A stretch of DNA of 64,000 bases from Anaerolineae bacterium (GTDB taxonomy: Bacteria > Chloroflexota > Anaerolineae > Promineifilales > Promineifilaceae). This document shows, piece after piece, positions 1 to 64,000 of the stretch. The translations under genes were made by a program, and so were the position numbers. The stretch covers positions 248,001 through 312,000 of the forward strand of contig JAMLHW010000003.1 of the NCBI GenBank assembly GCA_023954475.1, written 5' to 3'. Position 1 is the stretch's first letter. Each line of letters begins with the position of its first letter. The notes under the pieces were generated by a model. That model was not told where the DNA came from, ran no database searches, and saw only the letters and a program-made list of their open reading frames with translations.

Positions 1-1
1 C

Positions 2-193
2 ACATTGCTCAAGAATACGGCGTTGGCGCAGGCGGCTATTGCGCATATCGTGCAAACAATGGACTCATGGGCGGGCGAGTTTGCCGCGCACAATGCGCTC
101 AAAGACGCGATTTTCACTGATCCGAAGCGTATTTCGGCCGAAGCGCGTGCGCGTGTTGGTGTCATTGCTGATCGCTACCTGCCCCCCAGTTGA
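2..193 (+). CDS. C-terminal fragment of an unrecognised protein
   Basis: An open frame enters from the left edge and stops with TGA at 191-193, giving the last 63 residues of a protein whose start lies outside the window. The fragment is Ala-rich and probably helical, with no motif I recognise. It contains the TCGGCCGA palindrome (134-141), read as Ser-Ala-Glu, so it shares the local sequence signature. It lies 106 bp upstream of the rodA-like gene on the same strand and may belong to the same transcription unit. No function is proposed. Confidence 0.55.
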   Translation, partial: TLLKNTALAQAAIAHIVQTMDSWAGEFAAHNALKDAIFTDPKRISAEARARVGVIADRYLPPS

Positions 194-299
194 TCGTTGG
201 CGGGTGGGATTTGAGCGTGTTGCGACGGTTGCCTATCGTGGTTTACGCACTGACGTTTCCTGTCACCCTCATTGGCTGCATGATTGCGGATAACTTACC

Positions 300-1628
300 A
301 TGAACACGACACGTATGAGGATCGGCGGCGGTATCGGCCGAATTTCCGGCACAATGCCGCAGCGCGGTCGACAGGAATGGCTCCTGTTGCTCGTTGCTGC
401 CGGGTTTGTGCTCGTCAATGCCGTGTCACTGACTCTGGTCAATAACGACAGGTTAACGTGGGAAGCATTGTGGCGTATTGGTATCTGGCTGGGCTTGTTG
501 GTGATTGCCGTTGTCATCGTCACACGGTTGCAGCCGACCCACGATCCCTTCCTGTTGCCGGTTTACGGCCTGCTGACGGGTTGGGGATTGCTGCTGCAGG
601 CACGATTGGCACCGAATTTTATCGGCCGACAATTGATCTGGTACGCTTTAGGCACAGGCGTCATCGTCCTCCTTGCTGTTTCACCGCTCAATCTCGATTT
701 ATTGCGTCGCTATCGCTATACCTTGCTGCTTGGTGGTATCGTTCTACTCGGCGCGACATTGCTCTTCGGGGTCAATCCATCCGGCTACGGTGCGGCGCTA
801 TGGTTGCCGATTCCTCTGGTTGGGTCTGTTTATTTTCAGCCGTCTGAATTGCTCAAATTGCTGATTATCATCTTTTTCGCCGGTTACTTTGCCGATCGCG
901 GAGCGCTCTTTGCCGGGCGCACGCCCCATTGGAAAGCAATTATGCGCGCCATCGGGCCACTGCTCGTCATGTGGGGTTTTTGTGTCGGGCTACTCATCTG
1001 GCAGCGCGATTTGGGCGCCGCGGCGATTTTCTTTATCCTGTTCCTCAGTATGTTGTATCTGGCGAGCGGCAATCGGCGCACAGTAGTAGCCGGACTCGTG
1101 TTGCTGATGTTGTTTGGTTTGCTCGGTTATTTTTTGTTTGACGTCGTTGCCCTACGCGTCGATGCATGGTGGAATCCGTGGCCAGACGCTGACGATCGCG
1201 CCTACCAGATCGTGCAATCACTTTATGCTATTGTCAACGGGGGTGTCATCGGACAGGGGATTGGTCAGGGTTTTCCGACCTACATTCCGGTCGTTCATTC
1301 TGACTTCGCCTTTGCCGCCGTCGCCGAGGAATGGGGTTTGATTGGCTCGATGACGATGCTGGGTAGCTTTGTCTTTCTGGTTTATCGTGGCATGCGCATT
1401 GCCGGTCGTCAACGCGGTTCATTTGCGAGCTATCTGGCTGCAGGGATGACGGTGTTGTTGGGATCGCAAGCACTGTTGATCATGGGCGGTGTGACGAAGT
1501 TGTTGCCGCTGACAGGTGTGACGGTGCCGTTTGTCAGCTATGGCGGCAGTTCGTTTTTACTCAACAGTGTGATTTTAGGCTTGCTGTTGTATCTTTCGGC
1601 CGAATCCAATACGACGAGCGATGAATAA
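300..1628 (+). CDS. rodA: SEDS family peptidoglycan glycosyltransferase (RodA/FtsW)
   Basis: This 442-residue polytopic membrane protein (about ten hydrophobic segments) belongs to the SEDS family, which polymerises lipid II into glycan strands. The conserved QRDLG segment carries the expected catalytic Asp (Asp237), and the C-terminal signature PLTGVTVPFVSYGGSS is intact, so the enzyme looks active. SEDS proteins work with a class B penicillin-binding protein; here the downstream gene overlaps by 8 bp and encodes a transpeptidase-like partner that has lost its active site. Sequence alone does not separate the RodA (elongation) from the FtsW (division) role, so the symbol is tentative. Confidence 0.9.
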   Translation: MNTTRMRIGGGIGRISGTMPQRGRQEWLLLLVAAGFVLVNAVSLTLVNNDRLTWEALWRIGIWLGLLVIAVVIVTRLQPTHDPFLLPVYGLLTGWGLLLQARLAPNFIGRQLIWYALGTGVIVLLAVSPLNLDLLRRYRYTLLLGGIVLLGATLLFGVNPSGYGAALWLPIPLVGSVYFQPSELLKLLIIIFFAGYFADRGALFAGRTPHWKAIMRAIGPLLVMWGFCVGLLIWQRDLGAAAIFFILFLSMLYLASGNRRTVVAGLVLLMLFGLLGYFLFDVVALRVDAWWNPWPDADDRAYQIVQSLYAIVNGGVIGQGIGQGFPTYIPVVHSDFAFAAVAEEWGLIGSMTMLGSFVFLVYRGMRIAGRQRGSFASYLAAGMTVLLGSQALLIMGGVTKLLPLTGVTVPFVSYGGSSFLLNSVILGLLLYLSAESNTTSDE

Positions 1629-2973
1629 TCTCAATACACCGCGCCATTATACCTCCGGTCTGGGCATTGTTCTGATCCTGTGCCTGTTTGCCGTCGGCGC
1701 CTACCTGTTCTATTGGGTCGCGCTGCGCAGCGATATGCTGCTCAACGAAGACAATCCGCGTCTGGTCGAAGCCGAACTGCGCATCCAACGCGGGGAAATT
1801 CGCGATGCACGCGGAACTATACTGGCTGAATCGGTCGGCCCGGAAAGCCGTCTGGAACGGGTCTATCCGTTTAGCGCAATAGGCCCTGCGGTTGGTTACT
1901 ATTCGCTCGTGCACGGCACAGCGGGGATTGAGGAGGGCCAGGACACCATTTTGCGCGGCGAAACGGACGATTTTTGGCAGGCGTGGCAGCGCGACTTGTT
2001 GCATGAGCCACAAGTGGGCAGCAATGTGCGCGTTACGCTCGCCAAGAGATGGCAGGATTCGGCCGAAAAAGCGCTAGGCGATCACAAAGGCGCTGTCATT
2101 TTGCTCAGCCTGACCGACAAAGCTGTCCGTGCCATGGTCAGCCACCCGACTTACGATCCCAATCTACTCGAAGAACAGTTCGACGCGCTCAGCGCCGATC
2201 CCGATAGTCCGCTGCTCAACCGTGCAACGCAAGGCCAATACCAACCCGGTATGTTATTGCAGCCGTTTGTGCTGGCCGCTGCGCTGGAACGCGAGTTGAT
2301 CACGCTCGATCAGCCGGTTGACGATGCAACGGATGCACTGGTTCTCGACAGTCGTGTCTTTGAATGTGCCACCGCGCCGGGCGATGATGTGACGTGGCTG
2401 GACGTGCTGCAAAATAGTTGTCCCGGCCCAACTTATCGACTCGGCCAGACGCTGCAAGTCGATCAATTGACGCAGATTGTCGATGGATTTGGTCTGACGC
2501 TGACGCCGACCTTACCCATCGCGACCGCCGGCCCCGTTTTCGCACCAATTGAGCGGCCCGGTTTGGCTGCGATTGGTCAGGAGAATCTGGCAATTACGCC
2601 GTTGCAGGCGATATTAGCGTGGGCAGGATTGCTGTCAAATGGTGTGTTTTCCAGCGGCAAGCTATTGAGTGCCGTTCAGCCACCTGGTCAGGAATGGCAA
2701 GTCGCCGGGCCTGAGTTTCAGGCACAATCAATACGGCGAGCCGTAGAATCAGATTCGGCCGATCAGATCGTCAGCAGCCTGACTCGCGAAGGTTTTGTCG
2801 AACACGGCGCTATTGCCCTTTCCGGTCCGGAAGGAGAGTCAACAGTCTGGTATTTGGGCGCTGCGCCGGGTGGCAGTCCGACGTTTGCAGTTGTCGTCGT
2901 TCTGGAAGAGGGGAGTGATCCGATTGTAGCACGCGAAATCGGCCGAACCATCCTCGCCGATGTGCTTGAATAA
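1621..2973 (+). CDS. Degenerate class B penicillin-binding protein (pseudo-transpeptidase)
   Basis: This 450-residue protein has one N-terminal membrane anchor (residues ~8-30), a short dimerisation-like region and a transpeptidase-like fold. It resembles PBP2/FtsI partners of SEDS enzymes. The catalytic motifs are not conserved. The SxxK motif aligns with MLLQ in YQPGMLLQPF, so the nucleophilic Ser is Met211 and the Lys is Gln214. The SxN region reads QNSCPG, and the KTG region reads LSGPEG before VWYLGAAPG. The frame is uninterrupted, contains TCGGCCGA copies and overlaps the SEDS gene by 8 bp, so it is a maintained gene rather than debris. I infer a structural or activating role for the SEDS partner and no acyl-transfer activity. 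Confidence 0.8.
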   Translation: MNNLNTPRHYTSGLGIVLILCLFAVGAYLFYWVALRSDMLLNEDNPRLVEAELRIQRGEIRDARGTILAESVGPESRLERVYPFSAIGPAVGYYSLVHGTAGIEEGQDTILRGETDDFWQAWQRDLLHEPQVGSNVRVTLAKRWQDSAEKALGDHKGAVILLSLTDKAVRAMVSHPTYDPNLLEEQFDALSADPDSPLLNRATQGQYQPGMLLQPFVLAAALERELITLDQPVDDATDALVLDSRVFECATAPGDDVTWLDVLQNSCPGPTYRLGQTLQVDQLTQIVDGFGLTLTPTLPIATAGPVFAPIERPGLAAIGQENLAITPLQAILAWAGLLSNGVFSSGKLLSAVQPPGQEWQVAGPEFQAQSIRRAVESDSADQIVSSLTREGFVEHGAIALSGPEGESTVWYLGAAPGGSPTFAVVVVLEEGSDPIVAREIGRTILADVLE

Positions 2974-3028
2974 CTCTGGATAGCGTGTCCTGAGAATAAT
3001 TGATTGACAGAAATTAAAACGTTATCGA

Positions 3029-3220
3029 TCAATCCTCCCGTTTTGGCATCACAATCCACAAGATCACATACGGTAGGAAGCCGGGTAGCCCACCGGGAAG
3101 CAGCAAGATCAGGAAGATCAGGCGGAAAATGAAGGGACTCCAGCCTAACCAGGCTGCCAGACCACCGCAAACACCTGCTATCATACCGTTTTGTCGTTCC
3201 AGTCGATTTGTTTCGCTCAT
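3029..3220 (-). CDS. PspC domain membrane protein
   Basis: A 63-residue protein matching the PspC domain: a polar start (MSETNRLERQNGMIAGVCGG), then LAAWLGWSPFIFRLIF, a hydrophobic segment with an LPGG turn, and a final YVILWIVMPK. PspC-type proteins sit in the cytoplasmic membrane and take part in envelope stress signalling or act as small membrane modules. I chose the start at 3220 because GAGGT lies just upstream on the minus strand; a longer open frame to 3349 has no such site. It is convergent with the PBP-like gene and divergent from the PRPP synthase gene. Confidence 0.8.
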   Translation of the reverse strand: MSETNRLERQNGMIAGVCGGLAAWLGWSPFIFRLIFLILLLPGGLPGFLPYVILWIVMPKRED

Positions 3221-3332
3221 GTTGTACCTCGAAGCGCGTTTATCTTTTCTATGTTGTCGCTGTACTATACGCGACCGGTCACAAAACGTTGCGGTGACAG
3301 ATCGATTGACGTGATTTCGGCCGAAAACAACA

Positions 3333-3361
3333 TTGCCACACTCCCTCACAACCCGTATTAT
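3333..3361 (+). promoter_or_regulatory. Predicted sigma70-type promoter for PRPP synthase
   Basis: TTGCCA (3333-3338) and TATTAT (3356-3361) are separated by exactly 17 bp and lie about 90 bp upstream of the chosen prs start. ACAACC (3348-3353) and GGTTGT (3364-3369) form an inverted repeat around the -10 box and could be an operator. The assignment rests on hexamer similarity and spacing only. Confidence 0.4.
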
Positions 3362-3452
3362 TAGGTTGTAACGTCATGAGCGACAAAACAGCGCCTTGAT
3401 TGATCAGCGTTTTCTGCTTTGGGCTATGTCTCATAGACAGGGAGAAGAACTC

Positions 3453-4442
3453 ATGAACCTGCCCATGCTCGACCCCGGAGATGTCCGTTTTTTCAGCGGC
3501 AGTTCCAATCGCAAACTGGCCCGTGCCATTGCCGAACATTGCGGCGTACCGATGGATTTGACCCACATTAGTCGGTTTAGCAACGACAATCTGTACATCC
3601 AGCTAGGTGCCAGCGTGCGCGGTCGCAAAGTATTCATTGTGCAATCACTTTCCCCGCCGGTCAACGATCATCTGATGGAGCTGTTGATGATGATCGACAT
3701 AGCCAGTTCGGCGGGTGCGAGAGAAGTGCAGGCGATCATTCCGTACTATTCTTTTGCCCGTTCGGACAAGAAAGATGCGCCGCGAATTTCAATTACCGCT
3801 CGTCTTGTCGCCGATTTGCTTGTGACAGCCGGTGCGACCCACGTCATGACGATGATGCTCCACTCACCGCAAGTCCACGGCTTTTTTAGCGTACCCACTG
3901 ATCCGTTAACAGCCCGACCGACCATGGAGCGCTATTTCAAGGAGCGTGACCTGACCAATACCATCATCGTCGCGCCCGACGTTGGCGCAGCGAAGTCGGC
4001 CGGTCGCTTTGCCGATATGTTGGGATTGCCGTTTGCCAGCGGCAATAAGGAGCGTATTTCGGACACCGAAGTGCGCATCAGTGGTCTTGTAGGCAAGACG
4101 GTGCAGGGATTTAGTCGGGCGATTATTTACGATGATGAAATCTCAACAGGCAGTTCAATGCTCGAACTGGCTCATGTGTTGCATCGCAGCGGCGTAGAAG
4201 AAATCACGCTAGTTTGCACACACGGCGTATTTGTTGCCGGAGCCATTGAGCGGTTAATCGCTGTCCCTTACATTAGCGAGATTGTGGCAACTGACACGGT
4301 TAGACTCCCCAAAGAAATACGCCGCAATCTGACCGTTTTAACCGTTGCCCATATTTTCGGCGAAGCAATTCGCTCCAACTACGCTCGTCAGTCCATTGGC
4401 GGGCTGTTTACTTTCTGGCGTGATGAGCTGGAAGGAAAGTAG
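3453..4442 (+). CDS. prs: Ribose-phosphate pyrophosphokinase (PRPP synthetase)
   Basis: This enzyme makes 5-phosphoribosyl-1-pyrophosphate from ribose-5-phosphate and ATP for nucleotide, His and Trp synthesis. The 329-residue product has the N-terminal FFSGSSNRKLARAIAEHCG segment, the RFSNDN motif, the PYYSFARSDKK catalytic flexible region, the LHSPQVHGFF block and the phosphoribosyl-binding loop IIYDDEISTGSS. I start it at 3453, after GGGAGAAG; upstream ATGs in the same frame lack a good binding site, and the resulting length fits the family (310-330). The usual Asp in the DLHA block is Met here and the PRPP loop departs from VDDMIDTGGT, so it is a divergent member, but no essential segment is missing. 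Confidence 0.9.
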   Translation: MNLPMLDPGDVRFFSGSSNRKLARAIAEHCGVPMDLTHISRFSNDNLYIQLGASVRGRKVFIVQSLSPPVNDHLMELLMMIDIASSAGAREVQAIIPYYSFARSDKKDAPRISITARLVADLLVTAGATHVMTMMLHSPQVHGFFSVPTDPLTARPTMERYFKERDLTNTIIVAPDVGAAKSAGRFADMLGLPFASGNKERISDTEVRISGLVGKTVQGFSRAIIYDDEISTGSSMLELAHVLHRSGVEEITLVCTHGVFVAGAIERLIAVPYISEIVATDTVRLPKEIRRNLTVLTVAHIFGEAIRSNYARQSIGGLFTFWRDELEGK

Positions 4443-4470
4443 CTGCGTAACGGACGAAAACACGCTTTAA

Positions 4471-7400
4471 TCAACGACGACGACTGCTGCCAAATGATGA
4501 GCGGCGTGATGATGAGCTTGATGAAGATGAAGAACGGCGCGATGATGACCGGAACGATGAGCTGCTGCGCATGTTTGATGACCGGCTCCGACTTGATGAT
4601 CGGCTGCTGCCAAAACTTCGGTTCAATCGTGTGCTTGTAGCCAGCGCGCGCCGTTGTGCCATTTCGATATTGTTGGCTGCTTGCGCGTTGGCTTTGAGTG
4701 CTAACTGTTGCGCTGTTGACGCACCCTTGTAGATGCGCTGCAATTGGTCGCGTGTCATGGTGCGGTTTGGCATTTCCGGAATTGTCTGTTGTGCTTTTCT
4801 GACGAGTTCACGCCAGCTATTGCCGGCGCTGCGATGACTGCCGGTTGCTGCAGCGCGACGGATCGCATCTTCGGCCGAATCGATTGCACTATTCGCCTTG
4901 TCAAACAGCGCATCGTACTGTTCCTGATCCTGACGGCTTTTGGCGTGCGCTCGCTGCGCCAGGTCCAGCGTGGTCCGATAATTGGTTATGGCCGATTCAA
5001 GTGCGGCGGCCAGAGCGTGATCCTCTTTGTCAGCCGCCTGTGCACGCGCCTCCTGTGCTTCAGCCAGGTGTCGTGCGGCTTTTTGCGCCATTTGCAGCGT
5101 ACTCTCGGAGATGACGACGGCATCCAACCCCTCGACTGTCTGCAACATGCGCTTGATGCTGCTGTCATTTTCATTGACTATTGTTTCCAGTTCGAGCAAC
5201 AAGGCGTTGATGTGAGCGACCTGGGCATCGGCCGATTGGTATGCCGCCGTCGCCAGTTCACGGCTTTTTTCCTGCGCAGTTTGTGCGGCCAGGAATTCGC
5301 GGGCGCGACGATGCCGCCGGGCCGTTTCCAGCAATGTTTGTGATTCGATCAATTGCGCATCGACTTCCGGACCGATTTTGCGATCTTCAGCGTCGCGCAG
5401 CGTGCGGGCGCGGCTCAAATCCTGTTCGGTGAGGGAGAGGGCTGAGTCGATTGTGCGTTCGGCGGCAACGACGGCAGTCAAACGTCCCAACACCGTTTCC
5501 ATGTGGAGTTCAGCCGCTGCAAGATCAGCACCAAGCGTGACCAACAAATGCTGCGCTGTCTCGAATTGTTGATTGGCAAGAGTGTTCAGCGTGGTAGCGT
5601 GTTGCAAACGATCGTGGGCTGTGGTCGCCGTATCGGTTACTGCTGTCATGCCGGGCTGTAGATCTTGCCAGTTGAGTGCCGGATACGTCTGCAATTGCTG
5701 CCAGACACGGGGTGTTTCATGGAGCAAGTCCGGTTCGAGTTGGGTGATCGATGCATGCAATTCGGCCGAATATGCTGCGTTGGCCTTGTACAAATCACGC
5801 CAGGTCTGTGCATGAGCCAGCGCCGCTTCGCCGTCGGCATTGTATTCATCGATCCATGACCGCACCGAATCAAAATTGTCGTCGCGCAGCTTTTGCTCAA
5901 TGGTATGCAAATCAGCTGCCATTTCATCGCGCAGCTGCGTAAGATGCGGCGGACGAAACCCTTCGTTTGTGATGTCGTCGATTACATTGTCCCGTTTGGT
6001 CTGGGCAGTGACTGTGGCGACCAGTTCATCTAACGTGTCGAGATCGTCTTCGATGATCGCAACTTCGTCGAGAACGCGGAGATACACACCATCTTGCAGC
6101 TTGGTGGCTGCGGCAGCGAGACGCGCATCAATCCCGCTGAACAGATGTGTCTCCGCTATGACGAAAGGGTCGGGGATTGCCTCCTCACTTGCCTGTCGGT
6201 CATCCTGAGCGTGTTGTAAGCGATCGGGTGCGTCACGTTGGGCAGCCTGCAATCGGCCGATTTGCTCCTGCACGTCGGCGATATATCCTAGAATCCCTTC
6301 GGCGTCAAGTGTGGACGGATCAATGATCATCAACTCCACGCGCAACGGCACGCCGATCAATTCATTGCGAATGGCGTCGAGCTGGTTGGCGAGACGAACA
6401 TCGTCCGGTTTGCCTTCCAAGATGTCCATCGGGTCGAGCAAGGTGTGCAAGTCGTCATCAGACAGGTTGGTGATGCGTTCGGTTGTTCCGACGATGGTGA
6501 CGTAAATGCTTTCCCAGTCGCCTACCAACTGTTCCAGCGACCGTTGCTCTGCAACGCCGGGCCGCACGAGACGCGTGCGCAGGTCAAAGGCATCGCTCAG
6601 CGCCTCGCGACTGCGGCGCAACCATTCCGTCACTTCTTCGTCGAGCGGATCGTATTTCGTGCCGCCGTATGCCTCAAAAAGTTGGTACAGGACGGTATCG
6701 GATACGGCGTTCCCTTCGAGCAAGCGTTCGCAGGCGAGCAGCAGATTGGCGACGCGTTGCTGCAATTCGCTGAGATGTTCCTGCAATGCTTGCCTGTGCC
6801 GCCGGGCTTCAAGTGCCGGACGAATGCTGTGCGGCCAGAGGTAGAACATGGCGAAGGCGACACCACCAACGACGAGAATGATGCCGATTACAGGGAGCAG
6901 GTTGCTGCTGTTTTCGGCCGATGTTTCCGGATTGGTTACAGACGGCGAGGAGACCGTGTTGCTTGTCTGCGCGGTCGGCGGATTGAGGATGATGTAGCCG
7001 TTATTGAGCGCATTGACAAAGCCGATGGTCGGATCGCCTGTGTTGATGCCGCCGCGTATCGTGCGTTTGAGAGCGTTGATGGCCGTATCGTTGTCCAATG
7101 ATGTGTTGAAAAGACTGTCGCCGAATGTGATTGACGTTGCCCAATCGGCCGAAGTGGCAGCTTCAAACGCCAGTCCATTCGTGTCAAACGCGTCTGTTTG
7201 CGACAAATCGCGCAGTCCAACCGATGCTTCGACGCCGTCGATGAGATCAAACCAGACGGTTTCATTTCTGACTGGCGTATCGGTGAGAAAAATGAGCAGT
7301 TTGTAGCCGTCTTGGGCCCACGGTTGGGCGGCAGCACAAACGGCAGCGGTATCGAGATCGAGGTCGCTCTGGTTGATTATGTCGGCATAAGCACAGGTTT

Positions 7401-7494
7401 GGGCATGGGCCGTTTGCGGCGTGCTGATGCCTACCAGTATTGCAGCGCTGACGAAGAACAGGAAGGCGAAAAGAGATCGTTTGATTTGCGGCAT
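4471..7494 (-). CDS. Large secreted/membrane coiled-coil protein with TPM-like domain and Ser/Arg-rich tail
   Basis: A 1007-residue protein. Residues 1-31 form a signal peptide (cleavage after AHA likely). Residues ~35-170 resemble a divergent TPM (TLP18.3/Psb32) domain, with a YKLLIFLTDT strand. A hydrophobic membrane segment spans ~199-222. The next ~700 residues are charged, Ala/Gln/Glu-rich helices with heptad-like spacing, presumably long coiled coils. The last ~54 residues are almost only Ser and Arg, with runs such as SSSRSRSS and SSSSSSSSS. TPM proteins with coiled-coil extensions are known from several bacteria, but function here is unclear; an envelope scaffold is a guess. It has several TCGGCCGA copies, so it is native. 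It is convergent with prs, 28 bp away. Confidence 0.7.
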   Translation of the reverse strand: MPQIKRSLFAFLFFVSAAILVGISTPQTAHAQTCAYADIINQSDLDLDTAAVCAAAQPWAQDGYKLLIFLTDTPVRNETVWFDLIDGVEASVGLRDLSQTDAFDTNGLAFEAATSADWATSITFGDSLFNTSLDNDTAINALKRTIRGGINTGDPTIGFVNALNNGYIILNPPTAQTSNTVSSPSVTNPETSAENSSNLLPVIGIILVVGGVAFAMFYLWPHSIRPALEARRHRQALQEHLSELQQRVANLLLACERLLEGNAVSDTVLYQLFEAYGGTKYDPLDEEVTEWLRRSREALSDAFDLRTRLVRPGVAEQRSLEQLVGDWESIYVTIVGTTERITNLSDDDLHTLLDPMDILEGKPDDVRLANQLDAIRNELIGVPLRVELMIIDPSTLDAEGILGYIADVQEQIGRLQAAQRDAPDRLQHAQDDRQASEEAIPDPFVIAETHLFSGIDARLAAAATKLQDGVYLRVLDEVAIIEDDLDTLDELVATVTAQTKRDNVIDDITNEGFRPPHLTQLRDEMAADLHTIEQKLRDDNFDSVRSWIDEYNADGEAALAHAQTWRDLYKANAAYSAELHASITQLEPDLLHETPRVWQQLQTYPALNWQDLQPGMTAVTDTATTAHDRLQHATTLNTLANQQFETAQHLLVTLGADLAAAELHMETVLGRLTAVVAAERTIDSALSLTEQDLSRARTLRDAEDRKIGPEVDAQLIESQTLLETARRHRRAREFLAAQTAQEKSRELATAAYQSADAQVAHINALLLELETIVNENDSSIKRMLQTVEGLDAVVISESTLQMAQKAARHLAEAQEARAQAADKEDHALAAALESAITNYRTTLDLAQRAHAKSRQDQEQYDALFDKANSAIDSAEDAIRRAAATGSHRSAGNSWRELVRKAQQTIPEMPNRTMTRDQLQRIYKGASTAQQLALKANAQAANNIEMAQRRALATSTRLNRSFGSSRSSSRSRSSNMRSSSSFRSSSRRSSSSSSSSSRRSSFGSSRRR

Positions 7495-7635
7495 ACCATT
7501 TCTCGCATGGTGAACATGATGTGGCTAGATTGTATCATAGCCGATCTGTAGAAAGGGTGTGGTGATGCAACAATTCGGCCGAATTTGCCGTATAGTCAAT
7601 GATTGCAAGAAACTATTTTGCCGGGAGAAAAGTCA

Positions 7636-7923
7636 ATGAAAGACGGCTTGATCAACGAGTGGGAATACTACACGACGTTTTTGGAAGCGCGTATGAGTGA
7701 GACGGATACGTGGTCAGAAGCGATGATTCCGGATGAAGATCATCCAAAATATTCACCATACGCCATCATGCCGGAACTGAATCGGTTGGGCCGCAAAGGC
7801 TGGGAACTGGTACACATCGAACCGGTTATTGTCGGCAAGAATCACGATGTACTCGTGCATCCGAACAACATGGTTTACTGGGGGAACACCTACTTCTGCG
7901 TCTTCAAACGAGCCGTGGGCTAG
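7636..7923 (+). CDS. DUF4177-like small protein
   Basis: A 95-residue soluble protein. WEYYTTFLEA near the start, LNRLGRKGWELVHIEPV in the middle and YFCVFKRAV at the end match the DUF4177 pattern (a beta strand, then a Gly-Trp-Glu-Leu-Val strand, then a final FKR strand). No activity is known for the family. I start at ATG 7636 because GGGAGAAA lies just upstream; a TTG at 7603 is also in frame. It is convergent with lysS, whose stop is 10 bp away, and divergent from the coiled-coil gene. Confidence 0.65.
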   Translation: MKDGLINEWEYYTTFLEARMSETDTWSEAMIPDEDHPKYSPYAIMPELNRLGRKGWELVHIEPVIVGKNHDVLVHPNNMVYWGNTYFCVFKRAVG

Positions 7924-7932
7924 CCGGCACCG

Positions 7933-9453
7933 CTACATGTCACGGTCGCGCAAATGGGGGAAGAGCAGCACATCGCGGATCGATTGCTGATTGGTGAACA
8001 GCATCGCCAGGCGGTCAATGCCTGTGCCGAAACCGCCGTTGGGCGGCATGCCGTAGCGCATGGCGCGTAGATAATCGTCGTCGATGGGATGTGCTTCATC
8101 GGCGTCGCTGGCGTATAACTCCTGCATGAGCTCAAAACGCGCTTGTTGATCGATAGGGTCGTTCAACTCGGTAAACGAGTTGCCCATTTCCATACCGGCA
8201 ATGAAATATTCGAACCGTTCGACGTGGAAACCATCGCCCGGCTTGCGTTTTGCCAGTGGTGAAATGTCACGCGGGTAATCGTAGACAATCGTGGGCTGGA
8301 TGAGGCGCGGTTCGACATGGCTACTGAAAACAGCATCGACTAGCTGGCCCCATGCCGCTTTGTCCGGTGCGTCAATGCCTTCGGCACGCAGCGCCGCACG
8401 CAAGCTGTCAGCGTCGGTGTGTTCCATGTAGTCGATCTCGGCGAATTGCTTGATGGCATCGCGCATGGTGATTCGGGGCCACGGTTGGCCGATGTCGATA
8501 GTGTTGTCACCGTATGTGAATTTCATTGTACCAAGTACGTCGCGCGCGGTTGTGCGTATCATATTCTCGACGAAATTCATCACGTCTTCGTAATTCCAAT
8601 AGGCGGCGTAAAATTCGAGTTGAGTGAATTCCGGATTGTGTTTGAAACTGACGCCTTCGTTGCGAAAATCTCGGCCGATTTCATAGACGCGTTCAATGCC
8701 ACCGACGAGCAGTCGCTTCAAGTACAGTTCAAAACTGATGCGCAGGTACAAATCCTGCTTGAGCTGATTGTGGTACGTGGTGAATGGTCGCGCTGCTGCA
8801 CCACCGTAAATCGGTTGCAAAACAGGCGTTTCTACTTCGAGGAAACCATGGGCGTCGAAGTAGCGGCGCAGCGATTGCAGCAATTTGGCGCGGGTAATGA
8901 ATACATCGCGCACATCGCGGTTGACGGCCAGATCGGCGTACCGTTGGCGATAGCGTTCTTCGATGTCGGCAAAAGCACTGTAGCGAACGATTTCGCCGTC
9001 GATTTCCTGTTCTTTGGCTTGCGGCAGAGGCGTGACCGCTTTGGCGAGCAGTTTCCACGCGCTGACGTGGATGCTGATTTCACCGGTGCGGGTGCGCATG
9101 AGGGAGCCGGTGGCTTGTATGAAGTCGCCGAGATCGATTAGTTTGCGCAAGATCAGGTGGGATTCTTCACCAATGTCGGCGCGGCGGACGAAGAGCTGAA
9201 TTCGGCCGAAGCCGTCTTCAATATGCGCGAATACCGTTTTGCCCATGTCGCGGCTGCTCACCAGACGTCCGCAAACTGTGACGTTAATTGGGTCGGCATC
9301 GTCATTGCCTTCGACCGCTGCAAATGCCGCGATAGCTTCCGCAGTCGTGTGAGTGCGCTCCACCGTCGTCGGAAACGGGTCGATACCAGCCTCGATTAGT
9401 CGGTCGAGTTTATCCAGTCGTTGCTGCTCTAGTCGATTCGGTTCCCAAGCCAT
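7933..9453 (-). CDS. lysS: Lysyl-tRNA synthetase, class II
   Basis: This enzyme charges tRNA-Lys. The 506-residue protein has the N-terminal OB-fold anticodon-binding domain (TVCGRLVSSRDMGKTVFAHI, residues ~58-75), class II motif 2 (DFRNEGVSFKHNPEFTQLEF) and motif 3 near the C-terminus (GFGTGIDRLAMLF), followed by the family ending IRDVLLFPHLRDRD. The length is normal. The start at 9453 follows GGAAGT. greA lies upstream on the same strand, separated by a rho-independent terminator, so lysS probably depends on read-through or its own promoter. Confidence 0.97.
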   Translation of the reverse strand: MAWEPNRLEQQRLDKLDRLIEAGIDPFPTTVERTHTTAEAIAAFAAVEGNDDADPINVTVCGRLVSSRDMGKTVFAHIEDGFGRIQLFVRRADIGEESHLILRKLIDLGDFIQATGSLMRTRTGEISIHVSAWKLLAKAVTPLPQAKEQEIDGEIVRYSAFADIEERYRQRYADLAVNRDVRDVFITRAKLLQSLRRYFDAHGFLEVETPVLQPIYGGAAARPFTTYHNQLKQDLYLRISFELYLKRLLVGGIERVYEIGRDFRNEGVSFKHNPEFTQLEFYAAYWNYEDVMNFVENMIRTTARDVLGTMKFTYGDNTIDIGQPWPRITMRDAIKQFAEIDYMEHTDADSLRAALRAEGIDAPDKAAWGQLVDAVFSSHVEPRLIQPTIVYDYPRDISPLAKRKPGDGFHVERFEYFIAGMEMGNSFTELNDPIDQQARFELMQELYASDADEAHPIDDDYLRAMRYGMPPNGGFGTGIDRLAMLFTNQQSIRDVLLFPHLRDRDM

Positions 9454-9490
9454 GTTTACTTCCTGTTTGCCGCGTCACCGTCACCATTAG

Positions 9491-9524
9491 AAGATAAAAC
9501 AAAAGCCCGTTTCAAAACGGGCTT
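9491..9524 (-). terminator. Rho-independent terminator after greA
   Basis: AAGCCCGTTT (9503-9512) pairs perfectly with AAACGGGCTT (9515-9524). On the minus strand the stem is followed by a U-rich stretch (TTTTGTTTTA, complement of 9493-9502). It lies 33 bp past the greA stop and about 40 bp before the lysS start. Confidence 0.85.
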
Positions 9525-9556
9525 ATTGCAAGATGCGTCATTCAACCCGTTAAGGT

Positions 9557-10042
9557 TTATTCGAAGTTGACGACTTTGAACTTGATCTCGCCGTTCGGCG
9601 CGTTGACGCTGACGATGTCGTTGATTTTGGAGCCAAGTAGCGCGATGCCCAGCGGGCTTTCGTTGGAAATACGCCCCTCTGCGGGGTCTGCTTCGGCCGC
9701 ACCGACCAGATGATAGCGTTCTTCTTCATCAGAACCGTCTTCAACGACAGTCACCCAATCGCCAATCTTGACATGTTCGTGGGGTGTTTCATCCTCTTGA
9801 ATGATCTGATGGTAGCGCATGATGTCCTGCAATTCCAGGATGCGACCTTCGAGGAAAGATTGTTCGTTGCGTGCAGCTTCGAGTTCAGCGTTATCAACAA
9901 AATCGTCGTCTTGTCCATCGTCCATGGCGCGATTCAGGCGCTCGGCGACTTGTTCCCGTTTGACTCCGGTCAGATAGGCTAATTCTTTTTCAATTCGTGC
10001 CAGCCCATCAGCGGTTATCAAGTGTGGTTTTCTCAATGCCAT
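9557..10042 (-). CDS. greA: Transcription elongation factor GreA
   Basis: GreA rescues backtracked RNA polymerase by stimulating transcript cleavage through its N-terminal coiled coil. The 161-residue product has the typical start (LITADGLARIEKELAYL), the acidic coiled-coil tip (GQDDDFVDNAELEAARNEQ, with the tip acids expected to reach the polymerase active site) and the C-terminal FKBP-like domain (NESPLGIALLGSKINDIVSV). I start it at 10042, after GAGGT; four extra residues upstream are possible. The leader has a terminator-like hairpin (10063-10085) and a good promoter (10115-10142), which suggests attenuation. Confidence 0.95.
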   Translation of the reverse strand: MALRKPHLITADGLARIEKELAYLTGVKREQVAERLNRAMDDGQDDDFVDNAELEAARNEQSFLEGRILELQDIMRYHQIIQEDETPHEHVKIGDWVTVVEDGSDEEERYHLVGAAEADPAEGRISNESPLGIALLGSKINDIVSVNAPNGEIKFKVVNFE

Positions 10043-10062
10043 ATAGAACCTCAATAAAACAG

Positions 10063-10085
10063 AAAAACCGCTGTTCAGCCAGCGG
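10063..10085 (-). promoter_or_regulatory. Terminator-like hairpin in the greA leader (possible attenuator)
   Basis: CCGCTG (10068-10073) pairs with CAGCGG (10080-10085). On the minus strand the stem is followed at once by TTTTT (complement of 10063-10067) and more U-rich sequence up to the greA ribosome-binding site. With a transcription start near 10108 the hairpin covers about +23 to +41 of the leader. No gene upstream on this strand needs terminating here, so premature termination of the greA message is the simplest reading. Confidence 0.6.
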
Positions 10086-10114
10086 CACTCATGAAATCGT
10101 ACTTCAGAGGCGGG

Positions 10115-10142
10115 ATTATATCAGCACTGGCCTGAAAATCAA
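10115..10142 (-). promoter_or_regulatory. Predicted greA promoter
   Basis: On the minus strand, TTGATT (complement of 10137-10142) and a perfect TATAAT (complement of 10115-10120) are 16 bp apart. Transcription would start near 10108, leaving a leader of about 65 nt that contains the hairpin. Confidence 0.6.
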
Positions 10143-10281
10143 GAATTATGATGATATGGTCGAAACAAGCCGCCAATCTTTGGCGGGGTGAAGTGCAATC
10201 AGTAAACTTGGTTTGCTTGGTTTTGGCTGTTTGTCATATAGAAGATGCCGCGCTATTCGGCCGAAATGCCAATAAGAGATC

Positions 10282-10479
10282 ATGATTACGAAACGACAAT
10301 TAGGCTTGGGTTTGCTCATCATCGCTATCACCGGGATCGTCGCTCTGTTGACAGTCGATCTTGTTGGGGCAGGTGCGTTTCAGGGCATCGGCCCGGCACA
10401 GCGGCTCGGCTTGCTGGCGTGTGGCATTGTAGCCTTGACAGGGGCGACACTGATTCCATTAGGTGACAAACCGGCATGA
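10282..10479 (+). CDS. Small membrane protein, two transmembrane segments
   Basis: A 65-residue protein with two hydrophobic helices (residues ~7-30 and ~42-58) separated by a short loop. I do not recognise a family. Its stop overlaps the start of the following membrane glycosyltransferase by 4 bp (ATGA), so the two are translationally coupled and it may be an accessory subunit of that enzyme. Confidence 0.6.
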   Translation: MITKRQLGLGLLIIAITGIVALLTVDLVGAGAFQGIGPAQRLGLLACGIVALTGATLIPLGDKPA

Positions 10480-12119
10480 TTGCCACGATCCGGAGCCGTC
10501 CGCTCTATTTAATTCCTGCTGTCATCATTGGATTGGCGCTGCTGGCATTTATCGGCTACTTCGTCGTTTACAATATCTATGCGTTTGCTCTGTTCCGCTT
10601 TCCGTTTGACTATGACCAGGGCGAAGGATTCGAACTGGTCGATACCATTTTGTTCAGTCGCGGTGAGTGGCCGTACCGCAGCAACGACAGTTACCCTTTC
10701 TATTCATCTAATTACCCGCCCGTTTTCCATATCGTCATCGTGCCACTCGTGTGGCTGTTTGGCCCACATTACTGGACGGGGCGGCTCGTATCGTATGTCG
10801 GCACGTTGATCACGGCTGTTGCCATTGGCTATGCTGTACAGCGTGTTGGTAGACGTTGGTGGCTCTCGTTGCTTACCGGTCTGGCGTTTCTGGCTTCGAA
10901 TTACGTCTACCACGTCGGCCCCTTGTTTCGTCAGCACATGTTCATGGTCATGTTGGAAACAGTGGCAATCGTGTTACTGGCTGTCACCTTTGACAAGGAA
11001 GAAGCAGATGGACGCCATTACAACAAACGCATCCTGGTGGTTATGGTGCTGTTGCTGTTGGCCGGTTACACAAAACAACTGGCGTATGCGACGGTCATTG
11101 CGACGTTCGGATTCATGTTTTTGCGCGATTGGAAACGGGCACTCAAATGGGCGATCCCGTTTGGCCTGGCGACTGGTGCCGTTTTTCTGCTGCTCAACAT
11201 TGCTACCGATGGTGAATGGTTTGTCGCCACAGTGACGGCCAATGTCAATGAGTTTATTGAGGGTCAGGCGATTGGTCTGTACAAGCAGTGGTTCTCGCTG
11301 CACACAGTGTTAATTGTCGTAGCCGTTCTCACTGTCGTTTACGAACTGTATTTTTCGCGTTTGTCGGCGTATGCGATTTGGTTCGTCGTCGCTGCTGTCA
11401 ATGGGGCAACGGCCGGCAAGTGGGGTGCTGGTGAATCGTATTTTGCCACTGCGATTGCCGCAAGCTGTATTTTGACCGGCGTGGCGTTCAATCTCGTGCT
11501 GAACAAAATTACGGGTTCGGATTTGGCACCGCGCCGGAAATTGTGGGTGCATATGATTGTTTTATCGTTGATTGGCGGTCTGTTTCTGGTGCAGGCGGAC
11601 AAGGTGTTTCACATGCCGACGCATTCGCCGTTGTTGCGTTCGATTGCTGTCGCATTGGGCAAACCGACGGAGCAATGGGTGCCACCGCAGACATCGTGTT
11701 CGGCCGATTTGCCGCCTGAATCGATTCCGTATGTCGACAATGTTGCTGCCGGATTACTGGGCAGGCCACCCAATTCGGCCGATATTGCCGCCGGAAAACG
11801 GATCGCGCACCTGGTGGCTGAGGGGAACACGCCGGCTTTCAGCGAAGAAGCCGGATTTAATCTCTTTATCGGCCGAGATGTCGTCACTAATCCGACCCAA
11901 CTTCTTAATCTCTACAAGAATGATCGCGTTGACTTGACGGACATGCTCGCCATGCTCGATGCGCAGGCGTTTGATACCATCGTATTTCGTGCGCAATTTT
12001 ATCCGCCGCCCGTGCTGGATGTAATCGGTCAAAGATATGTCACCACTGATTTGGAGCAGATGAACGGGTTTGTCTACTGTATTTTGCGTCCGCGGAACTT
12101 GGTTGCGACCGTGCCATAA
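10476..12119 (+). CDS. GT-C type membrane glycosyltransferase (ArnT/PMT-like)
   Basis: A 547-residue protein with about ten transmembrane segments. The first extracytoplasmic loop holds FDYDQGEGFE, an acidic motif placed as in GT-C enzymes, which move sugars from polyprenyl-phosphate carriers on the outer membrane face. It continues with a YPPVFHIVIVPLVWLFG segment typical of ArnT/PMT-like enzymes, and the C-terminal ~150 residues are soluble. The substrate is unknown. It starts the surface-protein region (10.3-24.5 kb), so protein or glycolipid glycosylation is plausible. Several TCGGCCGA copies lie in the 3' half. Confidence 0.75.
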   Translation: MIATIRSRPLYLIPAVIIGLALLAFIGYFVVYNIYAFALFRFPFDYDQGEGFELVDTILFSRGEWPYRSNDSYPFYSSNYPPVFHIVIVPLVWLFGPHYWTGRLVSYVGTLITAVAIGYAVQRVGRRWWLSLLTGLAFLASNYVYHVGPLFRQHMFMVMLETVAIVLLAVTFDKEEADGRHYNKRILVVMVLLLLAGYTKQLAYATVIATFGFMFLRDWKRALKWAIPFGLATGAVFLLLNIATDGEWFVATVTANVNEFIEGQAIGLYKQWFSLHTVLIVVAVLTVVYELYFSRLSAYAIWFVVAAVNGATAGKWGAGESYFATAIAASCILTGVAFNLVLNKITGSDLAPRRKLWVHMIVLSLIGGLFLVQADKVFHMPTHSPLLRSIAVALGKPTEQWVPPQTSCSADLPPESIPYVDNVAAGLLGRPPNSADIAAGKRIAHLVAEGNTPAFSEEAGFNLFIGRDVVTNPTQLLNLYKNDRVDLTDMLAMLDAQAFDTIVFRAQFYPPPVLDVIGQRYVTTDLEQMNGFVYCILRPRNLVATVP

Positions 12120-12325
12120 TCTAAACCGGGAATGGAGTCTCATTCGGCCGATTCATGTGTCGTCTCATGCTCGTTTAAGAATGGGTATGAGAAAGCACAG
12201 GAATCGGGGATTGTCAGTTGATTTGTAAGATGACTCCGCTACCATAACCACTTGATTATTATCGATTATCTTTAAGTATCAATTGATCGACGGCGGCGTG
12301 AGCTGAATCGTCATTTGCGAGGAGC

Positions 12326-15300
12326 ATGATGCAATTTATTAAGCGGCACAAATGGCGCATTCATTGGGCGCTGTATTTATCATTATTGTTAATCCCCGTT
12401 GTGGTTGGTTTGAGTGTTGTCGTCCAGGCATCTGATTTCAGCTCAGATGAAACAGGCGTACAATCAGTTCGCGCCGATGATAGTGGTGTGCAGTTCACCT
12501 TTCAGACAAGCGAGCCGGTCATCGATACGGACGGCATCGTCACCGTCGCCGGTCTGGAAGAACGCCTCAATCTGCCCGGCGCACCGGCACTGCCCATCTA
12601 CAGCACCCTCATCGCTCTGCCGCCGGAAGCGACCGCCGCCATCACCGTCACAGCCGGTGACCGCGTCGCACAAGCCGTCACACGCCTGCAACCCGTGCCC
12701 ACCGTCGCCGACAGCGACAGCCTGCAAACTGCTCTGGTTGAGGGCAGCGCGCTCTCGCTGGAAGCATTTGGCCTGGCCTACGACGAAGACCCGGCCATTT
12801 ACGCTGGTGATACTGCCTATCCCGCGGCACTGTACACGCTGTCAGACCCCCAGTACATCCGCGACCTGCGCGTCGTGCAACTGACACTCTATCCGGTGCA
12901 GTACAATCCCGTTGCCGGAACCCTGCACCACGCCACCGAGCTGCACGTCGCGGTGCGCTTTGAGGGCGGCGACCTGACAAACCGCCAACCGGCCCCCAGC
13001 CGCGACACCGCCTACACGACCGGGCTGCGCGACCTGGTGCTCAACTATGCCCAGGCAGAAGCAGGCGATTGGCGCAGTCTGCCGCGAGCGACACAAAATG
13101 CGGCGGCGACAGCCCTGCCGGTTGGTCAGACGGCGTACAAGATCTCTGTCACCGAAGACGGCATCTACGAGTTGAGCTATGCCGATCTGGCGGCCGCCGG
13201 GATGCCGGTGAGTACGGTCGATCCCAACACGTTTGAGATGTTGTACCGTGGCGAACCGGTGGCGTATGAGTTCATCGGCGACGGCGACAGCCAGTTTGAG
13301 AGTGGCGAGGCGGTGCGGTTCTACGGCTGGCAGTATGAGGTCGATTACACAGACCCGCTGTACAACACCGGTGTCGAGCAGTATCCGAACCGGATTGAGC
13401 GGCAGCATGTCAAGGATCAGACGAATGTGTTTTGGCTGTGGGCAGGGGGGACGCCGACGCTGGTGACGAATCGGCCGAATGAGGTCGGCAATCCGGCGGT
13501 GAGCACGTTGCGGGTCACACAGACAACCGAAGTCGATGTCGGTGGTCATCCGACGTTCACCAATCAGTGGCACACGTTTGACAATGAGCCAGACGGTTAT
13601 TACTGGTTCACATTGAGTGGCGGGGCAGCACGAACGGCCGATGCTATCGTGGCCCATCCAGATCCGGCTGGAGCCGACGCCGAAATCCTGGCTGAAATCA
13701 ATAGTGTCAATACGGGCACCCATACCGTTTCAGTGCAGTTGGGTACTCACCCGGCGTTCAGCCGCACATGGACCGGTTACAATGACGTAAACATTGCAGG
13801 CACAGTGCCGGCAAGCGCACTTGTTGACGGTGGGAATCCGGTTACGTTGGATGCTGTCACAACGCTGGAAGTGAAAGCCCAGCGTTTGGATGTCACATAT
13901 GATCGGCTGCTAATAGCTGACGATAATCAACTGGTATTCAAGGATGCTGCCGGCGGCGCACGCCAATTTGACATCAGCGGCTATACCGTCGGCGACGCAG
14001 CCCAGGTGATTGCCTGGGATGTAACCAATCTGAACCAGCCAGAGCGCATCGACGTATTGGCCGGCGCGATCAGTGGTAGCAACCCATACATTTATCAGGT
14101 TGGTAGTACTCATACGGCAGAGTCCCGCTTTATCATCGCCAATGAGTCGGGCGTAAAACAGCCACAGATCGAGTCGTATTTTGTGAAAAATATTGATCCG
14201 GTTGGAGGCGCGGACTGGTTGGCCATTGCCCATGCCGACTTTACTGCTGCGACACAAGATCTGGCAAACTACCGTGAAAGTGCCCTGGGTGGCAACTATG
14301 ACGCGTTTGTTGCTGATGTGGCTGATGTCATTAACCAGTATGGTTATGGTTTACCAGTGCCAAAAGGAATTCGGGATTATGTGCATCACGCCTTGAGCTG
14401 GCCCACTGCACCGAGCTATGTCGTATTGGTTGGCGACGCAACGGCTAATCCGCGCCAGACCCTGGTTTGTGCAGAATGTATAGATTTCGTACCGACAAAC
14501 CTGTTGTTCATCGACCGGTTTCAAGGACAAGTTCCCAGTGATCATCCGTACGCCACCCCGGACGGACTCGATGACTTTCCCGATCTGGCTGTGGGGCGTA
14601 TGACTGTGAAGAGTGTGGCCGAGTTGCAAAACTTGATCAGCAAGACGATTCGGTACGAGGCCGCCCAGGCGGATCCGGACAATTACGAAAGCTGGATGTA
14701 TGATATTCTGTTCACTTCCGATTATACGAAGGTGGGAGCGGAGAATTTCTGCCTGGATAACCAGAATTTGGCAGCCGATAATATTCCAGGCAGTTACAGT
14801 GCCAAACACCTTTGTCTGGATGACTATATGGCTGGGACGACTCCGACTCAGGATGAATCACATGCCATGTTCCTGGACATCCAAAGTGAGTTGGATGGTC
14901 CGCCACTGGGTAACAAAGGTAAGAGTATTGTCAATTACCGGGGTCATGGCGGCATTCAGACGTGGGGTGATCATTTGGTCGACATTGGCATCAATACGCC
15001 ACCCTATTTCTGGTATAACTTCACACGCCCGTCTGTTGCCATTAGCGCAGATTGTCTGGATGGTAACTTTTCGTTTTTCAGATATGATGCTGCAACTGCC
15101 GAGTATTATGACTGGCCGGCACTGAGCGAAGCGTTTTTGGATGTGAATGGACAGGGAACGGTCGCACATTGGTCATCGAGTGGATTGGGATACAATGGCG
15201 AACATACAATTCTGCATGAAGGGTTTTACAAAGGTATGTTTGAACAACATCTTCGGCCGATTGGTGACATCGTTAACTATTCCAAGGTCCGCTATCTGAG

Positions 15301-15541
15301 CACGAGTGGCGGGCACGTATCCGAGGTATATGCGTTTATTTTGCAGGGTGATCCCGCGCTGAAAATGCCGTCAACGCCTGAGCCACCGATGCCCCCTACG
15401 CCGACGCCAACAGCGACACCGTCTCCGACGATGACACCGGAGTTTACGCCGACACCGGGCCCGTCGCCGACACCAACGTTTACGCCGACACCAAGCCCGA
15501 CGCCGGTGGATGTAAAATATATCCCTGTAGTTAAAGGGTAA
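12326..15541 (+). CDS. Secreted C25 (gingipain-like) cysteine peptidase
   Basis: A 1071-residue exported protein. The N-terminus has a basic region and a long hydrophobic segment (residues ~14-36). The middle carries beta-rich domains. The catalytic C25 domain covers roughly residues 600-1020, with the expected His in NYRGHGG (His874) and Cys in SADCLDGNF (Cys910). The tail (~1025-1063) is Thr-Pro repeats and ends with a short hydrophobic KYIPVV, a tail style common in secreted Chloroflexota proteins. GAGGAG precedes the start; ATG at 12329 has better spacing and is also possible. Two genes on, a second C25 peptidase is encoded in the same direction. Confidence 0.85.
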   Translation: MMQFIKRHKWRIHWALYLSLLLIPVVVGLSVVVQASDFSSDETGVQSVRADDSGVQFTFQTSEPVIDTDGIVTVAGLEERLNLPGAPALPIYSTLIALPPEATAAITVTAGDRVAQAVTRLQPVPTVADSDSLQTALVEGSALSLEAFGLAYDEDPAIYAGDTAYPAALYTLSDPQYIRDLRVVQLTLYPVQYNPVAGTLHHATELHVAVRFEGGDLTNRQPAPSRDTAYTTGLRDLVLNYAQAEAGDWRSLPRATQNAAATALPVGQTAYKISVTEDGIYELSYADLAAAGMPVSTVDPNTFEMLYRGEPVAYEFIGDGDSQFESGEAVRFYGWQYEVDYTDPLYNTGVEQYPNRIERQHVKDQTNVFWLWAGGTPTLVTNRPNEVGNPAVSTLRVTQTTEVDVGGHPTFTNQWHTFDNEPDGYYWFTLSGGAARTADAIVAHPDPAGADAEILAEINSVNTGTHTVSVQLGTHPAFSRTWTGYNDVNIAGTVPASALVDGGNPVTLDAVTTLEVKAQRLDVTYDRLLIADDNQLVFKDAAGGARQFDISGYTVGDAAQVIAWDVTNLNQPERIDVLAGAISGSNPYIYQVGSTHTAESRFIIANESGVKQPQIESYFVKNIDPVGGADWLAIAHADFTAATQDLANYRESALGGNYDAFVADVADVINQYGYGLPVPKGIRDYVHHALSWPTAPSYVVLVGDATANPRQTLVCAECIDFVPTNLLFIDRFQGQVPSDHPYATPDGLDDFPDLAVGRMTVKSVAELQNLISKTIRYEAAQADPDNYESWMYDILFTSDYTKVGAENFCLDNQNLAADNIPGSYSAKHLCLDDYMAGTTPTQDESHAMFLDIQSELDGPPLGNKGKSIVNYRGHGGIQTWGDHLVDIGINTPPYFWYNFTRPSVAISADCLDGNFSFFRYDAATAEYYDWPALSEAFLDVNGQGTVAHWSSSGLGYNGEHTILHEGFYKGMFEQHLRPIGDIVNYSKVRYLSTSGGHVSEVYAFILQGDPALKMPSTPEPPMPPTPTPTATPSPTMTPEFTPTPGPSPTPTFTPTPSPTPVDVKYIPVVKG

Positions 15542-15548
15542 GATAATT

Positions 15549-16688
15549 ATGAGCCAACCATCGAGACGTTTTACTGGATTCAGGCTGTTGGAACAGCATG
15601 TGAAAAGCCATATCGGCCGAATTATTGTCGCAATTATCCTGCTCACATCAATCTTGAGTGGCATGCTGTTGGCATCGCGATCGGCCGATGCCAATGTCAC
15701 CCTGCAATATTTTGAAGCGGAAGCCGTTGCAGGCGGCATTGCATTAGAGTGGAAAACGGCAACTGAGTTTAGTTCATCAGCTTTCTACGTGAAACGCGCT
15801 TTGAATCGCTCCGATTTTCTGCCGGTCGATAACTCCGTATTGCTTGAAGCAGATGCGATTGAGTTGCTGGACAGTCAAGGAAACACGGTCATGACCATCG
15901 ACGCACAGGGTTCCGGTGGTAGTGGTGCAACATATAACGTACTCGATACAGGTGATGATCTGACTGACGGCCAAACCTATTGGTACCGGTTGGTAGAGAT
16001 CGAACAGGGCGGTAACAAAATTGCCCAGATTGATGATGATACGTTTGCGACGCAAGGTGAAATCGGGACGCCGACACCGGGCGTCACAGAGGTTGGCCTC
16101 CCCACGGCGACATCGGCTCCAACGAATACACCGACCACAGCTAATACGGTGACACCGACACCGGCGGCGACAGCGACATCCGGGGCGACAGCCACATCAG
16201 TCGCAACGTCGACATCTACAGCTGCGGCTACAACGGCATCATCTGCAGCAGGAACTGCGACCAGTACGCCCGTCCCACCGGCTACGCCAACGCTGATTCC
16301 AGTCGCGACTGCGAATGATGCTACAGATGATCCGGGTGAAATTGGAGCGGTTCCCGTTGCAGAGGCAGCCGGACAAACTAGTTATCCCGGTGAGGTTACA
16401 CCGACGCCGGTGACGCCGGAAGCGTATCTGGGTGATCAGATACCAGGATCGATCGATAATAATTCGGCCGATAGTGACAGTACCGACCCGACCGCGCCAG
16501 CGATTATTGGCGAAAGCGAGACGGCCAGTGCCCAGTTGCCGCCGCCCAGCAACAGCGTGAGCAACGAAACGACGTCAACCAATCGAGCCATTCTATGGAT
16601 CGGTTTCGTCGCAGCCTTACTCATTTTTGCAGCCGGCGCCTTTGGTTCGATCATCATCTTTACTCGCAGGCGTACCGATGAAAGTTAG
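15549..16688 (+). CDS. Cell-surface protein with beta domain, Thr-Pro linker and C-terminal membrane anchor
   Basis: A 379-residue protein with an N-terminal hydrophobic signal/anchor (~25-43). A fibronectin-III-like beta region (~50-165) has the EWKTATEFSSSAFYVKR and YWYRLVEIE strands often seen next to secreted adhesins and peptidases. A long Thr/Ala/Pro linker (~175-330) and a C-terminal membrane helix followed by RRR (~348-375) complete it. It follows the first C25 peptidase by 7 bp and overlaps the second by 11 bp, so the three form one operon. It could be a peptidase substrate or a display scaffold. Confidence 0.7.
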   Translation: MSQPSRRFTGFRLLEQHVKSHIGRIIVAIILLTSILSGMLLASRSADANVTLQYFEAEAVAGGIALEWKTATEFSSSAFYVKRALNRSDFLPVDNSVLLEADAIELLDSQGNTVMTIDAQGSGGSGATYNVLDTGDDLTDGQTYWYRLVEIEQGGNKIAQIDDDTFATQGEIGTPTPGVTEVGLPTATSAPTNTPTTANTVTPTPAATATSGATATSVATSTSTAAATTASSAAGTATSTPVPPATPTLIPVATANDATDDPGEIGAVPVAEAAGQTSYPGEVTPTPVTPEAYLGDQIPGSIDNNSADSDSTDPTAPAIIGESETASAQLPPPSNSVSNETTSTNRAILWIGFVAALLIFAAGAFGSIIIFTRRRTDES

Positions 16689-18840
16689 TCAAAAGCCGTG
16701 GTTTCATCGACTTGGGCTTTTGGTGCTATTATTCGTTGTGGGCAGCGTTTCAGGTGCTGCTTGTGGACGAGATAAAAAACAGACAGCGGAACAAGTCGAT
16801 CGCGTCAAACTGGCGATAGCCGATCCGGGTATTTATCGGGTGACAGTGGATGAATTGCGCGATGCGGGCCTGGATCTGACCGATCTCGAAGCGCAACGCC
16901 CCGCACTAACAACCGGCGGACAGTCGATCCCCTATCTTATCGATTCAGACGCGATCATTTTTTATGGTGCTGCTGCTGACAGTCGCTTTGCCAATGTGAA
17001 GAGTTACATCGTTGCAACGGACGCGGAAGGTGTCCTGATGCGCCAGGCAAATGCTGTCTCGTCGGATGGCCCAGAAGTGAAGGCGGTGCACCAAACAATA
17101 CATCTGGAAGAAAATCGATTCTACGATCCGCGCGCCATCCAGCCGGGAGTCGAAGAGGTCTGGTTTTGGGAGACAATTCGCAATTTAGGCGCAAGTAACC
17201 AATTTGAGTTGACGGTGATGGTACCCGATGTTGTTGAAAATGCTGCCGCTGATCTGCGCGTCAATCTGTATGGAGCGACTTATGATAATGGTGTGGACGG
17301 CGATCACACCTTTGACCTTATCGTCAATGGACAGAAAGTGGAGACGGTGCAGTGGGATGGGCAGACGCACTTCACTGCCGACGTCGTGATCCCATCCGGC
17401 GTGCTCAGGGCCGGCGACAATACGATTGTTATTGACAATTCGGCCGAAGGTGCGACATTGCTCGACATCATGTTGCTTAACTGGCTCGAACTGACATATG
17501 AAATGCCCACAGCGGCTTTTGCTGATGCGATTGAATTTACCGACGTATCGGGTGTTGTGACACTAGAAGCAAATGATTTGGTGGTGCTAGACATTGCTGA
17601 TCCAAACGCGCCTGTGCGCATTAGCAGTAGTGTTATCGGTGATACGGATACCTTCGCTGTAACCGATGTGATGCGCATCACAGCGGCCGATTCCCGCGCA
17701 CTGAAACAACCTGCTGCAATGGAACCCCTATTGCCGACGACATGGCGAGAAGCTGCCAATCAGGCAGACTTGCTGATTGTGACGACGGCGGCATTGGCTC
17801 CGGAGTTGGAACCACTGGTAGCAGCACGCGAAGCTGAAGGTATTACCACATCTGTTGTGCCGGTTGAAGAAATTTACGACGCGTTTGGCTATGGTGATCC
17901 GTCGCCGGACGCTATCAACGCGTTTGTCACCTATGCTGTGGCGCAGTGGGAATCGCCGGCACCTGCCTACTTGCTGTTGGTTGGCGACGCGACGACAGAC
18001 ACGCGTGGTTACCTGGCGCAGCGTCCAGATAATCCCATTGAACCACCGGCAAATATCGTACCTTCCCCGCTTATTGCGGTCAGCCACAGTGGTGAAACGG
18101 TATCCGATGCGCGTTTGGCTGATGTGGATGGCGATCTCATGCCGGATTTGGCGGTCGGCCGCTGGCCGGTCGCTGATGCCAACGAGGTGCGCGACCTCGT
18201 TAGCCGAACGTTGGCATATGAAAATGGGGTTTCGGCCGATACTGCTTTGTTTACAATGGACGGCACCAGCAGCGAATTTTCCAGTTTCACATCCCGCCTG
18301 CTGGAAGAAGCAACATTTTCGGCCGGCGGCGCGACGCTGCTCGATGGTCCCACCGCTCAAACAGTTGCTGATAACTGGAATGACGGTGCGTGGCTGATTA
18401 GCTATGTCGGTCACGGCAGTCTCGATCTGTGGGGCAAAGATGAAGTGTTTTCGGCCGAACAGGTCAGCGCTATTGCCGATGATGCCGTTGCGCCTATCGT
18501 GCTGCAATTTACCTGTCTCTCCGGACAATTCGCCCATCCCGAAACAGAATCTCTGTCTGAGGCATTGATCAAACACGAGTCCGGCCCGGTCTTGCTTGTC
18601 GCTGCCACCAGCCTGACGCTTTCTTCGCACCAGGAACCATTTGCCGTCGCATTACTCCAGGCATTGCAAGACCCGTCTGTCGAGCGCATCGGCGACGCAT
18701 TACAACGTGCCAAAGCCAGCTTGAACCCGGCTGACAATCCGGGATTGCAAGAGATCAGCGATACGTTTGGTTTGTTGGGTGACCCGTCAGCTAAAATTGT
18801 GCGCCCAGGATCGTCGCAGAGCGCCGCCGTCGGCAACTAG
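16678..18840 (+). CDS. C25-family cysteine peptidase, predicted lipoprotein
   Basis: A 720-residue protein. The start at 16678 overlaps the previous gene and gives a signal peptide ending in the lipobox-like SGAAC, so it is probably lipid-anchored outside the membrane. The C-terminal half is a C25 peptidase domain with catalytic His in SYVGHGS (His579) and Cys in QFTCLSGQF (Cys613), and the alpha/beta segments YLLLVGDATTD and DLAVGRWPV. It lacks the Thr-Pro tail of the first peptidase. Two different C25 enzymes around one Thr-Pro-rich anchored protein suggest a dedicated surface-processing operon. Confidence 0.85.
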   Translation: MKVSQKPWFHRLGLLVLLFVVGSVSGAACGRDKKQTAEQVDRVKLAIADPGIYRVTVDELRDAGLDLTDLEAQRPALTTGGQSIPYLIDSDAIIFYGAAADSRFANVKSYIVATDAEGVLMRQANAVSSDGPEVKAVHQTIHLEENRFYDPRAIQPGVEEVWFWETIRNLGASNQFELTVMVPDVVENAAADLRVNLYGATYDNGVDGDHTFDLIVNGQKVETVQWDGQTHFTADVVIPSGVLRAGDNTIVIDNSAEGATLLDIMLLNWLELTYEMPTAAFADAIEFTDVSGVVTLEANDLVVLDIADPNAPVRISSSVIGDTDTFAVTDVMRITAADSRALKQPAAMEPLLPTTWREAANQADLLIVTTAALAPELEPLVAAREAEGITTSVVPVEEIYDAFGYGDPSPDAINAFVTYAVAQWESPAPAYLLLVGDATTDTRGYLAQRPDNPIEPPANIVPSPLIAVSHSGETVSDARLADVDGDLMPDLAVGRWPVADANEVRDLVSRTLAYENGVSADTALFTMDGTSSEFSSFTSRLLEEATFSAGGATLLDGPTAQTVADNWNDGAWLISYVGHGSLDLWGKDEVFSAEQVSAIADDAVAPIVLQFTCLSGQFAHPETESLSEALIKHESGPVLLVAATSLTLSSHQEPFAVALLQALQDPSVERIGDALQRAKASLNPADNPGLQEISDTFGLLGDPSAKIVRPGSSQSAAVGN

Positions 18841-18917
18841 ACAGGCCGCTAAATTCTTTCTGAATGGTGTCAGTCTTTGAAAGCCAGTGACTGTCATTCC
18901 TGGTAGCGTGTCAGTAA

Positions 18918-19979
18918 ATGGCATTTGTTTTGCTTACGGAGCAGCTAGTTTTGATCGTCAATGAACAGGGCCAACCACTCAAACAGGACGCATTGAAAAA
19001 ACGCCGCTGGTCATGGCTGCGTCTCTTTATCGGTGTGTTGCTGAGTGTTGGCGGCTTGTGGTTGGTGACGCGACAGGTCAGTTGGGATGCCTTTCTCGAT
19101 GCCGTAACATCGGCCGATGGGTTTCTCATTCTCCTGGCGCTGATCATTGTAATCGTCACAAGTGCGCTCAAGGCATGGCGTTGGCGTTTCATCTTCTACC
19201 CACCGGAACGAATGCCGTCCTACAAAGCCACATTCTGGGCTACCTATCTGGGGCAATTCATCAACAACACGCCGCTACGAGTCGGTGAACTGGCTCGTGC
19301 ATACACCTTGAGCAACGAAACCAACGTCAGCACAGCGCAGGCACTGGGCACAATTGTGGTCGAAAAATCACTCGACTTGCTCATGATGGTGTTTACACTG
19401 GCGCTGCTACTGGCATACGGATTGCTTCCAGGATTCATTGACAATCCCGGCCTGATTGCCCTGACCGCATTCGTGTTGATGGGATTGCTCTATGTGATAA
19501 CCTATCGTACCGACTTTGCCATCCGTACCGCCGTCTGGTTTGCAGCCATTTTTCCTGAGCGCATAGAGCGATTTATCGTACGATTGGCTACTTCGGGATT
19601 GAAAGGTCTGGCCGCGCTGCGCAACCCCCGGCTGACAGTTATCTTACTCGGCGCATCGATTATTATCGCGTTTTTGTCGGTGCTCGTGCCTTACCTTCTG
19701 TTCCTGGCGTTTGAACTGCCACTTGGTTTGGCGGAGGCTGCATTACTGCATCTGGCTCTGACGGTGAGCATCAATGTGCCTTCGACGCCGGGACGTATCG
19801 GCGTGTTTGAAGCGACCGTCTACATTGTATTAGCCTGGTTAGGGCTTGATAATGGGCCGTTGATTCTCGGTTATGCGCTGGTTTTTCATGTGGTAACGCT
19901 TCTGCCGCAGCTCGTATTTGGCGGTATTGCGGTTGCTCGCAGTAACTGGAATTGGCGCGATGCCAATTTTGTGGAGTAG
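18918..19979 (+). CDS. Lysylphosphatidylglycerol synthase-like (UPF0104/COG0392) membrane protein
   Basis: A 353-residue polytopic protein of the AglD/LPG-synthase transmembrane family. Diagnostic segments are ALKAWRWRFIF, TPLRVGELARAY and GTIVVEKSLDLLMM, then PSTPGRIGVFEA near the end. It has the membrane domain only, without a lysyltransferase domain. Family members often serve as lipid flippases or accessories to polyprenol-linked sugar assembly. It lies between the C25 operon and two other membrane proteins on the same strand. The ribosome-binding site is poor. Confidence 0.8.
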   Translation: MAFVLLTEQLVLIVNEQGQPLKQDALKKRRWSWLRLFIGVLLSVGGLWLVTRQVSWDAFLDAVTSADGFLILLALIIVIVTSALKAWRWRFIFYPPERMPSYKATFWATYLGQFINNTPLRVGELARAYTLSNETNVSTAQALGTIVVEKSLDLLMMVFTLALLLAYGLLPGFIDNPGLIALTAFVLMGLLYVITYRTDFAIRTAVWFAAIFPERIERFIVRLATSGLKGLAALRNPRLTVILLGASIIIAFLSVLVPYLLFLAFELPLGLAEAALLHLALTVSINVPSTPGRIGVFEATVYIVLAWLGLDNGPLILGYALVFHVVTLLPQLVFGGIAVARSNWNWRDANFVE

Positions 19980-19988
19980 GCGGCAGTG

Positions 19989-21425
19989 ATGCGACCTGAA
20001 ACAGCACCAGTTGCGATGAGAGTTGTTGACGACCCCGATCAAACCCGGCGTTCCGTGCTGTGGTGTGTGTGGGCACCGGTTTTGACCGGTACGATTGCGC
20101 TGTGCGTCTACAGTTTGACGGTCGCAGGCGATTTGTCGTGGGCTCATTTCAGCAGTGATGGTGGGGAGTTGATCACCGCTGCGGTAACGCTTGGCGTGCC
20201 GCATCCGCCCGGCTATCCGACCTATATTTTGCTCGGCAAAGTAATGTCGTACCTGCCGTTGGGCAATGTGGCATTGCGTTTCAATGTGCTTTCGGCACTG
20301 TGTACGGCTGTGGCGGCTGCTTTTGTCAGCGCAACGGCGTTACATTACCCGCGTCGTGACGATTTGCCGTTGTCACCAATCGTTGCCATGTCGGTTGGGT
20401 TGACCTTCGCCTTTGCGCCGCTGGTGTGGGGTCAGGCGCTGATTACCGAAGTGTACACGCTCAATCTGGCCGTGTTAGCCGCGTTGCTGTGGGCTTTGCT
20501 GGCGCAGCGTTCGCCGTGGTTGGTCGGTTTGCTCTGGGGGTTGAGTCTGACCACGCATTTGACGAGTGCGCTGATGCTGCCGCTGCTGCTATTGGTTCGG
20601 CCGATTAAAGAATGGGCGGCGTTGTTAGGTGGGGCGTGTATCGGTGTGCTGCCGTTTTTGCTGCTGCCGTTTCTGGCGCTGGGCGATAGTCCGGTGATTT
20701 GGGGTGACCCGACGACATTATCCGGTTGGTGGTGGTTGATTAGTGGTGCGTTATATCGGCCGAATCTCATCTCCCTGCCCATTGACGCACTCAGCAGCCG
20801 CTTGCCGCTCGCCATGGTCGGCCTGCTGCGTCAATTCGCATTCGTGGGCTGGTTGCTGCTGCCAATCGCCTTTACCCGGCGCAACCGCACACCTGTAGCC
20901 TGGCTTTTGCTGGGAACCGGTGCACTCTACGCCGTTTATACAATCATTTACAACAGTATTGACTACGTGCTGTTTTTTCTGCCGGGCATGCTGATTGCCG
21001 CGATTTTACTTACGCCAGGTATGCGCAAGCTAACCGTATGGTCATTGCTCTTGCCACTCTTGCTGCTTGCGCTACACTTTGGTTCGTTTAGCGAACGAAC
21101 CGACGACGTGCGCGGCGCGGTGCAGACCTTCATGGATTCAGCACCTCAGGACGCGTTGCTAGTGACAACCGGGGACGAAAACATCTTTTCACTCTGGTAT
21201 TTCCAGCATGTGGAAGGATGGCGACCCGATCTTGTCGTCGTCGATGCCAATTTGCTCGGTTTTGATTGGTATCGAAATCGTTTGGCAAAGCAATACCCGA
21301 CCGTGGTTGGACTGGAGCGCTATGACGTGGCCGCTTTTCAGGCAGCAAATGCCGAACGGCGTGTTGTTTGTCGCGGTAGCCTACACGCTGTCGGACAGAT
21401 GGATTGTAGTGAGGTTGCACGTTGA
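19989..21425 (+). CDS. DUF2723 membrane protein (protein O-mannosyltransferase-like)
   Basis: A 478-residue polytopic membrane protein. The first loop reads SSDGGELITAAVTLGVPHPPGYP, the hallmark of the DUF2723/TMEM260 family (GT-C fold); TMEM260 is known to O-mannosylate extracytoplasmic protein domains. A GTG at 19986 directly precedes the ATG and is an alternative start. The stop overlaps the TTG start of the DUF4012 gene by 4 bp, so the two are coupled. With Thr/Ser-rich secreted proteins on both sides, surface-protein O-glycosylation is a reasonable inference. Confidence 0.8.
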   Translation: MRPETAPVAMRVVDDPDQTRRSVLWCVWAPVLTGTIALCVYSLTVAGDLSWAHFSSDGGELITAAVTLGVPHPPGYPTYILLGKVMSYLPLGNVALRFNVLSALCTAVAAAFVSATALHYPRRDDLPLSPIVAMSVGLTFAFAPLVWGQALITEVYTLNLAVLAALLWALLAQRSPWLVGLLWGLSLTTHLTSALMLPLLLLVRPIKEWAALLGGACIGVLPFLLLPFLALGDSPVIWGDPTTLSGWWWLISGALYRPNLISLPIDALSSRLPLAMVGLLRQFAFVGWLLLPIAFTRRNRTPVAWLLLGTGALYAVYTIIYNSIDYVLFFLPGMLIAAILLTPGMRKLTVWSLLLPLLLLALHFGSFSERTDDVRGAVQTFMDSAPQDALLVTTGDENIFSLWYFQHVEGWRPDLVVVDANLLGFDWYRNRLAKQYPTVVGLERYDVAAFQAANAERRVVCRGSLHAVGQMDCSEVAR

Positions 21426-23407
21426 GTCAGAACGCGACTAAAAGTAATCGAACCGGTTGTTGGATTGGCCTGATTCTGCTGGCAGGATTTTTGCTGATTA
21501 TGGGCTGGCTGGGCTGGAAAGGATGGCGCACGTATACAGCGGTGCGCTCCTTGCAGGCGCGGCAAGCTCAAGTCGAAGAGCTGGCATCTGCCGGTTTGGA
21601 AGGCGTTGATTTGCAGGCGCTTGACGAGTTGGTGACGGGTTTGCGGCGCGATGTGGCAATTATCAAAGCAGAAACGGCGTTGTTTATGCCGTTGACGGCT
21701 TATCTGGGCTGGGTTCCCCAATATGGTCCGCTGCTGGTCGATGCGCCTCAGTGGCTGGAAATGGCGGATGCCGGTACGCTGGCGTTGGTTGATCTGTTTG
21801 CAGCGAGCCGACCGGTTATCGAACAGATGCAATCGGCCGAAAACAGAGACTTGCGCCAACTGATCGCCGCTTTGGATACCGTACAACCCGCGCTCGAACA
21901 GAGCAAACCGTACATAGAACGCATTGAGACCGCATACCGCGATATCGACAGTTGGCAGACACTGCCTGCCGGTCTGGATGCATTACAGGAACCGATCGAC
22001 ACCTTGCTCCCATTAGCGCCGGATGCGGTTGATCTGTTGGGTATTGTGCCGGAGCTGATGGGAATGGATGGTCCGCGCACGTATTTGCTGTTGGCGCAGA
22101 ATGAAGACGAACTGCGGGCGACCGGTGGCTTGATCAGCGGTATCGGTTTGCTGCGTGTTGAGGACGGCGCGATTCAGTCGCTGGAATTCATCGATTCTTA
22201 CGATGTGGATGATTTGCGCAACAAGCCGTACGATGCGCCGCCGCAGCCTTACGAGCAGTTTATGGGTATTCGCTTGCTCTTGATGCGCGACGCTAATTTC
22301 TGGCCGGATTTTCCCTATTCGGCCGAAAAAGCCGCTAACCTGTTTCGGTATGGGCAGGACGGAACATCGCCCATTGACGGCGTCATTGCGATAGACCAGG
22401 AATTCTTACGTGTTTTACTCGGTGTGACCGGCCCTGTTGCCGTTGCAGAACTCGACATGACCGTTGACGCGAACAACATCGTTGAGCAATTGCGTGCTGC
22501 TTACAATACAGATGGCGATGAAGAAGTCAGCGGTGAATGGTGGCAGCAGCGCAAATCATTTATGGCACCGGTAGCGACAGCCATTCAGGACAAAATATTC
22601 GACGATCCCGGTGCACTGAACATGCGCCAGTTACTTTTCGATGTGTTCGATTCGGGTAGAGGTAAGCATCTGCAACTGTACCTCACCGATCCCCAGGCTG
22701 CCGCAGTCGTAGCACGCATGGGCCTTGATGGGAGCTTGCCTGATCCAGATGGCGGTGACATCGTGCTGGTGCAGGATATGAATATGGGTTACAACAAGGT
22801 CAACGCCATTGTCGACCGACGCCTGCATTACGCGGTTGACCTCACGACTGACGTTCCCACTGCACAGATCGACGCAACTTATATGCATAATGGAACTGGT
22901 AACCGTGCTGATTGTGAACATTTCACGGCCTATGATACTGATAATCAGTATCAGGGCTTTTTTGATAATTGTTACTGGAATTATGTCCGTGTCTATGCGC
23001 CGACCGGATCGCAGTTACTAGAAGCGTCGTCTTATCCGGCACCGGCCGATTGGTTTGTTACCGGAGAAGCGTGGGACGGAGTCGCGGGTACGATTGAGGA
23101 TCCGTCGGGCTTGACAGTGTTCGACAATTTCCTGGTAGTGGAGCAGCAGCAATCGGCCGATACCTTTTTCCGCTATCAACTACCTGCGTCTGTGGTGCAG
23201 ACGCTGCCCGATGGGAGTAAACAATACCGGTTAATCGTCGTCAAACCTGCTGGTACGCGAGTAGAACCTGTTCAAGTACAGATCGCATTGCCGCAAGGGG
23301 CGACTGTTATTGACACCGATTCGGCCGATGCCACAATCGATGGCAATACGGTGGTGTTCGACTTTTTGCTGAGCAAAGATACGCCACTTTCCGTCCGGTA
23401 TCGGTAA
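21422..23407 (+). CDS. DUF4012 domain membrane-anchored protein
   Basis: A 661-residue protein with one N-terminal membrane helix (~13-33), a coiled-coil stretch (~40-210) and a large extracytoplasmic DUF4012 domain. Family signatures are YLLLAQNEDELRATGG and DANFWPDFPYSAEKAANLF, followed by PIDGVIAID. It starts with TTG inside the stop region of the DUF2723 gene (TTGA overlap), so translation is coupled. DUF4012 proteins are often found in exopolysaccharide or surface-glycan clusters; their activity is not established. Confidence 0.85.
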   Translation: MSQNATKSNRTGCWIGLILLAGFLLIMGWLGWKGWRTYTAVRSLQARQAQVEELASAGLEGVDLQALDELVTGLRRDVAIIKAETALFMPLTAYLGWVPQYGPLLVDAPQWLEMADAGTLALVDLFAASRPVIEQMQSAENRDLRQLIAALDTVQPALEQSKPYIERIETAYRDIDSWQTLPAGLDALQEPIDTLLPLAPDAVDLLGIVPELMGMDGPRTYLLLAQNEDELRATGGLISGIGLLRVEDGAIQSLEFIDSYDVDDLRNKPYDAPPQPYEQFMGIRLLLMRDANFWPDFPYSAEKAANLFRYGQDGTSPIDGVIAIDQEFLRVLLGVTGPVAVAELDMTVDANNIVEQLRAAYNTDGDEEVSGEWWQQRKSFMAPVATAIQDKIFDDPGALNMRQLLFDVFDSGRGKHLQLYLTDPQAAAVVARMGLDGSLPDPDGGDIVLVQDMNMGYNKVNAIVDRRLHYAVDLTTDVPTAQIDATYMHNGTGNRADCEHFTAYDTDNQYQGFFDNCYWNYVRVYAPTGSQLLEASSYPAPADWFVTGEAWDGVAGTIEDPSGLTVFDNFLVVEQQQSADTFFRYQLPASVVQTLPDGSKQYRLIVVKPAGTRVEPVQVQIALPQGATVIDTDSADATIDGNTVVFDFLLSKDTPLSVRYR

Positions 23408-23531
23408 ACCGTTGAGACGACATCGTAAAGTGACCGAAAAAGACCATCATTTTTCGTTTACATTTTTGTGCGCAGTCGTAACGCGTGCCTGATCTGCATC
23501 GAGCAGACTCACATTTCGAGAGGACGACATA

Positions 23532-24530
23532 ATGGTTAAACGATTGAGCTTTTTCACCATGTTAGCCGTGCTGTTAGCCGTATTGGCTTTGAGCAACCAG
23601 CCGTTGGCGGGACAAACAGTGCCTGAACCGACAGATACGCCAGTGCCTCCGGCAGCGACGAATACACCGCCACCAACCAACACGCCACTCCCGGCAGCAA
23701 CTAACACACCTCCGGCAGCTACAGCTACCCCGGTTCCGGGTGCAACAGCAACGCCGACGTCTGTACCAGCCGCATCAGCCACGGCAACACCGACTGCGGC
23801 GGCGACCGGGACACCGGTAGAGGAACCGGTTCTTACACCGAGTGTCGATGCAGCGCTGCCGGCCGATGCGTGTGCCGATGCCCCTGTCTTTGTTGTTGAG
23901 CAAGACGTTGCCGCCGTCAAGGCCGGTCCCAGTACATTGTACGCCACGACGACAACGTTGGATGAAGGTGCCGTGCGCACCATTGTTGGCCGCTATGCGT
24001 TCGGTGCATGGTGGCTGATCCGCCTCAATGCGACGACAACCGGCTGGATTGCTGATACCGATGGTATCGTCGTTGGGCGTACGGTCACCGTGCCGCTAGT
24101 CGCAGCACCTGCACGCAATGGCGCGACACCGACACCGGCAACGTCCTGGAATCCGACACCGAATCCGGATTGCATCGGTGTGCCGACGTCTACGCCTACC
24201 GCTACCCCAACCCCGACACCTGCGCCATCGGCTGCGGCGTCGGACAATACGCGTGGTGGTCAAGAAGATGAGATTGTCGTTGTGAGTGGTTCTGAACCGG
24301 AAGAGGATGCCCCAACTGCAACTGTGGTATCGACTCAGGCAATCTCGGATGTAACTGAGGAGTCGCCCACTGTAATCGAAAGCGATACCGCATCGCAAAA
24401 TACGCCTGTGCCACCTGCATCTGATGTCATAGCTGAAACGACGCCGATTTGGCCGTTGTTGATTGGCATCGGTTTGGTCGGTGCGGCTGTCGTCACGTTT
24501 ATTGTGGTACGGGCACGGGGCAGCGCATAA
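23532..24530 (+). CDS. Secreted Thr-Pro-rich protein with SH3-like domain and C-terminal membrane anchor
   Basis: A 332-residue protein: signal peptide (1-27), Thr-Pro-Ala repeats (~30-105), an SH3-like beta domain (~115-200) with AVKAGPSTLYATTTTL, WWLIRLNATTTGWI and a conserved Cys pair, a second Thr-Pro stretch, and a C-terminal membrane helix (~304-325) followed by RARGSA. It would display a small ligand- or glycan-binding domain at the cell surface. It follows the DUF4012 gene by 124 bp and is followed by a strong terminator, so it closes the surface region. Confidence 0.75.
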   Translation: MVKRLSFFTMLAVLLAVLALSNQPLAGQTVPEPTDTPVPPAATNTPPPTNTPLPAATNTPPAATATPVPGATATPTSVPAASATATPTAAATGTPVEEPVLTPSVDAALPADACADAPVFVVEQDVAAVKAGPSTLYATTTTLDEGAVRTIVGRYAFGAWWLIRLNATTTGWIADTDGIVVGRTVTVPLVAAPARNGATPTPATSWNPTPNPDCIGVPTSTPTATPTPTPAPSAAASDNTRGGQEDEIVVVSGSEPEEDAPTATVVSTQAISDVTEESPTVIESDTASQNTPVPPASDVIAETTPIWPLLIGIGLVGAAVVTFIVVRARGSA

Positions 24531-24563
24531 AATTCTGTTTCGGCCGATTTCCCTCTTCTATTG

Positions 24564-24597
24564 ACGGCAGATAGACAAGCGTTTATCTGCCGTTTTT
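24564..24597 (+). terminator. Rho-independent terminator closing the surface-protein region
   Basis: ACGGCAGATA (24564-24573) pairs perfectly with TATCTGCCGT (24584-24593) around a 10-nt loop, followed by a T run (24593-24597). Confidence 0.85.
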
Positions 24598-24634
24598 CTT
24601 ACCTCACTCTTACAAAATGCGGGTACGATCATAG

Positions 24635-24680
24635 GTTGAAAAAACAGATAACTACCAGAGCAGAAATCGTTTTTTTCAAC
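24635..24680. promoter_or_regulatory. Inverted repeat upstream of htpG
   Basis: GTTGAAAAAAC (24635-24645) and GTTTTTTTCAAC (24669-24680) form an inverted repeat with a 23-bp spacer, about 100 bp before the htpG start. It is neither the CIRCE element (TTAGCACTC-N9-GAGTGCTAA) nor a terminator of the upstream gene, which already has one. A heat-shock control site is possible but unproven. Confidence 0.35.
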
Positions 24681-24775
24681 TAAGACAAAATCCGGTTTCT
24701 TCGATCAGTTGTGGTAGTGTGACAATTGTAGTCGGCAGCATGCGGTTGTCGGCTTGGAACTACACTGGAGGAAAT

Positions 24776-26683
24776 ATGACCACACAAGCCCCTGAAGCTT
24801 ATCAATTCAAGGCTGAAATCAAACAATTGCTGCAAATTCTGGTGCATTCGTTGTACAAGGATCGCGATATTTTCCTGCGCGAACTGATTTCCAATGCATC
24901 CGATGCGTTGGCACGTATGCAGTTTGAACTATTGACCAATCAAGACGTGCACGACGCCGAAGCAGAGCTGGCGATCTGGCTGAAATCTGCCGAAGATGGT
25001 GACACGAAAACGCTGATTGTCAAGGACAGTGGCATCGGCATGACACATGACGAGATCGTGCGCAATCTGGGTACCATTGCCCAATCCGGTGCACGCGAAT
25101 TTTTGGCGACATTGCGCGACGGTGCAGCGACGCCGACCGATGTCATCGGCCAGTTTGGCGTCGGGTTCTACTCTGTGTTTATGGTTGCGGATGAAGTGCG
25201 CGTCGTCTCGCGCAGCTACCAACCTGATGCTGAGGCGGTCGCCTGGATTTCAGATGGTGGTGAGGATTTTCGCGTGGAATCGGCCGAAAAAGCCGACCGT
25301 GGCACCGAAATCCACATCAAACTGAAAAGCGACGCGAGCGAATTTGTCCAGTCGTTCAAACTGCGCGAAATCGTCAAAAAGCATTCTGACTTCGTCAGCT
25401 TCCCCATCTACATCGACGACAATGAAAAACAAGTCAACCAGCAGCAGTCACTGTGGCGCAAGCCGTCTCAGGACATTGAGCAAGAGGATTACAATAATTT
25501 TTACCAGCAGATGACGCTTGATTTTGAGCCGCCGCTGGCAACTGTGCACTTTTCCTCAGATGTGCCGGTCAACGTACGTGCCATGCTTTTTATACCGGCA
25601 AAGCGCGAACGCAACATGTTTTCACTGCGCAAAGAGCCGGGTCTCAAACTCTATTCCAATAACGTCCTGATTCAGGAATATAACACCGATTTGCTGCCCG
25701 AATGGCTCAACTTTGTCGATGGTGTGGTTGATTCGGAAGATTTGCCGCTCAACGTCAGCCGCGAAACCGTACACAACAACCGTTTGATGGCGCATTTGGG
25801 CAAAACGATTCGCAAGCGCGTGCTGCGTGAACTGGGTCGCCTGGCAGAAAATGAGCCGGAAAAATACGATCAATTTCTCGACCAGTACCAGTTCATTCTC
25901 AAGCAGGGCATTGCAATGGAGCCGCAAAGCAAGGACGAAATCGTGCCACTGCTGCGTTTTCAATCATCCAAATCTGATGGCGAGCGCATTGCACTGGACA
26001 CGTATGTGGAGCGGATGGGCGATGAGCAGGAGGCGATCTACTATGTGTTGGGCGACGATATACGCTCGGTAACGCACAGTCCGCACCTTGATCCGTTCAA
26101 GGCACGTGAGCTTGAAGTGCTCTATTTTGTCGATCCGATTGACCCGTTTATGGTGACGGCGCTGCTGGAGTACAAGGATAAGAAGCTGCAAGATGTCGCC
26201 GATGCCGGGCTGGAGTTGCCGGAACTGGATTCGGCCGAAACGGAGCCAGAACCCGAACTCGAGGAAAAAGAACGCAATTTGCTCGTCGGTCGCTTTGTAA
26301 CGACGTTGGGTGATCGCGTTACTGAAGTGCGTGAAACGAAGGTGCTGCGCGATAGCCCATTGCGCATTGTGCCGGCGGAAGACGGCATGAGCAGCGGTAT
26401 GCAGCGCATCTATCGTTACACCGATCAAAATTATGAGATTCCGAAGATGATCGTTGAGCTGAACGTGCGCCACCCCATTTTGGTCAATCTCGGCCATATG
26501 ATTGGAGCAGAGGAATCGGCCGAAGTCATTGACCTGACCATCGATCAGCTTTACGACAGTGCGCTGGTGCAAGAAGGATTGCATCCCAATCCGACCGCCA
26601 TGCTGCCGCGCATTCAACGCCTGATGGAATTGGCAACAGGCAATCAAGCCACCGGCGCTCTCACTGCCGGAGATGAAGCGTAA
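24776..26683 (+). CDS. htpG: Hsp90-family chaperone HtpG
   Basis: An ATP-dependent cytosolic chaperone of 635 residues. The N-terminal ATPase domain shows RELISNASDA, KDSGIGMT and GQFGVGFYSVF; the middle domain has the catalytic-loop region PLNVSRETV; the C-terminal dimerisation domain is complete. I start at 24776, after TGGAGGA; a longer frame from 24719 would add 19 residues not typical of the family. It has its own upstream region with an inverted repeat and is followed closely by a DUF1269 gene. Confidence 0.97.
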   Translation: MTTQAPEAYQFKAEIKQLLQILVHSLYKDRDIFLRELISNASDALARMQFELLTNQDVHDAEAELAIWLKSAEDGDTKTLIVKDSGIGMTHDEIVRNLGTIAQSGAREFLATLRDGAATPTDVIGQFGVGFYSVFMVADEVRVVSRSYQPDAEAVAWISDGGEDFRVESAEKADRGTEIHIKLKSDASEFVQSFKLREIVKKHSDFVSFPIYIDDNEKQVNQQQSLWRKPSQDIEQEDYNNFYQQMTLDFEPPLATVHFSSDVPVNVRAMLFIPAKRERNMFSLRKEPGLKLYSNNVLIQEYNTDLLPEWLNFVDGVVDSEDLPLNVSRETVHNNRLMAHLGKTIRKRVLRELGRLAENEPEKYDQFLDQYQFILKQGIAMEPQSKDEIVPLLRFQSSKSDGERIALDTYVERMGDEQEAIYYVLGDDIRSVTHSPHLDPFKARELEVLYFVDPIDPFMVTALLEYKDKKLQDVADAGLELPELDSAETEPEPELEEKERNLLVGRFVTTLGDRVTEVRETKVLRDSPLRIVPAEDGMSSGMQRIYRYTDQNYEIPKMIVELNVRHPILVNLGHMIGAEESAEVIDLTIDQLYDSALVQEGLHPNPTAMLPRIQRLMELATGNQATGALTAGDEA

Positions 26684-26684
26684 G

Positions 26685-26701
26685 TCGGGTTGCCAACCCG
26701 A
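26685..26701. other. Short perfect hairpin between htpG and the DUF1269 gene
   Basis: TCGGGTT-GCC-AACCCGA forms a 7-bp stem with a 3-nt loop directly after the htpG stop. There is no T run, so it is not a classical terminator; it could stabilise the htpG 3' end or partly reduce read-through. Confidence 0.4.
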
Positions 26702-26718
26702 TCTACAAGGGAGATAGC

Positions 26719-27210
26719 ATGTCAAACGTCATAATCGCCGGATTTGCCGGCGAACACACAGCGCAAGAGGTTTATACCGACTTGCTGAAAATGAAAAAGG
26801 CGCACGATATTGAGTTGGGGAACGCGGCAGTAGTCGCCCGTGATGCCGCTGGTGAAATCCACATCACGCGTACCGACAACTCGATTTGGGCCGGATTGGG
26901 GACGGCTGTCGTGGCCGGCACGCTGCTGGCCGTATCCGGCGTCGGCCTTGTTTTGGTTGGTATTGGAGCGGTCGGCAGCGGGATGCTGGTCGACAAAGGG
27001 TTGCATCCGGATATTTCGTTTGATTTTCTCAATGAAGCGAACGCCATGCTCACGGAAAACGATACGTCAGCGGTGGTGATTTTGGAGAAAAAGGAGATTC
27101 CGCAGCCCATTATCGACTTGCTCAAAGAGCGCGGTGGCCGAATTCTGAAGACAACGTTATCGGCCGAAGCGGAGGCTGAACTCAAACACGCCCTGGAAGA
27201 AAGCGCGTAG
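26719..27210 (+). CDS. DUF1269 membrane protein
   Basis: A 163-residue protein with a ferredoxin-like N-terminal region (residues ~1-55, VIIAGFAGEHTAQEVYTDLL), a Gly-rich hydrophobic hairpin (~60-90, AGTLLAVSGVGLVLVGIGAV) and a soluble C-terminus (GRILKTTLSAEAE). This is the arrangement of DUF1269 proteins, which have no firmly known function. GGGAG precedes the start. It lies 35 bp downstream of htpG and is followed by a terminator, so the two may be cotranscribed. Confidence 0.75.
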   Translation: MSNVIIAGFAGEHTAQEVYTDLLKMKKAHDIELGNAAVVARDAAGEIHITRTDNSIWAGLGTAVVAGTLLAVSGVGLVLVGIGAVGSGMLVDKGLHPDISFDFLNEANAMLTENDTSAVVILEKKEIPQPIIDLLKERGGRILKTTLSAEAEAELKHALEESA

Positions 27211-27234
27211 TTGTTGCTTGACGGCAACACAAAG

Positions 27235-27267
27235 AAACCTCCGATTTCGGCCGAAGTCGGAGGTTTT
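27235..27267 (+). terminator. Terminator after the DUF1269 gene, with the iterated palindrome in its loop
   Basis: AAACCTCCGA (27235-27244) pairs with TCGGAGGTTT (27257-27266), followed by TTTT. The 12-nt loop contains TTCGGCCGAA, which is itself self-complementary and would extend the hairpin. On the minus strand the stem also has a downstream U-rich stretch. Confidence 0.75.
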
Positions 27268-27427
27268 GCGTTTATTAGAAGCCATACCAAAACGACCTGT
27301 CCTCTGAACATGAGCATGCTGTCGGTGAAATCAGGCGTTCATCGCGAATTCAGTGGGTTGGACGGATAAAACGGAAGAAACCAACGAATTCAAAGCGCCT
27401 AATCAGTGAATATTTGCCCGCGTTGCA

Positions 27428-29092
27428 TTAGCTGCCACCAGTTGATTGAACCGTGCCGTTATTCAACCGCACGATGCGGTCACAATGAGCCAAAATCGGA
27501 ACGTGATGGGCGATAACAAGGGTTGTCCGCCCCTGCATAAAAGTTGCCAACGCATCCATCACCGCATTTTCCGTTATCGCATCCAGATGGGCAGTAGCCT
27601 CATCCAGGATCAGAATCGGCGCGTCCTTCAAAATGGCGCGTGCCAACGACAGCCGCTGCCGTTCACCTCCGCTCAGCAAACGACCATTTTCCCCAATCAT
27701 CGTGCTATATCCCAAAGGCAAACCGGTGATGAACGTATGAATGTGTGCCTGGCGGCAAGCGGCTTCAATTTCCGCGTCATCGGCATCTGCCTTGGCCAGT
27801 CGTAGATTGTCGCGGATGGTGCTGTTGAAGAGATGCGTCTGCTGCGAGACGACGGCCACCACCTGCCGCACATCCTCAGCCCGATAATCCCGCAACTCTC
27901 GACCATTCAGCCGGATATGACCCGTATCATAATCCCAGAAACGCACCAGCAAATTGATGATGGTCGATTTGCCTGCACCGCTGGGACCGACTAGTACCAC
28001 ACATTCCCCTGGGGCAATGTTCAGGCTCAAATCACGCAAGACAAGCGGCTGATCGGAGGCGTAGCGGAAGCTAAGGTTGTCGATCTCCAGTCCAAAAGCG
28101 TCGGGCAGCGGCGCGGCTTCTTCCGGATCACGGACAGGTGGCGGCGCGTCGATCAACTCGAACAGGCGTTGTGCTGCGGACTTGCTTTCGGCCGAAACCT
28201 GCCATGCCTGCGACAACGGCTGTACTGCTTCAAAGGCAGCGACGGCCGTCAACGGCAGCAGCGCCAGATAAACACCCGCCATCGCGCCACCCGTCACCAG
28301 CGGAATCCCCAACCAGAGCACGGTTAATCCGGCCAGGCCGGTAAACAACACTGCCAGACCGTTGCCCAGGCCGCGCACCAGCGCCAGCCGCTCCTGCACG
28401 TCGTTTAAAGCCTGCGTCAACTGCTGCGTCCGCCCGTGAAAGGTTGCCGTTTGTCCAAAAGCCAGCACATCGGCAATGCCCTGCACTTCATCGACCAAAG
28501 CCGCGTTCAAATCGGCGCGGACGGCGATCATCTCGCCACTGGGCCGGTGACTAAGCCATCCTGTCAGCAGCGGCAAAACGACACCCGTCAACAGTAAAAA
28601 AAACAGGAGCGCCACGCCTAGCCAGATATTTAATACGCCTAAAATGGTGCAGGCAACGGCTGTTACCAACCCAGCCGCCAACGGTGGCACAATGGCGCGA
28701 ATATAGAAATTCTCCAGTGTTTCCATGTCGGCCATGATGCGTGTCAGCAAATCGCCGCTGCGATACTGCCACAGCCGTGCCGGTGCCAGCGGTTCGATAG
28801 CGGCATAAAGCCACGTGCGCAAATGGGTGAGAATTTGAAAGGTGGTGCGATGGGTGATGTACCGTTCGACATAGCGCAAAACGGCGCGACTGATGGCAAA
28901 AAAGCGCACGCCGGTTATCGCCAGTGACAGATCAACCATATATGTGGTCAGTGCCGCCTTGGAAATGAGGTAGGCTGACATTGCCATCAAGCCCACGCTG
29001 GCACCAATCGTGCCAAAACTGAGCAGAACGGCCAGTGCAATCCACCAGCGGAACGGGGCTAACAAGCGCAGCAAACGCGCAACTGGTTTCAT
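27428..29092 (-). CDS. cydC: Thiol reductant ABC exporter subunit CydC
   Basis: This is one half of the CydDC heterodimeric exporter, which moves glutathione/cysteine-type reductants or heme-related factors to the periplasmic side and is needed for cytochrome bd assembly. The 554-residue protein has six membrane helices with the CydC-typical SAYLISKAAL and RYVERYITHRTTF segments, and an ATPase domain with Walker A GPSGAGKST, signature LSGGERQR and Walker B ILILDEAT. It overlaps cydD by 4 bp and ends the cydABDC operon. Confidence 0.93.
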   Translation of the reverse strand: MKPVARLLRLLAPFRWWIALAVLLSFGTIGASVGLMAMSAYLISKAALTTYMVDLSLAITGVRFFAISRAVLRYVERYITHRTTFQILTHLRTWLYAAIEPLAPARLWQYRSGDLLTRIMADMETLENFYIRAIVPPLAAGLVTAVACTILGVLNIWLGVALLFFLLLTGVVLPLLTGWLSHRPSGEMIAVRADLNAALVDEVQGIADVLAFGQTATFHGRTQQLTQALNDVQERLALVRGLGNGLAVLFTGLAGLTVLWLGIPLVTGGAMAGVYLALLPLTAVAAFEAVQPLSQAWQVSAESKSAAQRLFELIDAPPPVRDPEEAAPLPDAFGLEIDNLSFRYASDQPLVLRDLSLNIAPGECVVLVGPSGAGKSTIINLLVRFWDYDTGHIRLNGRELRDYRAEDVRQVVAVVSQQTHLFNSTIRDNLRLAKADADDAEIEAACRQAHIHTFITGLPLGYSTMIGENGRLLSGGERQRLSLARAILKDAPILILDEATAHLDAITENAVMDALATFMQGRTTLVIAHHVPILAHCDRIVRLNNGTVQSTGGS

Positions 29093-30834
29093 GCCGCGCT
29101 CCCCGCATATGCCTGCGTCAATGCATGATAAGGGCCACGTTGTGCCAGTAAGGTTTGATGATTGCCATGTTCCAGAATGCGGCCGTTTTCCAGCAAAACA
29201 ATCTCATTTGCATCCGCCACCATGTGCAGTCGGTGGGAAATGATGAGCGCCGTTCGGCCTTGTGTCAGCCGCACCAGAGAGTCGCGCACCAACGCTTCGC
29301 TGTCCGCATCGAGATTGGCGGTGGCTTCGTCTAAAATGAGGAACGGCGCATCTTTCAGGTAGGCGCGGGCGATGGCTAAACGCTGGCGCTGTCCGCCGCT
29401 GAGGCGCACGCCCTGTTCGCCAATGGCGGTGTCATATCCCTGCGGCAGTGCTTGAATGAAGTCGTGGGCATGGGCAGCCTGCGATGCTGCTATTAGTTCG
29501 GCTTGTGTCGCGTGTGGACGAGCCAGCCGTAAGTTTTCGGCTACGCTGCCGTGAAACAGGTGCGGATTTTGTGGTACCCAGGCGATCTGACTGCGCCATG
29601 CATCGGCCGAAACAGTCGTTATCTGCAAACCGCCTACTGAAATTACTCCCGCATCCGGCTCCACAAAACGCAGCAGCAAATGAGCGACGCTGCTTTTTCC
29701 CGCACCCGTTTTCCCTACCAGCGCCACCGTCTGACCCTGTGGAATTGTCAGCGAGATGCCGTTGAGTGCCGGACGCTTGCCTTCGGCGTATGCCAGGGAG
29801 ATATTGTGTAGACAAATATCGCCGGAGAGAGGCGTTCTTTGGGGATGACTGTTTGTTGATGGAGAGATCGGCCGATTTTCCACCGGCTTATCCAAAATGG
29901 AGAAGATTTGATCGGCAGCCGTTTTACCTGCTGTGCCGGCATGGTATTTCAACGCCATCTGTCGCAGCGGCAGGAAAAATTCAGGCGTCAGTAGCAGCAC
30001 CGCCAATGCCTGGTTAAACGGCAGTGCGCCGTTCATCAGGCGCAAACTGACTTCCAGCGCCACCATCGCCGTCGCCGCCGTCGCTGCCCATTCCATCACC
30101 AAAGACGTCTGGAACGCGGTGCGCAGGATGTCCATCGTGGTGTTGCCGTACTGCTCGCTGATCTGACGAATGCTATCTGTCTGTTCCTGACTGCGTCCGT
30201 AGAGTTTGAGTGTGGGCAGGCCTTGCAGGATGTCGAGAAAGAATGCGCTCATCCAGTTCATTTCTTCAAAACGGCGTTCGCTGATCGCTTTGGTCTGTGT
30301 GCCAATCAGCGCCATGACCAGGATCAGCATCGGCCCGGCAAAAAGCAGGACAAGGCTCGTCCACGGATCAATCACGAGAATGGCGAGAAAGACCAGCACG
30401 GGTACTATGACGGCCAGGATACGGGCCGGGACATACTGAGTCGTGTATTCGTCTAAATTTTCAACGCCGGAAATAGCTGTGTGTACCAGTTCGCCGCTCC
30501 GTTCCCCCACCGTGTACGCTGGTCCCAGCCGCAGAATGTGTTCAGATAGCTGTCCGCGCAGGTCGCGTTTCAGATGGCTGGCAGCGCGTTGGTTGATGAC
30601 ATCGGCAATCCAGATGAGAGCAGTTCGGCCGAACAGGAGGATGAGCATGAAGACAAAGAGTGAGGTAACGTCCGTTCTCCTCGCATTGCCTAAAAAGACA
30701 CGGTTGATCGTCTCACTCAGCAAGACCGCCTGCCCCATAAGTAGCAGAGCCGCCGCCACTCCACATCCAATTGCCAGACTGGTCAGGCGACGGCTCTGTT
30801 TATTCAGTTTTTGCAGACGGCGTTCAACCTTCAT
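29089..30834 (-). CDS. cydD: Thiol reductant ABC exporter subunit CydD
   Basis: Partner of CydC in the CydDC exporter. The 581-residue protein carries an N-terminal six-helix membrane domain and an ATPase domain with Walker A GKTGAGKSS, signature LSGGQRQR and Walker B FLILDEAT. It begins 4 bp after the cydB stop and overlaps cydC by 4 bp. It contains three or more TCGGCCGA copies, in contrast to cydA and cydB next door. Confidence 0.93.
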   Translation of the reverse strand: MKVERRLQKLNKQSRRLTSLAIGCGVAAALLLMGQAVLLSETINRVFLGNARRTDVTSLFVFMLILLFGRTALIWIADVINQRAASHLKRDLRGQLSEHILRLGPAYTVGERSGELVHTAISGVENLDEYTTQYVPARILAVIVPVLVFLAILVIDPWTSLVLLFAGPMLILVMALIGTQTKAISERRFEEMNWMSAFFLDILQGLPTLKLYGRSQEQTDSIRQISEQYGNTTMDILRTAFQTSLVMEWAATAATAMVALEVSLRLMNGALPFNQALAVLLLTPEFFLPLRQMALKYHAGTAGKTAADQIFSILDKPVENRPISPSTNSHPQRTPLSGDICLHNISLAYAEGKRPALNGISLTIPQGQTVALVGKTGAGKSSVAHLLLRFVEPDAGVISVGGLQITTVSADAWRSQIAWVPQNPHLFHGSVAENLRLARPHATQAELIAASQAAHAHDFIQALPQGYDTAIGEQGVRLSGGQRQRLAIARAYLKDAPFLILDEATANLDADSEALVRDSLVRLTQGRTALIISHRLHMVADANEIVLLENGRILEHGNHQTLLAQRGPYHALTQAYAGSAA

Positions 30835-30837
30835 ACA

Positions 30838-31857
30838 TCAGTAACTTTGCGGCGTCAGTTTCACCTTGCCCCGGAAAATATAATAGACGCCAGCCGTATA
30901 CAACAACACAAACGGCAGGCCAATCAAGGCAATTACCAGCATAACCGTCAGCGTATTCGATTCCGAAGCTGCGTTAAAAATAGTGAGGTTATAGGCCGGG
31001 TCAATCGACGAAATCAACAAATTGGGATACAGTCCGGCCGCCGCCGAAAACAGCAGCAGCGCAATCATCGCCCCGGACGCCAGAAAAGCCACAAAATCCC
31101 GCCCCTGACGCAGCATATAAGCAGCCACAATGAGAGCCACCAATGCCAATGCCGGGAAGATGATCGGCCAGATTTCTGCCAGGTAACGCTCGGTAATCGT
31201 TTGATGTTGCAAAACAGTTGAAATCACCACCAGCGTATTGAAAACAAAAAAGATAATCATCAATCGCGGAATCCACTTTCTCACCCGCGCTTGTAAATTT
31301 CCCTCAGTTTTCATCGTCAGATAAATAGCGCCATGCAAAGCCAGCATAAAAATAGTCGTCACGCCTACCAGTAAAGCAAAAGGAGAAAGCAGGCTCAACA
31401 GCGAAGCGCTAATGTTCTGGTTTTCATCCAACGGTATGCCGGCCATGATGTTGCCAAAAGCGACACCCAACAGCAGAGCAATGCCCAGTGAGGACAAAAA
31501 GAAAACGGTGTCCCATAACGAGCGCCAGCGTGGATTTTGCTCCTTACTGCGGAATTCAATCGCCACGGTACGCATGATCAGCACCACCAAAACCAGCATC
31601 ATGGCAATATAGAAACCAGAGAAGAGCGAAGCATAAACCAGGGGGAAGGCGGCAAACAGCGCCCCGCCGCCCAATACCAGCCACACCTCGTTCCCATCCC
31701 ACACCGGGCCGATACTGTTCAGCGAAATCCGCCGCTCTTCATCAGTTTTGGCGACAAACAGATGTAATATACCAACCCCAAGATCAAAGCCATCCATAAT
31801 CAGATAGCCGGCTATCACAATCACAAACAAGACATACCAGATAACGTTTAGCGACAT
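30838..31857 (-). CDS. cydB: Cytochrome bd oxidase subunit II
   Basis: The 339-residue membrane subunit that pairs with CydA. The family start WYVLFVIVIAGYLIMDGFDL is intact, as are GPVWDGNEVWLVLGGGALF and the final aromatic IFRGKV region. GGAGG precedes the start at 31857, 12 bp after the cydA stop. No TCGGCCGA copy is present, unlike most genes in the window. Confidence 0.95.
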   Translation of the reverse strand: MSLNVIWYVLFVIVIAGYLIMDGFDLGVGILHLFVAKTDEERRISLNSIGPVWDGNEVWLVLGGGALFAAFPLVYASLFSGFYIAMMLVLVVLIMRTVAIEFRSKEQNPRWRSLWDTVFFLSSLGIALLLGVAFGNIMAGIPLDENQNISASLLSLLSPFALLVGVTTIFMLALHGAIYLTMKTEGNLQARVRKWIPRLMIIFFVFNTLVVISTVLQHQTITERYLAEIWPIIFPALALVALIVAAYMLRQGRDFVAFLASGAMIALLLFSAAAGLYPNLLISSIDPAYNLTIFNAASESNTLTVMLVIALIGLPFVLLYTAGVYYIFRGKVKLTPQSY

Positions 31858-31869
31858 GGGTATCCTCCG

Positions 31870-33267
31870 TTAAGCCCGTGGCTTGCCAAATATCTCTCGA
31901 AAAGAGTCTGGCAACGACGAAACAGGCTTTTCTTCGACTGCGGATAGTTCTTCCGGCCCATGTTGAATCTTTTCGTTGAGCAAATAGATAAACAAGATGA
32001 AGAGAATGCTGTAGAGGACGACAAAGGTTCCTACGGAGAAGGCAACCTGCGAACCAGTCAAGATGGGAGAGATAGCATCTGCGGTCAGCAGCAACTCCCA
32101 TACAATCCAGGGCTGGCGACCAAATTCGGCCGTCCACCATCCACTCAGTGTAGCCAACTCAGTCAGGCCAATCGAAAAGACAAATATCCACAATAACCAC
32201 CGGGTCTCAAAAATACGTCGCTTCCAAAAGAAAAACAGCGCACCCAGCAGGCTGATCAATACAAAGAGGCCACCCAGATTGATCATCAAATGGTAAACTT
32301 GAAAGGTGAGGTTGACAGGTGCCCAGACATCGGCGGGAAATGCTTCCAATCCGGTGACAGTAGCGTTGATATTCTGGTAAGCCAGAAAACTGAGCAGACA
32401 GGGTATGGAAATGCCGGTCGTTGTCATCTCCGCCTCATTGACCCAGCCAACCAGATACATAGGAGCGCACGATTGACTTTCCCAGACACCTTCCATAGCT
32501 GCTAACTTCACCGGCTGATAATTGGTCACTTCAATCGCCTGGTTAGCCCCAAAGAAAACAGCTTGGGTGATGCTCAGGATAACGAAGACAGGCAAGGCCA
32601 CTTTAAATGCCGACCGGGAAAGGTCCACGTACCGGTTTTTGAGCAAATACCATGCACTCACACTGAGCATCAGTGATGCCCCAACCATCCAGGAAGCTAC
32701 CCACACATGAAGCAAGCGAGGGAAAAACGAAGGCGTAAGGACAACTTCGGCAAAACTGGTCATGACTGCTTGTGGGCCCGTGGCTCCCGGCTGAATGGTA
32801 TATCCGGCAGGCGTTTGCATCCAGGAGTTTGCCATCAAAATCCACAGAGCGCTGAAATGTGCGCCAAAAACGACCATAAACGTTGAAAGTAACCACATGC
32901 GTGGCCCCAGCCGATTGCCGCCAAAAAGCATCAAACCCAGGAAACCGCCTTCCAGGAAAAAGGCAAAGATGCCTTCGGCGGCCAACAGAGCACCAAAGAT
33001 GTTGCCGACAAAGCGGGAGTATTGCGCCCAATTCATGCCAAACTCGAATTCCTGCACAATGCCGGTAGCGATACCCATAGCAAATACCAGACCATACACT
33101 TTGACCCAGAAGAAAGAAATCTGTCGCCATTTGGGATTGCCGGTGCGTACGTAGATGATGCCGATGATGACGAGCAGAAGACCCAAGCCCATGGAGATAG
33201 GCGGGAATATAAAGTGGAAGCTGGCTGTCAGGGCAAATTGAAATCGGGATAACAATTCTGGGTTCAT
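31870..33267 (-). CDS. cydA: Cytochrome bd oxidase subunit I
   Basis: The quinol-oxidising, oxygen-reducing subunit with hemes b558, b595 and d. The 465-residue protein has the early His ligand region (ASFHFIFPP), the conserved GRQPWIVWE signature and about nine membrane helices. The length fits the short Q-loop type. I start at 33267 (MNPELLSRFQ), because GAGGAAAGG lies just upstream; the frame could extend six residues. First gene of cydABDC. No TCGGCCGA copy occurs; the nearest relative is one TCGGCCGT at ~32125. Confidence 0.95.
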   Translation of the reverse strand: MNPELLSRFQFALTASFHFIFPPISMGLGLLLVIIGIIYVRTGNPKWRQISFFWVKVYGLVFAMGIATGIVQEFEFGMNWAQYSRFVGNIFGALLAAEGIFAFFLEGGFLGLMLFGGNRLGPRMWLLSTFMVVFGAHFSALWILMANSWMQTPAGYTIQPGATGPQAVMTSFAEVVLTPSFFPRLLHVWVASWMVGASLMLSVSAWYLLKNRYVDLSRSAFKVALPVFVILSITQAVFFGANQAIEVTNYQPVKLAAMEGVWESQSCAPMYLVGWVNEAEMTTTGISIPCLLSFLAYQNINATVTGLEAFPADVWAPVNLTFQVYHLMINLGGLFVLISLLGALFFFWKRRIFETRWLLWIFVFSIGLTELATLSGWWTAEFGRQPWIVWELLLTADAISPILTGSQVAFSVGTFVVLYSILFILFIYLLNEKIQHGPEELSAVEEKPVSSLPDSFREIFGKPRA

Positions 33268-33570
33268 ACCTTTCCTCTCCTCCAACCCCCATACTAAGGG
33301 TGCAATTTGCGTTGTGCTGTCCTTATTGTAGCAGTGAAACTAAGCCGATAGTCGAATATATGCCAATCTGAAATATAGCTTCTGCTACAGATGGTGCTTC
33401 CTCACAGGCCTGTAAATCCTTATGCACAGATTTTTATTCTCAGGGATTTCCGGAGCATGTGTATCTTGTCCGACCAATCCAATGCGGACAAGGATGTACC
33501 CGCTCCGGCCAATACATTTAGCAATTTGGGGTACCAAAGTGTCGAGCGGAGTAAATTTGCGTCTTGCGCA
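33268..33570. other. Intergenic region between ndh and cydA with a long imperfect hairpin
   Basis: No gene is seen in these 303 bp. CCGGAGC (33450-33456) pairs with GCTCCGG (33502-33508) and, inside it, TTGTCCG (33466-33472) pairs with CGGACAA (33485-33491), with partly matched sequence between. On the minus strand it lies 63 bp after the ndh stop and about 180 bp before cydA. There is no clear U run, so it may be an RNA structure or a weak terminator. TACAAT (complement of about 33327-33332) could be the cydA -10 box. Confidence 0.4.
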
Positions 33571-34881
33571 CTATTCATTTTCCTGCTCAGACTCTCGTTT
33601 TTCGCTGGTCGCAATGACCGCTTCTAAATCTTCATCGGTCAATGTAATACGCTTGCCTCGCTTTTTAGTTAGAATATTCCAGCCCCAATCAACGATAGTG
33701 CTACTCTTTTCTTCACCGCCGGCCAGGAGAGCAAGATGGACACCCAGCCAGGCTAGCCACGCAGCATGTCCTGTCATTGTGCCGTTCCCGGGCATTTGTA
33801 CAATAGCTGCACCACGACCGATGGCTGCCATAGTGCCTTTGTCCGTATACTCAAAAGGCTCGGTTTGTTTGCCGTTAACCAACCGTTCAATATTTTCACC
33901 GACATGGCGCCCTGCTTGTTGCGCCACAGAGCCAAGTTGAGGCAGCAGTTCATTTGTTTTAGTGTCGGTGATTAAGGCGATATCACCCACGACGAAGACC
34001 TCACTCCGACTGTTTAGACTTAGATCAGGTTCAACTGGAATGCGGCCACCACGCACCTGTTCCACACCTAGACTGTTGGCTAGTGGATGCGCCTGAATAC
34101 CAGCCGCCCACACCAGTGTATGTGTTTTGACCAGTTCGCCTGAACTGAGCGTTATATGGGTAGGGTCAATTTCAGATACGCCTTCTTCCAGCCGTACCGT
34201 TACATCGAGCTTTTCCAACGCCTTTTTGGCGTATTTTTGCAATTTTGATTTGAATGGTTTCAACAGCTTTGGTCCCGCCTCAAAGAGAATAATTTGTGCT
34301 TTCTCATTGATTGGCAGATTGGGATAGTCTTTGAACGCCACGGCATGCAAGAGTTCGGATAAAGCTCCGGCAGTTTCAACGCCTGTTGGGCCACCACCTA
34401 CAATACAGAAATTCAAAGCACCTTCATCAATCAGGGCTGGATTTTTATCCACGGCTTCCAACAACCTGTTGATATGTGTCTTCAACAAAAGGGCATCGCG
34501 CATGGTGTACAACGGGAATGCGTATTCTTGCGCTCCTTTGGTACCAAAAAAGTTAACTACCGCTCCCATACTCACGACCAAATAATCATAGGGAATTGGT
34601 TCCATACGATCTAAATGCACTACTTTGTTATCCAGATCCACGCTCATTACTTTGGCCTGGTGGAACAGTGCGTTATCTTGTCGATGCATCATTTCCCGTA
34701 TGGGGAAACCTACCTGATTGGCATCGAGTTCATTGGTTGCCAATTGGTATAGCAATGGTTGGAACGTATGATAATTGTTCTGGTCGATCAGCGTGATTTT
34801 GACGGGTGCGTCTTTCAGTTTCTCCATCGCACCCAGACCGGCAAAGCCACCGCCCAGGATCACAACGTGTGGTTCTTGCAT
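33571..34881 (-). CDS. ndh: Type II NADH dehydrogenase (NDH-2)
   Basis: A single-subunit, non-proton-pumping NADH:quinone oxidoreductase of 436 residues. The FAD-binding motif is at the start (VVILGGGFAGLGAM), the NADH-binding motif in the middle (FCIVGGGPTGVETAGAL), then TLVWAAGIQAHPLA and the second FAD-contact motif EVFVVGDIAL; a C-terminal amphipathic/hydrophobic region (AAWLAWLGVHLALL) would hold it on the membrane. AAAGGAG precedes the start. With cydAB downstream on the same strand it could form a complete NADH to quinol to oxygen chain. Confidence 0.93.
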   Translation of the reverse strand: MQEPHVVILGGGFAGLGAMEKLKDAPVKITLIDQNNYHTFQPLLYQLATNELDANQVGFPIREMMHRQDNALFHQAKVMSVDLDNKVVHLDRMEPIPYDYLVVSMGAVVNFFGTKGAQEYAFPLYTMRDALLLKTHINRLLEAVDKNPALIDEGALNFCIVGGGPTGVETAGALSELLHAVAFKDYPNLPINEKAQIILFEAGPKLLKPFKSKLQKYAKKALEKLDVTVRLEEGVSEIDPTHITLSSGELVKTHTLVWAAGIQAHPLANSLGVEQVRGGRIPVEPDLSLNSRSEVFVVGDIALITDTKTNELLPQLGSVAQQAGRHVGENIERLVNGKQTEPFEYTDKGTMAAIGRGAAIVQMPGNGTMTGHAAWLAWLGVHLALLAGGEEKSSTIVDWGWNILTKKRGKRITLTDEDLEAVIATSEKRESEQENE

Positions 34882-35158
34882 GTTAAAACTCCTTTGGCTG
34901 GAAAATTGGCTGACCTTGTGTGCAAATATTAAAGAGTGGGTTACATGTCATTGAGTTGCAATATTGATTTGCGTTTGCTTTTGCGCAGCTGAACCGCCAA
35001 ATGCGTTACTCAATGCTTTTCGCAGCCAGCCTGAAAAGTATTTTGTGGAAGTGCAATGGTTGCTTCGATATGTTCTTGCGGTATGTAATTGTAAAGGATG
35101 GGAGCTATTTGCAGAAAGGATTTTACCAAATGAGTTGGCGCTCGGCATCGTTTTGTGG

Positions 35159-35638
35159 TTAACGAAGGTGGAATGCAACAAAGGGTACGAACTTCTCACC
35201 AATTTCGCGATAGCGTGTTGCGCTACCGTCTGTTTCATGACCCAGAACACGGCACAGATTGCGTGCTGATCTTGGGTATTTGCGGGCGTATTGCACCATG
35301 CGCTCGCCGGACTGTTCGGCCGAAAGCAGTTCAGCCGTCACGTCCATCTTTTTGCGCCCAACCTGAATCGAGACATCCGGCGTCTTTTTCAAATTCAAAT
35401 ACCAATCTGACTTGAAGCCAAAGCCTGACGCGACGACATATTCATCCGGTTCCGTGCGGTGTGCGGCTACTTCAAGTACGGCTTGACGTGGCTGGCCCGA
35501 TTTTCGGCCGATATGGTGCAGCAATAAAAAGCGCTCACCCATCAACCAGCCCAAATGAAGCCGGTACAACCAGATTGGCGCACGCCAAAGCAGGCGTTCC
35601 AGCCCGGTTGGCGGTTTGCGTCCCGCTTGCTCACTCAT
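35159..35638 (-). CDS. DDN-like (F420-dependent type) nitroreductase/quinone reductase
   Basis: A 159-residue protein of the deazaflavin-dependent nitroreductase family (DUF385). It has the pattern HIGRKSGQPRQAVLEV, then EYVVASGFGFKSDWYLNL and VSIQVGRKKM; the family's split-barrel binds F420 or a related flavin. I start at 35638, after GGAGG with 6-nt spacing; a longer frame to 35716 overlaps the upstream gene. Start and upstream stop overlap by 8 bp, so it is coupled to the DinB-like gene. Confidence 0.8.
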   Translation of the reverse strand: MSEQAGRKPPTGLERLLWRAPIWLYRLHLGWLMGERFLLLHHIGRKSGQPRQAVLEVAAHRTEPDEYVVASGFGFKSDWYLNLKKTPDVSIQVGRKKMDVTAELLSAEQSGERMVQYARKYPRSARNLCRVLGHETDGSATRYREIGEKFVPFVAFHLR

Positions 35639-36278
35639 CATCGTCCTCCGTACGCTCACGACCCAGCAACCAGGCCACCATTGCCCCAACCGCGACAACA
35701 GCTGCAGCAACGCCAAACGGCGCCGCTTTACGCACTGTCGTAACCGGGACCGGTAACTGTGGATTCATGGCGAATTGCGCCAATCCGACCCGCACATCAA
35801 CTTCGTGCTCCCAGAAATGCAATGTCACGTATTGAAACATTTGCGCAATTGTGTGTTGACCGCCCGGCATGTTGGCATTCAAATTGGGATAGTTGCCTGA
35901 CAGCAGCAATTCGCCGTCGCGCAAGTCATCGAGCAGCGTGAGCAGATCGGCGTGCGCCACGTCATAGGCGACATGCAACTTGGCCGGAGTTTGCTTACGT
36001 GCCTTGCGCCGCGTGTAAATAATGTTAAGCCGGTCGAACAGCCAGGCGGGTGGGGTTAACATGCGTCGACTGCGAATCAGTTTGATGTCAAGCGGCAGAT
36101 TTTTAGCCGCCATCGTCATGTGATATGCTATTTCGCGAATATTCCAGGCGGGATTACCGCTGGGATGTTCCCAGGCTGCATCAGGAATCTCGTCGAGTAG
36201 CGCATGGTATGCCATGCGCGTGCCTTCCAATTCGGCGCGTAGCGCTTCGCGGCTGACAAACTCATTGTTGACCGACAT
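35631..36278 (-). CDS. DinB-like four-helix protein with C-terminal membrane segment
   Basis: A 215-residue protein with a DinB/YfiT-like metal-binding helical bundle: WNIREIAYHMTMA supplies one His, and LHFWEHEVDVRVG supplies two. A hydrophobic segment (FGVAAAVVAVGAMVAWLLG, ~185-204) near the C-terminus suggests membrane tethering, which is unusual for the family. It sits in a three-gene minus-strand unit with the hydrolase (overlap 17 bp) and the DDN-like reductase. DinB-like proteins often act as thiol-dependent transferases, but the substrate here is unknown. Confidence 0.75.
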   Translation of the reverse strand: MSVNNEFVSREALRAELEGTRMAYHALLDEIPDAAWEHPSGNPAWNIREIAYHMTMAAKNLPLDIKLIRSRRMLTPPAWLFDRLNIIYTRRKARKQTPAKLHVAYDVAHADLLTLLDDLRDGELLLSGNYPNLNANMPGGQHTIAQMFQYVTLHFWEHEVDVRVGLAQFAMNPQLPVPVTTVRKAAPFGVAAAVVAVGAMVAWLLGRERTEDDDE

Positions 36279-37293
36279 AATGTTCCTCTTGAGGCGTGTG
36301 GATTACCAGGAAATCGAGTAATTTCGGCCGAAAATCGCGCCACTCATCGCCCAGCCAGATCAAGTGTCCACTGTTCTCCAATGTGTGTAATTCGGAATCA
36401 GGTATGCGTTTGGCGACGTTGAGCGCATGTTTATAGCGCACATCAGCATCGGCCAGACCGTGCACGACCAGCGTCGGGGCGGTAATGGCTTCGAGTTTGT
36501 ACATGGGCATTTGGGCCAATTGCGCCAAATCGTTGTCCAGTCCGCTTTTACGCAGGCTCAACGGTGCGGTGCTGCGAATCAGGTTCTGAAACCAGTCTAG
36601 TTGCTGCGGATCGCCCATAGCCTGTTCTACCGTAGCGTCGATTTGGTTGGCGTCGAGTGTACTCTCGGTTTGCAGCATCGAGCGCATGGATTGGGCGGGG
36701 AAACGGCTTGTGAACAGATCATACAGCCAGATGCCGAAGTCGGCGATGCCGGTGTTGTTGAGGTAAATTTTGCCCAGAGCGGTATTGGTTGCGGCTTCAT
36801 TCGGCCGATATTGTTCACTGACCGCTGACATCATGATCAATGCCGAGACGCGTTGTGGATGCCGCAATGCCAGTTGCAGCGCAACGGGTCCGCCCGCTGA
36901 CGCACCGGCGACAATTACTGATTCAATTTCCAATACATCCAGCAGTGCCGCGAATGCATCTGCTTGCGCTTCAATCGTACGCCCTGTGTAGAGCGGTGTG
37001 CCCAGATAACCGGGGCGCGACGGCGTCACAACCGAAAACCCTGCGGCGGCAATGTCGCCGAGGAGAAAGCCCTGATCATAACCGCCCGGTGCACCGTGTG
37101 AAAGCAATACAACCGGCCCTGTCCCTGTCCATTGGTATTCGACCGGGCCCAGTCGGGTGTGCGCGATGCGACGTTCGGCGATCAGACGGCGCTCAATGTC
37201 AGTCTGCCATTGCCGATAGCGCTGGGCAATCACGTAGCCACTAATTGACGTGAGTAAAGCGCTTGCCGCAAACCAGTTTTTAGCGTGTTTCAT
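36262..37293 (-). CDS. Alpha/beta hydrolase
   Basis: A 343-residue protein with an N-terminal hydrophobic stretch (~6-22), then an alpha/beta hydrolase fold. The oxyanion region is LLSHGAPGGYDQG, the nucleophile elbow is VAGASAGGP (Ser), the acid is in HGLADADVRY and the catalytic His is in NSGHLIWLG. I start at 37293 (MKHAKNW), after AGGAGAT; the open frame extends to 37350 without such a site. The substrate is unknown. Confidence 0.88.
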   Translation of the reverse strand: MKHAKNWFAASALLTSISGYVIAQRYRQWQTDIERRLIAERRIAHTRLGPVEYQWTGTGPVVLLSHGAPGGYDQGFLLGDIAAAGFSVVTPSRPGYLGTPLYTGRTIEAQADAFAALLDVLEIESVIVAGASAGGPVALQLALRHPQRVSALIMMSAVSEQYRPNEAATNTALGKIYLNNTGIADFGIWLYDLFTSRFPAQSMRSMLQTESTLDANQIDATVEQAMGDPQQLDWFQNLIRSTAPLSLRKSGLDNDLAQLAQMPMYKLEAITAPTLVVHGLADADVRYKHALNVAKRIPDSELHTLENSGHLIWLGDEWRDFRPKLLDFLVIHTPQEEHYVGQQ

Positions 37294-37387
37294 ATTGATC
37301 TCCTGTGTCACCCTATACGCATTCTCGTAAGCACGCGTTGCGTAGCACACTCATACGATAAGCCAAACTGAGACCGGCGTCAACGGT

Positions 37388-37405
37388 ATCAACCGATCGG
37401 TTGAT
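37388..37405. promoter_or_regulatory. 18-bp perfect palindrome in a divergent intergenic region (putative operator)
   Basis: ATCAACCGATCGGTTGAT is a perfect 18-bp palindrome between the divergently transcribed alpha/beta hydrolase unit and the small membrane-protein/ABC unit. Size and position fit a dimeric repressor (for example TetR-type), but no such regulator gene is adjacent. Confidence 0.5.
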
Positions 37406-37525
37406 TAAAGAATCATCTGGTTGTGTGCGGGGATTCATTCGGCCGATTGGTTACAGCAAACGCTCAAAATGAGACAATGATGCCATAACGACAACAACCA
37501 ATGTGAACCAAAACAGGAGATTAAA

Positions 37526-37921
37526 ATGAACGACATTAACGAATTGAAAGCAGCAGAAAAGAACAGTGAAGCAAAGAAAAACCACGCACATGGCCCCGTC
37601 AATTCGTGGGCAGCCGGTATCTTTATGATATTGCTCGGCGGTGTCTTTCTGGCGACGACAAATGATTGGTTTGAATTAACATCATCACGCTGGATGCTCT
37701 GGCTACTAATTCCGGCGTACTGGGTACTCATCGCTGCATGGTCGGCTTATTCCAGTGACAACCCGGAAGCACGTGCAAAGAGCTTGATGATACTGTTATT
37801 CGGCTTGATGCCATTCGCTTTTGCCGCTATCCCGGCGCTTGGCCTGGGTTCTCAGTTCATCGCGCCGCTCGTATTGATTATCATCGGCCTGTCGATGATT
37901 TTCCGCCGCACATTCGCATAA
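37526..37921 (+). CDS. Small four-helix membrane protein
   Basis: A 131-residue protein with a charged N-terminus (~1-25) and four hydrophobic helices ending in FRRTFA. I do not recognise a family. GGAG precedes the ATG by about 6 nt. It lies just upstream of the ABC-2 transporter genes on the same strand and is separated from them by a GC-rich hairpin. Confidence 0.65.
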   Translation: MNDINELKAAEKNSEAKKNHAHGPVNSWAAGIFMILLGGVFLATTNDWFELTSSRWMLWLLIPAYWVLIAAWSAYSSDNPEARAKSLMILLFGLMPFAFAAIPALGLGSQFIAPLVLIIIGLSMIFRRTFA

Positions 37922-37932
37922 CCCACTTGGTT

Positions 37933-37954
37933 GGGGCGACCGACCGGTCGCCCC
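37933..37954. repeat. Intergenic hairpin repeat, copy 1
   Basis: GGGGCGACC (37933-37941), loop GACC, GGTCGCCCC (37946-37954). The same 20-bp core occurs again at 39789-39808, on the other side of the ABC transporter genes. A weak T-containing stretch follows, so it may act as a partial terminator. Confidence 0.7.
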
Positions 37955-37979
37955 ATATAGATTCTTTTAGAGGTATATC

Positions 37980-38894
37980 ATGAATCCTGTCATCTCAGTC
38001 AATCATCTGCACAAAGCCTACGGCACAACCGTCGCTGTAGACGACATCTCATTTAACGTGGCCCCGGGCGAGATTTTCGGCATCGTTGGCCCCAATGGAG
38101 CGGGCAAAAGCACAACTGTCGAGTCGATTATGGGTCTGCGTGAACCGGACAGCGGCAATGTTTCTGTGTTGGGTCTCAATCCACATACGCAGCGCAGCGC
38201 CGTCTCGCAGCGTATCGGCATTCAATTACAGCAAGCCGCATTGCCGGATCGCATGAAAGTGTGGGAAGCGCTCGACCTGTATTCATCGTTCTACACTAAC
38301 ACGATTCCGTGGGAGCCGTTGCTGGAAGAATGGGGATTGGGCGACAAGCGCAATGCCCGTTTTGTCAACCTGTCCGGCGGCCAGAAGCAACGCCTATTTA
38401 TCGCTTTGGCGCTGCTCAACGATCCGGACGTGGTTTTTCTCGACGAACTGACGACTGGCCTCGATCCGCAGGCGCGCCGCAGCACGTGGGATCTGGTTGC
38501 CGATATCCGTGACCGTGGCAAGACGGTTGTCCTGGTCACGCACTTTATGGATGAAGCGGAAGCGTTGTGCGATCACGTGGCGATTATTGACCACGGCAAC
38601 ATTATCGCGCTGGACACACCGGCACGGCTGATCGAGCAGGTGGATGACGAACTGCGCGTGACTTTTGAGGTGGATGGGCCATTTTCGGCCGAAATCCTTT
38701 CCAGTTTACCGCAGGTCAGCGACATCTCGCGCAGCGGTCGCCGCTGGACAGCACGCGGCGATGCCCGCAACTTGCTTAGTGCCGTCGTCATCGCCCTGGA
38801 GCAAAACGCTGTACGCGTTACCAACCTGCAAACCGAACGCGCTTCCCTCGAAGACGTGTTCATCACACTCACCGGACGACAGATTCGGGCGTAA
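37980..38894 (+). CDS. ABC transporter ATP-binding protein (ABC-2 type)
   Basis: A 304-residue ATPase with Walker A GPNGAGKST, signature LSGGQKQR, Walker B VVFLDELTTGLD and the switch His in VTHFMDEA. The C-terminal ~80 residues form a regulatory extension typical of drug or lipid exporters. AGAGGT precedes the start. The permease follows 79 bp downstream, then a two-component system, which suggests inducible export under local control. Confidence 0.92.
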   Translation: MNPVISVNHLHKAYGTTVAVDDISFNVAPGEIFGIVGPNGAGKSTTVESIMGLREPDSGNVSVLGLNPHTQRSAVSQRIGIQLQQAALPDRMKVWEALDLYSSFYTNTIPWEPLLEEWGLGDKRNARFVNLSGGQKQRLFIALALLNDPDVVFLDELTTGLDPQARRSTWDLVADIRDRGKTVVLVTHFMDEAEALCDHVAIIDHGNIIALDTPARLIEQVDDELRVTFEVDGPFSAEILSSLPQVSDISRSGRRWTARGDARNLLSAVVIALEQNAVRVTNLQTERASLEDVFITLTGRQIRA

Positions 38895-38973
38895 AGTCTG
38901 TTTGATAGTTTGATGGTGTGCTAGACAACGTAACTGACTACTCAGCTAACCAACCAATTCAAGAGAGAATATC

Positions 38974-39777
38974 ATGCAAGATTCAACTGTTTTAACACAA
39001 CCAACCGCGATTCACACGACGACCAAAGGTCAACTCTGGCGCAGTTTCGGCCGAATGACATGGATACAGCTCAAACTGTATTCACGCGAACCAATCGCCT
39101 TTTTCTTCACTCTGATATTCCCTGTGTTACTGCTCGCGATGTACGGGATCATTTGGGGCAACGCACCTGGCTCCGGTTACTATCAGGATTATGGCTACAT
39201 CGACATGCAGTTGCCTGCATTGACCGCCGTCATCATCGGCACGGTTGGCTTGATGAGCGTGCCGGTCAGCGTCGCGACCAACCGCGAGCAGAAAATCCTG
39301 CGCCGTTTCAAGGCGACTCCAATGCGGCCCTTAACCTATATTGCGGCCGATGTGGCGGTCAATTATCTGGTAGCGCTTGTCGGTATGGCAGCCGTTATCG
39401 TTGTTGGCGCGCTGGTGTTTAATCTGCGCTTTGCAGGCAGCTTGCCCGCATTTTTTGTCGGCTTTACGCTGGCGACCTTGGCATTCATCGCTATCGGCTA
39501 CATTGTCGCCAGCCTGGCACCGACGGCACGAGTGGCCCAGGTTGTCGGCCAGCTCATCTTTTTCCCGATGATGTTTCTCTCCGGTGCCACATTGCCGCTG
39601 TTCCTCATGCCGGAAGGTGTGCAACAGGTTGCGCAATGGCTGCCACTGACACAATTGGTGGTATTGTTGCAAGAATTGTGGCTGGGCGTCGGTTGGAACA
39701 TGACGGCGGTCGTTGTTTTGCTGGCGATGCTGATCGTGGGTACATTGGTCTCGGCACGCCTGTTCCGTTGGGAATAA
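38974..39777 (+). CDS. ABC-2 type transporter permease
   Basis: A 267-residue protein with six predicted membrane helices. The ABC2_membrane pattern includes REPIAFFFTLIFPVLLL at the first helix and FFPMMFLSGATLPLFLMP, the characteristic loop before the last helices. GAGAG lies upstream. It forms a transporter with the preceding ATPase. It carries one TCGGCCGA near the start and is followed by hairpin copy 2. Confidence 0.9.
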   Translation: MQDSTVLTQPTAIHTTTKGQLWRSFGRMTWIQLKLYSREPIAFFFTLIFPVLLLAMYGIIWGNAPGSGYYQDYGYIDMQLPALTAVIIGTVGLMSVPVSVATNREQKILRRFKATPMRPLTYIAADVAVNYLVALVGMAAVIVVGALVFNLRFAGSLPAFFVGFTLATLAFIAIGYIVASLAPTARVAQVVGQLIFFPMMFLSGATLPLFLMPEGVQQVAQWLPLTQLVVLLQELWLGVGWNMTAVVVLLAMLIVGTLVSARLFRWE

Positions 39778-39788
39778 TATCATTAACA

Positions 39789-39808
39789 GGGCGACCGACC
39801 GGTCGCCC
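39789..39808. repeat. Intergenic hairpin repeat, copy 2
   Basis: GGGCGACC (39789-39796), loop GACC (39797-39800), GGTCGCCC (39801-39808). It is identical over 20 bp to copy 1 at 37934-37953 and lies between the permease and histidine kinase genes. Confidence 0.7.
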
Positions 39809-39836
39809 GTACATATAATCTGGTAAACTGGTTAAA

Positions 39837-41108
39837 ATGAGCGAAAAGATGAGTGAGAAGGTGAATTCGGCCGAAATAACACAACGCAACGATGTTGATG
39901 TCTGGGAACGGTCGGGATGGTTTTGGTCCGGCCTGTTTTATCTGACCCTGATCGTACCGACCATTCTGTCGCTACGTAACAACGAACTCAATGCGCGACA
40001 AGTCCAGACTGTGGTCGGCATCGCGCTCTTTCTCGCGTTGTGGCACGCGGTGTTAATCCTTTACCTGCGCTCGCGGCGTAGCCGGGCAGACTGGTGGCCC
40101 AATCAATGGCTGATGCTGGTTTATGTTGCTGGTCTCATTATCTGCTGGTATGTGTTGGTACAGATTACGCCGGCATTTTATGTGCTGTTATTCAGCTTGT
40201 ACGGTCAGCTATTTTCTGTGTTGACCACGACAATTGCGATACCGGTAAGCCTGATCCTGACCGCGCTGGTGGCCTATCTCCAGGTTGAAACCAACGATGT
40301 CTCGCTCGGTTCTCCATTCTTGTGGATATTTCTGCTGATGGGTGTAGCCGGAGTTGGTTTTGCGCTGTGGATCAATCGCATCATTGCGCAAAGCGCGCAG
40401 CGGCGTGAGCTAATTAACGAATTGGAACGAACACAGGCGCAACTGGTTTCGGCCGAAAGGCGTGAAGGTATGCTCGAAGAACGCCAACGGCTGGCCCGCG
40501 AAATCCACGACACACTGGCGCAAGGCTTTACCAGCATCGTCATGCAACTCGAAGCGGCCGAACAAGCACTGTCGCAAGATCCTGATCTGGCCGGCGACCA
40601 TATTGATCAAGCCCGCAGCATTGCCCGCCACAGTTTGGAACAGGCGCGACGCGTTGTCCAGGATTTGCGCCCCGATTTACTTGAAAAAGACCCACTGCCG
40701 GCTGCTATTCAGCGCGTCGTTGCCGATTGGTCGATGCAGAGCGGGGTTGCCGCGCAAGCGACGACGACCGGCTCTGTTGCCCTGCTACATCCCGATATCG
40801 AAGTGACGGTGCTACGCGCCGTGCAGGAAGCGCTGGTCAATGTGGAGAAACACGCGCGCGCCCGGAATGTCAATGTCACGTTATCCTATTTTGATGACCT
40901 GATCTTACTGGACGTACAGGATGACGGTGCCGGCATGGACAGCCAATCGCCGGCCGCCGGTTCGTTTCGCAGCGGTGGCTTCGGCTTGACGGCGATGCGC
41001 GAACGGGTCGAGCAACTCGGCGGATCGCTGCACATTGAGAGCGAACCGGGCGAAGGTACGACGTTAACAATTGAAATTCCGTTGCGTCATCTGGAGGAAA
41101 CGGTATGA
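39837..41108 (+). CDS. Sensor histidine kinase, NarL/DesK type
   Basis: A 423-residue membrane kinase. Five or six hydrophobic helices fill the N-terminal ~180 residues. A coiled coil (~185-220) leads to the HisKA_3 dimerisation box with the phospho-acceptor His (REIHDTLAQGFTS). The ATPase domain has LVNVEKHARA, DDGAGM and GFGLTAMRERVEQLGG. Its stop overlaps the response regulator start by 4 bp (ATGA). It probably senses envelope stress or a compound handled by the adjacent ABC-2 transporter. Confidence 0.9.
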   Translation: MSEKMSEKVNSAEITQRNDVDVWERSGWFWSGLFYLTLIVPTILSLRNNELNARQVQTVVGIALFLALWHAVLILYLRSRRSRADWWPNQWLMLVYVAGLIICWYVLVQITPAFYVLLFSLYGQLFSVLTTTIAIPVSLILTALVAYLQVETNDVSLGSPFLWIFLLMGVAGVGFALWINRIIAQSAQRRELINELERTQAQLVSAERREGMLEERQRLAREIHDTLAQGFTSIVMQLEAAEQALSQDPDLAGDHIDQARSIARHSLEQARRVVQDLRPDLLEKDPLPAAIQRVVADWSMQSGVAAQATTTGSVALLHPDIEVTVLRAVQEALVNVEKHARARNVNVTLSYFDDLILLDVQDDGAGMDSQSPAAGSFRSGGFGLTAMRERVEQLGGSLHIESEPGEGTTLTIEIPLRHLEETV

Positions 41109-41743
41109 GTGATATTCGCATCGTCATTGTGGACGATCATTTTGTGGTACGTGAGGGATTAAAAGGTATTTTGGCCGGGCAGCCCGATCTCGTCGTCGTC
41201 GGTGAAGCGGAAGATGGTGCAGAGGGCGTGGCGCAAGTGAAAGCGCTTTTGCCGGATGTCGTGCTGATGGACTTGCGCATGCCGGGCATGGATGGCGTAA
41301 CGGCAATCCAGACACTGCGCAGCGAAAATGTGCCGGTCAACATTCTGGTGTTGACGACGTATGACAGCGATGTCGATATTGTGCAGGCTATTGAGGCGGG
41401 GGCTACGGGCTATTTGCTCAAGGATGCACCACGGCAGGAGCTGTTTCGGGGGATTCGCGCTGCATCACGCGGCGAATCGGTGCTGGCACCGGCCGTTGCA
41501 GCGCGGTTGATGACGCGGATGCGAGCGCCGGCGGAGGAGCAACTCAGTGCGCGTGAGATCGAAGTGTTGCAACTGGTCAAGGAAGGGAATAGCAACAAGG
41601 AAATCGGCCGAAACCTGCACATCAGCACGGCGACAGTCAAGACGCACCTGATTCACATATACGGCAAACTGGGCGTCTCGGATCGCACGTCGGCGGTGAC
41701 GGTGGCATTGGAGCGAGGTATCTTGCGCTTGGGCAAGAAGTGA
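41105..41743 (+). CDS. Response regulator, NarL/FixJ family
   Basis: A 212-residue regulator with a receiver domain (phospho-acceptor Asp56 in VVLMDLRMPGMDG, acidic pocket VIVDDH at the start, switch Thr and Lys in LTTYDSD and LLKDAPR) and a C-terminal LuxR helix-turn-helix (LSAREIEVLQLVKEG, then NKEIGRNLHIST). Partner of the kinase upstream; the neighbouring transporter genes are the obvious candidate targets. Confidence 0.93.
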   Translation: MSDIRIVIVDDHFVVREGLKGILAGQPDLVVVGEAEDGAEGVAQVKALLPDVVLMDLRMPGMDGVTAIQTLRSENVPVNILVLTTYDSDVDIVQAIEAGATGYLLKDAPRQELFRGIRAASRGESVLAPAVAARLMTRMRAPAEEQLSAREIEVLQLVKEGNSNKEIGRNLHISTATVKTHLIHIYGKLGVSDRTSAVTVALERGILRLGKK

Positions 41744-41815
41744 TAGCTTGTATATGGCCTTAGATAAATCGTGATTGGTTATCTGTGAGGTGACGATGAA
41801 ATGTCATAATATTCG

Positions 41816-42702
41816 TTAAGATACGCGTACGATTTCACGATAAACAGCGATGGGCGTAACTGCAATGGCCGGGTAAGATACAGATGCGATTGCTGCTTGA
41901 AATGCACTCAGAATATCGACAAGAGGATCTATCGCATCAAGTGCCGTGTTCATTTCGTCGGCTGAGAATTGATTGACACGAGACATCAAAGAATTTAGCG
42001 ATCTTAGCTTGTTTAGTGGCATCGTGACTTGGCTTACTTGAGCGAGCATTACCCAATTCTCTTGTGGCCGTCCTCCATACTTGAAAATGAAATCGCGAGT
42101 TTCCTCTCGTAGAAATTCCCTTTTCAAAGGCCCAGCTAGTGTAATTTGAGATGAGAAATCCAGTTTAATCTGGATAGTGTCTCCCATCATGGCATCAACT
42201 ACTAACGCTATATCTTGCAGTGGAGATGACTTCTGTTTCTTATGCTGTTGTCGTCCTTTCGGCTTGGCGTAACCCTTCTCATTGGTTGTTCCGAACAGAC
42301 TGTTGATCATAAACTCGTTTTCGGCAAGAGTTTTAATCAGTTGATAGTCTAGAACCGTTGCAACACCACGAACTGAAATGAAAGACGCGTCGGCAAAGGG
42401 ACATCGTCGCGATTCCAGTCATTCTGACCTTCAAGTATTAGCCCATTCTGCTCCAAAGCTTCTAAAGCTAGATTGAAGGAATAGTCGTGAAGGATTTTAC
42501 TCGATTGAGCGTTGGATTTTGATGCATATCTTGCGTCAAATGACAAGGGCAAGGATGATGCCAAAACCCCTGCTGCTATTCCCGCTTTTCCCTCTAGTTC
42601 TGCTGACTTGCCCTCTATTACTTTCTCAAGAACGCCCTTTTCTAGCTGGGCAATAATCGATTGAACTCTTTCCAAATCAAGGTATAAAAAATCTCTGTAC
42701 AT
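41816..42702 (-). pseudogene. DUF6414-like gene split by a frameshift
   Basis: Two adjacent minus-strand frames read as one protein. The first part (from ATG 42702, MYRDFLYLDLERVQSIIAQL) stops at 42349-42351. The second part is open in another frame and ends at 41816. Near 42381-42383 (AAA on +, TTT on -) a -1 shift joins PTRL to FISVRGVATVLDYQLIK, which then runs on into the second part. Restored, it would have about 295 residues, a normal length for the DUF6414-like family, which starts with FLYLD and a serial-Ile helix. One missing base in a T run explains it, whether real or an assembly error. Function unknown; no TCGGCCGA copies, so perhaps an acquired accessory gene. Confidence 0.6.
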
Positions 42703-42871
42703 GATTACTGTAGCTCTTTGTTTGTTGAAGCTAGCCAAATGTAGGCCAAAGAAATTGTGGAGTTACTCTTGCAAGTATTTTGCCCTAAGAGACTGATAGG
42801 GATGTCTTCGTCAAGAATTTCTCCGTCCTGTCTATGTGGGTTAAGGAAGGCTAGCAGAAAAACTGCCGAGT

Positions 42872-43171
42872 CTACTGATCCGCTGAATATACGGCGACCT
42901 CTTCGGCGATGCGGTTGCCTAGAGCCATTTTTGCCTTCTCAATTTCATAGTGTGTTTGAATACCGATCCAGAATTCGACTGACATGCTGAAATAGCGTGC
43001 GAGACGCAATGCTGTATCGGCACTGATCCCGCGTTCGCCATGAACGATCCGATTGATACGCATCGCGGGGACGCCAATGTCTTTTGCCAGCCGGTACTGC
43101 GAAATCCCCATTGGCTTTATAAATTCTTCCAGCAAAATCTCGCCGGGGTGGATTGGTGTGTAATCTCTCAT
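42872..43171 (-). CDS. higA: HigA-type antitoxin
   Basis: A 99-residue Xre-family antitoxin starting with the family hallmark (IHPGEILLEEFIKPMGIS) and a helix-turn-helix (YRLAKDIGVPAMRINRIVHG, then GISADTALRLARYF), with FWIGIQTHYE toward the C-terminus. It neutralises HigB and represses the operon by DNA binding. It lies 9 bp after higB, in the toxin-first order typical of higBA. Confidence 0.92.
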   Translation of the reverse strand: MRDYTPIHPGEILLEEFIKPMGISQYRLAKDIGVPAMRINRIVHGERGISADTALRLARYFSMSVEFWIGIQTHYEIEKAKMALGNRIAEEVAVYSADQ

Positions 43172-43180
43172 TGTCAGACC

Positions 43181-43462
43181 TCAATGATAATCGACAATCT
43201 CGACGTCGTATGCGTCATCATCGTACCACTCGAAACAGATGCGCCATTGTCGATTAATACGAATGCTGTGTTGACCGAAACGATCCCCGTGCAATGATTC
43301 AAGGTGATTCGATGGCGGTACTCGAAGATCATTTAGCGTAGCAGCCCTGTGCAACATGATCAGCTTTCGTTCTGCTACACGCTGAATGTCATGTGGCAGT
43401 CGTTTAGAGAAGCGACCGCTAAATACTTTCTCTGTATCGCTATCCCTAAAACTCTTGATCAT
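43181..43462 (-). CDS. higB: HigB-type toxin (RelE/ParE superfamily)
   Basis: A 93-residue toxin, in this family a ribosome-dependent mRNA endonuclease. It starts MIKSFRDSDTEKVFSG and has SKRLPHDIQRVAERKLIML, LRVPPSNHLESLHGDRFGQ and the final strands HSIRINRQWRICFEW and VEIVDYH, an almost exact family pattern. I start it at 43462; a promoter lies immediately upstream, which suggests a leaderless message. The longer frame to 43546 would cross the promoter. Confidence 0.93.
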   Translation of the reverse strand: MIKSFRDSDTEKVFSGRFSKRLPHDIQRVAERKLIMLHRAATLNDLRVPPSNHLESLHGDRFGQHSIRINRQWRICFEWYDDDAYDVEIVDYH

Positions 43463-43468
43463 AGAGTG

Positions 43469-43497
43469 ATAATATCCCTTTGAGATATTATTGTCAA
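43469..43497 (-). promoter_or_regulatory. higBA promoter with overlapping operator palindrome
   Basis: On the minus strand, TTGACA (complement of 43492-43497), a 17-bp spacer and TATTAT (complement of 43469-43474) make a near-consensus promoter. The inverted repeat ATAATATC (43469-43476) and GATATTAT (43484-43491) covers the spacer and the -10 box, which is ideal for HigA autorepression. The expected start point falls on or beside the A of the higB ATG. Confidence 0.75.
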
Positions 43498-43503
43498 TGG
43501 TTG

Positions 43504-44202
43504 CTAATCTGGCGCATGTAGATGTTGCCACCAGATACCGGTGCATTCGGGGAGGATGGTGAGCTTTTCGGCCGAAACCCGATCCCCCAGTTCATCCCCA
43601 AAGAAGAACCGCGTTAACTCCTCCGCTTCTTCAACCGACGCAAAACGATAATCCGTCCGAATCCACGTCTTCTGAAAGCCGTGACGCTGCAACTCAGCGA
43701 AATAGGGTTGCAGTGGTTCAGGCGCGGTCGGCTGCTCAAAGCCTGTGCCGAGCGTTTCCAGCAGGATGAGTGTGCCGTTCGGCCGAAGCACACGCTGCAA
43801 TTCCGCCAATGCCGCCTCCAAACCCGCAGCACCACCATCAAGCATAGCGTAACAAACGCTCCAACCGCTGATCGCGATGTCTGCACAGTTGTCCGGGCAG
43901 GGTAGATTGTCATGTATTGCTACCGCCGTTTCCCAGATAATGTCATCCATTTGGCGTAGCTTTCTCGTGCAGCGTTCCAGCATATGGGCTGAGGCGTCGT
44001 AGGCGCGGATTGATCGTGCCAGTGGTGCGAGCATGGTCGTTAGACGACCCGTTCCCGCACCGGATTCGACGATGTCTGTGTTGTAAATCGGCCGAATTTT
44101 GTCAATCGCCGGCAAAATGTGCTGCTGATAATCCTCCGCCAGCACCAAACGATCATAACGTGCCGCTTCATTAGCGTAGATCGAACGATGATCGGGTTCC
44201 AT
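43504..44202 (-). CDS. Class I SAM-dependent methyltransferase
   Basis: A 232-residue protein with a class I Rossmann fold: motif I is VESGAGTGRLTTML, the acidic loop is AYDASAHMLERC, then ADIAISGWSVCY and the post-motif LQRVLRPNGTLILLET. I start it at 44202, after GGAGC; eleven further residues upstream are possible. The methyl acceptor is unknown. It contains three TCGGCCGA copies, so it belongs to the native background beside the palindrome-free higBA patch. Confidence 0.85.
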   Translation of the reverse strand: MEPDHRSIYANEAARYDRLVLAEDYQQHILPAIDKIRPIYNTDIVESGAGTGRLTTMLAPLARSIRAYDASAHMLERCTRKLRQMDDIIWETAVAIHDNLPCPDNCADIAISGWSVCYAMLDGGAAGLEAALAELQRVLRPNGTLILLETLGTGFEQPTAPEPLQPYFAELQRHGFQKTWIRTDYRFASVEEAEELTRFFFGDELGDRVSAEKLTILPECTGIWWQHLHAPD

Positions 44203-44216
44203 GCGTCTGCTCCAAC

Positions 44217-44245
44217 AAAAAAGAGACCGGCTCAAGCCAGTCTCT
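44217..44245 (-). terminator. Rho-independent terminator of the korAB operon
   Basis: AGAGAC-C-GGCT (44222-44232) pairs with AGCC-A-GTCTCT (44235-44245) with one mismatch. On the minus strand it is followed by TTTTTT (complement of 44216-44221). It lies 28 bp after the korB stop. Confidence 0.85.
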
Positions 44246-44273
44246 CTCTTGGAAAAGGAAAATCAAAATGCGC

Positions 44274-45314
44274 CTAGAAGCGCATCGTGTCTACCAAAGA
44301 GTTCAACTTCTCGGCAGTTGGGCGCAATTTGTCGTCACCCATGCGCGAAACAGGTGTGTCACCCAGATGATCGAGTTCGGCCAGTGATTCCCGTTGATTG
44401 TTGATGTAGATCAAGCCTGTAATGAACTCAGTCTTTTCCTGCGCCCACTGCAGACGGTGCAATGCGCCCATCTTGTCAGTCGGATCATAATCTTCTTCCA
44501 ACTTGCGCAATTCGATAATCGACCCGTCGTGCATTTCAACCTGCTGCACCGTTCCCGGTTCATAATCGTCGATCACGATTTCCTCGCGCACGGGAACCCA
44601 ATTGATGTCGTGCAGCGGTTCCTCGTTTTCTTTACCGAATCCGTAGCTTTTAGTCGACTCGTCGCGGTTGTTAAAGGTCACGCACGGGCTAATGATGTCG
44701 AGCACGGCTGTGCCACGAAACGCAATGGCGGCCTTGAGCAGCTCGCGCACCTGCTTCGGATCACCGGAGAAAGAACGGGCGACAAACCCGGCACCTGCCA
44801 GAATGGCTTCCATGCAAATGTCGATGGGTGGCAATTCATTGGTACCGGCGTATTTTAGCGACTGACCTTCATCGGCCGTTGCAGAAAACTGGCCTTTTGT
44901 CAGCCCATAGACACCGTTGTTCTCGATGATGTAGACCATGCGCACATTGCGGCGCATGATGTGCTTGAATTGACCCATGCCGATGCTGGCTGTATCGCCG
45001 TCACCGCTGACGCCAATGCCCAGCATGTTGTGGTTCATCATCATCGCACCAGTGGCGACTGACGGCATACGGCCATGCAGCGAGTTAAATCCGTGTGATT
45101 GGCTCAGGAAATAGGTCGGCGACTTGCTGGAGCAGCCAATGCCACTGAACTTCATCAAATTTGTAGGTTTGATTCCCACGTCGTAGGCTACAGCGATGAT
45201 TTGGCTGGAGATTGAATCATGGCCGCAACCAGCACATAATGTCGACGGACGACCTTTGTAGTCATCACGCGAGAGTCCGATACTGTTAACTTTTTGTTGG
45301 CGTCTTGAACCCAT
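44274..45314 (-). CDS. korB: 2-oxoacid:ferredoxin oxidoreductase, beta subunit
   Basis: The thiamine-diphosphate subunit (346 residues) of a 2-oxoglutarate/2-oxoacid:ferredoxin oxidoreductase, which decarboxylates a 2-oxoacid to acyl-CoA with ferredoxin reduction. Iron-sulphur ligands are seen in CAGCGH, GIGCSS and SPCVTF; the ThDP/Mg motif is GDGDTASIG, continuing to ENNGVYGLTKGQ. It pairs with the fused alpha/gamma subunit 53 bp upstream. No separate gamma or delta gene is needed in this architecture. The preferred 2-oxoacid cannot be read from the sequence. Confidence 0.93.
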   Translation of the reverse strand: MGSRRQQKVNSIGLSRDDYKGRPSTLCAGCGHDSISSQIIAVAYDVGIKPTNLMKFSGIGCSSKSPTYFLSQSHGFNSLHGRMPSVATGAMMMNHNMLGIGVSGDGDTASIGMGQFKHIMRRNVRMVYIIENNGVYGLTKGQFSATADEGQSLKYAGTNELPPIDICMEAILAGAGFVARSFSGDPKQVRELLKAAIAFRGTAVLDIISPCVTFNNRDESTKSYGFGKENEEPLHDINWVPVREEIVIDDYEPGTVQQVEMHDGSIIELRKLEEDYDPTDKMGALHRLQWAQEKTEFITGLIYINNQRESLAELDHLGDTPVSRMGDDKLRPTAEKLNSLVDTMRF

Positions 45315-45367
45315 TGTTAATCCTATGTTGGTGTGAGCCTATTAAAAATAGTAGCTCAGATTCCGGT

Positions 45368-47185
45368 TTACGCTTCTTCGCGCTCCCTGATGGCGGCAGT
45401 CACAAATCCGGCTGTGAGCGGCAGGCCGTCCTGATAAGCTATCGATCTCATTTTTGTCGCGATGTCAGACATTTCTGATTGCAGAATGGTGTGCATTTGA
45501 CCATCGCGGTTCATTTCGATGACATAGACGCGATCATAACGTTCGACAAAAGCGCGTACATCGCCATTGATTGGCAGTGCCCGCAGTCGCAGCGTCGCTG
45601 TTTCAATACCCACTTTGCTCAGACGGTGGCGGGCTTCTTCAATAGCAGGCCATGTCGTGCCGTAGAAGATGATGCCGATATTGGCATCGTCGTTGTCTTC
45701 GACGACGGGTGCTGGAACCATTTTGCGTGCCGTATCGAATTTGTGGACAAGGCGCTTCATATTGTTCGCCCAATCCTCGGGGCGTTCACTGTAGAGTGCC
45801 TGTTCATTGTGGCCTGTGCCACGCGCGAAGTAGGCGGCACGCGGATGGTCAGTGCCGGGTAATGTGCGGTACGGAATGCCATCGCCGTCAACATCTTTGT
45901 AGCGGGCAAATCCGAGTTCTTCAACTTGTTCGGCCGAAAGTACTTTCCCGCGCTTGATCGGCTCGTCTGGCATCGTAAACGGCTCTGTCATCCAATAGTT
46001 CATACCCAGATCGAGGTCACTCAGGACGAGCACGAGTGTCTGCAATTCTTCCGCCAGATTGAATGCTGTCGTACCCATCGTGAAGCATTCCTCAGTTGTG
46101 GCCGGGAAAAGCAGCACGTTTTTTGTATCGCCGTGTCCGAGGTAATAGGAGAAAATGACATCACCCTGTCCGGTGCGAGTGGGCAAGCCGGTGCTGGGGC
46201 CGACACGCTGGATGTCCCAGATGACCGCCGGTACTTCGGCGAAGTAGGCCAATCCGGCAAATTCAGCCATGAGCGACACGCCCGGGCCTGAAGTCGCCGT
46301 CATTGCACGTCCGCCTGCCCAGCCGGCACCGACGACCATCCCGATGGCAGCCAGTTCGTCTTCGGCTTGAATGACGACGAGCGAATCTTCGTCGCGCAGC
46401 GCCGTGCGATAGCCGTTGATCGCATCGACAACGCTGGTGGAGGGGGTAATCGGATACCAGGCGACAAATGAGGCGCCTCCGACCAGAGCGCCTAAGCCTG
46501 CCGCTTCATTGCCCGTAATCAGGATTTTGCCTTCTGTAGCATTCATCGGTTCAACGCGGAACGGGTCGACTTTTTCGATGTTCTCTTCTGTCCAATCATA
46601 TGCCATTTGGATGACTGACATATTCTGTTCCACAAGTTTGCGGCGGTTGCCAAAATTGTGCATGAGTGCTGCATCGATTACATTCATGTCAATGCCGAGG
46701 ATGCTGGCGAGTGCGCCGACGTAGACCATGTTAGTGAGATAATCTTTGATGCGGCCTTTTGTGCCCGTTTCGCGAATGATTGGATTGACCGGAATGCGAT
46801 AGAAAATGATGTCATCGCGGTCGGGAGCACCTTGCCACTCTTCAGGCAGGACGCAGACACCACCACTGGGCAATTCCTGGATATCGTTGATCAGGGTGGC
46901 CTGGTTGAAGGCTACGAGAAACTTGGAATCGTCTTTGCGCGCGATGTACCCTTCGCGGCTGACGCGAATCTGGAACCAGGTCGGCAAACCCTGAATGTTA
47001 GATGGAAACAGGTTTTTGCCATTGACGGGAATGCCCATTTTGAACAGGGCACGCATGATGGTCATATTGCTGGTTTGGCTGCCTGTGCCGTTGGCCGTGG
47101 CGACGTTGATGACGAAGTCATTGACGATTGGGTCACGATCTTCGGGCGAAGCAACCGATTGTGGTGTGGCTTCAAGGACACTCAT
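45368..47185 (-). CDS. korA: 2-oxoacid:ferredoxin oxidoreductase, fused gamma-alpha subunit
   Basis: A 605-residue fusion. Residues ~20-190 form the gamma domain (ATANGTGSQTSNMTIMRALF, then GYIARKDDSKFLVAF). Residues ~215 onward form the alpha (pyrimidine-binding) domain with GNEAAGLGALVGG, YPITPSTSVVDAI, TATSGPGVSLMAEF and a final domain II/VI. This fusion with the short beta subunit is typical of KorAB enzymes in many bacteria and archaea. It is transcribed with korB and follows a GntR-type regulator gene. Confidence 0.93.
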   Translation of the reverse strand: MSVLEATPQSVASPEDRDPIVNDFVINVATANGTGSQTSNMTIMRALFKMGIPVNGKNLFPSNIQGLPTWFQIRVSREGYIARKDDSKFLVAFNQATLINDIQELPSGGVCVLPEEWQGAPDRDDIIFYRIPVNPIIRETGTKGRIKDYLTNMVYVGALASILGIDMNVIDAALMHNFGNRRKLVEQNMSVIQMAYDWTEENIEKVDPFRVEPMNATEGKILITGNEAAGLGALVGGASFVAWYPITPSTSVVDAINGYRTALRDEDSLVVIQAEDELAAIGMVVGAGWAGGRAMTATSGPGVSLMAEFAGLAYFAEVPAVIWDIQRVGPSTGLPTRTGQGDVIFSYYLGHGDTKNVLLFPATTEECFTMGTTAFNLAEELQTLVLVLSDLDLGMNYWMTEPFTMPDEPIKRGKVLSAEQVEELGFARYKDVDGDGIPYRTLPGTDHPRAAYFARGTGHNEQALYSERPEDWANNMKRLVHKFDTARKMVPAPVVEDNDDANIGIIFYGTTWPAIEEARHRLSKVGIETATLRLRALPINGDVRAFVERYDRVYVIEMNRDGQMHTILQSEMSDIATKMRSIAYQDGLPLTAGFVTAAIREREEA

Positions 47186-47211
47186 CGAATAATACTCCTT
47201 TCCGAGAACAA

Positions 47212-47922
47212 TTAGCGACCGTTAGCCTGTACTGAGGCCGGGGTCGTGGTTAACAGGTTAAAGTGGTCGATCAGGATTTGGCGCCCGTCGTCGAAGCGCC
47301 CGTCGGCCAACGCGTCGACGATACGCGCATGGTATGACCAGATGGTTTGGAAGTATTCGTAACTTTGGTAGCGGGTCAACTCTGTCGCGTCGTAAGCGTC
47401 CCAATAGGCGGTGAGCAGGCCGATGATGAAGGGATTGTCGATTCGGCCGAAAATGGTCATGTGCAGATCGCGATGTTCGTTGTAAGGAATCTGGATGCCA
47501 TTATCACCTCCACCAAGTTTGCGCTGCGCCGTTTCAACAACTTTTTGCAAGCGCGCGATGTCTTGCGGCAGCAACTGCATCACCGCTTCGTCCCAGAATA
47601 TCGTTTCCAGACCCCGGCGTAACTGGCTGATCTGTTCAAACGAGGCTTCTTCCATCGCCAGCGCAAACAACGTGCCGGGCACGACGACCGGAACGAAGCT
47701 GAACGGTTCGCGCGTCATGCCGACGCGTGGTTTAACGGAAACCAGACCGAGCGCACGGGCGTGCTCGAGTTGTTCGCGCAATTTGCCGACGCTAATTCCC
47801 AATTCCTGACTGATTTCAGTCAATGTCGGCAGTTTATCGCCCGGTGACACATCGTGGTCGATAAGGTATTGCAGAAAAGTAGAATCCAGTTTCTCTAAAC
47901 GCATTGATCGAATAAATCCCAT
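47212..47922 (-). CDS. GntR/FadR-like transcriptional regulator
   Basis: A 236-residue protein. The winged-helix N-terminus (PGDKLPTLTEISQELGIS, then KLREQLEHARALGLV) matches GntR proteins; the C-terminal all-helical ligand domain has the FadR/FCD pattern, with potential metal ligands in NEHRDLHMTIF and YHARIVDAL. It is 26 bp upstream of korA on the same strand, so local control of korAB by an organic acid or acyl compound is likely. The start is uncertain (47922 or 47904). TATAAT lies upstream, complement of 47939-47944. Confidence 0.85.
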   Translation of the reverse strand: MGFIRSMRLEKLDSTFLQYLIDHDVSPGDKLPTLTEISQELGISVGKLREQLEHARALGLVSVKPRVGMTREPFSFVPVVVPGTLFALAMEEASFEQISQLRRGLETIFWDEAVMQLLPQDIARLQKVVETAQRKLGGGDNGIQIPYNEHRDLHMTIFGRIDNPFIIGLLTAYWDAYDATELTRYQSYEYFQTIWSYHARIVDALADGRFDDGRQILIDHFNLLTTTPASVQANGR

Positions 47923-47938
47923 ATTACGATTAATTAGA

Positions 47939-47944
47939 ATTATA
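47939..47944 (-). promoter_or_regulatory. Possible -10 box of the gntR-korAB unit
   Basis: A perfect TATAAT (complement of 47939-47944) lies 16 bp before the chosen regulator start. No good -35 box is found at 16-18 bp, so an activated promoter is possible. The divergent histone-deacetylase gene begins about 65 bp away. Confidence 0.4.
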
Positions 47945-48009
47945 CACCTTTTTCTTGTTCGTAGCGACAAATCTACATGAAATTGCTACTATTTGCTCAG
48001 CAGAATTCC

Positions 48010-48906
48010 ATGAAGATTTACTATCACGATCATTTTGTATTGCCCTTGCCGGAAGGCCATCGTTTTCCGATGGCGAAATACCGCTTGCTGCGCGAGCGCA
48101 TCGTCGCGGCGAAGCTGGTCGATCCGGCAGATTTGCAAGTAGCGGATGGTGCGACGGATAGTGAGATTTTGCGTGCGCATTCGGCCGAATATCTGCATAA
48201 AGTCAAAAACGGCCTACTGACACAAAAAGAAATCCGCCGCATTGGGTTCCCTTGGTCACCGGAACTGGTAGAGCGTTCACGGCGGTCGGCCGGCAGCACC
48301 GTCGCGGCATGTCGTGCAGCGCTTACGGGTGACATTGGCGTCAATCTCGCCGGTGGCACGCATCATGCACACCGCGACTGGGGCGAAGGGTACTGCGTGT
48401 TTAACGATGCTGTTATCGCAGCCCGCTCCATGCAGGCAGAAGGGAAAGTACGACGTGTGGCCGTGATCGATTGCGATGTCCATCAAGGCAATGGAACGGC
48501 GGCGCTGACTGCCGGCGATGCATCGATCTTTACGTTTTCAATACACGGTGAAAAGAATTTTCCGTACCGCAAATGTGCCGGTGACCTCGACATTGGGCTG
48601 CCTGATGGAACGACTGACGAATCGTATCTGGAGGCGCTGGAACACAGTTTGTGGCGCGTTTTCACGCGGGGACGACCGGAGCTGGTCATTTATCTGTCTG
48701 GAGCGGATGCGTTTGCCGGTGACCGGCTGGGGCGGCTGGCGTTGACAAAAGACGGGCTGGCGGCGCGGGATCGGATGGTGATGGGTGCGTGTCTCGATGC
48801 CGGCGTGCCGTTTGCGGTGGCGATGGCGGGCGGCTACGCAGCGGACGTAGCCGACACCGCCGATATTCATTTCAACACGGTGCGGTTGGCCGCATCGCTG
48901 CTGTAA
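48010..48906 (+). CDS. Histone deacetylase superfamily (AcuC/acetylpolyamine amidohydrolase-like)
   Basis: A 298-residue zinc-dependent deacetylase-like protein. It has GGTHHAHRDWGEGYCVFND (active-site His pair), the zinc ligands in VIDCDVHQGNG, and SGADAFAGDRLG for the third ligand. Bacterial members deacetylate proteins such as acetyl-CoA synthetase, or polyamines. I start at 48010 (MKIYYHDHF); the frame can extend 11 residues. It diverges from the gntR-korAB unit and its stop abuts the stop of the LiaF-like gene. Confidence 0.9.
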   Translation: MKIYYHDHFVLPLPEGHRFPMAKYRLLRERIVAAKLVDPADLQVADGATDSEILRAHSAEYLHKVKNGLLTQKEIRRIGFPWSPELVERSRRSAGSTVAACRAALTGDIGVNLAGGTHHAHRDWGEGYCVFNDAVIAARSMQAEGKVRRVAVIDCDVHQGNGTAALTAGDASIFTFSIHGEKNFPYRKCAGDLDIGLPDGTTDESYLEALEHSLWRVFTRGRPELVIYLSGADAFAGDRLGRLALTKDGLAARDRMVMGACLDAGVPFAVAMAGGYAADVADTADIHFNTVRLAASLL

Positions 48907-49602
48907 TTACTTGATTTCGATGCCGCCGAAGAGAGCGGTGCCTCGGATAATGATCTCGGCCGATTCTCCCGGCAGTGCCTTGCGTTGACGACGCTTGTCT
49001 TCAAATCCGCCAAAAATCGGCGTGATGTGCGTTTGAATCAATGTATCCGGTGACGCTTTGATCTCCATGCCGCCAAACATGGCGAAAACATGAATGATGG
49101 CCGGAGGTTCAGCGACTTGCACGTCGGTGATATCCAGTTCCACACCACCAAACACCGCTGTCAAATCACCGCCTTCAAATGATTGTGCTGTGCTGCGCTG
49201 TGAGTTGCCGCTGAACATGGCAAATAGCTTGAGATACTCGTTGCCGTTGGTGTTGCTACCGTCCTGACCACGCGCTCGGTCAATAATGATAACCAGGCCA
49301 ACGATCACCAGCGCCAACGGCCAAAGACGCCATACATTTGACCACGAAATGATGTCTAGTGCTGCCAACTGGGCTATGCTGCCGAAAACGATCAGGATCA
49401 ACGCGCCGCCCCAATTGGTAAATCGACTGGCAATCAATATCCATACGCCGAGCAGGACGATCAATGAGGGGATCCATACTGTCAAATTGCTAAAATCGGC
49501 CAGACCAAGCGTTTGTAGCAGGAACACCACGCCCAACGCCACGATGACAAATCCGACTACCAATTGTGCTGATGGGCCACGATGCTGTGTTTTCTCTTTC
49601 AT
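48907..49602 (-). CDS. LiaF-like / DUF5668 membrane protein
   Basis: A 231-residue protein with four hydrophobic helices (~14-108, of the LiaF transmembrane type) followed by a soluble beta-helix-like domain made of repeated AVFGGVELD, AMFGGMEIKA, PIFGGFED and ALFGGIEI units. This is the arrangement of LiaF/VraT-type modulators of envelope-stress signalling. No kinase/regulator pair is adjacent; the nearest lies at 39.8-41.7 kb. It converges with the deacetylase gene with zero spacing. Confidence 0.85.
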   Translation of the reverse strand: MKEKTQHRGPSAQLVVGFVIVALGVVFLLQTLGLADFSNLTVWIPSLIVLLGVWILIASRFTNWGGALILIVFGSIAQLAALDIISWSNVWRLWPLALVIVGLVIIIDRARGQDGSNTNGNEYLKLFAMFSGNSQRSTAQSFEGGDLTAVFGGVELDITDVQVAEPPAIIHVFAMFGGMEIKASPDTLIQTHITPIFGGFEDKRRQRKALPGESAEIIIRGTALFGGIEIK

Positions 49603-49877
49603 GTAAGTCGCTCCTGATGTGAAGACACGTCAATCTGAAACCCTATACGCGTCAGTTGCCGAAATGTTGCACTGTATCCTGCGTAATAATCGAATGTGCC
49701 CATAATACTGGCTTGGCCGGGTCGCCACGCAGGCTGAGTTCTGTTGTAATCAATATTGATGACCAGATCAAAAATCGGCAGCATGAACTTTGCGTTGATT
49801 TGCAGTTTTTGTAAACTGACAATAAGAACATCGGCCGATCTTTGCACTTGCCGGCAGTGAGACACTACAATTAGCAA

Positions 49878-51872
49878 ATGGGATTTCACGGTGGCGGCTG
49901 GTTCGCCTTTATCCGGTACGACGAAGAACAAGACCAACCGCACGTGACACGAGAGTTGTTACGACGTGTGTGGGAATATGCACGTCCCTACAAACTGCAA
50001 ATCGTTGTCCTGATCATCACTGTCTCTGTTATCTCCGGCCTTTCCCTCATCCCACCATTACTCTATAAATCCCTGATCGACACGGCGATTCCGGAAGAGA
50101 ATTTTGCGCTACTAAATCTGTTGGCATTGGGCATGATCATTGTGCCGATTCTCAATGGCTTAATTGGTGTCGCTCAACGCAATCTCAGTGCGCGTGTTGG
50201 TGAAGGCATTATCTACGATTTACGCCGCAGCCTGTATGGTCATATGCAGCGTATGTCGCTGCGCTTTTTCACAGAGACGCGCACCGGCGAGTTGATGTCG
50301 CGACTCAATAACGACGTGATCGGTGCGCAACGTGCGGTCACAGGTACCATGCTGAATATTGTCTCCAATACAGTGTCGGTACTGTTTACCCTGGGTATCA
50401 TGCTCGTGCTGGATTGGCGGTTGACGCTGATTTCGCTGGTGATCTTGCCGATTTTCATCGTGGCGGCACGCAGTATTGCCCGTAGATTGCGCCTGATTCA
50501 GCGGCAGTCGCTCATTTATTCGTCAGAAATGAATGCGACGATGAATGAGACCCTCAACGTGAGCGGGGCGTTGTTGGTCAAATTATTCGGCCGAGAGCGA
50601 TACGAAATGAGCCGGTTTAGCAAACATGCGACTGATGTGCGGGATATTGGCGTGCGCTCGGCAACGATTGGTCGCTGGTTTATGCTCATTTTGGGCGGTG
50701 CCACTGCTGTCGGTACGGCGCTCGTCTTTTGGCTGGGCGGTCAATTCGTATTGCGCGATATTGGCGGTTTCACGCTGGGGACATTGGTGGCATTTGGTGC
50801 CTATCTGACGCAGTTGTATGGTCCGCTCACGTCGCTGACGAACGCGCCGGTCGAGTTTGCGACATCGATGGTCAGCTTTGAACGCGTTTTTGAAGTGCTC
50901 GACATTCCGATTGAAATCGTTGAAAAGCCGGACGCGAAGCCGCTGCCTGCTGTGCAAGGACGGATTGAGTTTAGCGATGTTACATTCAGTTACACGGGTG
51001 ACAGCAAAGCCGGTCTGGATGAGGTGGCCCGATTTACCTGGGGTGGCAATGAGGCGCATTTGAAGCGTGGCAAAGCGCGTGATAGTGAGGAAGTGGATGA
51101 TTCGGCCGAAACCGTCACCCCCCAACGCCGCAACGCCCTCGACAATATCAGCTTCACCATTGAGCCAGGCCAACTGGTTGCGCTCGTCGGTCCGAGCGGA
51201 GCCGGTAAAACATCGGTCACTTACCTGATTCCGCGTTTGTATGATCCGCAGGCAGGCAGTATTCTGATAGATGGCATTGATATTCGCGACATTCCCTTGG
51301 AATCGCTGGCTGAGAATATCGGTATGGTCACACAGGAAACGTACCTGTTTTACGATACCATTCGCGCCAATCTGCTGTACGCACGCCCCGATGCCAGTGA
51401 CGCTGACCTCGTCGCGGCGGCCAGGGCGGCCAACATACATGAGTTTGTCATGTCATTGCCTGACCGCTATGATACAGTTGTCGGTGAACGAGGCTATCGG
51501 TTGAGCGGCGGTGAGCGGCAGCGCATGGCGATTGCCCGGGTGCTGTTGAAGAATCCGCGCATTTTAGTGTTGGATGAAGCGACGTCGAGCCTCGATTCGT
51601 TGTCGGAAGCGCTGATTCAAGAGGCGCTGGCACGGGTGATGCAAGGCCGCAGCAGTCTGGTTATTGCACATCGGTTGTCTACGGTGTTATCGGCCGATAC
51701 AATCCTCGTGCTTGATCAGGGCCGCATTGTCGAACGCGGCACACATGCCGACTTGTTGGCGCAGAATGGACTGTACGCGACAATTTATCGCACGCAATTC
51801 GAACCGGAGCCGACTGATTCGGCCGAATTAGAACCAGAGCGCATTCACAGCGCAACTACACCAATACTTTAG
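49878..51872 (+). CDS. ABC exporter (fused permease-ATPase) with an insertion in the ATPase domain
   Basis: A 664-residue half-transporter of the MsbA/BmrA type. The six-helix membrane domain covers ~30-345. The ATPase domain has Walker A VGPSGAGKTS, signature LSGGERQR, Walker B ILVLDEATSSLD and switch His in VIAHRLSTV. An unusual feature is about 40 extra, charged residues (~378-418) between the first ATPase strand FSDVTFSYTGD and ALDNISFTIEPG, where other exporters have only a short turn; this insert includes a TCGGCCGA copy. The substrate is unknown. The thioredoxin-like gene follows by 14 bp. Confidence 0.9.
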   Translation: MGFHGGGWFAFIRYDEEQDQPHVTRELLRRVWEYARPYKLQIVVLIITVSVISGLSLIPPLLYKSLIDTAIPEENFALLNLLALGMIIVPILNGLIGVAQRNLSARVGEGIIYDLRRSLYGHMQRMSLRFFTETRTGELMSRLNNDVIGAQRAVTGTMLNIVSNTVSVLFTLGIMLVLDWRLTLISLVILPIFIVAARSIARRLRLIQRQSLIYSSEMNATMNETLNVSGALLVKLFGRERYEMSRFSKHATDVRDIGVRSATIGRWFMLILGGATAVGTALVFWLGGQFVLRDIGGFTLGTLVAFGAYLTQLYGPLTSLTNAPVEFATSMVSFERVFEVLDIPIEIVEKPDAKPLPAVQGRIEFSDVTFSYTGDSKAGLDEVARFTWGGNEAHLKRGKARDSEEVDDSAETVTPQRRNALDNISFTIEPGQLVALVGPSGAGKTSVTYLIPRLYDPQAGSILIDGIDIRDIPLESLAENIGMVTQETYLFYDTIRANLLYARPDASDADLVAAARAANIHEFVMSLPDRYDTVVGERGYRLSGGERQRMAIARVLLKNPRILVLDEATSSLDSLSEALIQEALARVMQGRSSLVIAHRLSTVLSADTILVLDQGRIVERGTHADLLAQNGLYATIYRTQFEPEPTDSAELEPERIHSATTPIL

Positions 51873-51886
51873 GAGTTTGAAACAAT

Positions 51887-52669
51887 ATGACCAGGAAATC
51901 ATCGAGCCGTACAAGCTCGCGCAATACAAAGTCGACAAATGATGGGCCGAACTGGGTCATCATTGGCAGTATCGTCGGTGTCGGAGCCTTGTTACTCATT
52001 ATCTTGATTTTTGCATCCAACCTGAGCGGCAGCAACGAAGTCAGCACCGCTGCTATTGCTACCGAAGGCGCCGCTTCCTCCACTGTAGAAGCAGAACGTC
52101 AGGAATTGGCTGCAACGGGTTTACTGCCTTATTGTGAAAACAACCCCGAGCGTTGTTTCAGTCAAGGTGATCCCAATGCGCCGGTGACTATCTTTGAGTT
52201 CTCCGACTATGGTTGCCCACATTGTCGCAATTTTAATCTGGACAATCTGGATTCAATTCGCGCCGAACACATCGATACCGGCAACGTGTATTGGGTTACT
52301 GTGCCATATGGGTTGACACAGCAAGGTGGCGTTGTCCAATATCTGCCCAGTGCAGCGGCGACGCTTTGCGCCAATGAACAAGGTGGGGCTGTTGAATTCC
52401 ATCATGAATTGTTCCAGATTCAGCAAAGCTCACGAGCGAATACCGACGGTGCCTTTATGGATATTGCAGAGGCGCTGGGGTTGGATACGGATGCGTTTGA
52501 ACAATGCCTGGACAGTAACCGGTACAATGCCGTTGTGTTAGCCAACATCGATCTGGCCAACAATATCGGCGTGCGTTCCACACCGACCTTTGTCATCAAT
52601 GGCGATATGGTGCCCGGCAACGATCCCGCCACCATCCGTCAACGTATTCAAGCCAATCTTAGTGGATAG
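51887..52669 (+). CDS. DsbA-like membrane-anchored thiol oxidoreductase
   Basis: A 260-residue protein: a Ser/Arg/Thr-rich cytoplasmic start, one membrane helix (~24-46), a linker, then a DsbA-type thioredoxin domain (~85-258) with active site CPHC in FSDYGCPHCRNF and the cis-Pro motif VRSTPTFVING. It would oxidise or isomerise disulphides outside the membrane. The DsbB/BdbC-like gene 600 bp downstream is its probable reoxidation partner. AGGAG lies upstream. Confidence 0.88.
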   Translation: MTRKSSSRTSSRNTKSTNDGPNWVIIGSIVGVGALLLIILIFASNLSGSNEVSTAAIATEGAASSTVEAERQELAATGLLPYCENNPERCFSQGDPNAPVTIFEFSDYGCPHCRNFNLDNLDSIRAEHIDTGNVYWVTVPYGLTQQGGVVQYLPSAAATLCANEQGGAVEFHHELFQIQQSSRANTDGAFMDIAEALGLDTDAFEQCLDSNRYNAVVLANIDLANNIGVRSTPTFVINGDMVPGNDPATIRQRIQANLSG

Positions 52670-52721
52670 ATTTTCAGCGAAAATCAAATGAACTGAAGCA
52701 CATCTGTGATTTTTCGGGCGT

Positions 52722-52751
52722 GAGCTTGTCGCAACTGATTGTGACAGGCTC
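52722..52751. other. Stable hairpin after the DsbA-like gene
   Basis: GAGCTTGTCGCAA (52722-52734) pairs with TTGTGACAGGCTC (52739-52751) over 13 positions, two of which are G-U or mismatched on one strand. There is no T run, so its role as a terminator is uncertain. Confidence 0.4.
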
Positions 52752-52816
52752 AGCTTGAGTAGCTCTTAATGGCTGCGCTTCGCATTCTGTTTTGTAACTG
52801 ACGGCCCGTGCAAACA

Positions 52817-53254
52817 ATGATATTTGCGTCACTTTCTCCCGAACGTAGCGGCAAAGCCCGAATCCTGTGCCTGATCGCGTTATTGCTGGTGGCTGTTGCT
52901 GCCGTTGCCTGCGGTGAAGGTGTGCCGGACCCGGAAGATATTCCCGGCAGCGGACCGGAACGGGGCGAACAGCTTTTCCTGCTGAATCCGTTGGGCGCAT
53001 CGCCTGGTTGCAGCACGTGTCATGCCGTGGATTCGGATGAAACGCTGGTTGGTCCGTCGCTGCGCGACATTGCCAGGGTAGCGGAAGAGCAGACAACGGG
53101 ATTATCGGCCGAAGCGTATTTGCACGAAGCATTGCTCAATCCGGATACACATTTGGCGACCGAATTCAACCCCGGCGCGATGCCGCGCTATGGTGAATTA
53201 CTTTCCGACGCGTCGATTGACGATTTGGTCGCCTATATGCTGACCTTGCGCTGA
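52817..53254 (+). CDS. Small c-type cytochrome, predicted lipoprotein
   Basis: A 145-residue protein with a hydrophobic signal ending in a lipobox-like VAAVAC, then a class I cytochrome c domain: heme-binding CSTCH, and a probable axial Met in FNPGAMPRYG. It ends with a typical helix, DDLVAYMLTL. A GTG at 52808 is an alternative start; neither has a clear binding site. Placed between the DsbA-like and DsbB-like genes, it may share their need for oxidative folding or carry electrons for an external oxidase. Confidence 0.85.
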   Translation: MIFASLSPERSGKARILCLIALLLVAVAAVACGEGVPDPEDIPGSGPERGEQLFLLNPLGASPGCSTCHAVDSDETLVGPSLRDIARVAEEQTTGLSAEAYLHEALLNPDTHLATEFNPGAMPRYGELLSDASIDDLVAYMLTLR

Positions 53255-53286
53255 GTTGAACAATACAATACGGACAAATTGCGATA

Positions 53287-53736
53287 ATGGAAACAAGATC
53301 AGACTGGTTTAACGACTTCATCTCCAAATACGGTGTGGCATTGGCGTCAATCGTCGCGTTGGCCGCGACATTGGGCAGTCTGTACTTCAGCGAAGTGCGT
53401 CATTTTGTGCCGTGTACTCTGTGCTGGTACCAACGCATCCTGATGTATCCGTTGGTCATCATCACGCTGGTAGGAATGATTACCCAAGATGATCTTGTGC
53501 CCAATTACGTGCTGCCGTTTTCTGTCATCGGCATCGGCGTATCGACCTATCATTATTTGATGCAATTGGGATACATCACCAGCGGTACAGCGTGTGCCGT
53601 CGGTGTGCCGTGCAGCGGTCGCTACATCAATTGGCTTGGTTTTGTCACGATTCCGTTTCTGGCTTTGACGGCGTTCGTTTTGATCACAGTGTTGATGGTG
53701 TTGGTGCTGCGCGCCCATCGACGCGCCGACGCGTAG
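53287..53736 (+). CDS. DsbB/BdbC-like disulphide bond formation protein
   Basis: A 149-residue protein with four membrane helices and the two Cys pairs of the family: CTLC followed by WYQRILMYP, and C-x5-C in ACAVGVPCSG. It passes electrons from a DsbA-like partner to quinone. The partner is most likely the anchored thioredoxin encoded at 51887-52669. Same strand, 32 bp after the cytochrome gene. Confidence 0.9.
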   Translation: METRSDWFNDFISKYGVALASIVALAATLGSLYFSEVRHFVPCTLCWYQRILMYPLVIITLVGMITQDDLVPNYVLPFSVIGIGVSTYHYLMQLGYITSGTACAVGVPCSGRYINWLGFVTIPFLALTAFVLITVLMVLVLRAHRRADA

Positions 53737-53762
53737 CACAGTTTGACAAACCGTCTGCCTGG

Positions 53763-54878
53763 CTATCTCTCGGTGAAGAAAGGCGAGTCGTCGGAGGATT
53801 CAGAGTTTTCGGCCGATGCTGCTTCTTCCGTCCGTTGTAGTGCTTCTACCGGCGTCACATCCATATTGTCCAGCCACTCACCGACAATGTGAGCGCCCAG
53901 AACCGGCGCATAAATCGAACGCGTCGTCCCAATGTCGGCGTGCCCCAAAAACTCCTGTACCACCTCGATAGGAATACCCTCGCGCAGCAACTGCGTGGCC
54001 CGGAAATGGCGAAAATCATGGGCCGACAGTGACTCGTGCAGCCCTTCGGCGCGCACCGCTTTTTTAACGATATTGTGCGCTGATGTGGCTGAAAGCCGGG
54101 CGTTGAGTCGGTTGCGGCTATGGGCGACAAACAGCGCCCGATTGCTGTCGGTGCGCTCTTTCAGGTAGGCGCGAATACTTTCCAGCGCATAATCGCGGAA
54201 GTAGAGCGTGCGTGCCCGATTGCCTTTGCCGATGATGGTGGCATATCTGGCGCGGCCTTGATCGATGTTGGTGCGATTGAGGGCGACGACTTCGCTGATG
54301 CGTGCTGCCGTGGAATAAAACGTGTGGACCAAAGCGCGATTGCGTAAGAGTGACAGCCGGTGATTATAACGATCGTTTTCCGGCGGCAAGGGCAGGGTGT
54401 CGTAGTAATGCACGATGCGTGGAACGTCGGCGCGGGCGTGTTCGAGATCGACGACATTGGCGGCCATATTGCGGTCTACTTTGCGACGGCGAATATGGCG
54501 GCGCAGCTTATTCAAATCCACATCGGCCGATAAAATATCCAATCCATCCAGATAATCGAGATAACCCAACACGGCAGCGGTATAGGTCGTCACTGTGGCG
54601 CGCGAACGATTGGCGGTCAGCCAGGTTCTGAACTCGAGTGCCGTTGCCGTGGTCAGCAAGTCCGGGTTGAGCGGCCATTCGTTTTCGGCCGAATAGCCGT
54701 CTTTCTCGAAATGTTGCAGCCAATCGGCAAACAGACGCAATCCGCTGCGATAGGTCTGTTCCGTCTTCAGGCTTTGTGCGCCGGCCTCCTGCAGGAAGCT
54801 CTCCGCATAAAGCCATGACGGTTGATCCGGCAGCGACCGCCCGGATATCGATAGTTTTCTTGCGTTTCCTCGACTCAT
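53763..54878 (-). CDS. Tyrosine recombinase (XerC/XerD-like)
   Basis: A 371-residue site-specific recombinase. The N-terminal SAM-like DNA-binding domain covers ~25-140. The catalytic domain has Arg in STAARISEV, Lys in GKGNRART, the HxxR box DFRHFRAT preceded by SAHDF, the second His in [12 protein letters not shown], and the Tyr nucleophile in SIYAPV. The C-terminal tail is acidic. The gene carries three TCGGCCGA copies and normal composition, so it looks resident. It lacks an obvious IntI-specific insert, so it is probably not the integrase of the attC-like element nearby. Confidence 0.9.
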
Positions 54879-54930
54879 GCTTAAGATAATAACATGTGAT
54901 CAACAACTGACAAAGTCACGGGAGTCGTCT

Positions 54931-55692
54931 ATGCTATTTTCGGGAAAGAACGTACTGGTTACAGGGGCATCGCGCGGCATCGGCCGATCGATAGCGCAGC
55001 AGTTTGCCGAGCAGGGGGCATGCGTCGCTGTCCATTACCGCAGCAATCGGGCGGCGGCCGAAGAGACGATGGCGTCGTTGGCAGGTGCGGGACACGGGTT
55101 GTTTTCGGCCGAAATGGGCGATCCTCAGCAAGTGCAGCAGCTAATCGACGATGTGGTAGCACAGATGGGACGCCTGCACATCCTCGTCAACAACGCCGGT
55201 ATCTACATCGATCATCCCCTGCCGATCACCGATTACGACACATGGCAGGCCGTCTGGTCGCAGGTATTGGCCGTCAATCTGACCGGCGTCGCCAATGCGA
55301 TGTGGTGCTCGGCACGGCACATGCTGCAATTTGCCGACGGCGGACGCATCGTCAACATTTCATCGCGTGGGGCGTTTCGCGGCGAACCGACTGCACCGGC
55401 GTATGGCGCAAGCAAAGCGGGTCTCAATGCCATGAGTCAATCACTGGCCAAACTGCTGGCACCGCACAACATTTCTGTCGCCGTGGTCGCGCCCGGCTTT
55501 GTCGAAACCGATATGGCGGCCGATCATCTGGCCGGTGCTGCCGGCGACGCCATTCGCGCGCAAAGCCCCTTCAACCGCGTTGCGACGCCGGATGAAGTCG
55601 CCCACGCCACTCTATTTCTGGCGTCGCCGGGCACGGAATTTATGAGCGGCGCGATTCTCGATGTCAATGGGGCGTCGTATTTACGGACGTGA
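54931..55692 (+). CDS. Short-chain dehydrogenase/reductase
   Basis: A 253-residue NAD(P)-dependent oxidoreductase. It has the cofactor motif [16 protein letters not shown], the catalytic Ser in NISSRGAF and YxxxK in AYGASKAG; the C-terminal [14 protein letters not shown] fits FabG-like SDRs. I start it at 54931, after GGGAG. The substrate is unknown. The NUDIX gene starts 4 bp downstream. Confidence 0.92.
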
Positions 55693-55695
55693 GAG

Positions 55696-56136
55696 ATGAC
55701 TAACGAGCAGGAAATTCGGCCGATTCCCGTCGTCACAGCGTTTTTGCGCCGTGACGACCGCATTTTGCTCGTGCGGCGCAGCGGGCAGGTCGGCAGTTAT
55801 CGTGGACTGTGGGCCGGTATCAGCGGCTATCTCGAGGATGAGACGCCGTTGGCGCAGGCGCTGCGCGAAGTGCGTGAGGAAACCGGATTGCAGGTGGATG
55901 ATGTGGTGTTGCGGGCGGTCGCCGATCCGCTGCTTGTCGTCGACGGTGACCGGCACTGGTTAGTGCATCCGTTTTTGTTCGACGTGCTCAAGCCGGACGT
56001 GATCCGGCTCGATTGGGAGCACGTGGAGATGGTGTGGATTCGGCCGAAAGAGTTGCCCGCTTACGCAACGGTTCCCGCCTTACTGGAGGCATGGGAAGCA
56101 ACCATGCGTGCAGAGAAAGATAGTGCCCACCGTTGA
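55696..56136 (+). CDS. NUDIX hydrolase
   Basis: A 146-residue hydrolase of nucleoside-diphosphate-linked substrates. The Nudix box is GYLEDETPLAQALREVREET followed by GL, with the catalytic Glu residues present. It follows the SDR gene by 4 bp. It is the last gene before the AT-rich island and still carries two TCGGCCGA copies. Confidence 0.9.
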   Translation: MTNEQEIRPIPVVTAFLRRDDRILLVRRSGQVGSYRGLWAGISGYLEDETPLAQALREVREETGLQVDDVVLRAVADPLLVVDGDRHWLVHPFLFDVLKPDVIRLDWEHVEMVWIRPKELPAYATVPALLEAWEATMRAEKDSAHR

Positions 56137-56400
56137 CACGAAACAGTCGCAAGCGTATCCTTTGTGAGTTGGTTTTGGGTGATTTGGGATGGATTATCCG
56201 TAATTGTTTCTCGATGAACCCTCGATTGCATTGATAAGTGGAGATTAATTCGGCTTATTACACCAATAGAACTGTTTATACAGGTGGATATTCGGACTAT
56301 ACCGATAATTAAGTGGTGATGCCGAACATCATTCGGCATAATAATTGTTAGCGTGCCATAGCAAGCACATAATCAAATAAAGTTGAAATCAAAAAATAAA
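56137..56400. other. AT-rich intergenic region at the left edge of the foreign island
   Basis: No gene is seen. Base composition becomes AT-rich from about 56150. TGCCGAA (about 56319) and TTCGGCA (about 56331) form a small hairpin. GTTAGCG (56347-56353) is complementary over six bases to GCTAAC at 59789-59794, which suggests the left boundary of a cassette-like insertion. Confidence 0.45.
56347..56353 (+). other. Possible left boundary (GTTAGCG) of a cassette-like insertion
   Basis: GTTAGC here matches the reverse complement of GCTAAC at the outer end of the attC-like site at 59789-59893. In integron cassettes the cassette's own first bases complement its R'' box in exactly this way. A six-base match is weak evidence on its own. 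Confidence 0.35.
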
Positions 56401-57250
56401 ATGACACATTTCAGTCAACTCGAAAATATTCCACAACTCGGCTATTTCCTTAGATATCGTTACTGGAAAAATGCGGTCAAACTGCTCCACTATCAGCTAG
56501 ACATTAAAAATAGAAACCGTCATTTTAATACTCTGAGTATGTTTTATTACGAGGAATTAGGAAAAAAGACAAAAAAACTAAAGAATAAAAAATATTTCAG
56601 GAAGAGAATAGCAAACAACCTATTCTATGGGCTAGAAGAAGAATTCGCTATATACCCATATCCAATACCTAAATCAAATCTTGGCTTGCGTAACTACAAA
56701 TTCCTCACTTATCCATTGAGACTAGTTTACTATTCGGTAGCGCTTTATATCTTGGATCTTTCACAAGAGGTAATCAGAGATTACTATTTAAAATATAAGC
56801 ACCTTCATGCTGACTATGGCGGCAAACTTTTTTTTGATGACGACAAAAGGAATCTAATTCTTAACTACGATAGCATTTGGTACAAACCTCATTACAAACG
56901 CTTTCGCGCAACTGTTCGAAGAGAAGTAAAGGACAACTTGGAAAATAAGATCGTTATTCATATCGACATCCAAAACTACTATGACGAAATTTCAATCCCA
57001 ATCCTTTTAAATTTTTTGAGCAACTATGTGAAGCCGAGTATCCAAAGAGAAATGCGGTTCGATGCAATTTCACAAGGGCAAATAACTGCGTTTTTTAAAT
57101 TTCTAGGAAATGGTAGCTTGGGTATTCCTCAAAGTGATAATGATATCACATCTAGCTATCTAGGATTTTTGTATCTTGCTTTCGGAGATTTACTTCTAGA
57201 CCAAGAAATCTCTAAGACTTACGAAATTGTCGAGAGCCATCGAATTATCA
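56401..57250 (+). pseudogene. Abi-type reverse transcriptase, N-terminal part, interrupted by an IS
   Basis: About 283 residues of a reverse transcriptase resembling AbiA/AbiK-type defence RTs. The N-terminus is Lys/Tyr-rich, then YPLRLVYYSVALYILDLSQ leads to RT motif A (VIHIDIQNYYDEIS, Asp195 counted from TTG 56383, 189 from this ATG) and motif B-like GNGSLGIPQSDNDITSSYLG. The frame enters the IS at 57251, just after ESHRII, where the YxDD motif is expected next, and stops inside the IS. The rest lies at 58739-59774. AT-rich codon use and the absence of TCGGCCGA mark it as foreign. ATG 56401 is chosen; TTG 56383 is also in frame. Confidence 0.7.
57245..57250. repeat. Target site duplication, left copy (TTATCA)
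   Basis: TTATCA directly precedes the IS left end and is repeated at 58739-58744 directly after its right end. Confidence 0.8.
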
Positions 57251-57405
57251 CCTTATTTTTGCGCAAAGAGAGCGCATTTCTACTATTTCATGCAAAGAGA
57301 GCAGGTTTCTACTCCGCAAATTGCAGCGTATTCCGTCAATTTCGAGCATTTCTGAGTCGAGCGGTCAAACTTCATTAGAATTAGGAACCTAATGGAGAGT
57401 GACCA

Positions 57406-57891
57406 ATGACGATCAAACTTGGACTGACAACAGAAAACATCAACACACAATACGCGCCGCTAGCGGCACTATTCGCACATTATCAACAGAATCAGGTCTT
57501 GAAACCGCTTGAACAGGTCATGATTCCCATGAAATCGGTCGAATTCAAGTCGATTGACAAGCTCGTGCAAGTATTTGTGAGCGTTTTAGCCGGTTGCCAG
57601 ACACTGTCACAAGTCAACCAAAGGCTCAAACCAGAACGACCGCTGGCACAAATCGGCGGCTGGCCACGCTTTGCTGACCAATCGGGGCTGTCAAGAACGC
57701 TGGATGCGCTAACGCTAACGAATATTGAGCAACTGCGTTCAACAACGCGTCAAATCGCGTGCCAATTCAGTCAAGCTCGCCAGCACGATTGGCGCGGCCA
57801 TCTGTGGCTGGACTTCGACTTGAGCGGTTTGCCATGTGGTCAACGGGCTGAAGCGAGCCAAAAAGGATACTTCAGCGGTAAAAAAACGTGA
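57406..57891 (+). CDS. IS transposase, upstream frame (DDE N-terminal part)
   Basis: A 161-codon frame containing the N-terminal part of an IS4-like DDE transposase: a helical DNA-binding region, then the first catalytic Asp area LWLDFDLSGLPCGQRAE. It ends in SGKKT at TGA 57889-57891. Seven A residues (57880-57886) lie directly before the stop. A -1 slip there enters the downstream frame, which overlaps by 4 bp and carries the remaining catalytic residues. Confidence 0.8.
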   Translation: MTIKLGLTTENINTQYAPLAALFAHYQQNQVLKPLEQVMIPMKSVEFKSIDKLVQVFVSVLAGCQTLSQVNQRLKPERPLAQIGGWPRFADQSGLSRTLDALTLTNIEQLRSTTRQIACQFSQARQHDWRGHLWLDFDLSGLPCGQRAEASQKGYFSGKKT

Positions 57892-58679
57892 CAGGACGGC
57901 AGTTGGCGCGTGTCAACACGGTCAAATACGGTGAAACGCTGTGGTCAGAGCTGTATCCGGGCAATCAGCATACGGTCAACTGTCTGCAACCTGCCGTGAC
58001 AGCGACCGAAAGTTCATTAGAGTTAGCCCAAGCTCAGCGTCAACGCACCGTATGGCGGTTTGACGGCGGGGCTGGCAGCGATGAACAGTTCCAATGGCTC
58101 TTCAACCGTGGGTATCACGTTGTTGGCAAAGGGCTATCCAACTTCCGCGCTTGTGCGCTTGCACAGCAAGTACGCCGTTGGGACAGCTACGCTGATTGTC
58201 AATTGGGCGAGGTGACGCCCCCCATTGATTACGGTCGCCCTGTGCGCGTTTTCGTCAAACGCCGACTCAAAAAGGACAAATGGCGGCACAGCTACTACGT
58301 TACTTCACTCCAATTTCCTTCCAAAGGGCTGTTCATGACGGCGTACAACCAGAGAGGTGGTGCCGAGGTTGAGCAATTTCGGCAAGACAAACAAGGCTTG
58401 GCTTTAGCTGCTCGGCGTAAGGCATCGTTGAATGGTCAGAAAGCGTGCGTCCTGTTGACCGACTTGGCTCACAATCTGCTGACTCACTTCAGCCGCCATG
58501 CTCTGGCCGAATCACGCTTCAGGGCTTTTGGTTTGAAGCGCATTGTCCGTGACCTGCTTCACATTCCAGGCGCACTCCATTTTGAGGGCGTAAGAGTGAA
58601 AAAGGTCGAGTTGCTAACTCTAAACCAAAATTCGCGAGACCTGATTATTTGCTTGGAAAAGTACATTTCTGGCGGGTAG
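57888..58679 (+). CDS. IS transposase, downstream frame (DDE C-terminal part)
   Basis: A 263-codon frame beginning GTG ACA at 57888. It continues the transposase core: TVKYGETLWSELYPGN, the second catalytic Asp in WRFDGGAGSDEQF and the Glu in YNQRGGAEVEQFRQDK, followed by helices. By itself it lacks the first Asp, so a functional protein requires fusion with the upstream frame by the -1 shift at A7. Confidence 0.8.
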   Translation: MTGRQLARVNTVKYGETLWSELYPGNQHTVNCLQPAVTATESSLELAQAQRQRTVWRFDGGAGSDEQFQWLFNRGYHVVGKGLSNFRACALAQQVRRWDSYADCQLGEVTPPIDYGRPVRVFVKRRLKKDKWRHSYYVTSLQFPSKGLFMTAYNQRGGAEVEQFRQDKQGLALAARRKASLNGQKACVLLTDLAHNLLTHFSRHALAESRFRAFGLKRIVRDLLHIPGALHFEGVRVKKVELLTLNQNSRDLIICLEKYISGG

Positions 58680-58738
58680 AAATCGCCGCTCTTTGCACGT
58701 AGGGGGTAGAAACCCGCTACTTTTGCACAAAATTAAGG

Positions 58739-58744
58739 TTATCA
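58739..58744. repeat. Target site duplication, right copy (TTATCA)
   Basis: Identical to 57245-57250, on the other side of the IS. Confidence 0.8.
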
Positions 58745-59774
58745 GATATGGACGATATATCGGTTACGATATGAAAGTCTCGGGCAGAGGAAGTGTTGGA
58801 TTCACTTTCTGCCAGATATGGTCGACATGAGAAGCGGGACTTAGCGGCACAAAACTGATTGTTTTGGCTCGATGACGACAAATCGGGTAAAGATTTTTCG
58901 CTGATTTGAAAGGTGCTCTCTGGCTGAAACCTGGATGGTGAAACAATATCATCAAGGAAAGTGTGACAGATATTGCCCAGCTGGAAGGCCAAAGCGCCCG
59001 CCGGATCGTCGCTGGATTTACATCAGGATCTTTGAATCAGAAATTCTAAAGGAAGTCTATACGCCAAGTGTAAGCCAGCTTTTGAAAAAGGCAGATAACA
59101 AGGCAAGGATCAAACACATATTCACAGATTTCAATTTTGATTTAATAATTGCTCAACCTAGGGAGATCCTGATAGTTTTACTGCATGACAGAGACGCTGA
59201 TAAAGCTTTTAGAAAATTCCTTATTTCTAAACGAAATCTAACTTCCCGCGAAGTTCATCTAATATTGACATATCTTTGCCAAACTGAGTTTAAATCCGGC
59301 AAATTGAAAAAGTCGCTTCGAAAAAGCCGACAATTAAAGAAAATTATGGAGATTTACAAATACGGGAAAATCCCCTCAAAATTACCAGGTTATTTTGGAT
59401 TGGATGCTAAACAAGTTATGAAACTCTCCAAGATGCACAATGTTATCGAGCAGGCGAGGTTACGGGTATTGTCGGAACGTCAAAATCAATATTCTGTTGC
59501 TCTTAATCACTTGCTCAATGAAATTCATGCAGTTTGCTTCAAACTTGATCCTCGGGAAATAAATGAAAAACAATATGATGCTTTAAAAGCTATTGAGTTC
59601 CTTATAACAGACTGTCAGGTTCCACACGAAACTTGCATGAAAATTCGCAATTTGTTTGATCGCCGTAACAAGAATCCTGTTTCTCATGCAGATCCAATAG
59701 CTTGGCCTGTAAGTAAAGAGGAATATTATGATTACCACAATCACGTTGGAAACTGCTTACGTCACATTCTTTGA
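58739..59774 (+). pseudogene. Reverse transcriptase C-terminal part with HEPN-like motif, decayed
   Basis: Right after the IS all three frames are broken for about 200 bp. In one frame the first codons read SDMDDISV, close to RT motif C (YxDD), just where it is expected, but shifted relative to the N-terminal part. From about 58935 a long frame runs to 59774 (up to 279 residues): helical, Lys-rich, with HIFTDFNFDLIIAQPREIL and, near the end, LFDRRNKNPVSHAD. The R-N-x5-H spacing fits the HEPN ribonuclease motif. RT plus C-terminal HEPN is the AbiA architecture of abortive-infection RTs. It is very unlikely to be expressed as a functional protein now. Confidence 0.6.
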
Positions 59775-59788
59775 TAGTTGTGCGTCAT

Positions 59789-59893
59789 GCTAACAATGTT
59801 TGCAGCGGAGCGGCGAGTGATGGGCTCACTTGAATCATTCCGATTGACTGAGGCTCTTGCCCGGCCCGCCGCCCGCTGAAGCTGGCGTTAATT
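59789..59893 (+). other. attC-like folded recombination site
   Basis: GCTAAC (59789-59794) at one end and GTTAATT (59887-59893) at the other enclose an imperfect palindrome. CAGCGG (59803-59808), an unpaired A (59809) and GCGGCG (59810-59815) pair with CGCCGC CCGCTG (59867-59878): twelve pairs with a single extrahelical base, as in integron attC sites. The total length of 105 bp is within the attC range. It lies 15 bp after the stop of the RT/HEPN remnant. GTTAATT does not fully match GTTRRRY. No IntI gene is in the window. Confidence 0.45.
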
Positions 59894-60032
59894 GGATTGC
59901 TGGTGACTGTCACAGCGATTAAGAATTCACTTACCCCCGTTTGTTTGAGACAGTCGACGTAAAATCGGTGTAGAAAGACAGACTAAGTCAATAAGGCGTG
60001 GGTAATTCAGGATTCAAAGCGAGGATAAAGTG

Positions 60033-60554
60033 ATGGACAATTTTGAGCAGAACGAAGCGTACGAAACTATTGAAACTTTATTTCGACATAACCTGTGGGC
60101 CAATACCAGTCTGTTTGCCACTTGTGCTGCGTTGAGCGATGAGCAGTTGAACAGCAGTATTATCGGCACATACGGCTCGATCCGCGATACGCTGGAGCAT
60201 ATTGCCCGCGCCGAGCAATCGTATTTGCATCGCGTTACGACTGGTCAACCATTGCGGCGTCCGGCAAACAGAGAACCGATGACAATAGCTGAGTTGCAAG
60301 CAGCGGTGCAAGCGAGCGGCGCAGGCTTTGTCACCGCTGCGCCACAGGTTCAGCCTCACGATTTCGTCATCGTCGATTGGGACGGCGCACCGCGCAAAGT
60401 ACCCAGCGCCGTCATCCTGACGCAGGTTATCAACCACGCTACCGAACATCGCGCCCAGATTATGGCGACGCTGACACAAATTGGTATTGAACCGCCGGAT
60501 CTCAGTGGCTGGACGTATTTTGAACTCCATGACAGCATCAATACGTTGGATTGA
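60033..60554 (+). CDS. DinB family protein
   Basis: A 173-residue helical-bundle protein with a three-His metal site: RHNLWAN at the start of helix 1, DTLEHIARAEQSYL in helix 2 and INHATEHRAQIMATL in helix 3. DinB/YfiT-type proteins are often bacillithiol- or other thiol-dependent transferases. I start at ATG 60033; a GTG at 60030 is adjacent, and GAGGA lies 8 nt upstream. It is the first native-looking gene after the foreign island. Confidence 0.88.
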   Translation: MDNFEQNEAYETIETLFRHNLWANTSLFATCAALSDEQLNSSIIGTYGSIRDTLEHIARAEQSYLHRVTTGQPLRRPANREPMTIAELQAAVQASGAGFVTAAPQVQPHDFVIVDWDGAPRKVPSAVILTQVINHATEHRAQIMATLTQIGIEPPDLSGWTYFELHDSINTLD

Positions 60555-60608
60555 ACGGTGTTTTCGGCCGAATATCTCCCTTACCACCTCAATGCAAGCA
60601 GGTAATCC

Positions 60609-60971
60609 ATGCAAAGTAAAGCCAAAGACGTAGACAGCTATCTGACAGAAGTGCCCGCAAAACGGCTGGCAGTATTACAGCAGATTCGCGCCCTTTGTCT
60701 GTCTACGCTCGACGGCTATGTCGAGAGCATGGCCTACGGCATGCCCAGCTATGTACGTGACGGTGTCGTCGAAGTCGCTTTTGCCAGTCAGAAGAACTAC
60801 ATCTCGCTGTATATCCTGAAACAGGACGTATTTGACCGCCATCGTCCGGCACTGCAAGGATTGAACCTGGGCAAAGGCTGCATTCGCTACACCACGCCGG
60901 CCAAAGTCGATCTCGCGGTCGTAGAACAGCTTTTAGCAGATACAGTCGCTTCTGATGCCCCGATCTGTTGA
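60609..60971 (+). CDS. DUF1801 (YdhG-like) protein
   Basis: A 120-residue protein with the DUF1801 pattern: a start helix VDSYLTEVPAKRLAVLQQIR, ESMAYGMPSYVRDGV, YISLYILK and GKGCIRYTTPAKVD. Some members are described as iron-chaperone-like; the role is not established. It lies 54 bp after the DinB gene on the same strand, with a TCGGCCGA copy between them. Confidence 0.85.
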   Translation: MQSKAKDVDSYLTEVPAKRLAVLQQIRALCLSTLDGYVESMAYGMPSYVRDGVVEVAFASQKNYISLYILKQDVFDRHRPALQGLNLGKGCIRYTTPAKVDLAVVEQLLADTVASDAPIC

Positions 60972-61024
60972 GAAACGGTAGAACGAAGTCGTGATGGTGT
61001 CTTTGCGCGGGGAACCGGCACACG

Positions 61025-61891
61025 ATGGATGAAGAGCCGCGTTCGTTTGCGCAATGGTTAGAATTTCTGCGCATCGATCGGGCGCACGGTGCCGGCCAAC
61101 TGGCGCAACTGGCGTTACGCGGGATGATCGATCAGGCGCGTGTGGTTTCGGCCGAATCGACCACCGATCTCATCACCACCTTATCCGCACAAGCCGAGCA
61201 AATGGCTGCTGTTCGGCCGAGTATGGCGCCGCTGTACAATTTACTTACCCGGTGGCGTGCGCAACTTGAGCAACTCCACGATGCCGACCTGGCGCAAGCT
61301 CGTACCAAAGCGACGGAACGGGGCGAGCGCATCCTCATCGAAGCTGCGTTTGCGGGGGATCGTGTCGCCGACCATGCCGCCGCCCTCCTTGACGGTCATC
61401 GCACCCTGATCACCCACAGCTACAGTTCGACTGTGCTCAAGACTTTTTCTGCTTTGCGCCGGCATGATGTCCGTGCCATCGTCACTGAATCACGGCCACT
61501 CTACGAAGGCCACCAAATGGCACGACAACTCACACAGTGGGGCATAGGCACGACGCTGATCACCGATGCGCAACTGGGTTTGGCTGTGGCTGATGCCGAC
61601 GTGGTGCTGGTCGGTGCGGATACGGTACTGGCTGACGGTGCTGTCGTCAATAAGACCGGCACCTATCTGCTGGCGCTGGCGGCGCATGATAAAGGTGTGC
61701 CTTTCTACGTATGCTGTGAGTCGTTCAAACAGGCTGATACGACTCAGCCCCACCTGGAAGCGATGCCGCCAAAGGAATTGACGGCTCCTGACTTACCCCA
61801 TCTTGCCATACAGAACATCTACTTTGACGTGACGCCGGCGCGGTTGATCACAGGCTGGATTGACGAAAACGGATTTCGGCCGAATCGTTAG
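61025..61891 (+). CDS. eIF2B-alpha / ribose-1,5-bisphosphate isomerase-like protein
   Basis: A 288-residue protein of the IF-2B family. The C-terminal half is well conserved: AIVTESRPLYEGHQMARQL, VLVGADTVLADGAVVNKTGT and PFYVCCESFK. The family includes sugar-phosphate isomerases (MTR-1-P, R15P) and translation factor subunits; bacterial versions of this length are more likely enzymes. It has four TCGGCCGA copies. No pathway neighbours help to choose a substrate. Confidence 0.8.
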   Translation: MDEEPRSFAQWLEFLRIDRAHGAGQLAQLALRGMIDQARVVSAESTTDLITTLSAQAEQMAAVRPSMAPLYNLLTRWRAQLEQLHDADLAQARTKATERGERILIEAAFAGDRVADHAAALLDGHRTLITHSYSSTVLKTFSALRRHDVRAIVTESRPLYEGHQMARQLTQWGIGTTLITDAQLGLAVADADVVLVGADTVLADGAVVNKTGTYLLALAAHDKGVPFYVCCESFKQADTTQPHLEAMPPKELTAPDLPHLAIQNIYFDVTPARLITGWIDENGFRPNR

Positions 61892-61919
61892 TAACGATCT
61901 CGGAAACCGATGCAGGTGT

Positions 61920-62840
61920 TTAGGGCTTAGATGAGGTGATTAATTCTCTTCTGGGAGTTGGAGTGGAAGTCACGGCTACTGTCTCATCACCTGATGCAAT
62001 GGATATCTGTGAAATTTGCGAATTTGAGGGTAATTGGTCCTCTACAAGAGGTAAGGATATCAAATTGCTTTCCGGAATTGCCGCTTTCGATATGGTTAAC
62101 GGTGTTGGCGTAGCGGTATGTCTTGCTATGGCAACTTGAGTCGGTACCGTTTCCGGTGTTTGAAGAGAAAATTGAACTACGTTTACACAGTCAAGCGTAC
62201 CGTCCTCAGCTTTCAATAACTCGGCCCAGATCCACCCCACTTGTTTATCGTCTGGCAGAAGAACATGAAACCACAATTGACTTTCAAGTGTTCCCAACAA
62301 AATGACAGGATCACCTGAGTTCAGTTTGGCAACAATATTGCCTTCGTCAACAATGGGTTCTTCACGAACATTGGCGCGGTTATTGATAGAAGTGTCAACT
62401 GTTGCAATGAGGAGTTTGTCCGTAAGCATTTGAGGACATGTCTGTGCTAGCGTAGTTGCATCCACAGTTGCTGTTGAAATGTTGGGAGTAGGAGTATTTG
62501 TCAGTACTGGTACTTCATCTTTGTCCGGTTTGTCAACCATATTTTCAAACAGTGATGATACATGCTCATCAACAGATGATAGCTGCATATCAAGCCAAAT
62601 AACAGCTTGTTCATACGTGTAAGGTAAATCGAGACGCCGGAGAACAACGCCTCCGATGAGAGCTAAAGCTGCATGAAAAACTGCTACTTTAAGACGATCA
62701 AGAGCGTCCTCCCATACCTGTTGTATTCTGTTTCTAAGTTCAGTAGGATCCCTACTAACAGCATTGTTCTCTGCTGAATTATTCGTAACAATACCCAATC
62801 TGAATCTGTCATCTAGACCGGTAACTTGTTCTGTATCCAT
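61920..62840 (-). CDS. Membrane-anchored protein with bacterial SH3-like domain
   Basis: A 306-residue protein. It has an N-terminal cytoplasmic helical region (~1-50), one membrane helix around AVFHAALALIGGVVLRR (~53-70), a Thr-rich linker and an SH3b-like domain (~145-215) with INNRANVREEPIVDEGN, VILLGTLESQLWFHVLLP and VGWIWAELL. The last ~80 residues are disordered and Thr/Ser/Pro-rich. It probably binds cell-wall material. It is more AT-rich than its neighbours and lacks TCGGCCGA. It is convergent with the eIF2B-like gene. Confidence 0.7.
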   Translation of the reverse strand: MDTEQVTGLDDRFRLGIVTNNSAENNAVSRDPTELRNRIQQVWEDALDRLKVAVFHAALALIGGVVLRRLDLPYTYEQAVIWLDMQLSSVDEHVSSLFENMVDKPDKDEVPVLTNTPTPNISTATVDATTLAQTCPQMLTDKLLIATVDTSINNRANVREEPIVDEGNIVAKLNSGDPVILLGTLESQLWFHVLLPDDKQVGWIWAELLKAEDGTLDCVNVVQFSLQTPETVPTQVAIARHTATPTPLTISKAAIPESNLISLPLVEDQLPSNSQISQISIASGDETVAVTSTPTPRRELITSSKP

Positions 62841-63240
62841 GAGGCAACCAACTGAAAATAGTCAACTGGAAATTGCAGTCAATACACGACATAAGGTTTT
62901 TGCTTTCACGGAATGCTATCTTGATTGAAGATTGCCAAACCTGTAACAACTATACGCCATTTTGAGCCAAAAAGTTGCTCAATTTCAGAGAGAACAGTTG
63001 TGATAATGATAGAGTACACTCTTAATACATATGTTGAATGTGCAGTGTCACACCAAAAAGAATATATGTTCTAATTTTAGCACATAGTTGTATCCTTAGC
63101 AAATGTCAGAATTGCCCTAATATAGTTTTTCCAAAGTCAAAGGCGAACAAAGTAGCAGTTGGGATTGAACCTTGTCACTACATAGAAGATCTTGTATAGC
63201 TTCAGCACAATACCTTTTCTGACGACGTGTTACAATTCTC
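62841..63240. other. AT-rich intergenic region without a recognisable gene
   Basis: 400 bp between two minus-strand genes. I see no convincing open frame, RNA gene or long repeat. It presumably holds the promoter of the SH3-domain gene. Its AT-rich composition matches that gene rather than the genes beyond it. Confidence 0.4.
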
Positions 63241-63660
63241 TCACTCCCCGATCAATTGTACGACCAACTGCCGCCGCCGTGCGCGATTGTCAAAGTCGAC
63301 AAACACGATTTGCTGCCATGTACCCAGTGTCAAACGTCCATTGATAAATGGTACCGTCAACGACGGCCCCAACAGCGCCGCCCGCACATGGCTATGTCCG
63401 TTCCCATCACCCCAGCGCGCGTTGTGGGCATAATGGCGGTCGGGACTGGCGATCTCGTCAAAGAGCCGCTGCAAATCGGCAATGCAGCCCGACTCATACT
63501 CGATCGTCGTTAGCCCGCTGGTTGCTGAAGGCGAAAACAACGCCACAATACCGTGGCGCAATGGCGACTGTGCCACGCTCTGCGCCACCGCATTGGTTAC
63601 ATCGACAATGTGTCCAATGCCCTGTGTCTCAAATTCGATTTGGCTATTGATAACTGTCAT
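63241..63660 (-). CDS. YjbQ/UPF0047 family protein
   Basis: A 139-residue protein matching YjbQ: the core HNARWGDGNGHSHVRAALLG followed by PSLTVPFINGRLTLGTWQQI and VDFDNRARRRQLVVQ. YjbQ from other bacteria has thiamine-phosphate-synthase-like side activity. I start it at 63660 (MTVINSQIEF), since the family has no N-terminal extension; the open frame reaches 63786. No TCGGCCGA copy. Confidence 0.88.
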   Translation of the reverse strand: MTVINSQIEFETQGIGHIVDVTNAVAQSVAQSPLRHGIVALFSPSATSGLTTIEYESGCIADLQRLFDEIASPDRHYAHNARWGDGNGHSHVRAALLGPSLTVPFINGRLTLGTWQQIVFVDFDNRARRRQLVVQLIGE

Positions 63661-63867
63661 GAAGCAATCCCTGCCTGTGTTCCGATAGATGGTTCGCTGG
63701 TGGCCTATTATCGTCACGAACAAACCAACTATCAAACCACAACGATTATTTGCACAACGTCTACGCTTTCTGCACAACTTCTCCATATTTGCCGATTAAA
63801 ATCCATTATGAGCACTGCCGGACAGGTTTCGGTTGTGCTGTCAGGCATTCTTCACAGGGAGCAAGCG

Positions 63868-64000
63868 GTGAACGACAAAAGTGTGAAAAAAAGGAAAAAC
63901 AGATGGATTTGGGTCGGCATTGGTGTTGCCGTCGTAGTTGGTATACTGTTGGTCGTTTTTGCACGGCAATCGGCGGCAGATGACGAAACGCCGATGATGG
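63868..64000 (+). CDS. N-terminal fragment of a membrane-anchored protein (cut by window end)
   Basis: From GTG 63868, preceded by GGGAG, the frame reads a Lys/Arg-rich start (KKRKNRW), one hydrophobic helix (VGIGVAVVVGILLVVFA), then an acidic extracytoplasmic start, and leaves the window. An in-frame ATG at 63808 would add 20 residues. The layout resembles membrane-fusion (HlyD/RND adaptor) proteins, but too little is visible to assign a family. Confidence 0.5.
   Translation, partial: MNDKSVKKRKNRWIWVGIGVAVVVGILLVVFARQSAADDETPMM

Follow-up and report, generated by a model that had tools for sequence, protein, structure and literature searches.

In the window under study, a stretch of 64,000 nucleotides of DNA from an Anaerolineae bacterium, the open reading frames and domain matches reveal three adjacent genes on the same strand, encoding, in this order, an exported peptidase of the C25 family (C25-A), a membrane-anchored protein with a Thr-Pro-rich stalk, and a second C25 peptidase (C25-B), which resembles PorU and is of the lipoprotein type. 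This A-stalk-B set is a conserved module of the Chloroflexota, and the genomes that encode it tend to be those in which a C-terminal motif known as the YLP-box is in use. The explanation we favour, to which the sequences lend about an even chance of being right, is that the membrane-tethered PorU-like protease and the stalk protein would form a unit for the maturation of exported proteins, chiefly of the partner C25-A; a role of the module in protein sorting is possible. PorU-type C25 peptidases are known from the type IX secretion system (T9SS) of the Bacteroidota, and if the proposed module is real, their chemistry would also be found outside that system.

Organization of the operon

C25-A (positions 12326 to 15541, forward strand) is a protein of 1071 amino acids of the exported zymogen type, comprising a signal peptide, a gingipain-type propeptide (Propeptide_C25, PF08126, E = 2.6e-18, residues 80-215) that matches the pro-domain of gingipain R2, a PorU/gingipain-like catalytic domain (PF01364, E = 2.4e-61, residues 632-1014), a Thr-Pro-rich linker from residue 1020 onwards (15383 to 15511, forward), and a C-terminal tail, VKYIPVVKG (15512 to 15538, forward), of a degenerate YLP-box type, so that the protein ends in VDVKYIPVVKG. 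After a gap of 7 bp, it is followed by the gene of the stalk protein (15549 to 16688, forward; 379 amino acids), which lies directly 5' of C25-B and overlaps it by 11 bp. C25-B starts at the ATG at 16678 and extends to 18840 on the forward strand (720 amino acids; PF01364, E = 3.9e-64), and carries no C-terminal tail. Both peptidases belong to the C25 family, with PF01364 scores of 208.5 and 217.7 bits against a cut-off of 23; the GHG and (D/T)CLxGxF catalytic motifs are present, and the catalytic residues are intact in C25-A (H874/C910) as well as in C25-B (H579/C613). The architecture of the original prediction, namely two C25 peptidases around a Thr-Pro-rich anchored protein, encoded by genes that overlap or lie within 7 bp of each other, is thus confirmed. 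Further downstream are the genes of a flippase-like integral membrane protein (PF03706; 18918 to 19979, forward), which is also found at one of the orthologous loci (L179), and of a TMEM260-like protein O-mannosyltransferase (PF11028; 19986 to 21425, forward).

The stalk protein consists of an N-terminal signal or transmembrane (TM) segment, a beta-sandwich domain, a variable Thr-Pro-rich stalk, and a C-terminal TM anchor with a basic tail (16584 to 16685, forward) ending in RRRTDES. The beta-sandwich domain (15675 to 16070, forward) is of the FN3/Ig-like type: its W, T, E, F, Y, D, Y and L residues are invariant in 14 homologues, and its structure model has a pLDDT of 74, although the fold matches are weak and only generically Ig-like. 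In spite of the TM segment and the RRRTDES terminus, no NCBIfam or Pfam anchor model matches the protein, which does not qualify as an LPXTG-type sortase substrate (an LPXTG-like motif followed by a TM segment and basic residues), and no PF04203 sortase was found in the genome of the window.

Conservation of the A-stalk-B set in the Chloroflexota

The genome of the window has nine C25 matches and contains a second copy of the set on another contig (C23), in the order A, S26 peptidase, stalk, B. Given this second copy and the dozens of other Chloroflexota that carry the same set, the arrangement is not due to chance. C25 peptidases are encoded in 105 of 150 genomes of the class, many of them as a pair of a long and a short protein on one strand; in the loci that we fetched, C25-A is often followed by an S26-type peptidase and sometimes by a PqqD protein, and then by the stalk protein and C25-B. 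Of about 31 loci, 27 have the stalk gene directly upstream of C25-B, the two genes often overlapping by 4 bp, and in most of the loci C25-A lies just upstream; in L159, L161 and L163 the stalk and C25-B occur without an adjacent C25-A. Other metagenome-assembled genomes (MAGs) add over 30 loci with stalk-B or A-stalk-B. Most of the genomes compared are MAGs, and the genes were called simply as the longest open reading frames, so some starts and lengths, as well as the regular-expression-based labels of S26, PqqD and stalk proteins, are approximate.

The two kinds of peptidase are clearly distinct. In a tree of catalytic domains, the C25-B proteins of the Chloroflexota form one clade (42 rows, SH-aLRT 99) apart from the C25-A proteins, and among the fetched loci a profile built from 16 B proteins separates the kinds cleanly, with about 700-1000 bits for B and 290-575 bits for A; the closest orthologues of the C25-B of the window score a little lower (614-671 bits). 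Furthermore, the distances among A proteins and among B proteins are correlated over 31 loci (r = 0.845, 0 of 5000 permutations), which shows shared inheritance rather than direct contact. The near orthologues of the operon retain the lipobox, the stalk, the tail of C25-A, and glycosyltransferase or flippase neighbours.

C25-B is nearest to PorU

A profile of the B proteins matches PorU first, with 190.6 bits, and the gingipains with 131.8 bits; its residues 41-719 are co-linear with residues 34-786 of PorU, and the catalytic His and Cys are conserved. A Foldseek search with the AlphaFold model of C25-B (mean pLDDT 80) likewise returned PorU at E = 4.4e-30 and the gingipains at 5e-17. C25-B is therefore nearest to PorU and not to the degradative gingipains, which answers, in favour of PorU, the question raised in the original prediction of where the lipoprotein peptidase should be placed. 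The NCBIfam PorU models NF033707 and NF052324, on the other hand, give scores of 149-201 and 113-168 bits, well under their cut-offs of 420-450, so that we regard C25-B as PorU-like and not as PorU itself.

C25-B has a signal peptide and a lipobox cysteine, Cys29 (16762 to 16764, forward), at which lipidation is predicted, and is thus of the lipoprotein type, as originally proposed. A correction is needed, however: the lipobox of the window, VSGAAC, is atypical when taken alone, and the support comes from the orthologues, since a lipobox is found in 6/6 of the closest ones and in 40 of 62 B proteins, in comparison with 2 of 58 A proteins. Those B proteins that lack one mostly possess an N-terminal hydrophobic or TM segment instead.

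The YLP-box tail family

According to the original prediction, surface proteins ending in Thr-Pro/YIPVV tails might be the clients of a system analogous to a sorting system, which was to be checked by a genome-wide search for a correlated tail family. We searched the DNA for the strict tail pattern Y-h-P-h-h-x-[KR]-stop, using the reversed pattern as the control, and found 493 against 148 matches in the 150 genomes of the class, and 61 against 3 in a single genome. The matches inspected are the C termini of unrelated exported proteins. An exported tail family does therefore exist in the phylum, but the genome of the window itself, of which we analyzed 25 stretches (about 0.5 Mb in total) for statistics in addition to whole-genome pattern searches, has almost no tails and shows no excess over the control. 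In sister genomes that carry this operon, tail families do occur (12 against 2 and 11 against 1 in the control).

The motif is not new, as NCBIfam already lists it in the models NF050076 and NF053834 as a 'YLP-box putative sorting motif'; other tailed proteins are matched by these models, but the C25-A of the window is not, up to an E-value of 0.1. When applied to six-frame DNA, NF053834 was too short to be of help, and it also matched in 11 of 14 control genomes. A YLP-type tail is present in 49 of 68 A proteins and in 0 of 62 B proteins. Equivalents of the window's tail are retained by the near-orthologous A proteins of five loci (L178, L179, L180, L182 and L183), the terminal boxes of the five being YLPVIVRP, FLPAIVSD, FLPAFRNAQ, YLPFVYKP and YLPLIEKP. 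The terminal box of these orthologues is kept even where the Thr-Pro linker is absent, and most tailed proteins have no such linker; we have therefore rejected the linker as a part of the sorting signal, and this half of the proposed signal is not borne out.

Possible functions of the module

Starting from the catalytic residues, the anchors, the linkage and the co-inheritance that the sequences document, we infer the substrate, the type of reaction and the role of the tail as follows. C25-B and the stalk protein would act as one unit at the outer side of the cytoplasmic membrane, in which the stalk may position either the enzyme or the substrate. C25-B would cleave exported partners, first of all C25-A, at the propeptide or in the C-terminal region, and the cleavage of C25-A would lead to its activation, its release, or the trimming of its tail region at the cell surface; the substrate could simply be hydrolysed, or else be transferred to an acceptor in the manner of PorU. 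Against this reading stand the loci L159, L161 and L163, where no C25-A adjoins the stalk and C25-B, the B proteins with an N-terminal TM segment instead of a lipobox, and the weak fold match of the stalk protein; the parallel divergence of A and B would, moreover, also result from simple co-inheritance. The TMEM260-like enzyme from the downstream gene may attach O-linked mannose to the Thr-Pro-rich part of the stalk. In the window the operon is followed by both the flippase-like and the TMEM260-like gene, and in its relatives by one or the other: a TMEM260-like gene is located directly 3' of C25-B in L178, L182 and L183 (by Pfam match in L178 and L182, and by sequence in L183), and the membrane proteins downstream in L180 and L181 are similar in size to the flippase-like protein. 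In animals, plexins and receptors related to them receive their first O-linked mannose from TMEM260 (PMC11292533), so that the O-mannosylation of the stalk is a reasonable guess and not a result.

The original prediction had gone further, in that the lipoprotein C25 itself might process or anchor the tailed proteins. In a more general form, a PorU-like C25 peptidase, more likely the tailed A than B, would recognize and cleave the YLP-box and anchor the proteins, as PorU does with T9SS clients, whose C-terminal domains it removes, attaching the proteins to a surface glycolipid. This is rather unlikely in our judgement, even though several observations speak for it. In a sample of the phylum, tail-rich genomes nearly always encode a C25: at least four strict tails were found in 18 of the 24 genomes that have C25 and in 1 of the 127 that lack it, and in 22 of 44 against 2 of 53 in the same test at the family level, although in these tests phylogeny and secretome size, which may account for the correlation, are not fully corrected for, and C25-A itself adds tails. 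Moreover, net tails are more numerous in genomes with B than in those with A only, and least so in those with neither; C25-A itself is tailed, the architecture is PorU-like, and the sister genomes mentioned above have tail families. On the other hand, C25 is absent from a genome that is 99% complete (G148) and in which seven clear tails occur, its one 'C25' match being a CHAT-like protein by inspection; three others (G136, G025 and G138) have a few tails and no C25; many genomes with C25 have no strict tails; and the genome of the window lacks the tail family. Examination of the loci showed further that the tail-rich Chloroflexus- and Herpetosiphon-like genomes (f59 and f69) have a tailed A-type C25 and no recognized B, while four genomes (G081, G124, G134 and G096) have both A and B and no net tails. 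On this phyletic pattern we have rejected C25-B as a universal tail enzyme, and the original sorting idea survives in part: the grouping with PorU, the tailed family and its co-occurrence with C25 agree with it, but the assignment of tail sorting to C25-B is not supported. It is likewise rather unlikely that the orphan YLP-box, a tag of about 10 residues without a TM segment, owes its processing at the Chloroflexota surface to PorU-like C25 peptidases of this kind, with the B-stalk unit as their membrane-anchored version, which would parallel the sorting of T9SS tails in cells that have no type IX system; if true, a concrete candidate enzyme would be at hand for a motif that NCBI lists only as 'putative'. 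A literature search on C25/PorU sorting in the Chloroflexota, PqqD with C25, SynChlorMet and the YLP-box returned nothing relevant.

The two peptidases might instead digest environmental protein for nutrition, the stalk and the lipid anchor just retaining them at the surface. We hold this to be unlikely as well: the zymogen propeptide of C25-A, similar to that of degradative gingipains, and the several C25 paralogues per genome are in agreement with it, whereas the grouping of C25-B with PorU is not, and the fixed linkage of stalk and C25-B together with the parallel divergence of A and B suggests a dedicated partner.

It is less probable still that a subclass of PF04203 sortases handles the YLP-box, with C25-A merely one of the clients. 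The C25-poor genomes with tails that were tested (G148, G136, G025, G138 and G280) all encode 2-4 sortases, the genome of the window is without a sortase and almost without tails, and a tailed C25 of Herpetosiphon-like genomes is followed, after about 110 bp, by a sortase gene; tail-poor genomes such as G026, G058 and G103, however, also have 4-5 sortases, and the YLP tail has no TM segment, unlike classical sortase substrates, which do. Finally, a RiPP-like cassette for peptide maturation with the S26 peptidase, PqqD, an HprK-like kinase and a radical SAM protein is highly improbable, for although S26 follows C25-A in many loci, PqqD occurs in some, and radical SAM or HprK genes lie near others, these genes are absent from the operon of the window and its six near orthologues, and no conserved precursor peptide was identified. 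The maturation of C25-A by the C25-B-stalk unit thus remains the reading we prefer.

Comparison with known systems

Most relatives of C25-A, like many exported proteins of the Chloroflexota, have tails of the NCBIfam YLP-box kind, whereas the tail of the window, YIPVVKG, is degenerate and not scored by the models. With the gingipains RgpB and Kgp, the module shares the C25 catalytic domain and, in C25-A, the gingipain-type propeptide; it differs from them in the weaker match of C25-B and in the pairing of the Chloroflexota peptidases with a TM stalk protein. A C-terminal tag on the partner protein, here C25-A, is shared with the T9SS, but the client tail in the Chloroflexota is shorter than 12 residues and is not a folded C-terminal domain; a search for SprA_N gave no match in 8 genomes, and none in the control genomes either. 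C25-B aligns with the PorU of Porphyromonas gingivalis (PDB 6za2) over the N-terminal and catalytic regions, but is of the lipoprotein type and lacks the C-terminal domains of PorU. A sortase-like activity of PorU has been reported in P. gingivalis (PMC4560394), and by analogy we offer the hypothesis that the C25 peptidases of the Chloroflexota may have a PorU-like transfer activity.

Genes downstream of C25-B in the window

Downstream of C25-B, the PorU-like lipoprotein-type C25 peptidase, the window encodes a DUF4012 protein (21422-23407), relatives of which are also found near C25-B in the comparison loci L051 and L057. On the same side of C25-B, a few genes away from it, lies the gene for a second Thr-Pro-rich protein, which has a TM segment at its C terminus (23532-24530). 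The window also carries an AbiA-type reverse transcriptase, a DRT-like defence gene (56383-59774), which appears to be split by an insertion, because its N- and C-terminal parts flank two transposase-like ORFs.

Gene neighbourhoods of C25 peptidases in other genomes

In the Herpetosiphon-like loci L094, L104 and L116-L119, a C25 gene whose product bears the YLP tail, a short C-terminal tag, is followed ~110-160 bp downstream on the same strand by a gene for a 302-303 aa protein, which in the one member tested is a PF04203 sortase. The locus L011 (4213-18000) encodes a pair of very large C25 proteins containing FN3-like segments, adjoined by one gene resembling asparagine synthase and one resembling the permease of an ABC exporter.

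The C25 neighbours in L010 (13029-15630), L012 (4437-12039) and L049 include radical SAM/SPASM, HprK-related kinase and nucleotidyltransferase (PF14907) genes, as well as genes for small FN3-like proteins. According to motif-only gene labels, P-loop (HprK-like) and radical-SAM-like genes, in some cases with S26-like genes, also adjoin C25 genes in L218, L230, L235 and L237, which belong to Omnitrophota, KSB1 and one further bacterium; C25 may therefore be associated with peptide-modification cassettes outside Chloroflexota as well. The C25-neighbour genes of L010, L012 and L049 show weak similarity to SynChlorMet cassette families.

What the first reader, a model, noticed from the sequence alone, without database searches (positions are those of the whole stretch)
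56401..59774. Abi-type reverse transcriptase with HEPN-like C-terminus, broken by an IS
The N-terminal part has RT motifs A (HIDIQNYYDE) and B (GIPQSDNDITSS); the C-terminal part ends with an R-N-x5-H HEPN-like motif. Known AbiA-family defence RTs combine these domains. The IS landed precisely before the YxDD motif. Loss of a toxic abortive-infection gene by insertion fits the known cost of such systems; restored, it may represent a new Abi-RT branch.
Basis: partly seen in the sequence, partly recalled or inferred. Interest (0 to 1): 0.75.

Follow-up and report, generated by a model that had tools for sequence, protein, structure and literature searches.

The report
Broken AbiA phage-defence polymerase pseudogene
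A bacterium of the phylum Chloroflexota carries a dead copy of AbiA, an already known phage-defence enzyme that makes DNA without a template; the copy was split by a mobile element just before its catalytic motif and damaged next to it, so it is an ordinary member of a known family that no longer works.

Summary
Window 56401-57250 and 59040-59774 are the two ends of one AbiA-family gene (Abi reverse transcriptase + helical + HEPN). They match NCBIfam TIGR04499 in order (profile 1-242, E 1.4e-54; 360-615, E 3.9e-40). Intact relatives of about 640 aa exist in Chloroflexota, Cyanobacteria, Nitrospirota and Bacteroidota; the closest, from a Nitrospirota MAG, is 55% / 57% identical. A model of that relative matches the solved Lactococcus AbiA (8OZ7) over its full length. 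An IS1380-like element (57251-58738, single copy in the genome) with a 6-bp target duplication (TTATCA) sits immediately before the RYxDD motif. The gene was horizontally acquired (GC3 34-36% against 58-70% in neighbouring genes) and died recently: both ends keep about 95% of family-invariant residues. 'New Abi-RT branch' is not supported, and loss because of toxicity is unproven. The one oddity is that all the damage is confined to 295 nt beside the IS.

The parts
56401..57250 (+). 5' part of abiA: fingers and palm of the RT-like domain up to the two residues before RYxDD (283 codons open; TTG at 56383 is an alternative start; the frame runs on into the IS and stops at 57378)
   Evidence: TIGR04499 E 1.4e-54, profile 1-242; PADLOC AbiA E 2.2e-40; 55% identical to intact AbiA of a Nitrospirota MAG
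57245..57250 (+). target-site duplication, left copy TTATCA
   Evidence: read directly
57251..58738 (+). IS1380-like insertion sequence, 1488 bp, imperfect terminal inverted repeats beginning CCTTA
   Evidence: inverted repeats and target duplication; only copy in the genome
57406..57891 (+). transposase, N part; frame changes at an A7 run near 57880
   Evidence: NF033539 IS1380 E 4.6e-5; collinear with the single-frame relative L041
57888..58679 (+). transposase, C part
   Evidence: NF033539 IS1380 E 5.5e-18; Pfam DDE_Tnp_1_4 E 5.3e-9
58739..58744 (+). target-site duplication, right copy TTATCA
   Evidence: read directly
58745..59039 (+). damaged middle of abiA: remains of RYxDD, end of palm, priming-loop region and start of helical domain; several frame breaks and stops, about 50 nt short, GC 46%
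   Evidence: frame-aware profile score 66.9 vs shuffle mean 35.8, max 53.6; DNA alignment to L032 scores 191 vs shuffle max 141
59040..59774 (+). 3' part of abiA: helical domain and C-terminal HEPN-type domain with RNKNPVSH (R-x6-H); mechanical ORF starts at 58935
   Evidence: TIGR04499 E 3.9e-40, profile 360-615; 57% identical to the Nitrospirota AbiA; weak HEPN-type fold hits

Best explanation
This is a recently inactivated, horizontally acquired abiA gene. When intact, the protein would be a stand-alone Abi polymerase: an RT-like fingers/palm domain without thumb, an alpha-helical domain in the thumb's place, and a C-terminal HEPN-type domain that makes the dimer. By analogy with Lactococcus AbiA it would start DNA synthesis on its own tyrosine, make untemplated single-stranded DNA that stays covalently bound, and block phages by that activity. 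Here an IS1380-like element inserted directly before the catalytic RYxDD motif, and the next 295 nt, which encode that motif and the priming-loop region, are full of small insertions, deletions and stops. No polymerase can be made. Shown: family, order of the parts, insertion point, target duplication, damage. Inferred: mechanism of the intact protein, and that the host no longer benefited from the gene.
For: Both pieces hit AbiA models in the right order. No other AbiA in the genome. Intact ~640-aa relatives with RYVDD or RFVDD and RRNxNxxSH. N and C pieces separately group with the same relative, L032 of Nitrospirota (support 97/97 and 99/97), so they are halves of one gene. Model of L032 (pLDDT 83.8, pTM 0.87) matches 8OZ7 Lactococcus AbiA first and over full length (E 3.4e-14, TM 0.65-0.71). 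IS ends and target duplication. Middle segment homologous but broken. Recent death: 55/58 and 46/48 family-invariant residues kept and no frameshift in 849 + 735 nt. Foreign origin: GC3 0.36/0.34 against 0.58-0.70 in neighbouring host genes, and placement outside the Chloroflexota AbiA clade.
Against: Defence activity of this particular branch was never tested. Pfam RVT_1 and HEPN models miss the window's pieces. The model of the window's C piece gives HEPN structures only as weak hits (prob 0.63-0.69). The sharp confinement of damage to 295 nt is not what slow neutral decay predicts.
Confidence: 0.92

Rival explanations
1. The IS and/or the damaged segment beside it are assembly or sequencing faults, and the real cell has an intact or less damaged abiA.
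For: All frame breaks lie in 295 nt next to the IS and none in the 1584 nt around them; if spread evenly the chance is about 6e-4 for four breaks. The transposase also has a one-base frame change at an A7 run.
Against: Clean 6-bp target duplication and inverted repeats argue for a real insertion. The damaged segment differs in GC (46% against 35-36%) and in many substitutions, which sequencing noise would not readily give. The genome is 97.9% complete in 26 contigs, and the six neighbouring genes checked give ordinary matches.
Confidence: 0.06
2. The split is functional: the two open halves are kept as separate proteins, or the IS is a reversible switch that leaves by precise excision.
For: Both halves are open, keep about 95% of invariant residues, and the C half has its own ATG at 58935.
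Against: The catalytic RYxDD lies in the damaged segment, so excision alone would not restore the enzyme. Third-codon GC of both halves has not moved towards the host, so they have not been kept long in this host. The transposase is in two frames and the IS is single copy.
Confidence: 0.02
3. A new branch of Abi/UG reverse transcriptases rather than AbiA.
For: The closest intact relative is only 13% identical to Lactococcus AbiA over the structural alignment; the family profile finds no AbiA chain in the PDB by sequence.
Against: Intact relatives score 387.6 and 378.9 bits against the TIGR04499 cut-off of 250, AbiA is the best PADLOC model by far, and AbiA is the best fold match.
Confidence: 0.02

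Closest known systems
AbiA family abortive infection protein (NCBIfam TIGR04499; PADLOC AbiA PDLC03741)
   Same: Both window pieces match in order; intact relatives match over their whole length above the curated cut-off.
   Different: The window copy is split by an IS and its RYxDD / priming-loop region is destroyed.
Lactococcus lactis AbiA, PDB 8OZ7 (PMC11077055)
   Same: Three-domain fold over full length; RYVDD in relatives; HEPN motif RNSNPVSH in Lactococcus, RNKNPVSH in the window.
   Different: About 13% identity over the structural alignment of L032; different bacterial phylum; window copy not functional. Lactococcus AbiA is plasmid-borne; this one is on a 556-kb contig between housekeeping-type genes.
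AbiK and Abi-P2 polymerases (7R06/7Z0Z, 7R08)
   Same: RT-like core and helical domain; lower-ranked fold hits.
   Different: They lack the C-terminal HEPN domain (PMC11077055).
AbiA of Herpetosiphon giganteus DSM 589 (L039/L006) and of a marine Chloroflexota MAG (L034/L005)
   Same: Also broken abiA genes in Chloroflexota; the second is interrupted by an IS1380-like element as well.
   Different: Different break positions: one frame break after RYVDDIY in Herpetosiphon, insertion near residue 370 in the MAG.

Membership tests
AbiA (TIGR04499) | Match to the curated AbiA model | tested here: met
   Pieces E 1.4e-54 (profile 1-242, 185.9 bits) and 3.9e-40 (360-615, 138.2 bits), each below the whole-protein cut-off 250 because the gene is split; intact relatives 387.6 and 378.9 bits
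AbiA (TIGR04499) | RT-like domain with motif A aspartate, motif B and R-Y/F-x-D-D | tested here: met
   Motifs A and B in the window N piece; RYVDD, RFVDD, RFMDD, RYTDD or RYIDD in intact relatives; in the window the RYxDD codons are only partly readable and out of frame
AbiA (TIGR04499) | Helical domain followed by C-terminal HEPN-type domain with R-x(4-6)-H | tested here: met
   RNKNPVSH at the end of the window C piece; all-helical model; R and H of the motif conserved in relatives
AbiA (TIGR04499) | Fold of Lactococcus AbiA | tested here: met
   Model of the closest intact relative: 8OZ7 chains are hits 1-4, TM 0.65-0.71
AbiA (TIGR04499) | Dimerisation through HEPN, protein-primed untemplated DNA synthesis, phage defence | not testable with these tools
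   Known for Lactococcus AbiA (PMC11077055); the priming-loop region lies in the damaged segment of the window
New Abi/UG RT branch | Falls outside named Abi/UG groups | tested here: not met
   AbiA is the best PADLOC model at 136.8 bits, the next, RT_UG9_large, has 38.3 bits
IS1380-family insertion sequence | Match to the IS1380 transposase model | tested here: inconclusive
   E 5.5e-18 and 4.6e-5 for the two parts but 64.8 and 22.2 bits against a cut-off of 180; called IS1380-like only

The most novel reading that the evidence does not exclude
The mutations in the 295 nt beside the IS arose by a focal process (error-prone repair at the IS end, or recombination with a long-dead abiA copy) that destroyed exactly the catalytic and priming segment while leaving both flanks intact.
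Probability: 0.15. Interest if true: 0.35.

Novelty: new member of a known kind. Interest (0 to 1): 0.18.

Why it matters
It adds a dead copy to the spread of AbiA in Chloroflexota. Among the five Chloroflexota copies here whose state can be judged, three are broken (two by IS1380-like elements, one by a frame break), against none of the six full copies seen in other phyla. That is a small-sample hint that AbiA is often lost in this phylum, not a result. The intact relatives listed here are usable for testing whether this distant AbiA branch defends against phages.

Tried and rejected
Pfam gives no RT or HEPN match to either piece; the families are too diverged. Viral contigs (three scans) and phage records hold no relative; plasmid records hold only weak RT-type matches. 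PHROGs none. Rfam finds no RNA near the gene. PDB sequence search with the family profile does not find 8OZ7; the fold search does. I looked for a conserved gene partner in the relatives' flanks and found none. I first suspected a recurrent split at RYxDD as programmed recoding, because several relatives end there, but two of those are contig ends and only Herpetosiphon is a true frame break. I considered TGA recoding in the damaged segment because the stops seen in one frame are TGA; rejected because the best alignment needs several frame changes as well.

Full report
What is there. On the + strand, 56401-57249 is open and encodes the first 283 residues of an RT-like protein with motif A (HIDIQNYYDE) and motif B (GIPQSDNDITSS). 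A 1488-bp insertion sequence follows at 57251-58738. It has imperfect terminal inverted repeats (CCTTATTTTTGCGCAAA / CCTTAATTTTGTGCAAA) and a 6-bp target duplication TTATCA at 57245-57250 and 58739-58744. Its transposase is related to IS1380 (E 5.5e-18 for the larger part, under the curated cut-off) and is split in two frames at an A7 run; a relative in another genome, L041, is in one frame. The IS is the only copy in the genome. After it, 59040-59774 encodes an all-helical end with DRRNKNPVSH.

Family. Both pieces match the AbiA model TIGR04499 in order: profile 1-242 (E 1.4e-54) and 360-615 (E 3.9e-40). PADLOC's AbiA model gives 2.2e-40 and 2.1e-29, far ahead of other reverse transcriptase models. 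There is no other AbiA in the genome. Intact relatives of about 640 aa were found in other Chloroflexota, and by a scan of genome contigs in Cyanobacteria (Nostoc, Microcystis, Paraprochloron), Nitrospirota, Bacteroidota and a Cloacimonadales bin. They read R-Y/F-x-D-D and RRNxNxxSH. The window copy is closest to the Nitrospirota one, L032 (55% and 57%). Trees made from the N and C pieces separately both place it with L032 (97/97 and 99/97), so the pieces are halves of one gene. The AlphaFold model of L032 (pLDDT 83.8, pTM 0.87) has Lactococcus AbiA, 8OZ7, as its four best matches over full length (TM 0.65-0.71, 13-14% identity). The window's own C piece gives HEPN structures only weakly (2hsb prob 0.69, 1ufb prob 0.63; that 1ufb is a HEPN protein is from my own knowledge).

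Where it is broken. In relatives the sequence at the insertion point is I-I-R-Y-V-D-D; the window's N piece ends after I-I. The IS is thus immediately before the catalytic motif. It is not: relatives have 345 nt between RYxDD and the start of the intact 3' part, the window has 295. This segment is abiA-derived (frame-aware profile score 66.9 against shuffle mean 35.8, sd 5.3, max 53.6; DNA alignment with L032 191 against shuffle max 141), but the alignment needs several frame changes and passes several stops. It covers RYxDD and the loop that, by position, holds the priming tyrosines in Lactococcus AbiA (PMC11077055).

Age and origin. GC at third codon positions is 0.36 and 0.34 in the two halves, like L032 (0.33), against 0.58-0.70 in neighbouring host genes. 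With the tree, this says the gene came from outside and had little time to adjust. Both halves keep 55/58 and 46/48 residues that are invariant in the other members, and neither has a frameshift or stop. So inactivation is recent. The neighbours are a tyrosine recombinase, a short-chain dehydrogenase, a NUDIX hydrolase, a DinB protein, a DUF1801 protein and an IF-2B-type protein. No defence gene lies next to it among those scanned, and no conserved partner was found in the relatives' flanks.

How it would have worked. From work on Lactococcus AbiA (PMC11077055): a dimer held by the HEPN domain, DNA synthesis started on a tyrosine, untemplated single-stranded product, defence dependent on the polymerase active site and on the priming tyrosines; the R-x6-H motif can be mutated without loss of defence, no RNase activity was seen, and defence probably does not rely on cell death. 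So the idea that the HEPN motif marks a toxic nuclease, and that the gene was lost because of it, has no direct support. That the same mechanism holds for this branch is inference.

What is not explained. All frame breaks lie in 295 of 1879 nt. If lesions fell evenly, four in that segment would have a chance of about 6e-4. The segment's GC is 46%, against 35-36% in the rest of this gene, while the relatives have no such difference between segments. Neutral decay would have hit the flanks as well. Selection to keep the flanks as separate proteins is unlikely because their third positions have not moved towards the host. An assembly fault, error-prone repair at the IS end, or recombination with an old dead copy remain open; no other copy of the segment is in the genome.

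A hint. Of five Chloroflexota abiA copies whose state can be judged, two are intact (L026/L023, L028/L004) and three broken: this one, L034/L005 (IS1380-like element near residue 370) and Herpetosiphon giganteus DSM 589 (frame break right after RYVDDIY). Outside the phylum six full copies are intact, leaving aside the Cloacimonadales copy, which may be a Chloroflexota contig in the wrong bin. The numbers are too small for a claim.

Verdict. A real and correctly spotted feature; a pseudogene of a known defence family. New member of a known kind, low interest.

Noticed in passing
58745-59039: Damage focal to the right of the IS: several frame breaks, stops, raised GC, while both flanks of the gene are clean. 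Cause unknown.
   Followed up: partly
L034:7100-9240 (same place as L005): Another abiA gene, in a marine-biofilm Chloroflexota MAG, is interrupted near residue 370 by an element with a 700-aa IS1380-like transposase ORF that carries a long coiled-coil-like stretch.
   Followed up: partly
L039:6800-6850 (same place as L006): abiA of Herpetosiphon giganteus DSM 589 is split in two overlapping frames right after RYVDDIY, next to an ATATATAT tract and an A7 run.
   Followed up: partly
57870-57900: The IS transposase changes frame (-1) at an A7 run, at a point where a relative reads through in one frame; programmed frameshift or decay cannot be told apart.
   Followed up: partly
L027: An AbiA 75% identical to the Chloroflexota one sits in a contig labelled Cloacimonadales; it may be a binning error or a recent transfer.
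   Followed up: no
62200-63300: Second GC-poor stretch (0.39-0.43) in the window, with no clear gene in part of it.
   Followed up: no
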